Part shown: positions 1 through 42,457 of the stretch, one piece after another
Position numbering within the stretch: position 1 is the stretch's first letter
How the letters are laid out: every line of letters starts with the position of its first letter
Assembly (NCBI GenBank): GCA_014382695.1
Contig: JACNJF010000035.1
Coordinates: forward strand, 1 to 42,457
Length of the DNA: 42,457 nt
Direction of reading: 5' to 3'
Source of the DNA: Gammaproteobacteria bacterium
GTDB lineage: Bacteria > Pseudomonadota > Gammaproteobacteria > GCA-001735895
Translations under genes and position numbers: made by a program
Notes under the pieces: model-generated
Told to the model about the DNA's origin: nothing
Seen by the model: only the letters and a program-made list of their open reading frames with translations
The model's database searches: none

Positions 1-41
1 GACAACAGCAGGGTAAGGAGTAAAAAGCTGATCAGTCGCAT
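1..41 (-). CDS. 5' end of a truncated CDS with a signal-peptide-like N-terminus (MRLISFLLLTLLLS...), continuing off the left edge
   Basis: Minus-strand ATG at 41..39 directly downstream of the tlpA-like stop; hydrophobic N-terminus. Family not determinable from 14 codons. Confidence 0.5.
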   Translation of the reverse strand, partial: MRLISFLLLTLLL

Positions 42-56
42 AAAATTAACCCTGGT

Positions 57-539
57 TTATTGATTTAGAAGTTGCTGGATGGCCTGTTCCATTTTGGCCT
101 TGTCCTTTTCGCGAAAACCGATGTGCGAGGCATACAGCTTGCCGTCGCGTCCGATCAGATAACTGCTCGGCATGCCGCGCAGATTATAAGCTTTAGCGGA
201 CTCACCATCAGCATCGAAGGCGATGGTAAAGTGTGCTTCCAGTTTTTGCAGAAATTCATCCGCCAGCGCACGGTTCTTGTCCAGGTTGACTGCAACCACT
301 TCAAGTCCCTTGTCCTGATAGCGCGCCTGCATCTCGTTCATCCAGGGGAAAGACTGGCGGCATGGTATACACCAGGATGCCCAGAAGTCGAGATACACGA
401 CTTTACCCTGTAGTTTAGCAAGATCAAACTCGCCCTGCAGTGCTGGCAGTTTAATCAACGGTGCCTGCGTGACCGCAGCCAATGATAGCTGGCTAAACAA
501 AAGTGCGCCTGCCAGGCAGATAATTTTTAATAATCGCAT
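57..539 (-). CDS. TlpA/ResA-like periplasmic thioredoxin
   Basis: Signal peptide followed by thioredoxin fold with WASWCIPCRQSFP (CxxC) and cis-Pro region GMPSSYLIG. Confidence 0.9.
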   Translation of the reverse strand: MRLLKIICLAGALLFSQLSLAAVTQAPLIKLPALQGEFDLAKLQGKVVYLDFWASWCIPCRQSFPWMNEMQARYQDKGLEVVAVNLDKNRALADEFLQKLEAHFTIAFDADGESAKAYNLRGMPSSYLIGRDGKLYASHIGFREKDKAKMEQAIQQLLNQ

Positions 540-605
540 GCTAATACCCTGTTATTAGTTTTGTAGTGAATGAATGGCAGCTTATGTTAGCAGTCTTAAC
601 TAAGC

Positions 606-680
606 CTTAAGGTTGCTAAAGCTTAAGATGCCTTAAGAAAACCTTAAGTTACGGCATGAATACTCTAGCAGCGGCTTAAG
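606..680. promoter_or_regulatory. Cluster of CTTAAG half-sites, probable PmrA/QseB-type response-regulator boxes
   Basis: CTTAAG at 606, 622, 632, 643 and 675. 632-648 is CTTAAG-aaaac-CTTAAG, i.e. CTTAAG-N5-CTTAAG, between divergent tlpA-like and response-regulator genes. Confidence 0.65.
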
Positions 681-753
681 GCTTGCCATCAGAGATATGG
701 GGAGGCAAGCTGTCAGCCAGCGCAGTGCTTATTTTAACCATCCGGTATCTATA

Positions 754-1410
754 GTGAAAATATTATTAGTGGAAGACGATGCATTGCTGGGGGAAGGTTT
801 ATTCACCGGTCTGCAACGTATGAAATATGCGGTCGACTGGATAAAGAATGGTGAAACTGCCCTAAGCTCCATGCAGCAGAATGAATACGATGCGGTGATA
901 CTGGATATTGGACTGCCGCGCATGAGTGGGCTGGAGGTTCTGAAGCAGGCTCGCAACCGCGGAAATGCCCTGCCGGTATTGATTCTGACCGCACTGGATG
1001 CGGTCAGCGATCGTGTCAACGGACTGGATGCGGGGGCGGATGACTATCTGGTCAAACCGTTTGAATTTACTGAGCTGTGCGCGCGCCTGCGTGCCCTGAC
1101 CCGCCGCACACGCGGGATCAGTGAGCAGAAAATCTGTTTCAAAAACATTGAAATTGATCCGGCGGCGCATAACGTTACTCTGGATGGGCAGGCAATAGAA
1201 TTATCCAGACGTGAGTTTGCGCTGCTGGAAGAGCTGGTTTCCAGTGCTGGTCGGGTGCTATCGAAAAACTATCTGGAGCAGAAACTGTACAGCTGGGGCG
1301 ATGAGATTGGCAGTAATACGATCGAGGTACATGTCCATCATCTGCGTAAAAAGTTTGGTGCTGAACTAATCAAAACCTTGCGTGGCGTCGGTTATATCGT
1401 GCCCAAATAA
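754..1410 (+). CDS. OmpR/PhoB-family response regulator (QseB/PmrA-like)
   Basis: ILLVEDDALLGEG receiver start, phosphoacceptor VILDIGLP, KPF, winged-helix EVHVHHLRKKFG...GVGYIV. GTG start at 754 preferred over the longer ORF. Confidence 0.92.
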   Translation: MKILLVEDDALLGEGLFTGLQRMKYAVDWIKNGETALSSMQQNEYDAVILDIGLPRMSGLEVLKQARNRGNALPVLILTALDAVSDRVNGLDAGADDYLVKPFEFTELCARLRALTRRTRGISEQKICFKNIEIDPAAHNVTLDGQAIELSRREFALLEELVSSAGRVLSKNYLEQKLYSWGDEIGSNTIEVHVHHLRKKFGAELIKTLRGVGYIVPK

Positions 1411-2846
1411 TGCCCATGTCGATCCGTTATCATCTGATCATCCGTCTGTTTATCGCGTCATTGCTGCTGGTCGGGGCTGCCGCACTGGTTGGTTATAAGG
1501 ATCTGCAGTACGAATCACGCGAACTGTTTGATGGCCAGTTAGCGCGCTCTGCACGACTCATTCTGAGTATGCTTCAGGCCGATGTGGAGCAGAATAATTT
1601 CTCCAGTATCCAGCAGTTTCTGAACCAGAATCAGCTGGCTTCCCCGCTAACAGAGGCTGGCAGTGGCATTGAAGAGCTGGAATCCGGGCATGTTTATGAA
1701 ACCAAGCTGGGATTTCAGGTATGGGATCATCTGGGCAATCTAATCCTGAAATCTTCGAATGTACCGATTGACCCCATCAGTGAGCTCGCGAATGGCTATA
1801 GCGATCGCCATTTTATGCAGCATGACTGGCGTGTTTTCAGTCTGACCAGTCAGGATACGCGCTACCGCTGTATCGCCGCCGAACGCATCGACGTTAGAAA
1901 CGATCTGATCGGCAAGATCAGCTCTGATCTGCTGACGCTGTTTTTGCTGCTGATCCCGGTACTGTTACTGACGATGTGGATTGCGATCCGACAGGGCCTG
2001 AGTTCGCTGCAGAATCTGGCCGCGCAGATTCAGCATCTGGGAGTGGATAAGCTGGATTCCCTGTCTCAGCAAAATGCGCCCGCCGAAATTATCACCATCA
2101 CCGGTGCGTTGAACCAGTTATTACTGAAGCTAAAAAATGCCCTGGCGCGTGAAAAACGTATCACCTCGGATGCCGCGCATGAGCTAAGAACCCCGCTGGC
2201 GGCGGTTAAGCTGCATGCTGAACTGGCCCGCACAGCGCACAATGAGCGTGAGCGCAAAGAATCGATTGCACAGGTATTACTGGGCATAGACCGCACCACC
2301 CATCTGGTGGATCAGATTCTGGCACTGGCCAGGCTGGAGCCAGAAAGCTTCAGTCAGCAGCTCAGCCCGGTTAACCTGAGCCGACTGGTAATCGATGAGG
2401 TCGCGATGCTGGCACCCCTGGCCTACGCTAAAAATATCGAAATATCGGTTAACGAAGGTGCGGAGCTGAGTATCCTTGCCGAAGATACCTCGTTACGCCT
2501 GATGGTTAGAAACCTGATCAATAATGCCATCATTTACACCCAGCCGGGTGGTGAAATCGAAGTCAGTGTTTCGATCCAGGGCGGGGCTCCCTGTCTGATC
2601 GTAATGGATAACGGACCGGGTATTGCTGACACCGAAAAAGAGCGTGTGATGGAGCGATTTTATCGAGTTGAAAACCATGCAGCGCCGGGTTGTGGCATCG
2701 GTTTGTCGATTGTAATGCGGGTGGTCGAGCTACTCAATGCGCGCCTGAAAATGGAAGATTCGGATAGGCATACGAAAACGGGCTTAAAAGTGATAGTTTG
2801 TTTTAAAAATATTCAGCTAGATCAAAGGGATGCATTATTAAGTTAA
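1410..2846 (+). CDS. Sensor histidine kinase (QseC/PmrB-like)
   Basis: Two TM segments, H-box SDAAHELRTPLAAVKLHAE, N-box NLINNAIIYTQPGG, G-box DNGPGIA; start overlaps the regulator stop. Confidence 0.92.
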   Translation: MPMSIRYHLIIRLFIASLLLVGAAALVGYKDLQYESRELFDGQLARSARLILSMLQADVEQNNFSSIQQFLNQNQLASPLTEAGSGIEELESGHVYETKLGFQVWDHLGNLILKSSNVPIDPISELANGYSDRHFMQHDWRVFSLTSQDTRYRCIAAERIDVRNDLIGKISSDLLTLFLLLIPVLLLTMWIAIRQGLSSLQNLAAQIQHLGVDKLDSLSQQNAPAEIITITGALNQLLLKLKNALAREKRITSDAAHELRTPLAAVKLHAELARTAHNERERKESIAQVLLGIDRTTHLVDQILALARLEPESFSQQLSPVNLSRLVIDEVAMLAPLAYAKNIEISVNEGAELSILAEDTSLRLMVRNLINNAIIYTQPGGEIEVSVSIQGGAPCLIVMDNGPGIADTEKERVMERFYRVENHAAPGCGIGLSIVMRVVELLNARLKMEDSDRHTKTGLKVIVCFKNIQLDQRDALLS

Positions 2847-2890
2847 TTGATTAAAATAGGGTTTTACTTTGCCGTGATAATAATCAATTA
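2844..2890. repeat. Perfect 10-bp inverted repeat TAATTGATTA ... TAATCAATTA
   Basis: Arms 2844-2853 and 2881-2890 between the histidine kinase stop and the LysR start. Confidence 0.6.
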
Positions 2891-2918
2891 TAAGGACTAT
2901 TATAAAGAGTAGTTACGA

Positions 2919-3866
2919 ATGAGCATTTCGCCTCCCAGTTATAAACAGAACCGACTAAAACAGTTACGCGCTTTTTGCAAAGCGGTAGAAACCAAAAGTA
3001 TCTCCAAGGCCGGTGAAGAGCTGTTTCTGTCTCAACCCACCGTTTCACTGCAAATCCGGGCTCTCGAACGCGAGCTGTGTGTGCAGGTATTCGAGCGGCG
3101 TGGTCCGGTCATCAACCTGACCCCGGATGGCAAAATTCTGTATGAGTTGTCCAAGCCATTGATCAACGGCATCGATAACCTGTCGCAGAATTTTAACAGC
3201 CTGGCCGGCAATTCCGAATCGGGTGAGCTGCATATCACCGCAGGTCATACCGCCTGTATGTACCTGTTACCCAAGTATATCCATCGCTTTAAGGAAGAAA
3301 ATCCGGGCGTACACGTCAAGCTTTCCAACAATACCGGTAAGGATGGGCGCGTGCTACTGAAGGCGGATAACGTTGATTTCGCGGTGGGCACCGACGCTGC
3401 CGAAGGTGACAACATGATATTCGAACCGCTGTTTGAATATGATCCGGTGTTGATTACGCCAATCGATCACCCGCTGGCCGGCAAGGAAAACGTTACCCTG
3501 AAGGATATTTCGCCCTATGGACTGATACTGCCACCCCGAGAGTTATCGACCTGGCGCAAGGTCGATCGAATCTTTTCAGAACACGATGTGCCTTATCAGG
3601 TATCGATGGAAGTCGGCGGCTGGGAAGTGATCAAGAAGTATGTCGAGGAAGGCATGGGGATTTCGATCGTCAGTTGCCTGTGCCTGACCGGCAAGGAAAA
3701 TATCTATGCGATTCCGATCCCACAGTATTTCCCCACGCAGGTTTACGGAGCGGTGATTCGTAAAGGCAAATTTCTCACCCCGCAGGCACGCAGTTTTCTG
3801 GAGATCCTGTCGCACAATGATTTTGATGAAATCTGCCCGGGTAAGAAAAAATTCATTGCTCGTTGA
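2919..3866 (+). CDS. LysR-family transcriptional regulator
   Basis: N-terminal HTH LRAFCKAVETKSISKAGEELFLSQPTVSLQIRALERELCVQVFERR and periplasmic-binding-like effector domain. Confidence 0.93.
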   Translation: MSISPPSYKQNRLKQLRAFCKAVETKSISKAGEELFLSQPTVSLQIRALERELCVQVFERRGPVINLTPDGKILYELSKPLINGIDNLSQNFNSLAGNSESGELHITAGHTACMYLLPKYIHRFKEENPGVHVKLSNNTGKDGRVLLKADNVDFAVGTDAAEGDNMIFEPLFEYDPVLITPIDHPLAGKENVTLKDISPYGLILPPRELSTWRKVDRIFSEHDVPYQVSMEVGGWEVIKKYVEEGMGISIVSCLCLTGKENIYAIPIPQYFPTQVYGAVIRKGKFLTPQARSFLEILSHNDFDEICPGKKKFIAR

Positions 3867-3962
3867 GCTTTCCAGTATTGCGAAACTCAATATAGTGCAT
3901 TAACGCTGTAAGCTTACCTGTCGGCACTAATTCCTTTAAACTACGCAACAGAACTCTTATAC

Positions 3963-4058
3963 CAATAAAAGCCCCTGAATATTATGGGTTTATTGTGCAG
4001 AAGCACTATTCTGCATGAAATGAAGCTGGCCAGGCACTTTTGATAAAGTGCTATGCCA
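3963..4058 (+). promoter_or_regulatory. Candidate structured RNA leader (three consecutive hairpins) upstream of acnB
   Basis: HP1 CAATAAA(3963-3969)/TTTATTG(3989-3995) plus CCC/GGG; HP2 TGCAGAA-gcacta-TTCTGCA (3996-4015); HP3 TGGC-cag-GCACTTT-tgat-AAAGTGC-tat-GCCA (4027-4058). Confidence 0.5.
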
Positions 4059-4103
4059 GATCTTTCAATCCGACAGCCGAACATACAATTACCGAGGTCC
4101 TCC

Positions 4104-6686
4104 ATGTTAGAAGCCTATCAACAACACGTAGCAGAACGCGCCAAACAGGGTATTCCACCACTGCCGTTAAATGCAGAACAGGTTGCTGCCCTGGTCGAAT
4201 TGCTCAAAGCGCCAGCTGCGGGCTCAGAACAGACTCTGGTCGAACTGATCACCGACCGCGTCCCACCCGGTGTGGATGAAGCGGCCTATGTCAAGGCAGG
4301 CTTTCTGGCGGCGCTTGCGCGCGGTGAAGCGAACTCTCCACTGATCAACAAGTCCAGAGCGGTAGAGCTGCTGGGTACCATGATGGGTGGTTACAATATT
4401 CAGCCACTGGTTGAATTACTGGATGATGCCGAGCTGGGCGCACTGGCGGCAGAACAGCTTAAATATACCCTGCTGATTTTTGATGCCTTCCATGACGTAA
4501 ATGAAAAAGCCGCTGGTGGAAACCCGCATGCGAAAGCCGTGATGCAATCCTGGGCGGATGCAGACTGGTTTACGCGCAAAAACAAGGTAGGCGATGCGAT
4601 TAAGCTGACCGTGTTTAAGGTGACCGGCGAAACCAATACCGATGACCTGTCACCAGCGCAGGATGCCTGGTCGCGTCCGGATATTCCGTTACACGCGCTG
4701 GCGATGCTGAAAAACCCACGCGATGGGATTCATTCGGCGAATGAACAGATTATTGAGCTAAAGAAAAAAGGTAACCCGGTAGTGTATGTCGGCGATGTGG
4801 TCGGTACCGGCTCTTCGCGTAAATCGGCCACCAACTCGGTGCTGTGGGCGACCGGCGATGATATTCCGTTTGTACCTAACAAGCGTCAGGGCGGTGTGGT
4901 GCTGGGCAGCAAGATTGCCCCGATCTTTTTTAATACGGTGGAAGATTCCGGTGCACTGCCGATCGAATGTCCGGTCGATAACCTGAACATGGGCGATGTG
5001 ATTATCCTCAAGCCTTACGAAGGCAAGATTGTTGATGAAGCCGGCAAGGTAATTTCCGAATTTAGTCTGAAAACCGATGTGATTTTTGATGAAGTACAGG
5101 CCGGTGGCCGTATTCCTCTGATCATTGGGCGCTCACTCACGGAGCGGGCTCGTGAAAATCTAGGCCTGGGTGCGAGCGATGTGTTCCGTCGTCCGGTAGA
5201 TCCGAGTGATAGTGGTAAAGGTTTTACCCTGGCACAGAAAATGGTCGGTAAGGCCTGTGGCGTGGCTGGTATCCGCCCCGGCACCTATTGTGAGCCTCGT
5301 ATGAGTACGGTCGGTTCGCAGGATACGACCGGTCCAATGACACGGGACGAACTCAAAGAGCTGGCCTGTCTGGGCTTTTCTGCGGATCTGGTGATGCAGT
5401 CATTCTGCCATACCGCAGCCTATCCGAAACCGGTCGATATCAATACCCAGCACACGCTGCCGGATTTCATCCAGACCCGTGGCGGTGTATCGTTACGCCC
5501 TGGCGACGGTATTATCCATTCCTGGCTGAATCGCATGCTACTGCCGGATCAGGTCGGTACCGGTGGTGATTCGCATACCCGTTTTCCACTCGGGATCTCC
5601 TTCCCAGCCGGCTCGGGCCTGGTTGCCTTCGGTGCGGCACTGGGTGTTATCCCGCTGGATATGCCGGAGTCGGTGCTGGTCAAGTTCAGCGGTGAAATGC
5701 AGCCCGGTATCACCCTGCGTGATCTGGTGAATGCGATTCCCTATGCTGCGCTCAAGCGTGGCCTGCTGACGATCGAAAAGAAAGGCAAAAAGAATATCTA
5801 TAACGGCCGTATCCTGGAGATTCAGGGTCTGCCGGATCTGAAGGTTGAGCAGGCCTTCGAATTATCCGACGCCTCTGCCGAGCGTTCTGCCGGTGGTTGT
5901 ACGATTGCACTGTCTGAAGCTTCGGTCGCCGAATATCTGCGCTCCAATATCGTCATGCTACGCTGGATGATCGACAACGGTTATCAGGATGTGCGCACCC
6001 TCGAAAGACGTGTACGGGCGATGGAAGAATGGCTCAAAAATCCGAGCCTGCTGCGTGCTGATGAGAATGCCGAATACGCCGAAGTGATTGAAATCAATAT
6101 GACTGAAATCACCGAGCCGCTGCTGGCCTGTCCGAACGACCCGGATGATGTGAAGCCGTTGTCAGAAGTGGCCGGTCGTAAGATCGATGAAGTCTTTATC
6201 GGCTCCTGCATGACCAATGTTGGACATTTCCGTGCTGCGGCCAAACTGCTGGAAATTTCCGGTGGTGTGATTCCGACTCGGCTGTGGGTGGCTCCGCCCA
6301 CCAAGATGGATGAGCAGCAGTTGATGGAAGAGGGTATCTACAATATCTTTGCGGCATCCGGTGCGCGCACCGAAATGCCGGGCTGTTCGCTGTGCATGGG
6401 GAATCAGGCGCGTATTGCGGCCAACTCTACCGCAGTCTCCACCTCGACCCGTAACTTTCCGAACCGTTTAGGTCAGGGCGCCGATGTGTTTCTGTCTTCT
6501 GCTGAACTGGCTGCGGTCGCGGCGATTCTGGGCAAGCTGCCAACGGTAGCGGAATACATGGAGTATGCGGGCAAGATCAACAGCATGGCACCGGAAATCT
6601 ATAAGTACCTGAACTTTGATCAACTGCCGGAATATGTGGCCTCTGCCGAACGTGGCAGAACCATGACCGTTGAAATGAGTTTCTAG
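4104..6686 (+). CDS. acnB: Aconitate hydratase B (bifunctional aconitase/2-methylisocitrate dehydratase)
   Basis: [22 protein letters not shown] start; [57 protein letters not shown] (Fe-S cysteines). Confidence 0.98.
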
Positions 6687-6697
6687 CAAACCCTCTG

Positions 6698-6735
6698 AAC
6701 CCTGAAGTCTGCAACGCTGGACTTCAGGGTTTTTT
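6698..6735 (+). terminator. Rho-independent terminator of acnB
   Basis: Perfect 12-bp stem AACCCTGAAGTC / GACTTCAGGGTT followed by T-tract. Confidence 0.9.
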
Positions 6736-6875
6736 CATCTGTGTTCACACACAAACACCGCGCAACAACAAACTGCCAGTGGGCTGAATAAGCCTGTCAT
6801 TTTTTTAGCAAGCAATCGACTTTTAGTCGCCGATGGTTTAGCGTTTAGCGGACTTAGTAGCTAAAAGATGAACCC

Positions 6876-7226
6876 ATGTCCCGATACAGTAAAAAACCCC
6901 TGATCTCCGATCAAACCCGAGACGATGCGATGAAAGTCGCGCGCGCCACGCAAAAGGCAGGACAAACCAAAGAGCAGACCAGACTGATTGCCCAGGGTAT
7001 TCAGAAGGGCATCGATCACTATAAAAAACAGCAAAAATCGAAAGCCCGAGAGCTCGATAAAAAGCTGAAAAATATTGCATCGAATGCCGGCGATAGCGCA
7101 ACACTGCAAGAGGGCGCAACGGATACAGTTTACAAAAGCTGCCGCCTGCCCTGGTTCCTGCTGCTATTGTCCTGGGCCGGGTTTGTCTCCTATCTGATTC
7201 TGGTTGAGCAGGGACTGTGGTCTTGA
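6876..7226 (+). CDS. DUF2956-like protein with C-terminal TM helix
   Basis: MSRYSKKPLISDQTRDDAMKVARATQKAGQTKEQTRLIAQGIQKGI resembles the DUF2956 family; C-terminal hydrophobic segment. Confidence 0.75.
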   Translation: MSRYSKKPLISDQTRDDAMKVARATQKAGQTKEQTRLIAQGIQKGIDHYKKQQKSKARELDKKLKNIASNAGDSATLQEGATDTVYKSCRLPWFLLLLSWAGFVSYLILVEQGLWS

Positions 7227-7582
7227 ACCTGCCCATTCACCCGGTGCTGGTTTCTATTTTTCTGCTGCTGTGCAGTAACGTGTTTATGACCTTTGCCTGG
7301 TATGCGCATCTGAAAGAGCTGAATCATAAGCCCTGGATCATCGCCGCGTTGGTCAGCTGGGGTATTGCCTTATTCGAATACCTGTTTCAGGTGCCGGCAA
7401 ACCGGATTGGTTATAGCGTACTATCGGTTGGTCAGCTGAAGATTATTCAGGAAGTGATTACCCTTTCGGTGTTTGTTCCGTTTTCGGTGATGTATCTGAA
7501 GGAACCGCTGAAGCTGGATTATCTATGGGCAGGGCTATGCCTGGTTGGCGCGGTCTATTTCATGTTCCGAAGCAAGTTTTAG
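7217..7582 (+). CDS. DMT-like small membrane protein (DUF486 family)
   Basis: Four TM segments; FMTFAWYAHLK ... FEYLFQVPANRIGY ... LKIIQEVITLSVFVPFSVMYLKE is DUF486-like. Overlaps upstream CDS by 10 nt. Confidence 0.85.
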   Translation: MVLNLPIHPVLVSIFLLLCSNVFMTFAWYAHLKELNHKPWIIAALVSWGIALFEYLFQVPANRIGYSVLSVGQLKIIQEVITLSVFVPFSVMYLKEPLKLDYLWAGLCLVGAVYFMFRSKF

Positions 7583-7616
7583 GAGCCTGCCGGAATCAAC
7601 TCAGGAGAAAGTTTTA

Positions 7617-8063
7617 ATGACTATTGTACGTGTCTTACTGCTGTGGATATTGATTGCAGTTTCAGCCGTTAATGCTGAAAAACTGATTATCGGGCCGACT
7701 GCACTGGTGGTGATACAGGAAGCCAGTATCAGTTTTAATGCACGGGTCGATACCGGAGCTGGAACGACTTCTATTCATGCCAAAAATATCCAGATTGCAA
7801 ATGGTATGGTGGACTATACCATCATCAATCAGTCCGGCAGTGAAGCGCGCCTGAGCTCAAGGGTCGTGCGTGAAGGGGTGGTTAAAAACGCCGAAGTGCG
7901 TGAGACAAGAGTCTTTGTTTATCTGAATATTCAGCATCAGGGCCAGACTCGGCAAACACTGGTGAACCTGAATGATCGTAGCAAATCCAGCTATAAACTG
8001 TTGCTCGGTAGAAACTGGCTGACAGGCAGCTATCTGGTGGATGTCGATAAGGTGGCACAGTAG
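7617..8063 (+). CDS. Secreted retropepsin-like aspartic protease (putative ATP-dependent zinc protease family)
   Basis: Signal peptide, RVDTGAGTTSIHA (DTGA active-site motif), LLLGRNWL. Confidence 0.8.
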   Translation: MTIVRVLLLWILIAVSAVNAEKLIIGPTALVVIQEASISFNARVDTGAGTTSIHAKNIQIANGMVDYTIINQSGSEARLSSRVVREGVVKNAEVRETRVFVYLNIQHQGQTRQTLVNLNDRSKSSYKLLLGRNWLTGSYLVDVDKVAQ

Positions 8064-8076
8064 TAAAACGACACTG

Positions 8077-8107
8077 AAAAAAAGCCTGCACTTCGGCAGG
8101 CTTTTTT
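8077..8107. terminator. Bidirectional intrinsic terminator
   Basis: AAAAAAAGCCTGC-acttcg-GCAGGCTTTTTT between convergent genes. Confidence 0.9.
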
Positions 8108-8128
8108 ATCGGCTTCTGTCAGGCAGGG

Positions 8129-9421
8129 CTAGAAGCGATGACTCCAGTTAATCTCTAGTTCCCACTGTTCCATTTGTACTGAACCCGTCTGGCCCGCGGT
8201 AAAAGGGGAGCTACCATCTATTTCTTCATTCAGCGCCAGGGTAAAGGCAAGGTTGAACGCGCTTTGCTGACTATACTGGTAGCTGGAACCCAGGCTCAGA
8301 TGGTTACGAATGGTAGCGGGTGCCAGTACGTTGAACAGCGCCTGGGTTCCCTTGAATAATGCGCTCGCGTGGCTGTAACCTGCACGTAGAGTCAAGCGGT
8401 CATCGAACGCCCACTGCACGCCCAGTTTGATGATATCCATATCCTGCCAGCCAAAGCCCAGTCCGCCATCGGCACCCAGAAAATCGCTGGGGCCAGTAAG
8501 GGGTAAGGCATTCGAGTTTGCCAGTGAGTTAATTTCGCCATAATTAATACGCTGATAGTCCAGCACCAGGCTGACTTGTGGTGAAATGCCATACACCAGT
8601 CCAACGACCCAGGTGGATGGGGTATCGAAGTCACCCTGTTCTGCGAATAAGCCCGCGTATTTATCAAACTTACCCATGTATAAGCGGCTTTGATAAGATA
8701 CGCCTAGTGACAGCTGCTGGTTCATTTTACCCAGCCAGCCCAGTCGAACACCGTAACCCCAGGCCGTATCGACACCGTTGTTGGAAACTTTTGCCGGGTT
8801 GGTACTTAAGCCTGCAAAAGGTTCCAGGCCGGTCGCTTCGAAGCGTTGTACCGCAATAATCGGCATCACTCCAAACCAGTTATTCTGCGCGACTTCCAGC
8901 GCATAGGTTACACCGACAAACAGCTGTTCAAAATTTACCCCGGTGGGTGAAGTTGCAGGGCTTGAATTTGGGTTTGCCGGATTATAAAAGTTTGCAAACA
9001 CGGCACTATCATACTCGGTGTTCATGCCCCCGTTTCCCCCTACAGAAACGCCCAGCGTACTGGACTCTGTGAGCGGCCTGTTCCAGCCAAAGTGAGGGAT
9101 TAAAAACAGGTCATTCTCACTGATATAATCTCCAGCAGTAACAAAGGGAGCACCTGGAGAGGCATTGTCATCGGCGGTATACCCTCTTTTCGAAGGGCTG
9201 AATAAGGCTGCACCCGCATCCCAGCGGTGACCAACCACAGCCATACCGGCCGGATTCGTAGCTGCCGCCATACTATCCTGCGGCAGGGCCACGCCGGCCC
9301 CGACCATGCCCTTATTAATAGTGCCAAAGCCAGTCGGAGAATAGCCATTGGTAGCGAATGCAGATTGAGTGAATGAGCCAGCCAGTAACAGGCAGGCAAC
9401 TATACCAGTGTATTTTTGCAT
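8129..9421 (-). CDS. FadL/OmpP1/TodX-family outer membrane transporter
   Basis: Signal peptide, NGYSPTGFGTINKGMVGAGVALPQDSMAAATNPAGMA, beta-barrel repeats, C-terminal aromatic (WSHRF). Confidence 0.92.
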   Translation of the reverse strand: MQKYTGIVACLLLAGSFTQSAFATNGYSPTGFGTINKGMVGAGVALPQDSMAAATNPAGMAVVGHRWDAGAALFSPSKRGYTADDNASPGAPFVTAGDYISENDLFLIPHFGWNRPLTESSTLGVSVGGNGGMNTEYDSAVFANFYNPANPNSSPATSPTGVNFEQLFVGVTYALEVAQNNWFGVMPIIAVQRFEATGLEPFAGLSTNPAKVSNNGVDTAWGYGVRLGWLGKMNQQLSLGVSYQSRLYMGKFDKYAGLFAEQGDFDTPSTWVVGLVYGISPQVSLVLDYQRINYGEINSLANSNALPLTGPSDFLGADGGLGFGWQDMDIIKLGVQWAFDDRLTLRAGYSHASALFKGTQALFNVLAPATIRNHLSLGSSYQYSQQSAFNLAFTLALNEEIDGSSPFTAGQTGSVQMEQWELEINWSHRF

Positions 9422-9714
9422 GATTATTATCGTCCTTAAAGATGAAAGTTATTTTAGTTACTGCGGCGTATTGTTATGGATGTAAAATTGATTTAACGCA
9501 GTCAGTTTTATACCGGCAGTTATTATTATAGGGCTCTAGAAAGAGTAACAAGTCTGGAGGCTTAGCAAAGCCAGGGTAATAAATCGGGCATAATGTTATA
9601 CCAGATAAAAGGTGCTCGCAATGTTGCTCCAGCAGGAAAACATGAAATAGGCTTTTGGCAGGAGCCACTTTGGCGCTAATATCGGCGTATAAGGAACTTA
9701 TTCTGGAGCTAAAG

Positions 9715-9921
9715 ATGAAGCGAATGATGGTTTATGGACTGGTCTTTTCGAGTGTCATGGGCTGTTCTAATCAACAGGTTTACAACGCTATTCAGGAAAA
9801 CCGCAAGGTGGAGTGCATGAAATTACCTGTACCGGAATACGAGGAATGTATGCAGGACTATTCCCGCCCCTATGATGAATATGAGCAGGAACGTAAAAAA
9901 TTAAAGCAACAACGTTATTAA
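9715..9921 (+). CDS. Small lipoprotein
   Basis: Lipobox SVMGC near N-terminus; SD ctggag; charged C-terminus. Confidence 0.7.
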   Translation: MKRMMVYGLVFSSVMGCSNQQVYNAIQENRKVECMKLPVPEYEECMQDYSRPYDEYEQERKKLKQQRY

Positions 9922-9940
9922 CCCGTTCAGGAGAGACGAC

Positions 9941-10141
9941 ATGCCGTATGTGAATATAAAGGTAACCAGAGAAGGTTTAAGCAGTGAAAAAAAAGCAGAG
10001 CTGATTAAAGGTGTAACAGAGTTATTAAGAACAACGCTGGGTAAAAACCCGGCCACGACGGTGGTCGTGATCGATGAGGTGGATACCGATAACTGGGGCA
10101 TCGGTGGTGAGCAGGTGACGGAATTGCGTAAAAGGCAGTAA
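9941..10141 (+). CDS. 4-oxalocrotonate tautomerase family protein
   Basis: MPYVNIKVTREG with catalytic Pro1; ~66 aa; SD ggagag. Confidence 0.9.
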   Translation: MPYVNIKVTREGLSSEKKAELIKGVTELLRTTLGKNPATTVVVIDEVDTDNWGIGGEQVTELRKRQ

Positions 10142-10143
10142 CA

Positions 10144-10182
10144 CTCGGGAAGCTGGCGACGTAGAGTCAGCAGCTTCCCGAG
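10144..10182. terminator. Hairpin between convergent genes, possible terminator without a clear U-tract
   Basis: 12-bp perfect stem CTCGGGAAGCTG/CAGCTTCCCGAG, 15-nt loop. Confidence 0.5.
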
Positions 10183-10198
10183 AGCGATCAGGAATCGA

Positions 10199-10912
10199 TT
10201 ACTTGCCCAGAATATCGAGCAGCTCAACCTCAAAAATCAAAGTTGAATTTGCCGGAATAGTGCTGACTGCTCTGGAACCATAAGCCAGATCAGGCGGAAT
10301 GAAAAAGCGATATTTCGACCCGGTTGTCATCAGCTGTAAACCTTCGGTCCAGCCACTAATGACACCGTTCAGCGGAAACTCAGCGGGCGTTCCGCGCTTA
10401 TAACTACTGTCAAACTCATTGCCATTGATCAGGGTGCCGGCATAATGTACTTTGACCTTGTCGGTGGCGGCAGGTTTACTACCGTTGCCTTCTGACAGAA
10501 CCAGATATTGCAGGCCACTGGCTAAGGTGACGACACCCGGATTGGAACTGTTCTGTTTAAGGAAGTCGAGTCCCTCTTTGCCGGCTGAAGCCAGGCTTGA
10601 TTTACGGTTTTGTTCTTTTTTAAGCTGAAAATTGGTCTGGAAGGTACGGATCATGGCGGTGGATTCTTCCCTGTCCATCAGCGAGTTCCCCTTGACCGCA
10701 TCCATGAAACCCGTGAACAGAACTTCAAGTTCAACGGGCATGCCCGCATCAACATATTGATTCAGATTCTGAGCCATCTGAGTGCCCAGATTTGAACCCA
10801 TTGCGTAGGCGATTTTCTGTTCTTCATTCATGGCGCTTTTTTCGACAGCCTGAGCAGAAAATGCTGGCAGTAAAAAAATAGTGGTTAATAGTGGTATGAC
10901 AAATTTTTGCAT
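10199..10912 (-). CDS. FKBP-type peptidyl-prolyl isomerase (FkpA/Mip-like)
   Basis: Signal peptide, N-terminal dimerization domain, VKVHYAGTLINGNEFDSSYKRGTPAEFPLNGVISGWTEGLQLM, IPANSTLIFEVELLDI. Confidence 0.96.
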   Translation of the reverse strand: MQKFVIPLLTTIFLLPAFSAQAVEKSAMNEEQKIAYAMGSNLGTQMAQNLNQYVDAGMPVELEVLFTGFMDAVKGNSLMDREESTAMIRTFQTNFQLKKEQNRKSSLASAGKEGLDFLKQNSSNPGVVTLASGLQYLVLSEGNGSKPAATDKVKVHYAGTLINGNEFDSSYKRGTPAEFPLNGVISGWTEGLQLMTTGSKYRFFIPPDLAYGSRAVSTIPANSTLIFEVELLDILGK

Positions 10913-10936
10913 TGCTCTTTCCAGTTATATGACAGT

Positions 10937-10967
10937 AAAAAAATCGGGCTGGAGCAATCCAGCCCGA
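10937..10967 (-). terminator. Intrinsic terminator for the minus-strand lectin-like gene
   Basis: 10-bp perfect stem TCGGGCTGGA/TCCAGCCCGA; on minus strand followed by T7. Confidence 0.9.
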
Positions 10968-10982
10968 GTACCCTATGTTTGA

Positions 10983-11627
10983 TCAGTCTGCGGCGAAGCA
11001 GTAAAACTTACCGGCTCCACCAGTTTTGATCAGTGCTTCCTGACTGCAGCCACGCGAAGGATGGGCAGAATTCCACGACAGGTTGCCGCCACCATGGCGG
11101 TCATGATGGCCTACCTGAGCGCTGCCTTCTGCGCTACTGGTCCAGTTATTACAGGTATGATCCTGTTCATCTGGAAAGTAGGCGCTACCATCTTCCTGAG
11201 AGCCAGTCAGAATATCGTGCTCATTCGGTTTGTCTGCACGACCCTTAATACGATTACCGGATTCGTCAAGAGCCGACTCCAGTGTAATCGTCCTGTTGTA
11301 TAGATGTAAATCTGATGGATTAGTTGCAATCAGTTCACCACGAGAATTATACCACGGCCCATTGCCGATGCGTGCACGTGCAAAGATACCGCGTTTATCC
11401 GTTTCTTCCGTGCTCAGATAGGCACGCCAGTCGCGTTGTCCTGCACCAACCGCAGTGGCGAGCTTTTTACAATGAGCGTCGGCTCCGGCCAGGCCGCCAA
11501 GATCGGCACCATTTCCGATTCCCGTGCTGGTGATAAAAAAGCCCATGGGCCTGGATTCGGCCTGAACAACAGCCGGGCCTGCCAGAACACTTATTCCGAG
11601 CACGAGTGCGATAGTATTTTGATACAT
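10983..11627 (-). CDS. Secreted lectin-like protein
   Basis: Signal peptide MYQNTIALVLGISVLAGPAVVQA; GADLGGLAGADAHCKKLATAVGAG...WRAYLST; DHTCNNWTSS; resembles C-type-lectin/endostatin-like fold proteins. ATG at 11627 with SD aaggag. Confidence 0.7.
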   Translation of the reverse strand: MYQNTIALVLGISVLAGPAVVQAESRPMGFFITSTGIGNGADLGGLAGADAHCKKLATAVGAGQRDWRAYLSTEETDKRGIFARARIGNGPWYNSRGELIATNPSDLHLYNRTITLESALDESGNRIKGRADKPNEHDILTGSQEDGSAYFPDEQDHTCNNWTSSAEGSAQVGHHDRHGGGNLSWNSAHPSRGCSQEALIKTGGAGKFYCFAAD

Positions 11628-11988
11628 TTTAAACTCCTTGAGTCGCTTGATGATACGGGCTTTGATGGCTGTAGGATCAGTCATCTGGTTTTATTAGAGG
11701 CCCGGTGCAGAAAGTATACACTGCAGAATTGTGAATAATCACCTGCTTTCTGCTGGCGCAGACAGGGTTGTTTTGTTGATGTTTTGCAGACTGTTGGAGA
11801 GTATCCTGTAAAGACGATCGGTTTAAGCGGTCGTCAGGGCGGCGATAGTTTGATAATGGTTATTGAAATTTTAACGCTTTAGCGCTGGAATGCCTTTATT
11901 GCGGCGCAACAATTGCAGTGCTAGTGTTGCAGCAGAGGCATCATTATCCGCCTTATTCATTGAATTTAAATACAACCCGGTACCCTTC

Positions 11989-14160
11989 ATGCAATATATT
12001 CAGTTAAAACAAATTAAAGTCGCACAGCAGTTAGTGAACTTTGTAGATGATAAAGTGCTACCCGGTTTATCGCTCAAATCGACAGACTTCTGGCCGAATT
12101 TTGAATCCGTGATTACGCGTAATCTGGCTGAAAATAATGCCCTGTTACTGAAGCGTGATGAGATTCAGCAGCAGCTGGACGACTGGTATCGCAGTCACAG
12201 CTACAACCAAAACGATCTCGGCGAGTACAAACAGTTTTTAACCGATATCGGTTATCTGGTTGAAGAAGGAGAAGACTTTAAGGTTTCTGTGGTGAATGTG
12301 GATCGTGAAATTTCAACCGTCGCAGCCCCGCAGCTGGTGGTCCCGATCAATAATGCGCGTTTTGCTCTGAATGCGGCAAATGCGCGTTGGGGCAGTCTGT
12401 TTGATGCGCTGTATGGCACCGACATGATCGCGGATAGCGGGATTACCGCGAAAGCTTCCGGTTACAATGAGAAAAGAGGCGAGCAGGTTTTCGAGTTTTG
12501 CCAGAACTGGCTGGATGATGTGCTGCCGCTGACGAAAGGTTCACATGGGCTGGTGGTGGAATATCACCTGCTCCAGCAAAACGGTAATAAGGCGTTGCAG
12601 ATGGAGCTGGCAGATGGCTCGACGGTTGCGCTCAAACGCCCGGAACAGTTTATCGGTTATGCTCAGAATAAATCCCTGGCGCTGGTTTTTGTACATAATG
12701 AACTGCATTTCGAGATCAGCATCAATCGGGATGATCCGATTGGCTCGTTTCATCGTGCGGGGGTGCGCGACATTATTCTGGAAGCCGCGGTAACCACTAT
12801 CGAAGACTGTGAAGATTCGGTGGCAGCGGTTGATATCGAAGACAAGATTGAGGTCTATAGTAACTGGCTGGGTCTGATCGATGGCAGTCTCAGTTTTGAG
12901 ATGAGCAAGGGCGGTAAAACCTTTACCCGCCGGTTAAACCCGGATCGCGAATACCGCGACACCCAGGATAGCCCGTTCAAGTTACCGGGACGCAGCCTGA
13001 TGCTGATCCGCAACACCGGAATCCACATGAAAACTGATCTGGCGTTGACGCTGGATGATCAGCCGTTGCCGGAAGGCATCATCGATGCGTTGATGACGGT
13101 GCTGATTTCACTGCATGATCGCAAATCGTCCAGAAAATTCAGCAATAGTGCGAGCGGCAGTATCTATATCGTAAAGCCGAAAATGCATGGGCCGCTGGAA
13201 GTTGCCTTCAGCTGCAAGGTGTTTGGCGATGTCGAAAAGGCCTATGGCCTGCCGACGAATACAATCAAGATCGGTATCATGGATGAAGAGCGGCGCACCA
13301 CAGTTAACCTGAAGGAATGTATCCGCCAGGCGCGTGAACGCGTGATCTTCATCAATACCGGTTTTCTCGATCGTACCGGCGATGAGATCCATACCAGTAT
13401 GGAAGCCGGGCCGATGCTGCCCAAGGCCGAGATTAAAAAGGCACGCTGGATCGGCGCCTATGAAAACTGGAATGTTGATGTGGGTCTGTTGTGCGGACTC
13501 GACGTCGCCGGTCAGATCGGTAAAGGTATGTGGGCTGAGCCGGATCGGTTACTGGAAATGTATAAAACCAAACAGGCCCATCCTCAGGCTGGAGCTAGCT
13601 GTGCCTGGGTGCCTTCCCCAACTGCTGCCACCCTGCATGCGCTGCATTATCACAAGGTCAACGTGAAGCAGATCCAGCAGGGTCTGAAACAACGTCCACG
13701 TGCCAGTCTGGATGATATTCTGTCGGTGCCCCTGTTGCCGGCCGAGCGTCAGCTAACGCCTGCGGAGATTCAATCGGAGCTGGAAAATAATGCGCAGGGC
13801 ATTCTGGGTTATGTGGTGAAATGGGTGGATACGGGGATTGGCTGCTCCAAGGTGCCGGATATCCACGACACCGGCCTGATGGAAGACCGCGCGACACTCC
13901 GAATTTCCAGTCAACAGCTGGCCAACTGGTTAAGACATGGTCTTTGCAGTAAACAGCAGCTGGTGGAAACCTTTCAGCGTATGGCGCGGGTGGTCGATCA
14001 GCAGAATGCGGATAGCCCAGGCTATATTGCGATGGCCGATGGTTTTGACGGACTCGCCTTCCAGGCCGCAATGGCTCTGGTACTCGAGGGTGCTGAAACC
14101 GCAAACGGCTATACAGAAGATCTGTTGCACGCGTATCGTCGCCGGGTAAAGACGGCCTGA
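11989..14160 (+). CDS. glcB: Malate synthase G
   Basis: 723 aa from ATG 11989; NNARFALNAANARWGSLFDALYGTD, RDDPIGSFHRAGVRDIILEAAVTTIEDCEDSVAAVD, FINTGFLDRTGDEIHTSMEAGP. Confidence 0.98.
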   Translation: MQYIQLKQIKVAQQLVNFVDDKVLPGLSLKSTDFWPNFESVITRNLAENNALLLKRDEIQQQLDDWYRSHSYNQNDLGEYKQFLTDIGYLVEEGEDFKVSVVNVDREISTVAAPQLVVPINNARFALNAANARWGSLFDALYGTDMIADSGITAKASGYNEKRGEQVFEFCQNWLDDVLPLTKGSHGLVVEYHLLQQNGNKALQMELADGSTVALKRPEQFIGYAQNKSLALVFVHNELHFEISINRDDPIGSFHRAGVRDIILEAAVTTIEDCEDSVAAVDIEDKIEVYSNWLGLIDGSLSFEMSKGGKTFTRRLNPDREYRDTQDSPFKLPGRSLMLIRNTGIHMKTDLALTLDDQPLPEGIIDALMTVLISLHDRKSSRKFSNSASGSIYIVKPKMHGPLEVAFSCKVFGDVEKAYGLPTNTIKIGIMDEERRTTVNLKECIRQARERVIFINTGFLDRTGDEIHTSMEAGPMLPKAEIKKARWIGAYENWNVDVGLLCGLDVAGQIGKGMWAEPDRLLEMYKTKQAHPQAGASCAWVPSPTAATLHALHYHKVNVKQIQQGLKQRPRASLDDILSVPLLPAERQLTPAEIQSELENNAQGILGYVVKWVDTGIGCSKVPDIHDTGLMEDRATLRISSQQLANWLRHGLCSKQQLVETFQRMARVVDQQNADSPGYIAMADGFDGLAFQAAMALVLEGAETANGYTEDLLHAYRRRVKTA

Positions 14161-14276
14161 TACCGGTAAAAAACTGGCGTGCTCAGGTAAGTGCTTACTA
14201 TACTATGCGCTTTTCCTGAGCCGCTTTCATCCATATTGATTCGCGCCGGGCAGAGCTAAAAACGCTGGAGCGAAAC

Positions 14277-15878
14277 ATGCAGCAACCATCAGAATCTGTA
14301 CCCGAAAAAACACCTGACCGGTTTTTTCTGGCCTATCTACTGCTAACCACGATGGTGTGTGGTGCAATGGTGATGGTAATCGAAGTACTCGGGTCACGTG
14401 TGATCGGGCCTTTTTTCGGGGTCAGTCTATTCGTCTGGACCTCGCTTATTTCCGTCGCGATGGTCGCGCTCGCACTCGGTTATGCGCTGGGTGGTGCGCT
14501 CAGTGACCGGCATGGAACCGCTAACTATCTGTATCTCATCATCTTTTGTGCCGGCGTACTGGTGTTTGTTATCCCCTGGTTGAAAACCTCCATCATCCAG
14601 TTTTCGGTTCCTTACGGTCTACGCCTGGGCTCGTTTATCAGCGCCAGCCTGTTGTTTGGCCCTTCCCTGTTTCTGCTCGGCTGTGTGTCTCCGTATGTGG
14701 TTAAAATCGCCACCCTCGGGATGAATAATCTGGGCAGAACCGTGGGTGGCTTCTATGCCGTTTCGACTATGGGTAGTGTGGCGGGCACCGTGCTCACCGG
14801 TTTTATCCTGATTGCCTATCTGCGTGTCGATCAGATTTTTATACTGGTAGGCTCTGTGTTGATGGGGCTTTCCCTGCTCTATTTCGCGTTGTTTATGAAA
14901 AAAACGCCACTGGCTGTAGCGCCGCTGTTGCTCCTGTTGCTGCCCTCGCCGCCTTCGCATACCAGTCAGAGTCTGCTGCTAGAAAATGGAACACAGGTAC
15001 AGCTGGTCGAGGCACGTGACAGTCATTATGGTTCGATTCGGGTGCTGGATTTCAGTGGTGACCGGTTTCAGTCGCGCGAACTGATGATCGACGGACTAAT
15101 TCAGGGCGGGATGGATCTGAATAGTGGCTACTCGACCTATGAATTTGTGTATTACCTGCAGCTCCTGCCCTATGCCATTCATCCACAGGGGCAGCGCGCC
15201 CTGATCATCGGTCTAGGTGCCGGCCTGATGCCGATGTGGTATGAGCGTCAGGGTATTACCAGTGATGTGGTGGATATAGATCCGGTGGTACTGGAAATGG
15301 CGCGCAAACACTTTGGATTTTCGATCCGTGGTGATATTTATATAGAAGATGCACGCTACTTTTTGAGCCGTAGTACGGCGCTTTATGACTATCTGATCCT
15401 GGATGTGTTTAACGGGGATACGACACCCGGTCATCTGCTGAGTGTTGAAGCGCTCAAACTGATGCGGCAGCGCCTGAATGCGCAGGGCGTGCTCGGTATC
15501 AACCTTGCGGGCTCCCTGCAAACCGAAAGCTTTATGACGGCTTCCATCATTCATACCCTGCGTCAGGTGTTTGATCAGGTTGAGGTTTATCCGGTGTTTG
15601 ACGCGCATAAAAGTCATGGCAATCTGGCGGTTATCGCGTATCAGGGGGAGCCGCGGCGCAAGCAACTGGATAAGATCAGCCAGCAGCCAATACATCCGCT
15701 GGCGCAACAGATCGTAAAGCAGAATCTATTGCGTCAGGTCGAGCCGGTGTCCAGCCGGGCTCCGATCATTCTCAGTGATGCCTATAACCCGGTTGATTTT
15801 TTCGACAGCTGGTTACGCGAGGAAGTACGCAGGGGCCTGATGCAACAGCAACAGGGCTACGCCCAGCTGGTGTATTGA
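14277..15878 (+). CDS. Membrane-anchored spermidine-synthase-like (fused MFS/SpeE-like) protein
   Basis: N-terminal multi-TM domain (~230 aa) plus Rossmann methyltransferase/SpeE-like domain ALIIGLGAGLMPMWYERQG...VVDIDPVVLEMARKHF. Confidence 0.87.
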   Translation: MQQPSESVPEKTPDRFFLAYLLLTTMVCGAMVMVIEVLGSRVIGPFFGVSLFVWTSLISVAMVALALGYALGGALSDRHGTANYLYLIIFCAGVLVFVIPWLKTSIIQFSVPYGLRLGSFISASLLFGPSLFLLGCVSPYVVKIATLGMNNLGRTVGGFYAVSTMGSVAGTVLTGFILIAYLRVDQIFILVGSVLMGLSLLYFALFMKKTPLAVAPLLLLLLPSPPSHTSQSLLLENGTQVQLVEARDSHYGSIRVLDFSGDRFQSRELMIDGLIQGGMDLNSGYSTYEFVYYLQLLPYAIHPQGQRALIIGLGAGLMPMWYERQGITSDVVDIDPVVLEMARKHFGFSIRGDIYIEDARYFLSRSTALYDYLILDVFNGDTTPGHLLSVEALKLMRQRLNAQGVLGINLAGSLQTESFMTASIIHTLRQVFDQVEVYPVFDAHKSHGNLAVIAYQGEPRRKQLDKISQQPIHPLAQQIVKQNLLRQVEPVSSRAPIILSDAYNPVDFFDSWLREEVRRGLMQQQQGYAQLVY

Positions 15879-15888
15879 TAGACTGGGG

Positions 15889-16386
15889 CTAGAAAACTGG
15901 CACCAGATGATAGCCCTGCGCCTGATAGCCGATGAGTGAAATAAAGCCGTCACCAACCAGTGTCATGGGGGCGAAAATACTACTGTTATCGATACCGAAT
16001 ACGCGCGTCGCAACCGCACACACTTCCTGCCGAACCCCGAGTGCAGCTAGAGCCTCAACATTCGACTCTATATCCAGCAGCAGGCCTGCGGCAGACTGTT
16101 CCGTTTCTGCTGAAGGTGCTGAGCTAAGATATTTCACACTGGGCCCAATATAGACCAGTACAAAATCAGGCTTTACGCTCTGTGCCTGCAAGCCTTTTAC
16201 ACTGCCCTGTATAACCTGCAGATAAAAATTTAATTTTTTTGCATCGCCAATATCGATTAGAAAAACGCCCCTGGCGACTTTCAGATCGGCAAGTGCTGCG
16301 GCATCATTGATCACGGGGCTAGCGGATGTCGCACTGCTAAACGTCAGTATCAATAGTAGTGGCAGCAGGTATTGAGTCAGCTTCAT
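15889..16386 (-). CDS. Exported DsrE-like protein
   Basis: Signal peptide then alpha/beta domain DIGDAKKLNFYLQVIQGSVKGLQAQSVKPDFVLVYIGPSV...LGVRQEVCAVATRVFGID, DsrE/F-like. Confidence 0.6.
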   Translation of the reverse strand: MKLTQYLLPLLLILTFSSATSASPVINDAAALADLKVARGVFLIDIGDAKKLNFYLQVIQGSVKGLQAQSVKPDFVLVYIGPSVKYLSSAPSAETEQSAAGLLLDIESNVEALAALGVRQEVCAVATRVFGIDNSSIFAPMTLVGDGFISLIGYQAQGYHLVPVF

Positions 16387-16634
16387 GTTATTTCTCCGGT
16401 TTTAAGGGTATGTTTTAAAAGGTTTGTAGCAGGATTTAAATCAACCAGGGAACAGCTGGTCTTGCGTGTGACGGCACAATTTGTATCCAGTGGTTGAAAG
16501 TCAAACGAACAGCTTTTTTGCTGCAACATGCTGAAGTCCTCAGCCGGATAAGCGTTTTGTGGCAGGTTGGGTGGAAAGTATACGCAACCGACGCAGTGTT
16601 CATGTGCGGCGGGCAGAGTCGTTTCTGGTTTCAT
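16383..16634 (-). CDS. Small cysteine-rich hypothetical protein
   Basis: 83 aa with HEHCVGC, SC, NC and SC motifs; overlaps both neighbours by 4 nt (ATGA). Confidence 0.65.
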   Translation of the reverse strand: MKPETTLPAAHEHCVGCVYFPPNLPQNAYPAEDFSMLQQKSCSFDFQPLDTNCAVTRKTSCSLVDLNPATNLLKHTLKTGEIT

Positions 16635-17203
16635 GACACGGCTTTCCAGGAACAGCGCCAGAGCTGATCCAGATAATGGCCGGGGGGGTGTTGTAGAATC
16701 CCGTCCAGATGCGACGTGATCAGCCGTATGGCAGGGCCGAACAGGCAGCTGGAGGCAACCACAACATCCTGCTCGACGATTTCTCCGCGTTGTATCCCGG
16801 TTTCGACCATGCTGCGCATCATGTTAAAGGGTTCTGAAGAGCACACTGGGCGCTCCAGCGGAAGAAATTCGCGATGTTTGGTATACAGCATAAAGCTCAT
16901 GCTGTCGGGCTCCTGTTCGGCAAGCTGTAACAGCAGCGCTATCACCGCCCGGCAACGGTCATGCGCCGATTCATGGCGATTGATAATAGCCTCGAATTCG
17001 CTACACATCCGGGCAACCGTGGTTTGATAGAGCGCGCTTGCGACACCTTCCTTATCCTTGAAGTAGTGATACACCGAGCCGGTACTCACGGCTGATTCGT
17101 GAGTGATGTCGCGCATCGAGGTGCTGAAATAACCTTTTGCGGTAAACAGCCTGAGAGCGGCTGCTAGCACTTTATCGCGTGTGGTGAGGTTGCTGTTAGT
17201 CAT
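16631..17203 (-). CDS. TetR/AcrR-family transcriptional regulator
   Basis: N-terminal HTH RDKVLAAALRLFTAKGYFSTSMRDITHESAVSTGSVYHYFKDKEGVASALY; ATG at 17203 preferred over upstream TTG. Confidence 0.93.
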   Translation of the reverse strand: MTNSNLTTRDKVLAAALRLFTAKGYFSTSMRDITHESAVSTGSVYHYFKDKEGVASALYQTTVARMCSEFEAIINRHESAHDRCRAVIALLLQLAEQEPDSMSFMLYTKHREFLPLERPVCSSEPFNMMRSMVETGIQRGEIVEQDVVVASSCLFGPAIRLITSHLDGILQHPPGHYLDQLWRCSWKAVS

Positions 17204-17219
17204 GTTCTGGATATTAGAA

Positions 17220-17229
17220 CGAACGTTCG
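17220..17229. promoter_or_regulatory. Putative TetR operator (palindrome CGAACGTTCG)
   Basis: Perfect 10-bp palindrome 17 bp upstream of the tetR start. Confidence 0.55.
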
Positions 17230-17430
17230 ATTTAGTCAACTGTTGGAGTGATCAACCGGGCTCGTGGTTTAAAAATATGATGTCCGAGAGTTAAAATATG
17301 TCATCTAGCAAGGTAAAATTTAGCGCACCAGCTATGGGCGCGCGTTATTTGTACATGGCTCTGAGAGTAGAATGGTGTAGTATTTGAAGAATATGATATG
17401 AAGGGCAAATTGCTCTGTTAATCAACCAGG

Positions 17431-17457
17431 AAGCTCTGAAATACTCAGGGCTTTTTT
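17431..17457 (+). terminator. Intrinsic-terminator-like hairpin in the leader of the ParA-like gene
   Basis: AAGCTCTGA-aatac-TCAGGGCTT followed by TTTT, 18 nt before ATG 17476. Confidence 0.65.
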
Positions 17458-17475
17458 CTATTTGTGGAGTAAAAA

Positions 17476-18186
17476 ATGGGTAGAGTACATTTCATCGGTG
17501 GTGAAAAAGGCGGCGTTGGAAAATCCTTAACGTCCCGGTTGCTGGCACAGTATCTGATCGATCATGCCAGTCCTTTTGCAGGGTTTGACCTGGATCAGTC
17601 ACATGCCACCTTTTCACGTTTTTACGATGAATACACCGGGCAGCTGGTGGTGGATGACTTTTCCAGTCTGGACAGAATTCTGGAGTTCGCCGATCAAAAC
17701 CCGCAGCACGATATCATCGTTGACCTGGCCGCGCAGACTTCCCAGCGCCTGAACAAGTGGATCGACGATAGCGATGTAATGGGTGCTTTTGCTGAACTGG
17801 GTTATCAGGTTTTTCTGTGGCACGTGATGGATGATGGGCGGGATTCGATTAATCTGCTGGAAAAATTGCTTAACAGCTACACGCAATCGAGCCTGCGCTT
17901 TGTGGTGGTAGAAAACCTCGGGCGCGGTGATAATTTTGAAGGCTTTCTGCGCTCGCAAACCTTTCGTAAGGCGCAGTCACGGAATGCCGATTTTGTCACC
18001 CTGGATAAACTCGAAACCCGGCTTACACAAAAGATCGATTTTAATAACTTAAGTTTCTGGGCGGCCGCCAATGACCGTCAGCTGATTGGCTTTGTCGAAA
18101 GAAAACGCATGAAAGTCTGGCTCGATAATAACTATCAGCAGTTAGATGCCTTCCTCGCCGCACCGGCTAAAGTCACTGCTAAGTGA
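17476..18186 (+). CDS. Orphan ParA/MinD/CobQ-like P-loop ATPase
   Basis: Deviant Walker A GGEKGGVGKSLTSRLLAQYL; DLDQSHATFSRFYD; DIIVDLAAQTSQ. Confidence 0.87.
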   Translation: MGRVHFIGGEKGGVGKSLTSRLLAQYLIDHASPFAGFDLDQSHATFSRFYDEYTGQLVVDDFSSLDRILEFADQNPQHDIIVDLAAQTSQRLNKWIDDSDVMGAFAELGYQVFLWHVMDDGRDSINLLEKLLNSYTQSSLRFVVVENLGRGDNFEGFLRSQTFRKAQSRNADFVTLDKLETRLTQKIDFNNLSFWAAANDRQLIGFVERKRMKVWLDNNYQQLDAFLAAPAKVTAK

Positions 18187-18286
18187 TCAGGCCGCTCAGC
18201 GGGATTTTTAACGGCTAAGGTAATCTGCAGCGCGTTGTGTGATTCACCCGCACCACGCGCTGCAATCCGTCGCGTTAACCCTGGTT

Positions 18287-19162
18287 TTACTGGGCACCAA
18301 ATAGATTGAACAGATTAAGACTGTTTTTGTAGGGTACCTCGGTATTTGTACGCTTCTTTTTGTTAAGTAGCTCCAGATAAAACGACATTTTATGTTGCTG
18401 CAGGTTTTCCTCGGTGGGGCGCTGCTGGGTAAATCGGGTTGCGCGTAGCATGCTGTTTACACCTTCCAGCACTGAGTAGCGGGTATCGCTCTGGAGCAGA
18501 ATTTCCTTTCCACTGTGCCAGTAGATATCCAGATTATTAATATCCAGAGGATCAAAAGGCGGCACCAGTGGAACCACATCCAGTGGTGTCACCACCCGTA
18601 ACACGTTCAAGTGCTGATACTTACTGGCGCCAGCGATATTGGTGACCTTGGGCTGGCCAAAGGTAATCACCTGTCCAACCCTGAAGTGGTCGGCATCCAG
18701 GTACATCGCCAGCACCAGTGCCACCGCCCCGCCCAGACTATGCCCGGTAGTATTGATAACATAATCCTTTTTAAGCCGAGGTTTGATCTCGCTATAGATC
18801 TGTGCGCTTGCCGCTGAAAAGCCGCTGTGCAGGCGTATCCCGGTGTGCTGATCCTGGGTTAGTTTGAGCGACAGATCGACCATTGTATTTTCGGCATTCG
18901 AAGTCCCGCGAACCGAGATTAGCTGGGTTTTCGTCACATCGTTGGTGGCAATAAAATAACTCAGTTGAATTTCCGCAAGTGTATGAAATTGGGTGAGTTG
19001 GTATTGGCTGGACTGGACGAATCGATTGATATCGGCTTCCGGCAGATAAGCCGCATCGGCAAACTCGGCATACTCGATCAGTGTTGGAAAGTTAATCGAT
19101 TCTACGGGTTCAGTCGCATACAGGGCAGGCGTTAACAGTAAAAGTAACAGGGCAATTTTCAT
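18287..19162 (-). CDS. Secreted class 3 lipase-family protein
   Basis: Signal peptide; VRGTSNAENTMVDL; nucleophile elbow TGHSLGGAVALVLAMYL; TFGQPKVTN. Confidence 0.92.
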   Translation of the reverse strand: MKIALLLLLLTPALYATEPVESINFPTLIEYAEFADAAYLPEADINRFVQSSQYQLTQFHTLAEIQLSYFIATNDVTKTQLISVRGTSNAENTMVDLSLKLTQDQHTGIRLHSGFSAASAQIYSEIKPRLKKDYVINTTGHSLGGAVALVLAMYLDADHFRVGQVITFGQPKVTNIAGASKYQHLNVLRVVTPLDVVPLVPPFDPLDINNLDIYWHSGKEILLQSDTRYSVLEGVNSMLRATRFTQQRPTEENLQQHKMSFYLELLNKKKRTNTEVPYKNSLNLFNLFGAQ

Positions 19163-19321
19163 ACAGGATCAATGGCTTCCGGGTGAATAATTTGTGTTCG
19201 AATTGAGTGTGTTAGACGTCTACGCGCTAACAAAATAGGTTCTTAACAGCTAAGACCCGAAAAGAGGCTAACAGGTTCTTGTTATTTTCGCAGTGAGTGA
19301 ATATTTTCGGTGTTTGCTGGC

Positions 19322-19945
19322 TTAAACAGTGGCTTGTTTGCGTAGTTGCCATCCCGGGGTCAGCTGAGTCGATACCGCCTGCATAAATAGCTCGGCCCCA
19401 ATTTCTGCCGCCATGGTTTCGACGAGTTGCTTTGGAGCTGGTCCGGATGCGGTTAGTGGCTGCTGTAATACGATATCTCCCTGATCAAAATACTCATTCA
19501 ACAGATGCAGACTAACACCAAACCGATGATCTTCCAGTAACATTTGTTGAGTAATCGGGTCAGGGCCGCGATAAGCCGGCAGTAATGATGGATGCAGATT
19601 GAGGGCGGCAATCGATACCGCCTGGATCACATCATTTGAAAGTAACCAGGGCCAGCAGGCCACCAGCAGATAATCGGCCTGCTGCTGCAGTATCAGGGCA
19701 GCGAGTGTGTGAGAAGATGGGCTATAAAGCGGGATGTTATTGTTATCCAGCAATTGTTTTAACACGCTTTCTGGTTGTTGTATTTCAATCTGCGCGATGG
19801 ACAGCGGTGGTGTGTCGGATACTGGACTGGTGCCGGATTGAATATAACAGAGAGGGATAAAGCTCTGCCCGATTAAGCGCTGCAGGACCTGTAAGGTGAA
19901 GTTACCGCCAGTGCCGAGTAACACAAAGCGGCTGGCTTCAGTCAT
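19322..19945 (-). CDS. Short Fmt-like formyltransferase (catalytic domain only)
   Basis: 207 aa from ATG 19945; [16 protein letters not shown] and [20 protein letters not shown] keep catalytic N, H and D. Confidence 0.85.
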
Positions 19946-20483
19946 CACAGGGCTGGGCGCAAAGCAGGCCGCTGCTTTCCAGTTCTTCGCGAAAGCCAAA
20001 GCTCTGCATGTCGCGAATGCGCTGTGGATACAGGATGCCATCCAGGTGATCACATTCATGCTGAACAACGCGCGCATGGAAGTCACTCACTTCGCGCTCG
20101 AAGCGAACGCCAGTCTGATCGAAGCCGCTATAGCGGATGTGCTGATAACGTGGTACAAGTGCGCGCATGCCGGGAACACTCAGGCAGCCTTCCCACTGTT
20201 CCTGCAAGCTATCGCTTAGCACCTCGATGTGAGGATTAATCAGTACCGTGAGGGGGATGTCGGAGGCATCGGGGTAACGTGGATTTTCGTCAAAGCCAAA
20301 AATAACAACGCGTTGCAATACGCCAATCTGAGGTGCTGCCAGCCCGGCACCATTTTGCGCACGCATGGTATCGAACATATCATCCAGCAGTTGATCGAGT
20401 TCTGCGTTATTGAAATGAGTTACCACCCTGGATGGCTGCAGTAAACCAGGGTTACCCATGCGTAATACGGATCGAATGGTCAT
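19938..20483 (-). CDS. def: Peptide deformylase
   Basis: [27 protein letters not shown] motifs. Confidence 0.97.
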
Positions 20484-20676
20484 ACTATTAGAGGTCTGAA
20501 AGGGATTAAGCTGGCAATTTTATCAATTAATCAGCGTCTGATGTAACTTATTCAGGCATCATCGGCCCGGCTTAAAAGTCAGACTTAAATCTTTCGATAG
20601 ATTTTTCAATTACATAAAACTGGATTTCAAGCTAAACAGGATCAGCTATAATAACAGTATAAATTTAGGGGTTAAG

Positions 20677-21042
20677 ATGATAAAAACCAGTGAACTAATC
20701 TGGCAGGATACCCAGCATCAGGTATTACTTAAAATGATCGATGAGATCAATGCCAAGGAGCTTGATGCAAGTGTATTCCGTCGCCTGTGTGAATATGCTG
20801 AAATGCATTTTGTGATGGAAGAGGAATACATGCAGCAGTTGAATTATCCGTTCATCGATGAGCATATTCTGGCACATGATAAATTCCGCGCTGAGTTGAA
20901 ATGTATGAGGCTTGAGCATCATAGCTACGATGAAATATTCCGTATTGCGTTATCCGAGTTTTTAAGTGAATGGCTAAAAGGGCATATTTTTGGTATCGAC
21001 AAGCAACTGGAAGACTTCATTCTGAAATCGAATTTTAAGTGA
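20677..21042 (+). CDS. Bacteriohemerythrin
   Basis: Diiron ligands in DTQHQ, HFVMEEE, DEHILAHDKF, HIFGIDKQL. Confidence 0.92.
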   Translation: MIKTSELIWQDTQHQVLLKMIDEINAKELDASVFRRLCEYAEMHFVMEEEYMQQLNYPFIDEHILAHDKFRAELKCMRLEHHSYDEIFRIALSEFLSEWLKGHIFGIDKQLEDFILKSNFK

Positions 21043-21103
21043 ATAACGCTACGCTAAAATATAACGGGCAGTTTCATACGCTCAATATGGGCTTAGCGAG
21101 CTC

Positions 21104-21991
21104 ATGCCCCGTCAACAGCTTCAGGGCCTGATCGCGGGCTTTCTGGCCTATGCCATGTGGGGACTGTTTCCACTTTTTTTCAATCTATTACGTGATGTGC
21201 CATCCATCGAGGTGTTGCTACATCGCGTCATCTGGTCGTTTGTTTTTGTTGGTCTGATCATTCTCGGGCTGGGGCAAAAATCACGATTCCTGCAGGTGTT
21301 TAACCATCGTGCGTTGCTACTGGGATTGTTGATGACGTCGTTGCTGGTCAGTTTTAACTGGCTGGTGTATATCTGGACGGTTGCCCAGGGGCGTGTACTG
21401 GAAGCCAGCCTGGGTTATTTTTTAACCCCGCTGGTGAGTGTTTTTCTGGCCAGAGTTTTTCTGCGGGAAGCGCTCGACCCGGTGCGCTGGTTAGCCATCT
21501 TACTGGCCGCTGGCGGGATTCTCTGGCTGGTTGTAAACCTCGGGACCTTTCCATGGGTTTCATTGTCTCTGGCGCTCAGCTTTGGTCTATATGGCTTACT
21601 GCGCAAACAGCTGGAGGTTGATCCCTTGACCGGGCTCGCTGTTGAAACCGTACTACTATTACCGATAGCACTCGCTTATGCGTTCTATCTTGGCTATAAC
21701 GAAGCGGGTCATTTTATCAGTGCCGGCCGTTCTGTGAGTCTGTTATTAATGGCTTGCGGAGTGGTCACGGCGGTGCCGCTACTATTTTTTGCGGCAGCAG
21801 CTAAAAAACTGAGCCTGAGTGCCATCGGCTTCATGATGTACATCAATCCCAGTCTGCAGTTTGTGGTGGCAATCTATCTGCTGGATGAAGCTTTTAAGCG
21901 GGATCAGCTGGTGGGGTTTGTATTTATCTGGGCCGCACTGATGGTCTTTACGGTCGGCTCGATTCGGCTGGAGCTGAAGCACAGTCCATAG
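21104..21991 (+). CDS. rarD: EamA/RhaT-family transporter RarD
   Basis: GLIAGFLAYAMWGLFPLFFNLLRDVPSIEVLLHRVIWSF; ASLGYFLTPLVSVFLARVFLREAL; 10 TM pattern. Confidence 0.93.
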   Translation: MPRQQLQGLIAGFLAYAMWGLFPLFFNLLRDVPSIEVLLHRVIWSFVFVGLIILGLGQKSRFLQVFNHRALLLGLLMTSLLVSFNWLVYIWTVAQGRVLEASLGYFLTPLVSVFLARVFLREALDPVRWLAILLAAGGILWLVVNLGTFPWVSLSLALSFGLYGLLRKQLEVDPLTGLAVETVLLLPIALAYAFYLGYNEAGHFISAGRSVSLLLMACGVVTAVPLLFFAAAAKKLSLSAIGFMMYINPSLQFVVAIYLLDEAFKRDQLVGFVFIWAALMVFTVGSIRLELKHSP

Positions 21992-22011
21992 CACTAAAAA
22001 CAGTCAGGCGG

Positions 22012-23064
22012 TTAGCGCTCAATGTCGGTGTAGCGTCTCCAGTGCTGGAAGGTTTCAAAGTTTTTATAGCCATTGGAGAGTATAAAACTGAGCATGCTGC
22101 GCATGCGGTAGAGCTTGACGACGGAATCGATGCGCAGTATTTCATTGCCGCGCTCATCAAAAAACACGGTCGTTGGCATATAGTGGATGCCCAGTTGACT
22201 GGCCCATTGCTGGGCGCTCAATTTTTCTCCGCGTGGAGTGATCACCGGAGTATCCGACCACGAGTCGAGCTGACGCAATTCGAAACCCTCCAGCAGTTTG
22301 CGGGTCTTTTCATTATTCAACGGTTCGGAATGCAGCTGATCGCAGGCATGGCAATGGCGCTGCTCGAACAGTACCGCCAGTGGCTTATAAGCGACGGCGG
22401 CCCTTCGATCCAGAATGATCGGGCCTTTGCTCATCAGATCATGTTCATTCAGATCATCATCGGCAAACCTGGGCGGCGGGTCTGCGCGCTCAAGGTACTC
22501 ACGAAAGGTTTCGGTTTTGTAAAAATCTTCCACGATATACTTCATTACCGCCTGGAATCGATACGGGGTGTAGTAACCACGCATCTTGAAGGCGGTATTG
22601 CCGGCTTCATCGAAAAATATCAGCGAAGGGGTGAAGTTGGTATTTTCACGAATCGCCAGTTCGCGTTCGGTAAGTTCGGTGCCATCCAGCAGGGTAACGA
22701 CGCGACTGCCCCAGATGTCGAGCGAAATAATCTCGTAATTTTCACGCACATACTGAACGATGTCCGGCTTGGTGAAGTTGATTTCCATCAGTGCCTTGCA
22801 GTAGGCACAGTTTTTCTGACCAAAATAAATCGCTATTCCCTGTTTGCCATCCTTCAGCGCTTCCTGAAGATCATCACGCAAATCCAGAAATGACTCCTTG
22901 AACCAGTCCGGGTGTTCAATTTCACGTGTGAGCGGAGCGTCATTAAAGCCGAGTTGAAAGGCATCCTCGAAGCTGCTCTGGACTTCCGCCAGCAGGCTGC
23001 TATTAGTGCCGGCAACACATAGCAGTAAGGTCAAAAACAGGGATTTCCAGCGATTGGATGACAT
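22012..23064 (-). CDS. Periplasmic protein with two thioredoxin-like domains (SoxW-like)
   Basis: Signal peptide; GQKNCAYCKALM and EQRHCHACDQLH CxxC motifs, each followed by a cis-Pro region (FTPSLIFFD, YMPTTVFFD). Confidence 0.87.
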   Translation of the reverse strand: MSSNRWKSLFLTLLLCVAGTNSSLLAEVQSSFEDAFQLGFNDAPLTREIEHPDWFKESFLDLRDDLQEALKDGKQGIAIYFGQKNCAYCKALMEINFTKPDIVQYVRENYEIISLDIWGSRVVTLLDGTELTERELAIRENTNFTPSLIFFDEAGNTAFKMRGYYTPYRFQAVMKYIVEDFYKTETFREYLERADPPPRFADDDLNEHDLMSKGPIILDRRAAVAYKPLAVLFEQRHCHACDQLHSEPLNNEKTRKLLEGFELRQLDSWSDTPVITPRGEKLSAQQWASQLGIHYMPTTVFFDERGNEILRIDSVVKLYRMRSMLSFILSNGYKNFETFQHWRRYTDIER

Positions 23065-23173
23065 AGCTACAGCTTAGTTTAAATTATGTCTGGAATCATG
23101 CCTCAAGCCTCAGGCCGAGTCTATAGTCCAGATGAATTGGCGGTTGTGCTTTTCCAGGCGAAAAATAAAAAGC

Positions 23174-23593
23174 CTATTGCACCAGAAAATTAGTGAAAAG
23201 AACTTCCTCTATATCCTTGTTGGCGGTCATGTTTTCGATCATTTCTCGTATCTGAGCGGTGGCCAGCTGACGCACTTCTTCGCGTTTGGCCGTAGTTTTC
23301 ATATCGATAGATTTCTGTTCGCTGAGTAGTACGATCAGTTGATGGCGGATCGCCGGGATATGTTTTTTAACGATCTCTTTGGCATCATCACTATTCACCA
23401 GCACATCCGCTTTCAACTGCAGGAAGGTGAGTCTTTTACTGTCGGTAGAGAGATTTAGCACCATCGGGTCGCCCAGAGAGACGTAGCTGGGTTTGGCTTT
23501 TATGGTAGCCTCTTCTTCGGCGGCCACACTGAGCGGGCTGAACAGGATCAGCAGCAGGCTGATGATAAATATCTCAATACTTTTAATATGCAT
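23174..23593 (-). CDS. FliL-like protein outside a flagellar locus
   Basis: N-terminal hydrophobic segment; FLQLKADVLVNSDDAKEIVKKHIPAIRHQLIVLLSEQ...EMIENMTANKDIEEVLFTNFLVQ. Confidence 0.8.
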   Translation of the reverse strand: MHIKSIEIFIISLLLILFSPLSVAAEEEATIKAKPSYVSLGDPMVLNLSTDSKRLTFLQLKADVLVNSDDAKEIVKKHIPAIRHQLIVLLSEQKSIDMKTTAKREEVRQLATAQIREMIENMTANKDIEEVLFTNFLVQ

Positions 23594-23653
23594 GGTTTTT
23601 TCCAGATTCATTTGTACTATTATTATGGCCTATTTGGAGAGAATTACAGCCCT

Positions 23654-23884
23654 ATGACCCCACAGATTATTCAACAGCTCATCGAGCAATGCATGCCGGA
23701 AGCGCAGGTTACGGTGAGCGGCGCAGAAGGTAAATTTAGCGCTGAAGTGATCAGTCCACAGTTTGAAGGCTTGATGACCATTAAGCGCCATAAGCTGGTG
23801 TATGCCTGCGTCCATGCAGAAATTACGTCTGGTGCGCTGCACGCACTCACCATCGTTACCAAAACCCCTGCCGAAGCCGCCTGA
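23654..23884 (+). CDS. ibaG: BolA-family protein (IbaG/YrbA-like)
   Basis: 76 aa; GAEGKFSAEVISPQFEGLMTIKRHKLVYACVHAEITSGALHALTIVTKTP. Confidence 0.82.
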   Translation: MTPQIIQQLIEQCMPEAQVTVSGAEGKFSAEVISPQFEGLMTIKRHKLVYACVHAEITSGALHALTIVTKTPAEAA

Positions 23885-23894
23885 AGGGTTGCGT

Positions 23895-25406
23895 TCAGCT
23901 GATCTTAACGATCAGCTGATTACGTCCTGCATTCTTTGCCTGATACAGTGCGCTATCCGCACGTTCATATATGGTTTCACAGTTATCGCCCGCTAAGATG
24001 GCGGTGAGTCCGGCGGATAGCGTGATGTCGACCTTTTCCTGTTTAAAGCGGAAGTTGGCATCGGTCACTGAGTTACGGATTTTTTCAACCAGCGGTGTCG
24101 CATTCTCGAGACTGGTTTTGGGCAGCAGTAAAACAAACTCTTCGCCGCCGATTCTAAACAGTAAATCGGTTTTACGGATGTGTCTGGCCAGCATATTGGC
24201 AACCACCTGCAGCGCCTTGTCTCCGGCATTATGCCCGAACACGTCATTGACCCGTTTAAAGTGATCGATATCGAGAATGGCAAAGCTGAAGGTATCCTGA
24301 TAACGCGACCAGCGAGTGAGTTCCTGATCCAGTAACTCATCATAAGCCAGCCGGCTGCGCACACCGGTCAAGGTATCAAACATCAGCTTTTGTCGATTTT
24401 CGGTGAGTTTCTGTTGCAACTGATCGGATTCCTGCTCCATAAACTTGATCTGCTGCTGCAGGCTGTTATTGCGTAGCTCAGCCTTCTGGTAACGCGCGTT
24501 ATCTTTGGCGATAAACGCCGTTACCCCTGTTTTTATCGAATTCAGGTTGTTACTGATACTGGCTTTGAGCCGTTGCAGGTCGGTTTCCTGATCCACCTTG
24601 GTTTGTATGCTGTCGACGTTTTCCTGCATCAGGGTCTGCAGCCGTCTGCTTTCCAGGCGTCCCTCTTCGGTGTCGTTATGCTCATCCGTCAGCACATTCG
24701 AAATTTCATTCAACTGACGGGTGACGTCGATGATCAGACTTTCCAGCTCGACTTTTTCATTATTGATACCGCGGATGATGACGTGGATTTCACTGATAAT
24801 CTGATCCAGATAGTCACCCCATTCATTGATATCAAAGGTTTTTCCGAGCTTTTCCTGAATCACATCCAGTTCCGGGGTGTTGCCATGGGTCAGGGTGATT
24901 TTCTCGATCAGCGTAATCAGTACATTTTGAGCGGTAACGATATCTTCCGGCTCATGCAATAAAAGCTGATTCAGAATATCCGCAAACTGTTGCAGGCACT
25001 GGTCACGGTCGAGCTGAGGAATCGCTGTTGTTAAGGCTTCCATACGCGCCTTATGGTCGGTGTCGATTCGCAGCTGATCGATTAGCTGCAAAAGAAAGGT
25101 ATGGATACTGGAGGTTTCATTTTGAACGTCTGCTGAAGCTGGATTTGGGACATCATCCAGCTTGATCAGCAGCGTCGATAGTTGATCCAGATCTGCGCTC
25201 AGCGCATCGTTGTCACTGTCGCGAGAATGCTGCTGTATCTTCTGTAACACCTGATCGAGCTGGCTATCAAAGCCCTTGGCAGTGATGGCGAGGCGGGAAA
25301 TAGCACGGCGCAGCAATTTTTCCAGCTTGTACCAGGTGGTTTCCATGTCTTCCAGTTGTTTTAAGCTATCGAAATATTTAGCTTTCCAGTCTTTTTCTTC
25401 TGCCAC
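23895..25406 (-). CDS. Diguanylate cyclase (GGDEF domain)
   Basis: Coiled-coil N-terminus; DIDHFKRVNDVFGHNAGD; RIGGEEFVLLLP active site; RKTD I-site 5 residues upstream. Confidence 0.95.
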   Translation of the reverse strand: MAEEKDWKAKYFDSLKQLEDMETTWYKLEKLLRRAISRLAITAKGFDSQLDQVLQKIQQHSRDSDNDALSADLDQLSTLLIKLDDVPNPASADVQNETSSIHTFLLQLIDQLRIDTDHKARMEALTTAIPQLDRDQCLQQFADILNQLLLHEPEDIVTAQNVLITLIEKITLTHGNTPELDVIQEKLGKTFDINEWGDYLDQIISEIHVIIRGINNEKVELESLIIDVTRQLNEISNVLTDEHNDTEEGRLESRRLQTLMQENVDSIQTKVDQETDLQRLKASISNNLNSIKTGVTAFIAKDNARYQKAELRNNSLQQQIKFMEQESDQLQQKLTENRQKLMFDTLTGVRSRLAYDELLDQELTRWSRYQDTFSFAILDIDHFKRVNDVFGHNAGDKALQVVANMLARHIRKTDLLFRIGGEEFVLLLPKTSLENATPLVEKIRNSVTDANFRFKQEKVDITLSAGLTAILAGDNCETIYERADSALYQAKNAGRNQLIVKIS

Positions 25407-25533
25407 GCCGGTAAACCCTGATGGTAATATTTGATTGTATGATGAAGTGTTGTGAAATTATTGCAAACTCTTTGGATAGTGTAGAATTTATTAGCCAGGT
25501 TTCCACCCGAAGAACAAAATAAACTTAAAATAT

Positions 25534-26394
25534 ATGCAAAAACCCAGAATCATATTGCTAGGTAACTGCGTACTGGATCAGGTCTGGCGGCTCGATCATT
25601 TCCCTGCGCAGGATGAAGAGATGCGTGCATGTGATCAATTTCGGGTGCTGGGCGGGAATGCCTGTAACAGCGCACAGATGCTGGCGTTGCTGGGAAACGA
25701 TGTCGAACTGATCAGTAGTTTTGCGCAGGATGAAACTGCCGGGTGGTTACTGCAGCAACTGGAGGATTTGGGCATAGTGACCACGAACTGCCGGCAGCTA
25801 CACGGTTTTAAAACCCCGGAATCTACCATCTGGCTAAATAGCGAAAATGGCAGTCGGACCATCGTTCATTATCGTGACCTCCCTGAGCTGGAATTACAGC
25901 AGTTGAAGCAGATCCGGCTCGATGCCTATGATTGGCTGCATGTGGAGGGACGTAATATCGACACTCTGAAACTGTTTCTGGAATCCCTCGACACGCGCCC
26001 TCGCATCTCACTCGAAATTGAGAAAGACCGGCCCGGCATTGAGCAGTTACTGCCTTTTGTGAATCTGGTCATCGTCTCCAGCGCCTACCTGCACAGCAGG
26101 CACATTTCAGCGCATCAGTGCCTGCAGCATTTTCAGCAGATTAATCCGGCACTGAGCGTGGTGTGTACTCTGGGTGAACGGGGCTTGCTGGCAATGGATG
26201 CAGTGGGGCATCGCATTCAAAAAAGCGCAGTACCCGTACAACGGGTGGTTGATACCATCGCGGCCGGCGACTGTTTTATCGCAGCACTGATTCATCAAAT
26301 GTTACAGCAGCCGGACTTTTTAGCGGCTCTCGATTTTGCGGCTACAATAGTGGCTAAAAAAATTCAATTTAGGGGGATTAGACTGAGTGACTGA
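25534..26394 (+). CDS. PfkB-family carbohydrate kinase
   Basis: GGNACNSAQMLALLG; C-terminal signature DTIAAGDCFIAALIH. Confidence 0.92.
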   Translation: MQKPRIILLGNCVLDQVWRLDHFPAQDEEMRACDQFRVLGGNACNSAQMLALLGNDVELISSFAQDETAGWLLQQLEDLGIVTTNCRQLHGFKTPESTIWLNSENGSRTIVHYRDLPELELQQLKQIRLDAYDWLHVEGRNIDTLKLFLESLDTRPRISLEIEKDRPGIEQLLPFVNLVIVSSAYLHSRHISAHQCLQHFQQINPALSVVCTLGERGLLAMDAVGHRIQKSAVPVQRVVDTIAAGDCFIAALIHQMLQQPDFLAALDFAATIVAKKIQFRGIRLSD

Positions 26395-26734
26395 AAAAAT
26401 CTATATCTGTCAGCTGCAACAGCTGGCTGATCCCGGAAGCCATGGATTCAGTGTCAGTCATGACGAGGAAACCATCGAGGGTTTTGTGGTGCAGAAAGAT
26501 GGACAGTTGTACGCCTATAAAAACAGCTGTCCACACACCGGCTCACCGCTGGACTGGGTTGAGCATCAGTTTCTGGATCTGGATCAGGCCTTCATCCAGT
26601 GTGCGGTGCATGATGCGCGCTTTGAAATTGAGAATGGTGCCTGTGTGGCAGGGCCCTGTAACGGTGAAGCATTGCAACGCCTGGCGGTACTGCGCCAGGG
26701 CGATGAATTATTTCTGCAGCTGAATAAACCCTGA
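26387..26734 (+). CDS. Rieske-type [2Fe-2S] ferredoxin-like protein
   Basis: CPHTGSPL (CxH) and CAVHDARFEI (CxxH); GTG start overlapping the pfkB-like stop. Confidence 0.92.
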   Translation: MTEKIYICQLQQLADPGSHGFSVSHDEETIEGFVVQKDGQLYAYKNSCPHTGSPLDWVEHQFLDLDQAFIQCAVHDARFEIENGACVAGPCNGEALQRLAVLRQGDELFLQLNKP

Positions 26735-26747
26735 GTCTGACAGGCTC

Positions 26748-27122
26748 CTAGTTTAGGCTTTTAAAATCGACTACCTGATGCGGCTGGTATTCACGATCAA
26801 AGATCAGTTCAAACTGGGTGCCGTGCTCATCGACGATGGCCTTCACCTGTTTTAGATCCGGCATGCGCGTAGCCAGCCATGCCAGGCTGACCGATGCCTT
26901 GGCGTCTTCCTGATACATAATACCTTCCATCATACTCAGCGCCATATAGCGGGCTTTCTGCTGAATATCCGGATTTGCGATCGATTCACCCTGCAGCTCT
27001 ATGCCCTGGCTAAACTTTTCATCCAGCTGCTGCAGATAGCGTTGCTGATGTTCGGGTAAAGACTTATCCCGGTCGTATTGCAGGGTGAGCTGGTCGTTGA
27101 TGACGATAGCGAGCTGGTTCAT
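26748..27122 (-). CDS. Conserved-looking hypothetical protein coupled to rimO
   Basis: ORF overlaps rimO by 4 nt (ATGA); no recognised domain. Confidence 0.75.
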
Positions 27123-28450
27123 GGGGTCTCCTCGGTGACTAATTCGGCATACAGATCGTATTCATCGGAGTCTACGATGCTGACTTCGACGAACTGACCC
27201 GGCGTCAGTTCCTGTTCGGTATCGATATACACCAGTCCATCGATCTCCGGTGCATCGGCATAGCTGCGCGCGACCCAGCCGTCTTCAACCGGATTCTCGA
27301 CCAGTACGCGCAGGGTGTGACCGATGCGCTGATGCAGTTTTTCCGTGCTGATGGCCTGCTGGTGCAGCATGAAGCGATCGAAACGCTGTTGCTTGATGTC
27401 TTCATCCACCTGATCGGGTAATGCGTTGGCGGTGGCACCTTCAACTGGAGAATACATGAAACAACCCACACGATCGAGCTGGGCCTCGCTCAGAAAATTC
27501 AGCAGCATCTCGAAGTCTGCTTCGGTTTCACCGGGGAAGCCGACGATAAAGGTGCTGCGGATCACCAGTTGCGGACAGATTTCACGCCAGCGTTTAATTC
27601 GTTCGAGTACCTTTTCCTGACTACCAGGGCGTTTCATCGCCTTCAGAATGGTCGGGCTGGCATGCTGAAACGGGATGTCGAGGTAGGGCAGGATTGCGCC
27701 CTGTGCCATTAGCGGAATCACATCATCCACATGCGGGTAGGGGTAGACGTAGTGCAGGCGTACCCACACCCCGAATTGTCCGAGTGCACGTGCCAGCTCG
27801 ACGAAGCGGGTTTGCAGCGGCTGACCGTTCCAGAAACGGGTGGCATAACGGGTATCCACGCCATACGCACTGGTATCCTGTGAAATCACCAGCAGCTCTT
27901 TAACCCCGGCATTTACCAGATGCTGTGCTTCCTGCATTACTTCATCGATCGGACGGCTGACCAGATCGCCGCGGAAGGATGGGATGATACAGAACGTGCA
28001 GCGATGATTGCAGCCTTCGGAGATTTTCAGATAGGCATAATGCTGCGGAGTGAGTTTAATCCCCTGGGGCGGCAGCAGATCCATAAACGGATCGTGTTGA
28101 GCCGGAAGATGCTGATGCACCGCCTGCATTACTTCGGCGGTGGCATGCGGACCGGTAACGGCGAGTAAGCTGGGAAAGCTCGCATGGATCTGTTCTGATC
28201 GGGCGCCCAGACAACCAGTGACGATAACCCGTCCGTTTTCGTGCAGGGCTTCGTCGATCGCCTGCATCGACTCTTCAACCGCAGAATCGATAAATCCGCA
28301 GGTGTTGATGATGACCATGTCGGCCTGTGCATAGTCGGGCACGATCTGATAACCCTCAGCACGCAGCTGGGTGATGATCTGTTCCGAGTCGACGGTTGCT
28401 TTCGGGCAGCCAAGACTGACAAAGCCAATTTTATGGGGGTTACTGCTCAT
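27119..28450 (-). CDS. rimO: Ribosomal protein S12 methylthiotransferase
   Basis: [19 protein letters not shown]; radical-SAM [19 protein letters not shown]-terminal TRAM. Confidence 0.98.
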
Positions 28451-28995
28451 TTAAATAATACCGGTAAAAAAAACTCACTGACCAGCAGTGGTTTAGAATC
28501 AATCTGAAACAGCGATCGCCTGCCCCAGATCGGCTGGTCGGAAGCGGGCTGGTCGGCCATGGCTACTTTATACAGCGATGAATCCATGGTTAGTTTACTC
28601 CATTCAATACGGCTGCGTTTCAGCGACGGATTGGCAAACAGGTATTCACCCAGTGGTTTATTGCCCAGATGTTGCAGCTGCTGGTGTTTTCCCTGCAGGG
28701 TTTCGAGTGGGATGACCGAGCGCGCGTACACGCACAGCTGGTCGTTACATTTCAGATGTACCTGCCGTAGCAGTACTTTCTGGCTCGGTGCAATCGCCAG
28801 CAGGAGTGCTTCGGCAGGGTCGGGTAGGCTCCACTCTTCGGCCACCACATCGACACAAAATTGATCCGGACAGCGGTTTTTCAGGCGCAGCGTGAGCGAG
28901 CCTTCATCCGACAGCCAGGACAGAACCTGTGAATCTATCTGATGTTTGAGGGTTTGTGAGGGCAGAAACCAGTGGGTAGTCTGTGGTTGCTTCAA
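28447..28995 (-). CDS. ubiC: Chorismate lyase
   Basis: [44 protein letters not shown]. Confidence 0.92.
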
Positions 28996-29091
28996 GGACT
29001 TGGACTTAAAAAATAAAGCTATTATACGCTAACAGACGCTGAATACAGGCTACAAATTATGTAGCCGATAATGCCGCAATCAGTACGCTTT

Positions 29092-30015
29092 TCAGGAGGG
29101 TAGAAAATCGATCGGATAGGTCACCTTCAGCACCGGAACGCTGCGGCTGGTAAACGAAAAGCTTTTGATTTTCGCGATCAGCCGGCTTTCCAGTCGGGCG
29201 TGCTTGAGTTCACTGGAGATGATCACGCAGTCGCTGACGCTGCCGTCCGGCTGGATCGTCAGTTCAACCACAATCTTGCCCTGTAATGAGGGGTCCTTGC
29301 GCAGTTCGCGGTTATAGATGTTAAAGATAGCGCCCTTGTTCTTTTGAAATACGCGCTCAATTTCTTCCTGACTGCGGATCGAACTGGCCGAGTTTCTGGA
29401 CGATGATTTGCTGGCCAACTGCTGCGTCGGAATGGTGCTTTTCACGCTGGTGGTTTTACGCGAAGCCAGTTCACTGCCGCTCAGTTGTCGATTCAGGGTA
29501 TCGGCCTGAATCCCGCCACTGCCCTGGGCAGCTGATGCCAGTAGATCTCGGGTGGAAGTCACGGTTTCTGCCTGCTTGCCGGCTTTTTGCTGCGGTTTAT
29601 CGGCGATATCGGAAAAATCAAAGCTGTCGCGTAGATCAGCCAGTTCATCTTTCAGCGCGATCAGGCCGGATTTCTGTGCGGTTTTTTTAGCGGCGGCGCG
29701 TTTATCGGCCTCGCTCAGCGGTTTTTTAACCTCGGCTTTTTTCGGGGCGTCTTTTTTCACCACCGGTTCTTCCTTTTTAATCACCTTCTGTAACGGTGGA
29801 GGAGGTGGTGGTGGAATGACTTTCTTTTCCATGATCAGCTTGGCCAGACGGGGTGCCACCTCGGCCAGTTCTTTTTTCTGCATGTCGGGTAACTGTATCC
29901 GGTTCATGACGAAGCCGGCAATGATAAACAGCACAATCAGTACGATGGCGAGTCGATTAAACAGGCGGTCTTCGCGACCTTCTACCCAGGGTAGTATGGG
30001 GTCCATAGGCTTCAT
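29092..30015 (-). CDS. TonB/AgmX-like energy transducer (AgmX/PglI-type C-terminal domain)
   Basis: Single N-terminal TM, IPPPPPPPLQKVIKKEE proline/lysine-rich linker, C-terminal EIERVFQKNKGAIFNIYNRELRKDPSLQGKIVVELTIQPDGSVSDC. Confidence 0.88.
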   Translation of the reverse strand: MKPMDPILPWVEGREDRLFNRLAIVLIVLFIIAGFVMNRIQLPDMQKKELAEVAPRLAKLIMEKKVIPPPPPPPLQKVIKKEEPVVKKDAPKKAEVKKPLSEADKRAAAKKTAQKSGLIALKDELADLRDSFDFSDIADKPQQKAGKQAETVTSTRDLLASAAQGSGGIQADTLNRQLSGSELASRKTTSVKSTIPTQQLASKSSSRNSASSIRSQEEIERVFQKNKGAIFNIYNRELRKDPSLQGKIVVELTIQPDGSVSDCVIISSELKHARLESRLIAKIKSFSFTSRSVPVLKVTYPIDFLPS

Positions 30016-30016
30016 C

Positions 30017-30514
30017 TTAACTTTCGCCTGCGCCAGCTTTCTGGTTAACCGCAAACGACAGGTTGGTGAATTCGGCGCCTGCACAGGTCAGCATTATTTT
30101 TTTAAGCAGCGCGTAAGGGATCTGTTTATCCGCCATGATGGTGACTGCCCGGTTATCGCTGATTTCGGTATTTTCAAGCGACAGCTTTTTGAGTGTGTCG
30201 AACAGCGGTTTGATTGTTTTGGAGTCGCTTTGCATGACGTCTTTAACCGCGATGATGTCGCTCCCCTGCAGGCTGATGAACTCATCGTTCACCGCTATGA
30301 CCAGGGTTTTGATCGGAGCCTGTTCGGAAATAGACTGCGGCAGTATGACGTTTTTCGGCGAAGGCAATACTTCAGCACTGGTCGCATTCACCAGCAGGAA
30401 AAATACCAGGATGGTAAAGATGTCCATCAGTGAAATCATGTTCAGCGATGCAATCCGGTCATTCTTTCTGGCATGATGGAGTTGCATACGTTTGGCGCGT
30501 CGGGACTGTTTCAT
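30017..30514 (-). CDS. ExbD/TolR-family protein with canonical Asp
   Basis: SLNMISLMDIFTILVFFLLVN TM with Asp; periplasmic domain. Confidence 0.9.
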   Translation of the reverse strand: MKQSRRAKRMQLHHARKNDRIASLNMISLMDIFTILVFFLLVNATSAEVLPSPKNVILPQSISEQAPIKTLVIAVNDEFISLQGSDIIAVKDVMQSDSKTIKPLFDTLKKLSLENTEISDNRAVTIMADKQIPYALLKKIMLTCAGAEFTNLSFAVNQKAGAGES

Positions 30515-30529
30515 AAGGTAATATCCTTG

Positions 30530-31027
30530 TTAGCGGGCCGCATCGCCGATTGAAATATCCGGAAATAACTCGGCCTGCACCATCTCGCCCTGATACAGGG
30601 TGCGGAACGAACGCGAATTATCCATCACCTGAATCAGGTCGTCGTAAAAGGTATCCGCTTCAGACAGGATGGTCAGGCTGGTATGCTCGGGGAAGCGAGC
30701 CTTAACCTGTTTCAGGGTCTGTTTCAGCACTGCGTAATTATGCCCCTGCTCAAGCTTTTCGATCTGTTTGATCAACCCACCCTTGTTATCGGATATGATC
30801 AGCGCCTGTTTACGGATGGTTACGCGTAACTCGAAAGGCGCATCATCCGCATCTGCAGCACTCTGACTGCCGGGTTTGGGCAGGTTCAGGTCAAGAATGG
30901 TGATATGCGAAAATACCGCCGTCATCAATAAAAAAGGTACCAGAACCACCATCAGGTTCATGAAAGCGGTGATGTTAAGCTCCACCGCCGGATGTTTGCG
31001 GCGCAGTCCTTTAATTCGTCTTGGCAT
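30530..31027 (-). CDS. ExbD/TolR-family protein with Asn replacing the TM Asp
   Basis: AVELNITAFMNLMVVLVPFLLMTAVF; codon AAC at 30958..30956 on the minus strand. Confidence 0.88.
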   Translation of the reverse strand: MPRRIKGLRRKHPAVELNITAFMNLMVVLVPFLLMTAVFSHITILDLNLPKPGSQSAADADDAPFELRVTIRKQALIISDNKGGLIKQIEKLEQGHNYAVLKQTLKQVKARFPEHTSLTILSEADTFYDDLIQVMDNSRSFRTLYQGEMVQAELFPDISIGDAAR

Positions 31028-31030
31028 TGT

Positions 31031-31669
31031 TTACTGCCCTGATCCTTTTTGACGGGTTAACTGATTGACAAAGCGTACCGTGGCCATTTCGATGCTATCG
31101 ATGATTTCCGTGGTTTTGGTTTGCAGCAGGGTATAAAACAGTAGCAGCGGAATTGCGACCATCAGTCCGAAAGCGGTGGTATTCATCGCCACCGAGATAC
31201 TGGTCGAGAGAATTTCTGCTTTCATCGAGGGGTCGACCTGGGCGACGGCAGTGAACGCCTTGATCAGACCGATAATGGTTCCAAGCAGTCCGAGCAGGGT
31301 GGCAATATTGGCAAACATGGCCAGATAATGGGTGCGCTTTTCCAGTCGTGGAATCGCTTCCATGATGCTTTCTTCCATCGATGCTTCAATATCATCGCGT
31401 CGTCTGGTCGCCGAAAAATTATTCAGGCCCTGTCCCAGTATCTTGCTGACGGTGGAATTCGACTCGCGGGTCAGCTGAATGACGCTGTTCATTTCGCCTT
31501 TTTCCAGCAACGGCATAATCTTGGCGAGTACTTTCTGATTGCTGCGCTTACAGGACGTTAGATAAATATAGCGTTCGATGGTGATCGTGACCCCGATCGC
31601 GAGTACCACCAGAATCGGGTACATGAACGGGCCTCCTGACTGAAAAAAGCGTATGACGGTATCAAGCAT
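31031..31669 (-). CDS. MotA/TolQ/ExbB proton channel family protein
   Basis: FFQSGGPFMYPILVVLAIGVTITIERY; IATLLGLLGTIIGLIKAF; ISVAMNTTAFGLMVAIPLLLFY. Confidence 0.95.
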   Translation of the reverse strand: MLDTVIRFFQSGGPFMYPILVVLAIGVTITIERYIYLTSCKRSNQKVLAKIMPLLEKGEMNSVIQLTRESNSTVSKILGQGLNNFSATRRRDDIEASMEESIMEAIPRLEKRTHYLAMFANIATLLGLLGTIIGLIKAFTAVAQVDPSMKAEILSTSISVAMNTTAFGLMVAIPLLLFYTLLQTKTTEIIDSIEMATVRFVNQLTRQKGSGQ

Positions 31670-31761
31670 GAGTAATCACTCCGTGGTTGTAAAATGTTGC
31701 AGATGGTGCTCCATCGCTCAGTTGCATTCTAAGGGTAAAGGTTTGCATTGGGTTTTTTCGC

Positions 31762-32031
31762 TCAGGGTTTTTTTTCGCTGTAAATTTCATCGTAATAGTT
31801 CAGCTGTCGTTTGTATGTTGATCTTTTTAGTGGCTGTATCGGTTCATCCAGTACGCTGTCTATCGGGGGGGTGTCGACTACCACACGGTCAGCCGATTTC
31901 CACGGTACGATATACAGCACATTGGGTAATTCTTTGTTACCGATAATCGAGGTGCCCTGCATATCCAGGCGCTGTTCGGCCACACTCGTGGCGCTAAGCG
32001 TGATCAGTATCAATACGCTCAGGGTCTTCAT
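31762..32031 (-). CDS. 89-aa periplasmic hypothetical protein
   Basis: Signal peptide MKTLSVLILITLSATSVA; start overlaps the upstream TPR gene stop by 4 nt. Confidence 0.75.
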   Translation of the reverse strand: MKTLSVLILITLSATSVAEQRLDMQGTSIIGNKELPNVLYIVPWKSADRVVVDTPPIDSVLDEPIQPLKRSTYKRQLNYYDEIYSEKKP

Positions 32032-32675
32032 TGTTTTGTGCTGTCGATTCTGCGGCGTAAATCGATGATCCACTTTTCAACATCCTCATTGCTGTTGTTG
32101 GTGAGTTGCTGGTACTTCAGATATTCCTCCAGCGCCTTCGGTAGTTCCTGTAAATACAGATCCAGCAGTATCCCCAGATTGAGATGGGCATTGGCATATG
32201 CCGGGTCGGCATTAATCGCTTTGTAGTAATTGAACAAAGCCTGTTTAAAATCACCCTGCTGGCGCTGAATAATTGCCAGATGATTATAGGCGATAGCATC
32301 ATTTTTATCCTGTTGAATTGCTTTCAGAAAAGCTTCGGTGGCTAACGCCAGATCTTTTTCGTGCAGGTACAGCAAGCCCAGATTGGTATGCACTTTGGCG
32401 GGTGCCGGGTCGTGTTGCTGGAGGATTTTGAACTGCTCTATTGCCTGTTCGATTTTGCCGGCTTTGGAGTCTGACAGGGCCTGTTCAAACGGGGTTTGCG
32501 GTTTATCGGCGGTTTTATCCGGAGCGGGTAGCGCTGGCGCTGGTGTTATTTCAGGTTCAGGTTCTGATTTGGCCACGCCGGGTGCGGACTGACAGGCGCT
32601 CAGGCCGATCTGGAGCAGTGCAACTGCAACCAGACGGAGGATAAGACGGTAGCGGAATTTCGATTTAATCGGCAT
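32028..32675 (-). CDS. TPR-repeat lipoprotein (215 aa)
   Basis: Lipobox IGLSAC; TPRs PAKVHTNLGLLYLHEKDLALATEAFLKAIQQDKNDAIAYNHLAIIQRQQGDFKQALFNYYKAINADP. Confidence 0.9.
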   Translation of the reverse strand: MPIKSKFRYRLILRLVAVALLQIGLSACQSAPGVAKSEPEPEITPAPALPAPDKTADKPQTPFEQALSDSKAGKIEQAIEQFKILQQHDPAPAKVHTNLGLLYLHEKDLALATEAFLKAIQQDKNDAIAYNHLAIIQRQQGDFKQALFNYYKAINADPAYANAHLNLGILLDLYLQELPKALEEYLKYQQLTNNSNEDVEKWIIDLRRRIDSTKQ

Positions 32676-35484
32676 AACTCTCGGTCATTTCATTTTTGGC
32701 GTAGCGGAAAGGCAGCAGTTTCCCGAGCGCCTGCAGGCTTTTCCTGATCGACGCATCAAAGCTTCCAGCAGGAATACGTGCCAGATTGGACTCATGTATC
32801 TGAATCGACTTTTCTTCAAACGGATAGGCCTGATCTTCCAGTAGATAATTGTATTCTTCCAGTTCTTCGGCGTTCAGTTTATTCGGTCGCTCTGATTTTA
32901 ACAAAGCGCTGGCAAATTCACGATAAATTTCCGCCAGATTGAAAGTGGCAGCAGTTGTTACTTCTTCAACCTGATAGCGTGCCGCAGCGCTGTAGGCATC
33001 GATGGCTGACTTCATCAGGTTCTTTTTGATCGCCAGACTTTTCTTTAAGGGTGCGGTTAGACTCGCGTTAGAATAGCTTTTATGCAGCGGAGTGGTTAAT
33101 TCCAGGCTGGCCAGTGCTGCCAGATAGCGTGAGCGCTCGTTGCTTCGATCTTTAGCCGCGGCATCTGCACTAATGATTTCGCTGAGCCAGTGGTGGTGTT
33201 CGCGGGTGTTCCCCTTTGTGGCGTAAAACTGGGCAATTTTATGGCGTAGCTCGATACTGCGCGCAAGCGGATAGGGGAACTGCAGAATATAGGTTTTATA
33301 GATTTCGATGGCGCGTGCTTCTTCGCCCGCCTGCGTATAGTGCTCTGCCGCCTGCCATAACAGATCCTGTTGCTGCTCGGGAGGTCGGGTTTTAACCAGC
33401 TTGAGCAGTTCCTCGGCCGCATTCAGATGCTTGCCAGAACTGCTATAGGCCAGAGCCAGCTTTTCGGTGACGCCGAGCTCCCATTTGCCCTGGTCTTTGT
33501 GGTGAATTCGAAATCTTTCCAGTAATACGATGGCGGCAGGCCAATGTTGCAGGGTCGTATACTCGGTTGCAGCATCGTAATCGGCAATGATTCGGGTTGG
33601 AGAATCCGGTACCAGCTTGGCGACCCGGATAAAGTGCAGTGCGGCCTCACTATGCTTGCCCTGCGTGCGCGCCTGTTCACCCTGACGGTAAATGGATTGA
33701 GCCAGCTGTTCATCCAGGTTGAGCTCTTCTTTGGCATCACGCGGCCGCGTTTTAATGCTTTCGCTATAGGCCTGTTCGGCCAGGTCATAGCGCTTTTCCG
33801 CATACGCGGAATGTCCCATCACGACCCAGGCGCGGTGGTGGGTCGAGCGATCCAGTGACGGGTTGGTGACCAGCAGCTGGGTGACTTCCAGCGCTTTTAA
33901 ATACTCTTTTAGCGCATAAAAATTTTCTGCGGTTTTGATCAGAATGGCTGGCATTCGCGTGTCATAGGAAAAGCGATCACTGTAGAGCAAAGAGCTTTTG
34001 ATCAGGCGCTGGTTGACCAGAGATTTTTTTTCGAGAGCCGTTTGCTGATACAGACGGTCGTAGGCATAGAAAACGGCGAAGCCGGCTTCTGCACTGTGTT
34101 TATGCGTTGCATATTCATAGGCGGTTTTTTCGTATTCAAGAATGGCTTCTTCATACTGGGTTGCTTCGTACAGGGTTTCTGCGAGAAGAAAATTAATGCG
34201 GGATGCATCGCTATGTTGGGGAAAGGATTTCAGATGCAATTTATACCAGCTGGCAGCCACGGCATAATCTTCAATGTTGCCGGTTTTTCCAGCGACGGCA
34301 TGGTAATGGGTGGCGATATCGTACAGGTGGACAGCAAGCCGGGGCTTCAGGCTGCCCTGGGAATCGAGATCCTGCTGGCGCCAGAATGGCGTACCAATAT
34401 TGTAGAGTTTCACGAAGCGCTCTTTTTCCGGCAGGATGGATGAAGCAAATCCGGCCTTCTGCAGGCTGACGATGGCGCGGTCATGGAATAGCGGGGTGTA
34501 GCGTGAAAACGGATAAAACTCACCAAACCAGAGATAGATATCGCTCGCATCGCTAAACCTTTCCTGTCGCGTATAAAGCTCTCCCAGACGGCGATATAGC
34601 AAAGGTTCGTAAGGGCGTTTTCCATACTGATTAAAGTATTGGCTGAGAGGCTGACGATCCGGCAGATAGGAAAACGCCAGACTGGTGACCCGCAGCACGT
34701 CGTTCATCAACTCCTGTTCAACCCGGCTTAATGAGGCTGACAGCTCGAATTCCTCCAGCAGATACTGGCTTTGTTTCAGGTCCAGCAGACGAATATAGCT
34801 ATGTATCGCCTGCTCATAGTTATTCAGTTTGAACTGAGTCCAGCCCAGTTTGTAGAGGGATTTTTCAAAATAGATCGATTTCGGATGGTTGTTCACCACC
34901 ACCGCGTAGGCCTGTTCGGATTCGACGAAACGTCCGCTCACAAACAGGTTTTCGCCGCGCCGAAACTGCACTTCATCGATATAGCGTGAGTTCGGGAACT
35001 CGCTAGCGATTCGATCCAGGTAAAGATCGGCTTTGTCATTCTGGGAAGCGACCGCATAGGCTCTGGACAGCTGGTATAGAATTCGATCATTGTCGGCCTT
35101 GTCGGGATAGGTTTGCAGGTACTGTTCATAGCGCTGTATCGCGAGCTGGGCCTGCTGTTCCCCCTGTAACGCCAGCTCCGGGTTTTCCGACAGTTTATTG
35201 TCCATGCTGGTTTCCAGCTCCAGATCTGCCAGGCGTTGTACTTCCTTGCCGGATTTCTGGGCCGGAGGGCTGGCTTCTACCAGCTCCCGGTAGCTGTCCA
35301 GCAGTTGTTTATTGTCGATCTCAAAACTGACCTGTGGGTTGATCTCTTCGATGGTTGGAATCGCCACGGTTTCGAGTTCAATATCGGCAATACTGCCGCC
35401 GATATTATCGCTGCCGGTGGCACAGGCCTGCAGCACCAGCAGGCCTGGCAACAATAGCGTTAGCAGCTTGAGCGGCCGCATCAT
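32665..35484 (-). CDS. Large TPR-repeat lipoprotein (939 aa)
   Basis: Lipobox LVLQAC; many TPR-like helical repeats (e.g. YQLSRAYAVASQNDKADLYLDRIASEFPNSRYIDEVQFRRGENLFVSGRFVESEQAYAVVV). Confidence 0.9.
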   Translation of the reverse strand: MMRPLKLLTLLLPGLLVLQACATGSDNIGGSIADIELETVAIPTIEEINPQVSFEIDNKQLLDSYRELVEASPPAQKSGKEVQRLADLELETSMDNKLSENPELALQGEQQAQLAIQRYEQYLQTYPDKADNDRILYQLSRAYAVASQNDKADLYLDRIASEFPNSRYIDEVQFRRGENLFVSGRFVESEQAYAVVVNNHPKSIYFEKSLYKLGWTQFKLNNYEQAIHSYIRLLDLKQSQYLLEEFELSASLSRVEQELMNDVLRVTSLAFSYLPDRQPLSQYFNQYGKRPYEPLLYRRLGELYTRQERFSDASDIYLWFGEFYPFSRYTPLFHDRAIVSLQKAGFASSILPEKERFVKLYNIGTPFWRQQDLDSQGSLKPRLAVHLYDIATHYHAVAGKTGNIEDYAVAASWYKLHLKSFPQHSDASRINFLLAETLYEATQYEEAILEYEKTAYEYATHKHSAEAGFAVFYAYDRLYQQTALEKKSLVNQRLIKSSLLYSDRFSYDTRMPAILIKTAENFYALKEYLKALEVTQLLVTNPSLDRSTHHRAWVVMGHSAYAEKRYDLAEQAYSESIKTRPRDAKEELNLDEQLAQSIYRQGEQARTQGKHSEAALHFIRVAKLVPDSPTRIIADYDAATEYTTLQHWPAAIVLLERFRIHHKDQGKWELGVTEKLALAYSSSGKHLNAAEELLKLVKTRPPEQQQDLLWQAAEHYTQAGEEARAIEIYKTYILQFPYPLARSIELRHKIAQFYATKGNTREHHHWLSEIISADAAAKDRSNERSRYLAALASLELTTPLHKSYSNASLTAPLKKSLAIKKNLMKSAIDAYSAAARYQVEEVTTAATFNLAEIYREFASALLKSERPNKLNAEELEEYNYLLEDQAYPFEEKSIQIHESNLARIPAGSFDASIRKSLQALGKLLPFRYAKNEMTESYAD

Positions 35485-37355
35485 GGCTTCTTCCTGCTCT
35501 GGGTGGACAACTCATCGTACAGACGCGCCAGTGAGTAGCGTGCACTGAGCTGAAGTTGAGCGATGTGTTTTTTGCGCTGCTGCAATGCCGAAATTGCCAG
35601 CTGATTGATGTACTGTTGCTGACGAGGTATCAATTCATTGAGGGTGCTTTGCAGACGCTCGATTTCTGTTTCCTGCTGCTGTATGCGCTGGTTCAGGGCA
35701 TACAGTCTCTGTTCATAGCGCGCAGAGGCCTGTTGCACCGAAGCGGTGGACGCGGCCGCCTGTTGCAGGGCGCTATCGAGCTGCAGCAATTGCTGCTTTA
35801 GTTTCCAGAAGCGCGGCGCAAAGTCGGTACTGATGTCCCAGTAGAGCAGCCCATACAGCAGTCGGTATTGTTGCCTTTCCGTGCTCAGATCTCGATCCTG
35901 CGGTAATCGCGCGAGTAGTGCTTTCACTTCATCCAGCTGCGCTAGATGGTCGCTTTCAGACGCATTCGCCAGTGCCAGAAAATCCTGTTGCTGCTCGATG
36001 CGATTGACTTCCTCGGCCAGTGCGCTGCGCTGTTGCTGAAAACTCTCCAGCTGTTGCAGGTCAAGTGCCTGCAGTACCAGAGGTTGCTTGCCGGCAAAGG
36101 ACTGGCGGCGTTCATGCAGCATCAGTTTGAACGCCGGTATACTGTCTTTCCAGCGCGCAATGCTATCGGCTATTTCCTGCAGTTCACGGTATTGCTGGAG
36201 TGCCTGCTGGAAAGGGCTGGCGCTAATCGTCTGTTGCAGGGTGCTCAGGGTTTTGAACAGCAGCGGATCGCTTTTCAGTGTCGCAATTGCGCTGGCGCTG
36301 AGCAGACGGTCTTCGGGTAGCGCGGTATACAGCTGCAGGCGTGGAATACTGTTGATCATGTCATCCAGCTGGGTGGACTGTTGCTGATACAGCTTGACCG
36401 CAAGGTCATAGGCCTGAGCGGCCAGTGTCCTGTTACCGAGTTGTTCATAGGCACCGGCAGTCAGTAGCGAAGCTTCCAGCGTCGCGCGGTCGGGCTGATG
36501 GCGTTTGATCAGAAGCTGCCAGTAGGCGAGCGCTTTTTTGGCTTCATTCTTGCGGCTCCAGATGGTGCCGGTGGCGAGTAGTGCCTTGTTGGTAACCGGG
36601 CTCTGAATACTGATTTTACGCAATTGCGCCAGTGCATCATCGAGACGATTCTGGTTCATCAGGATTAATCCGGATACCAGATTGGCGGAGTCCTGCAACG
36701 CAAGCGTTTCCTTATCCGTGGTTTTGAGTGCTGACAGAGATTTAAGCCGTTGCAGACCTTTTTCAGTTTCCCGCGCCGCGATTTGTGCGATGCCGAGATT
36801 ATACTGTGCATAGGCATACCAGCTATCGCCTGCCTTGATCGCGGAAGCCGATGTGATGGCGTCGTCGAGCTGACCATTGTTCAGTTGCAGGCTGCTCTGA
36901 ATATAGTAACGCTGCGATTCCTGTTGAGCCGGTAGTGGCTGGAGCAGACGTGACAGGTAATCCTCCGCCAGCTCAAAATTTTCCTGCTCATATTCAACCC
37001 TGGCCAGATTAAACCAGACGTTGTGCTGCGTTTCAGGGGCGAGATTGTGCTCCAGCAGCTGATTAAAGATGAGTGCCGTTTGCTGCGGCAGGCCATACTC
37101 AAAATACAGGCTGGCTAATAGCAGATCGGCGTCAGCGCGTTGATTGTTGAGCATGTTTTTTTCGTCGGCTACTGTCAGTTCGGTAATCGCAGCGAGTTTT
37201 TTGTGCTGGAATAAATGGAACAGGGCCGTGCCATAGGCCAGGTCTTTAACCCTGGTTTCATGCCGGTCTTCCTGTGCTGAAAGCATGACGGGCATAGTTA
37301 ATACTATGCAGAGTGTGGTTTTCAGAAAGTAGTGACGGATAGAAATTCGCATCAT
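35481..37355 (-). CDS. TPR/coiled-coil periplasmic protein (624 aa)
   Basis: Signal peptide; repeats such as HNVWFNLARVEYEQENFELAEDYLSRLLQPLP; C-terminal coiled-coil rich in Q/E/R. Confidence 0.88.
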   Translation of the reverse strand: MMRISIRHYFLKTTLCIVLTMPVMLSAQEDRHETRVKDLAYGTALFHLFQHKKLAAITELTVADEKNMLNNQRADADLLLASLYFEYGLPQQTALIFNQLLEHNLAPETQHNVWFNLARVEYEQENFELAEDYLSRLLQPLPAQQESQRYYIQSSLQLNNGQLDDAITSASAIKAGDSWYAYAQYNLGIAQIAARETEKGLQRLKSLSALKTTDKETLALQDSANLVSGLILMNQNRLDDALAQLRKISIQSPVTNKALLATGTIWSRKNEAKKALAYWQLLIKRHQPDRATLEASLLTAGAYEQLGNRTLAAQAYDLAVKLYQQQSTQLDDMINSIPRLQLYTALPEDRLLSASAIATLKSDPLLFKTLSTLQQTISASPFQQALQQYRELQEIADSIARWKDSIPAFKLMLHERRQSFAGKQPLVLQALDLQQLESFQQQRSALAEEVNRIEQQQDFLALANASESDHLAQLDEVKALLARLPQDRDLSTERQQYRLLYGLLYWDISTDFAPRFWKLKQQLLQLDSALQQAAASTASVQQASARYEQRLYALNQRIQQQETEIERLQSTLNELIPRQQQYINQLAISALQQRKKHIAQLQLSARYSLARLYDELSTQSRKKP

Positions 37356-37385
37356 TTAATAAAAAGCCGCAGCAACAGGGCTGGT

Positions 37386-37910
37386 TTATTCCCAGATTCG
37401 CGTTTTAAATAGCGGCTGTTCCTTGGACGGGTCATCGATGATCTGCAGTTCGATAAACTGAGGGTCGCTGCCCTTTTCAATCTGGATATTTTCTCCGCGC
37501 CGATAATCACGTTTATTCGGTCCCTTGCCGCTAAAAATGGCAATAATTTCATGTTTTCCGGAAGCCAGGTTACCGATATACAGGCGTTGCACCCCGCCGC
37601 GCTTGAGTGCTTCCAGTTCACGCTCGGTATACAGATGGCTGGCGATGACTTTTTCATCGATTTTGAGCTGCACCGAGTCGAGGGTAAAAAGCTTGCCGGA
37701 ATCCATCGACAGAAAAACGCTGAACTGGGTGTTGGCAGGAAATAGCAGATCTTCTTCCAGAATAAACAGGTTTTTATTCAGTTTGAGCACATCGTTTTTC
37801 AGATCCTGAATATTTTGCTGCAACGCCGTCGCGGCATCCTGAGCGCTGGCATAGGGGCTGAATAGCAGGCTGAAGCATAAAAAGGCCGCAAGGCGGATGA
37901 TTTTACTCAT
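37386..37910 (-). CDS. 174-aa periplasmic hypothetical protein (coiled coil plus beta domain)
   Basis: Signal peptide ...FSPYASAQ; LQQNIQDLKNDVLKLNKNLFILEEDLLFP heptad pattern then beta-rich region. Confidence 0.8.
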   Translation of the reverse strand: MSKIIRLAAFLCFSLLFSPYASAQDAATALQQNIQDLKNDVLKLNKNLFILEEDLLFPANTQFSVFLSMDSGKLFTLDSVQLKIDEKVIASHLYTERELEALKRGGVQRLYIGNLASGKHEIIAIFSGKGPNKRDYRRGENIQIEKGSDPQFIELQIIDDPSKEQPLFKTRIWE

Positions 37911-37943
37911 GTTGACTTCCTGAATTTGTGTTGTTATGTCTGG

Positions 37944-38939
37944 TTAACCGGGGCTAGCCGGGTCAATCAATCCGGATGAATAGTGTACCACTCCGTTAGC
38001 ATCGATGATGACTGCTTCGATTTCATCGAGTGCATTAATCAGCTTCAGGCCCTGTTCCGGACCCAGTATAAACAGGGTGGTGGACAGCGCATCGGTAGTG
38101 GTTGCGTCCGGACCCATCACGCTCGCACTCCAGGCTGTATGCGCTGAGGTGCCGGTTTTCGGGTTGATTATATGATGAATGCGCTCGTTACCGGATAAAA
38201 AATAGCGCTCATAATCGCCTGAAGTTGAGATGGCGCTATCCGATAGTGGAATGCTTAACGCGATCTGCTGCTCCTGTCTGGGGTGCTGAATCCCGATCAT
38301 CCAGGGCCGACCCTGATGATCGCCCAGAATACGGCTATCCCCGCCGGCACTCACCAGAGCCTGCTGGATACCGCACTGTTGTAGTAGCAAAATAGAGCGA
38401 TCGACCGCATAGCCCTTGGCAATACCGCCCAGATCGATACGCATACCGGGTTTCGCAAATCGTACCGTTTGCTGTTGTAACAGCAGGTTTTTATAGTTGA
38501 TGGCGGGTAGTTGTTGCTGAATGGTCTGAGCACTTGGCTGCTGCTTCTTGCGGTAGTCGTAATAATAGCCGACCGAGGCAAAGCTAATATCAAACGCACC
38601 GTTAGAGAGTTCTGAAAAAGCAATCGATTTTTGCAGCAGGCTAAACAGTTCAGCGCTCACCTTAACCGCTTCAGTGGCGGCCAGTCGATTGATACGGGAA
38701 ACTTCGCTGTTTTCCTTGTACGGGCTCATCAGTCGGTCTATACGCTGCATTTCAGCAAATACTCGATCGGTACAGCGTTCGGCCTGGCGCGGGTCGCTAT
38801 GCCAGAGCTCGACATTCACCCGGGTGCCCATGACATCGAGGGACTGCTTATACCAGTCGGCACCGGCATGCGTGGCCAGCCCGGCCATGATTAAACCGGC
38901 CAGCCAGCCGTAACCGGTATTAACAACGGATTTACGCAT
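37944..38939 (-). CDS. apbE: ApbE-family FAD:protein FMN transferase
   Basis: Signal-peptide-like N-terminus; DLGGIAKGYAVDR, VSAGGDSRILG, STSGDYERYF, HHIINPKTG, TTDALSTTLFILG. Confidence 0.95.
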   Translation of the reverse strand: MRKSVVNTGYGWLAGLIMAGLATHAGADWYKQSLDVMGTRVNVELWHSDPRQAERCTDRVFAEMQRIDRLMSPYKENSEVSRINRLAATEAVKVSAELFSLLQKSIAFSELSNGAFDISFASVGYYYDYRKKQQPSAQTIQQQLPAINYKNLLLQQQTVRFAKPGMRIDLGGIAKGYAVDRSILLLQQCGIQQALVSAGGDSRILGDHQGRPWMIGIQHPRQEQQIALSIPLSDSAISTSGDYERYFLSGNERIHHIINPKTGTSAHTAWSASVMGPDATTTDALSTTLFILGPEQGLKLINALDEIEAVIIDANGVVHYSSGLIDPASPG

Positions 38940-38947
38940 AGGGTGGG

Positions 38948-40561
38948 TCAGGCTGACAGGGCTCCAAAAGCGGCATACAGATCGTAGGCGCTGCCCAGAC
39001 CATGATTGGTAAAGGTGCTGGCAAACTGGCCGATATCGCCGTTGAGTGACATGTAATTGAGTAATACGGTATTGACCAGCAGATTAACGTTGTTAGCCGC
39101 CGGGCTGGAGGATGTCACGACCGAAGCATCGGCAGAAAAGCGCCCGATCTGACGACCACTGATCAGGGGCGTGGGTTTGCTGACTGGATCGAACACCAGG
39201 ATGAATGAGCAGGCGGTGGATGAGTTATCGCCGGTCCACTGCCCTTTGCCGCGACCGCCCAGCGTGGTGCCGGAGTCGGCGGATTCATCACGCATCCCGT
39301 TGCTTGCCACCGAGCCATCACTGAACACGTAAATCATCAGCGGTTTATTCAGTCTGGCGGCGTAGTTCAGGCAGGCACCGATACAGCGTCCGGCGCGCAG
39401 ATCACGGTTTTCACCGGTGCGCCGGTCACCGGTATGGTAGTCGTAACCGCCCATGGTGATGCAGCCACCGGCAGAATAACCGTTCAGGACCATCTTCATC
39501 ACCGAGGCGGTTTTACGGAATTCGCCATCGCCATTCAGTTCGTCTGCAGTGAAGATAGACTGAATATCGGTATCCAGCAGTGGGTCGACCGGCACCCCGG
39601 CGAAGCGGTCTGCCAGATCGGCGGCTTTCAGGTAGCCACAACGTACCAGGTCTTTCACCACTTCGTCGCGCGTCAGGCCGGTATTTACGCTGCCGAGTTT
39701 AAGTTTCTTGTGGGTGATACGCGCCATCGATTCCATTACCGCCGTGACATCCGCCGGATTGCTCAGAATGGCGGTCAACTCACCGACATCCACCATGCCG
39801 GTGACGTCGCTCGGACGATCCACCTTGGTGGGGCGGAATTCCGGGTTGATCATGTTGGCGGGTGCCATCGAGTTGCCGCCGGAGTCACTGCTGCGTGATC
39901 CAATCAGGTCAACCACTGTACCCTTGCCGCCGGCCATCGAGATGCCATACAACGGGTTATGTGGATTATTGCCGGTATCGTTATCGGAGCGTGCCGGAAT
40001 CACACAGCCATCGACCCGACCCACGGCCACGCCAGCTTTTTCCAGTATGCCCTTCAGCATCGCGCTGTCGGCATGAAACTGCAGGCCCAGTTCAGCGTTG
40101 ACAAAATCATTGTTGATGCTGCCACTGAGCAGGCTGAAGTTGGTGGAGTCGAGTCCCGGCACCATATCGCCGGGTATGCCCATCTTGCTGTAACCTGCGG
40201 TGGTGATGCTGCCGTCATTCTGTCCGCCAGCCCCACCGACCAGTACATTGGAGCCGGCCAGATTGGCACCTCCGGCCAGGTCGAAGCAGATGAATGGAAC
40301 CTTGTTGCCGGACAGGCCGCCGAGTGAACAGTTGATGTCATTCGCGAGTGACTGAACATCAGAAGACAGCGCCGCATAGGCCTGATTAGGTGCGGTAAAC
40401 AGACTGAGTACGCCGCCGCTTAATATGGTCGCAGAGCCGCCCAGGAAACCCTGACGGATAAAATCGCGCCGCGTAACCGGACGCGCGTGATCACGATGAT
40501 ACAGCGGGGCATCAACAGGCAGGGCTGTTAGTTTAAATTTAGCTTTATGGGTCATCGTCAT
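38948..40561 (-). CDS. Tat-exported protein, divergent DUF1501-like
   Basis: Twin-arginine signal TRRDFIRQGFLGGSATILSGGVLSLF; GGYDYHTGDR...LNKPLMIYVFSDGSVASNG resembles the DUF1501 core layout. Confidence 0.75.
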   Translation of the reverse strand: MTMTHKAKFKLTALPVDAPLYHRDHARPVTRRDFIRQGFLGGSATILSGGVLSLFTAPNQAYAALSSDVQSLANDINCSLGGLSGNKVPFICFDLAGGANLAGSNVLVGGAGGQNDGSITTAGYSKMGIPGDMVPGLDSTNFSLLSGSINNDFVNAELGLQFHADSAMLKGILEKAGVAVGRVDGCVIPARSDNDTGNNPHNPLYGISMAGGKGTVVDLIGSRSSDSGGNSMAPANMINPEFRPTKVDRPSDVTGMVDVGELTAILSNPADVTAVMESMARITHKKLKLGSVNTGLTRDEVVKDLVRCGYLKAADLADRFAGVPVDPLLDTDIQSIFTADELNGDGEFRKTASVMKMVLNGYSAGGCITMGGYDYHTGDRRTGENRDLRAGRCIGACLNYAARLNKPLMIYVFSDGSVASNGMRDESADSGTTLGGRGKGQWTGDNSSTACSFILVFDPVSKPTPLISGRQIGRFSADASVVTSSSPAANNVNLLVNTVLLNYMSLNGDIGQFASTFTNHGLGSAYDLYAAFGALSA

Positions 40562-40564
40562 GTC

Positions 40565-42457
40565 CTATTGAATCAGCATCGCGGCGCTACCGACGGCGGC
40601 CGCACAAACCGCTTTTACAATCTGTGCAGTCCGTGCGGCAGTGTAAATATCCGTTGTCAGGTTGCAGAGGAAGTCCGGGTTGAAATGGGGGTCGCCGAGC
40701 TGCGGACATTTGATCATTTCTGTGATCAGACTGTCATAAGGGTAAGTGGCGACCGATGTGGTCAGGGTCTGAGACGTATCTGCACCCAGCAGATTAGCGA
40801 CCTCAGTCTGATCCGGCTGTGAGTCCAGATTGTTTAGTAATACTGCGTTCACTACCGGATTGATCACATTGCTACGTTTTTGTGCGGTATTAAAGGCGGT
40901 TTGCGCCGACTCGCTAAAATCTACATCGCTAAACAGTACTCTGGCGGCATTGCCGATGGGCAGGCTGCTATCGAGGTTAACCCGTTCACTACAGGAGGTT
41001 AACGCCAGCTGTGCGATCGCCATCTGGTGAGACGGCAGGAAGGCATCGATGGTTTCCACCGTGGGCAGCTGTTGTTTGTATTGAACATACAGACTGTTAA
41101 CCGCGCTGTTGGTGACCGGTACACCGGTCATTTTGGCAATGGTGGCATTGATTTCAGCGAAGGTGCGAACGCCGATATCGGATACTGCGGCGGGGTCGGC
41201 GGCAACCGGCGGTGGCAGCGGCGTTGGATCGGTCACGTTGTGGGTGTTGTCATCGAGTACTTCAAAGCTGAGGAAGAATTCATCCAGACTGGCACCTTTT
41301 TCCAGCGCGATTACCGCACCCAGCGGTGACAGCAGTTGACCATCCAGCGCATTGTAAGAACTATCGATGCTGGCATTCAGGGTGGCGAAAGACTGTCCGG
41401 CTACAGCGGGTTTTCCGTTGATACCGATGCGCATTTTTTTGATTGTAATCGCCGTTGGTATCCAGTTCGGATCAAGATTGATGAAGGTCGGTTTATCGAA
41501 CAGGTAGCTAAAGCTGTCAAACTGGGAAACCTCAAAGCGGATATAACTGTCAGGGATACCGATGCCGGGGGTGCCGATTCGGTCTGCAACCGAAAACAGC
41601 AGGAAGTATTTCTGGCCCACACCAACCGCAAAATTCTGTGCGATCTGAGCTGGAGTCAGCACCTGATTATGAATCGACACCATGCGCAGTTGTCCAAACC
41701 AGGGCCTGGTGTTGGAGGCACTGTTACCGAGCACGAAGGCATAGTTGTTTTCCCAGTCGATCGAAACCGGTTGTGTGATGGGGTCACTGACATTGATTTT
41801 TTCACCATTCACGAAGATCTGGCGTCCACTGACCGGGTTAAAGGTGGTCACCACATGCTGCAGGCTGGACTGCAGAATTTCTCCGCCATCCTCGGTGGAT
41901 AATACAGGAATGCCGTTGGTTGTCGATAGTGTGCTGCGGTTATGAAAGTTATAGTTATACAGGGTCTGGGTGAGGGCAAAATTTTTGTTATTGGAGCCAG
42001 AGTCAAGACTGATGATATTTCTGTCTTCCTGGGTCACGTTGGCCGGAATAACCCAGGCCTCGATAGAGTACTCGCCGGATAGCTTGATGTAATCAAACAG
42101 CTTTTTGCTCTGAGCGGTGTCGGCCCAGGCCTTGCCGCCGGAGAAGTCCAGCCCGTAAGCGCCCAGCCAGTTGACATTGCCAACCAGAGTTAGATTCATC
42201 GAGGGCTCGATGCCGGTGAGGTCAAACGCGGTTGAGCCTGCGCCCTGCTTGAATTCCCATAGTGCAATCTGGTTGGCTTCGTGGCGGTTGCCACCGGAGG
42301 CGACGATCCCATCTTCGAGTAAAACCAGTGCCTTACTGGTGACCAGCACCGGATCGATCACGGTTGGGTTGATGGCATTCGCAAAGGCGGTGATGGCAGC
42401 CTGCATCTCGTTTGCATCGCTGTCGCACAGGCTGGGGCCGGACCAGCATTGATGCCC
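40565..42457 (-). CDS. LamG (concanavalin A-like) domain protein, truncated by the right window edge
   Basis: Frame stays open to 42457 (upstream residues GHQCWSGPSLCDSDANE-M). LamG-like segment ALWEFKQGAGSTAFDLTG...YSIEAWVIPANVTQEDRNIISLDSG...HVVTTFNPVSGRQIFVNGEK. Confidence 0.82.
   Translation of the reverse strand, partial: GHQCWSGPSLCDSDANEMQAAITAFANAINPTVIDPVLVTSKALVLLEDGIVASGGNRHEANQIALWEFKQGAGSTAFDLTGIEPSMNLTLVGNVNWLGAYGLDFSGGKAWADTAQSKKLFDYIKLSGEYSIEAWVIPANVTQEDRNIISLDSGSNNKNFALTQTLYNYNFHNRSTLSTTNGIPVLSTEDGGEILQSSLQHVVTTFNPVSGRQIFVNGEKINVSDPITQPVSIDWENNYAFVLGNSASNTRPWFGQLRMVSIHNQVLTPAQIAQNFAVGVGQKYFLLFSVADRIGTPGIGIPDSYIRFEVSQFDSFSYLFDKPTFINLDPNWIPTAITIKKMRIGINGKPAVAGQSFATLNASIDSSYNALDGQLLSPLGAVIALEKGASLDEFFLSFEVLDDNTHNVTDPTPLPPPVAADPAAVSDIGVRTFAEINATIAKMTGVPVTNSAVNSLYVQYKQQLPTVETIDAFLPSHQMAIAQLALTSCSERVNLDSSLPIGNAARVLFSDVDFSESAQTAFNTAQKRSNVINPVVNAVLLNNLDSQPDQTEVANLLGADTSQTLTTSVATYPYDSLITEMIKCPQLGDPHFNPDFLCNLTTDIYTAARTAQIVKAVCAAAVGSAAMLIQ

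Follow-up and report, generated by a model that had tools for sequence, protein, structure and literature searches.

A tandem ExbD pair with one presumed proton-carrying aspartate in an Agl-Glt-like core-complex motor of Gammaproteobacteria

The closest described counterparts of the locus analyzed here are the Agl-Glt systems. In Myxococcus xanthus, the motor AglRQS consists of one TolQ-like and two TolR-like subunits, as does the motor described below, and drives a GltG-linked machinery. Asp28 of AglQ is essential in this organism, and the D28N substitution abolishes gliding (PMC3858216). Whether AglQ and AglS form homo- or heterodimers has been stated as an open question (PMC9389320). An Agl-Glt "core complex" was also described from Gammaproteobacteria by Luciano et al. 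in 2011. Its function in these bacteria is given as unknown, and the core complex alone is considered probably not to drive gliding (PMC3169522). In rotary models of the wider motor family, two aspartates swap protonation states, with a rotation of 36 degrees per proton and 10 ions per turn (PMC9389320, PMC12215075). The transmembrane (TM) aspartate has been called absolutely required in the homodimeric ExbD, TolR and MotB (PMC12905483), and in MotAB its exchange for asparagine is used to imitate the protonated state (PMC9389320).

The window, that is, the whole stretch of 42,457 nucleotides that was analyzed, contains an operon with a motor of this composition. The features of the operon, in the order of transcription, are as follows; counts refer to 52 long loci from other gammaproteobacteria.

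37386..37910, minus strand: small periplasmic protein of 174 aa, with which the conserved block begins; 40/52 loci; no family match
35481..37355, minus strand: TPR and coiled-coil periplasmic protein, 624 aa; TPR families; 42/52 loci
32665..35484, minus strand: large TPR lipoprotein, 939 aa; TPR families; 45/52 loci
32028..32675, minus strand: TPR lipoprotein (GltE-like); TPR families; 44/52 loci
31762..32031, minus strand: small exported protein, 89 aa; 43/52 loci; no family match
31031..31669, minus strand: ExbB/TolQ/AglR-like channel subunit; PF01618, 103.7 bits; Thr131 and Thr165 as counterparts of the pore threonines
30530..31027, minus strand: ExbD1 (AglQ/AglS-like), 165 aa, with Asn24 at the position of the proton-carrying Asp; PF02472, 52.0 bits
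30956..30958, minus strand: Asn24 codon of ExbD1, AAC; direct reading and profile alignment to solved ExbD
30017..30514, minus strand: ExbD2 (AglQ/AglS-like), 165 aa, with the TM aspartate retained; PF02472, 57.1 bits
30422..30424, minus strand: Asp31 codon of ExbD2, GAC; direct reading
29092..30015, minus strand: GltG/GltJ-like force transducer; NF033768, 72.5 bits (cut-off 40); 52/52 loci

All 52 long loci contain ExbB, ExbD1, ExbD2 and the transducer, and the nine-gene block is complete in most of them. The nine genes keep a fixed order in most loci, in which the motor genes are flanked by those for three TPR proteins, two small exported proteins and the transducer. The transducer possesses one TM helix, a proline-rich linker and an AgmX/PglI C-terminal domain, and its match to the GltG equivalog model (59.4 bits, cut-off 650) is confined to this domain. 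The three TPR proteins are candidate counterparts of GltC, GltD and GltE, although the GltE-like TPR lipoprotein scores 33.4 bits with the GltE model NF033758, far under the cut-off of 225. Directly upstream of the block, the region 37944-40561 on the minus strand presumably encodes a flavin transferase of the ApbE type and a twin-arginine protein resembling DUF1501 members, relatives of which adjoin the block in 6/52 and 1/52 other loci, respectively. ExbB, ExbD1 and ExbD2 (30017-31669, minus strand) have a common reading frame, and only a TAA stop plus one to five codons lie between them.

The operon matches an Agl-Glt-type core complex. That complex likewise combines, within a single operon, one AglR-like and two adjacent AglQ/AglS-like genes with TPR proteins and a TonB-type transducer similar to GltG (PMC3169522). 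Outside the Myxococcales it is described as a single cluster with one extra gene, for which the 89-aa or the 174-aa gene is the candidate in the window; the passages covered do not take up the TM aspartate or an Asn in its place (PMC3169522). The reading in the earlier note needs correction in that the genes do not form an ordinary ExbBD/TonB system; they match an Agl-Glt-like core-complex motor. All Ton models score under their cut-offs (TonB 25.4 against 27.1 bits, ExbB 41.4 against 206, ExbD 23.7 against 123). Two further candidates were rejected: Tol-Pal, with equivalog scores of 74.5 against 221 bits for TolQ and 31.0 against 127 for TolR, and the Zorya defence system (ZorAB), for which ZorA1 matched with merely 15.6 bits over 35 residues and ZorB gave no match.

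Both ExbDs score above the PF02472 cut-off of 25.4 bits. The ExbD1 stretch reads VELNITAFMNLMVVLVPFLLM, with Asn24 within NITAFMNLMVVLVPFLLM, and the ExbD2 stretch reads LNMISLMDIFTILVFFLLV, with Asp31 within NMISLMDIFTILVFFLLV. The replacement of the essential Asp of ExbD1 by Asn, encoded by AAC at 30958..30956, had been noticed earlier, as had the Asp of the neighbouring gene, and both observations were confirmed. Codon 24 was read directly, and in a profile of ExbD1 orthologs Asn24 is a gap-free match to the Asp of the solved E. coli and Serratia ExbD. In ExbD2 the Asp31 codon is GAC at 30424-30422. The E. coli ExbD motif used in the original comparison requires correction, being NVTPFIDVMLVL and not NVTPFIDIMLVL. 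The alignment also speaks against the objection that a nearby acidic residue might align better in the TM helix. E16, the acidic residue at -8 from Asn24, has an acidic counterpart in canonical ExbD, which argues that no nearby acid substitutes for the Asp in ExbD1. The three remaining ExbD/TolR proteins of this genome all possess Asp. An AlphaFold model of ExbD1 alone (mean pLDDT 79.5, pTM 0.58) consists of a helix at residues 19-48 and a compact periplasmic domain. A PDB fold search with this model returned nothing at E < 0.001, with the ExbD periplasmic domain 8pek at rank 39 (E 0.039).

Relatives of ExbD1 were found in 32 of 41 genomes of the window's own order, where ExbD1 has Asn in all loci examined and every readable ExbD2 has Asp, and in 89 of 369 sampled genomes of the class Gammaproteobacteria. 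To avoid a bias towards Asn, the follow-up search used ExbB alone as the query. This ExbB subfamily is well separated, with members scoring at least 284 bits and all others at most 125 in a phylum sample. Among 216 non-redundant complete ExbB-ExbD1-ExbD2 operons of Gammaproteobacteria, the fixation of Asn raised as a check in the earlier note holds for the 200 with Asn in ExbD1, and it fails for 14 with Asp, all from one order, and two with Ser. These counts are not population frequencies, because low-scoring ExbB loci were deliberately included to find exceptions and most of the Asp/Asp operons came from there. ExbD2 has Asp in 215/215 readable operons, giving ExbD1/ExbD2 combinations of Asn/Asp in 199, Asn/unread in 1, Asp/Asp in 14 and Ser/Asp in 2. 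No readable pair among the 216 operons has lost the Asp from both ExbDs. In the first 126 operons, Asn24 is encoded by AAC in 80 and by AAT in 43. Its conservation in 200 of the 216 operons is far beyond chance. An isolated mutation, a sequencing error or a decaying gene would explain the loss of a catalytic residue and nothing more, and such explanations are effectively refuted, since 200 of the 216 independent operons encode Asn, both of its codons occur and the frames are intact. In some genomes (G177, G833, G810) this ExbB subfamily is represented two or three times, and the three copies of G177 are all Asn/Asp. A plasmid search with ExbB as the query gave no match.

The exceptions bear on the polarity of Asn and Asp. 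All 14 Asp/Asp operons belong to families f18, f182 and f300 of the single order, and their ExbD1 usually possesses the canonical VPMID motif where the Asn types have TAFMN. A proline at ExbD1 position 31, present in 194/200 Asn types, is absent from the Asp-type ExbD1. In the ExbB tree, the Asp/Asp operons are nested among Asn-bearing operons as two separate groups, but, the ExbB outgroup being distant, an alternative topology that unites all Asn/Ser operons is not rejected either (p-AU 0.074). The Asp-type ExbD1 branches first in the whole-length ExbD tree, and the tree of the periplasmic domain is without resolution. Based on these phylogenies, Asn may have been gained once and Asp regained later, or Asp may have been retained. 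ExbB P174, an otherwise conserved proline of the channel helix, is Thr or Ser in most Asp/Asp operons (L112, L215-L223). Two Asn-type operons (L235 and L236, from G809 and G804) have an intermediate-looking motif, in which both ExbDs possess a Pro at -3 and ExbB has Thr in place of Pro174. In addition, the Asp-bearing ExbD1 of L245 (G1119) has a TM helix, NLTSMIDFLTILVFFLLV, that resembles the TM helix of ExbD2, possibly as the result of gene conversion between the tandem copies.

ExbD1 and ExbD2 are adjacent in every locus with enough sequence and form separate families in the ExbD tree (support 98/98 and 99/98). The TM helix of ExbD1 is near-invariant, with N24, T20, L29 and L34 in 200/200 Asn-type operons, and that of ExbD2 is likewise near-invariant, as expected of helices packed in a pore and not of a decayed copy. 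In ExbB, Thr131 and Thr165 are invariant in 214/214 tabulated operons; their E. coli counterparts, Thr148 and Thr181, surround the two Asp25 (PMC6778125). These residues also bear on whether Asn24 is part of an altered ion path, in which another ion is carried or E16, or D18 where present, takes the place of the Asp in ExbD1. Although position 16 is indeed acidic and near-invariant (E/D in 196/200 Asn-type operons), canonical ExbD shares this acid, and the position precedes the site by about two turns. Moreover, position 18 is mostly Asn, with D18 in some operons, and the threonine ring is unchanged. An altered path of this kind seems very improbable.

Residues next to the key positions vary together. 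ExbD1-23 and ExbD2-30, each just before the key position, switch together with ExbB164, which adjoins Thr165. ExbB164 is non-Thr in 21 of the 22 operons with Ile or Val at ExbD2-30 and in 0/194 of the others. This co-variation is suggestive only, because only two to three independent changes fall on well-supported branches, and it would also be expected if each ExbD contacts ExbB separately. A tracking of the Asn/Asp state of ExbD1 by ExbB164 was also considered, and no Asn specificity is claimed because ExbB164 tracks ExbD1-23 and ExbD2-30 more closely. In a direct-coupling analysis of 215 operons (effective number 131, 529 columns), pairs between ExbD1 and ExbD2 were hardly more enriched than pairs between ExbD1 and ExbB and were not separated from the background, the sequences being too few.

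It is conceivable that the working motor contains a homodimer of ExbD2, with an Asp in each subunit, and that ExbD1, outside the pore or only transiently in it, acts as an adaptor in the periplasm, anchors to the cell wall or exerts negative regulation. The TM helix of ExbD1 would then be a plain anchor, and the Asp would be free to go. The loss of the catalytic residue from ExbD1 is consistent with this arrangement, as is the fact that the solved structures of ExbBD, TolQR and MotAB show homodimeric axles only. However, a plain anchor would not preserve Asn itself and the surrounding residues unchanged across hundreds of operons, nor switch with ExbB164 and ExbD2-30, and in 14 operons the Asp of ExbD1 has been retained or regained. 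An ExbD2 homodimer is consequently considered unlikely, with perhaps one chance in several. A heterodimer of ExbD1 and ExbD2 is a plausible fit to the gene order, the obligate pairing and the co-varying residues.

A second family of tandem ExbDs possesses the same combination of residues. As a class-wide baseline, the single ExbDs found by motif have Asp, and three tandem pairs are Asp/Asp (L289-L291). In the second family, the first ExbD has Asp and the second Asn in 15/15 pairs from 15 genomes (L305-L316, L321, L329, L332; also L286-L288 and L292), as in the pair SLTPLIDVVFIL (first) and NVLPLINVVFLL (second). The loci read in context have the order ExbB-ExbD-ExbD-TonB-like, and one adjoins a gene for a TonB-dependent receptor. 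In the ExbD tree, the Asn-ExbDs of this family (99/93) fall among canonical ExbDs, apart from the ExbD1 and ExbD2 of the core complex (97/92). The second family being unrelated, the phylogeny indicates that ExbD pairs with one Asp have evolved at least twice, in opposite gene orders. The interpretation first put forward is upheld insofar as the change is real, mostly fixed, always coupled to an adjacent ExbD gene that encodes the Asp, and paralleled by a second evolution; it needs to be qualified in that the change is not universal. An Asn-bearing ExbD partner is not mentioned in the literature covered.

The single ExbB gene common to two ExbD genes also allows for two motors, one with ExbB5 and two ExbD1, locked or non-conducting, and one with ExbB5 and two ExbD2, active, whose ratio would tune the activity. 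The ability of Asn to mimic the protonated state is in keeping with a locked form. A single mixed axle is, however, the simpler explanation both for gene pairs that are invariably adjacent and 1:1 and for the same pairing in the second family, and the coexistence of two homodimeric motors is regarded as improbable.

The preferred reading, held with slightly better than even confidence, is that this locus specifies the inner-membrane motor of a core complex of the Agl-Glt type. In this motor, five ExbB would make up the channel, enclosing a heterodimeric axle of one ExbD1 and one ExbD2 with a single protonatable site; the heterodimer, stoichiometry, proton count and outer-membrane target are deduced from sequence. 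Protonation and deprotonation would be limited to Asp31 of ExbD2. Asn24 of ExbD1 would occupy the place of the second Asp and, because it is neutral and capable of hydrogen bonding, act like a permanently protonated Asp. During each turn the lone site would pass every ExbB a single time, so that a turn would take 5 protons in steps of 72 degrees and not 10 protons. The movement would be relayed to the GltG-like transducer and to the TPR and lipoprotein partners, acting at the outer membrane. Whether the motor is an obligate heterodimeric 5:2 machine with one site, derived at least twice from homodimeric two-site motors and turning with 5 protons in 72-degree steps, is a more demanding proposal, advanced here tentatively and with somewhat less than even confidence. 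Since nearly all operons combine Asn or Ser in ExbD1 with Asp in ExbD2, and two non-Asp residues never occur in a readable pair, one Asp appears to be necessary and one sufficient. The 14 Asp/Asp operons indicate that a machine of this type need not be limited to one site. The essentiality of the Asp in characterized motors (PMC12905483, PMC3858216) would fit the one-site model only if one particular subunit bears the site.

Overall, many bacteria appear to possess an envelope-spanning, proton-driven motor in which the two central rods differ and only one bears the presumed proton-carrying acid. With the 5:2 motors ExbBD-TonB and TolQR-TolA it shares the threonine-ring channel (T131 and T165 are invariant), the ExbD fold family and a TonB-like transducer. 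These systems are homodimeric and contain two Asp (PMC6778125, PMC12215075), whereas of the two paralogous ExbDs in the window, the TM Asp expected in each axle subunit of such motors is present in ExbD2 and absent from ExbD1. Tandem ExbD1-ExbD2 Ton operons, as in Xanthomonas and Sphingobium, also contain two ExbD genes, but in Sphingobium SYK-6 both tandem ExbDs keep Asp25, unlike the pair in the window (PMC8599685). In PVC bacteria, a TPR gene accompanies a tolQ-like gene and a pair of dissimilar tolR-like genes, which resembles the arrangement in the window, although the transducer is of the vWA type; loss of the Asp is not mentioned in the passages covered (PMC12204202). If the proposal of an obligate one-site motor is true, rotation would not require the cycle of two alternating aspartates that is assumed for MotAB, ExbBD and TolQR. 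The natural one-Asp pairs, with their Asp/Asp relatives as controls, make the two-site assumption directly testable. Likewise, the question of whether AglQ and AglS form homo- or heterodimers becomes testable in a simpler system, one that differs from AglRQS in that a review gives Asp in both AglQ and AglS (PMC9389320).
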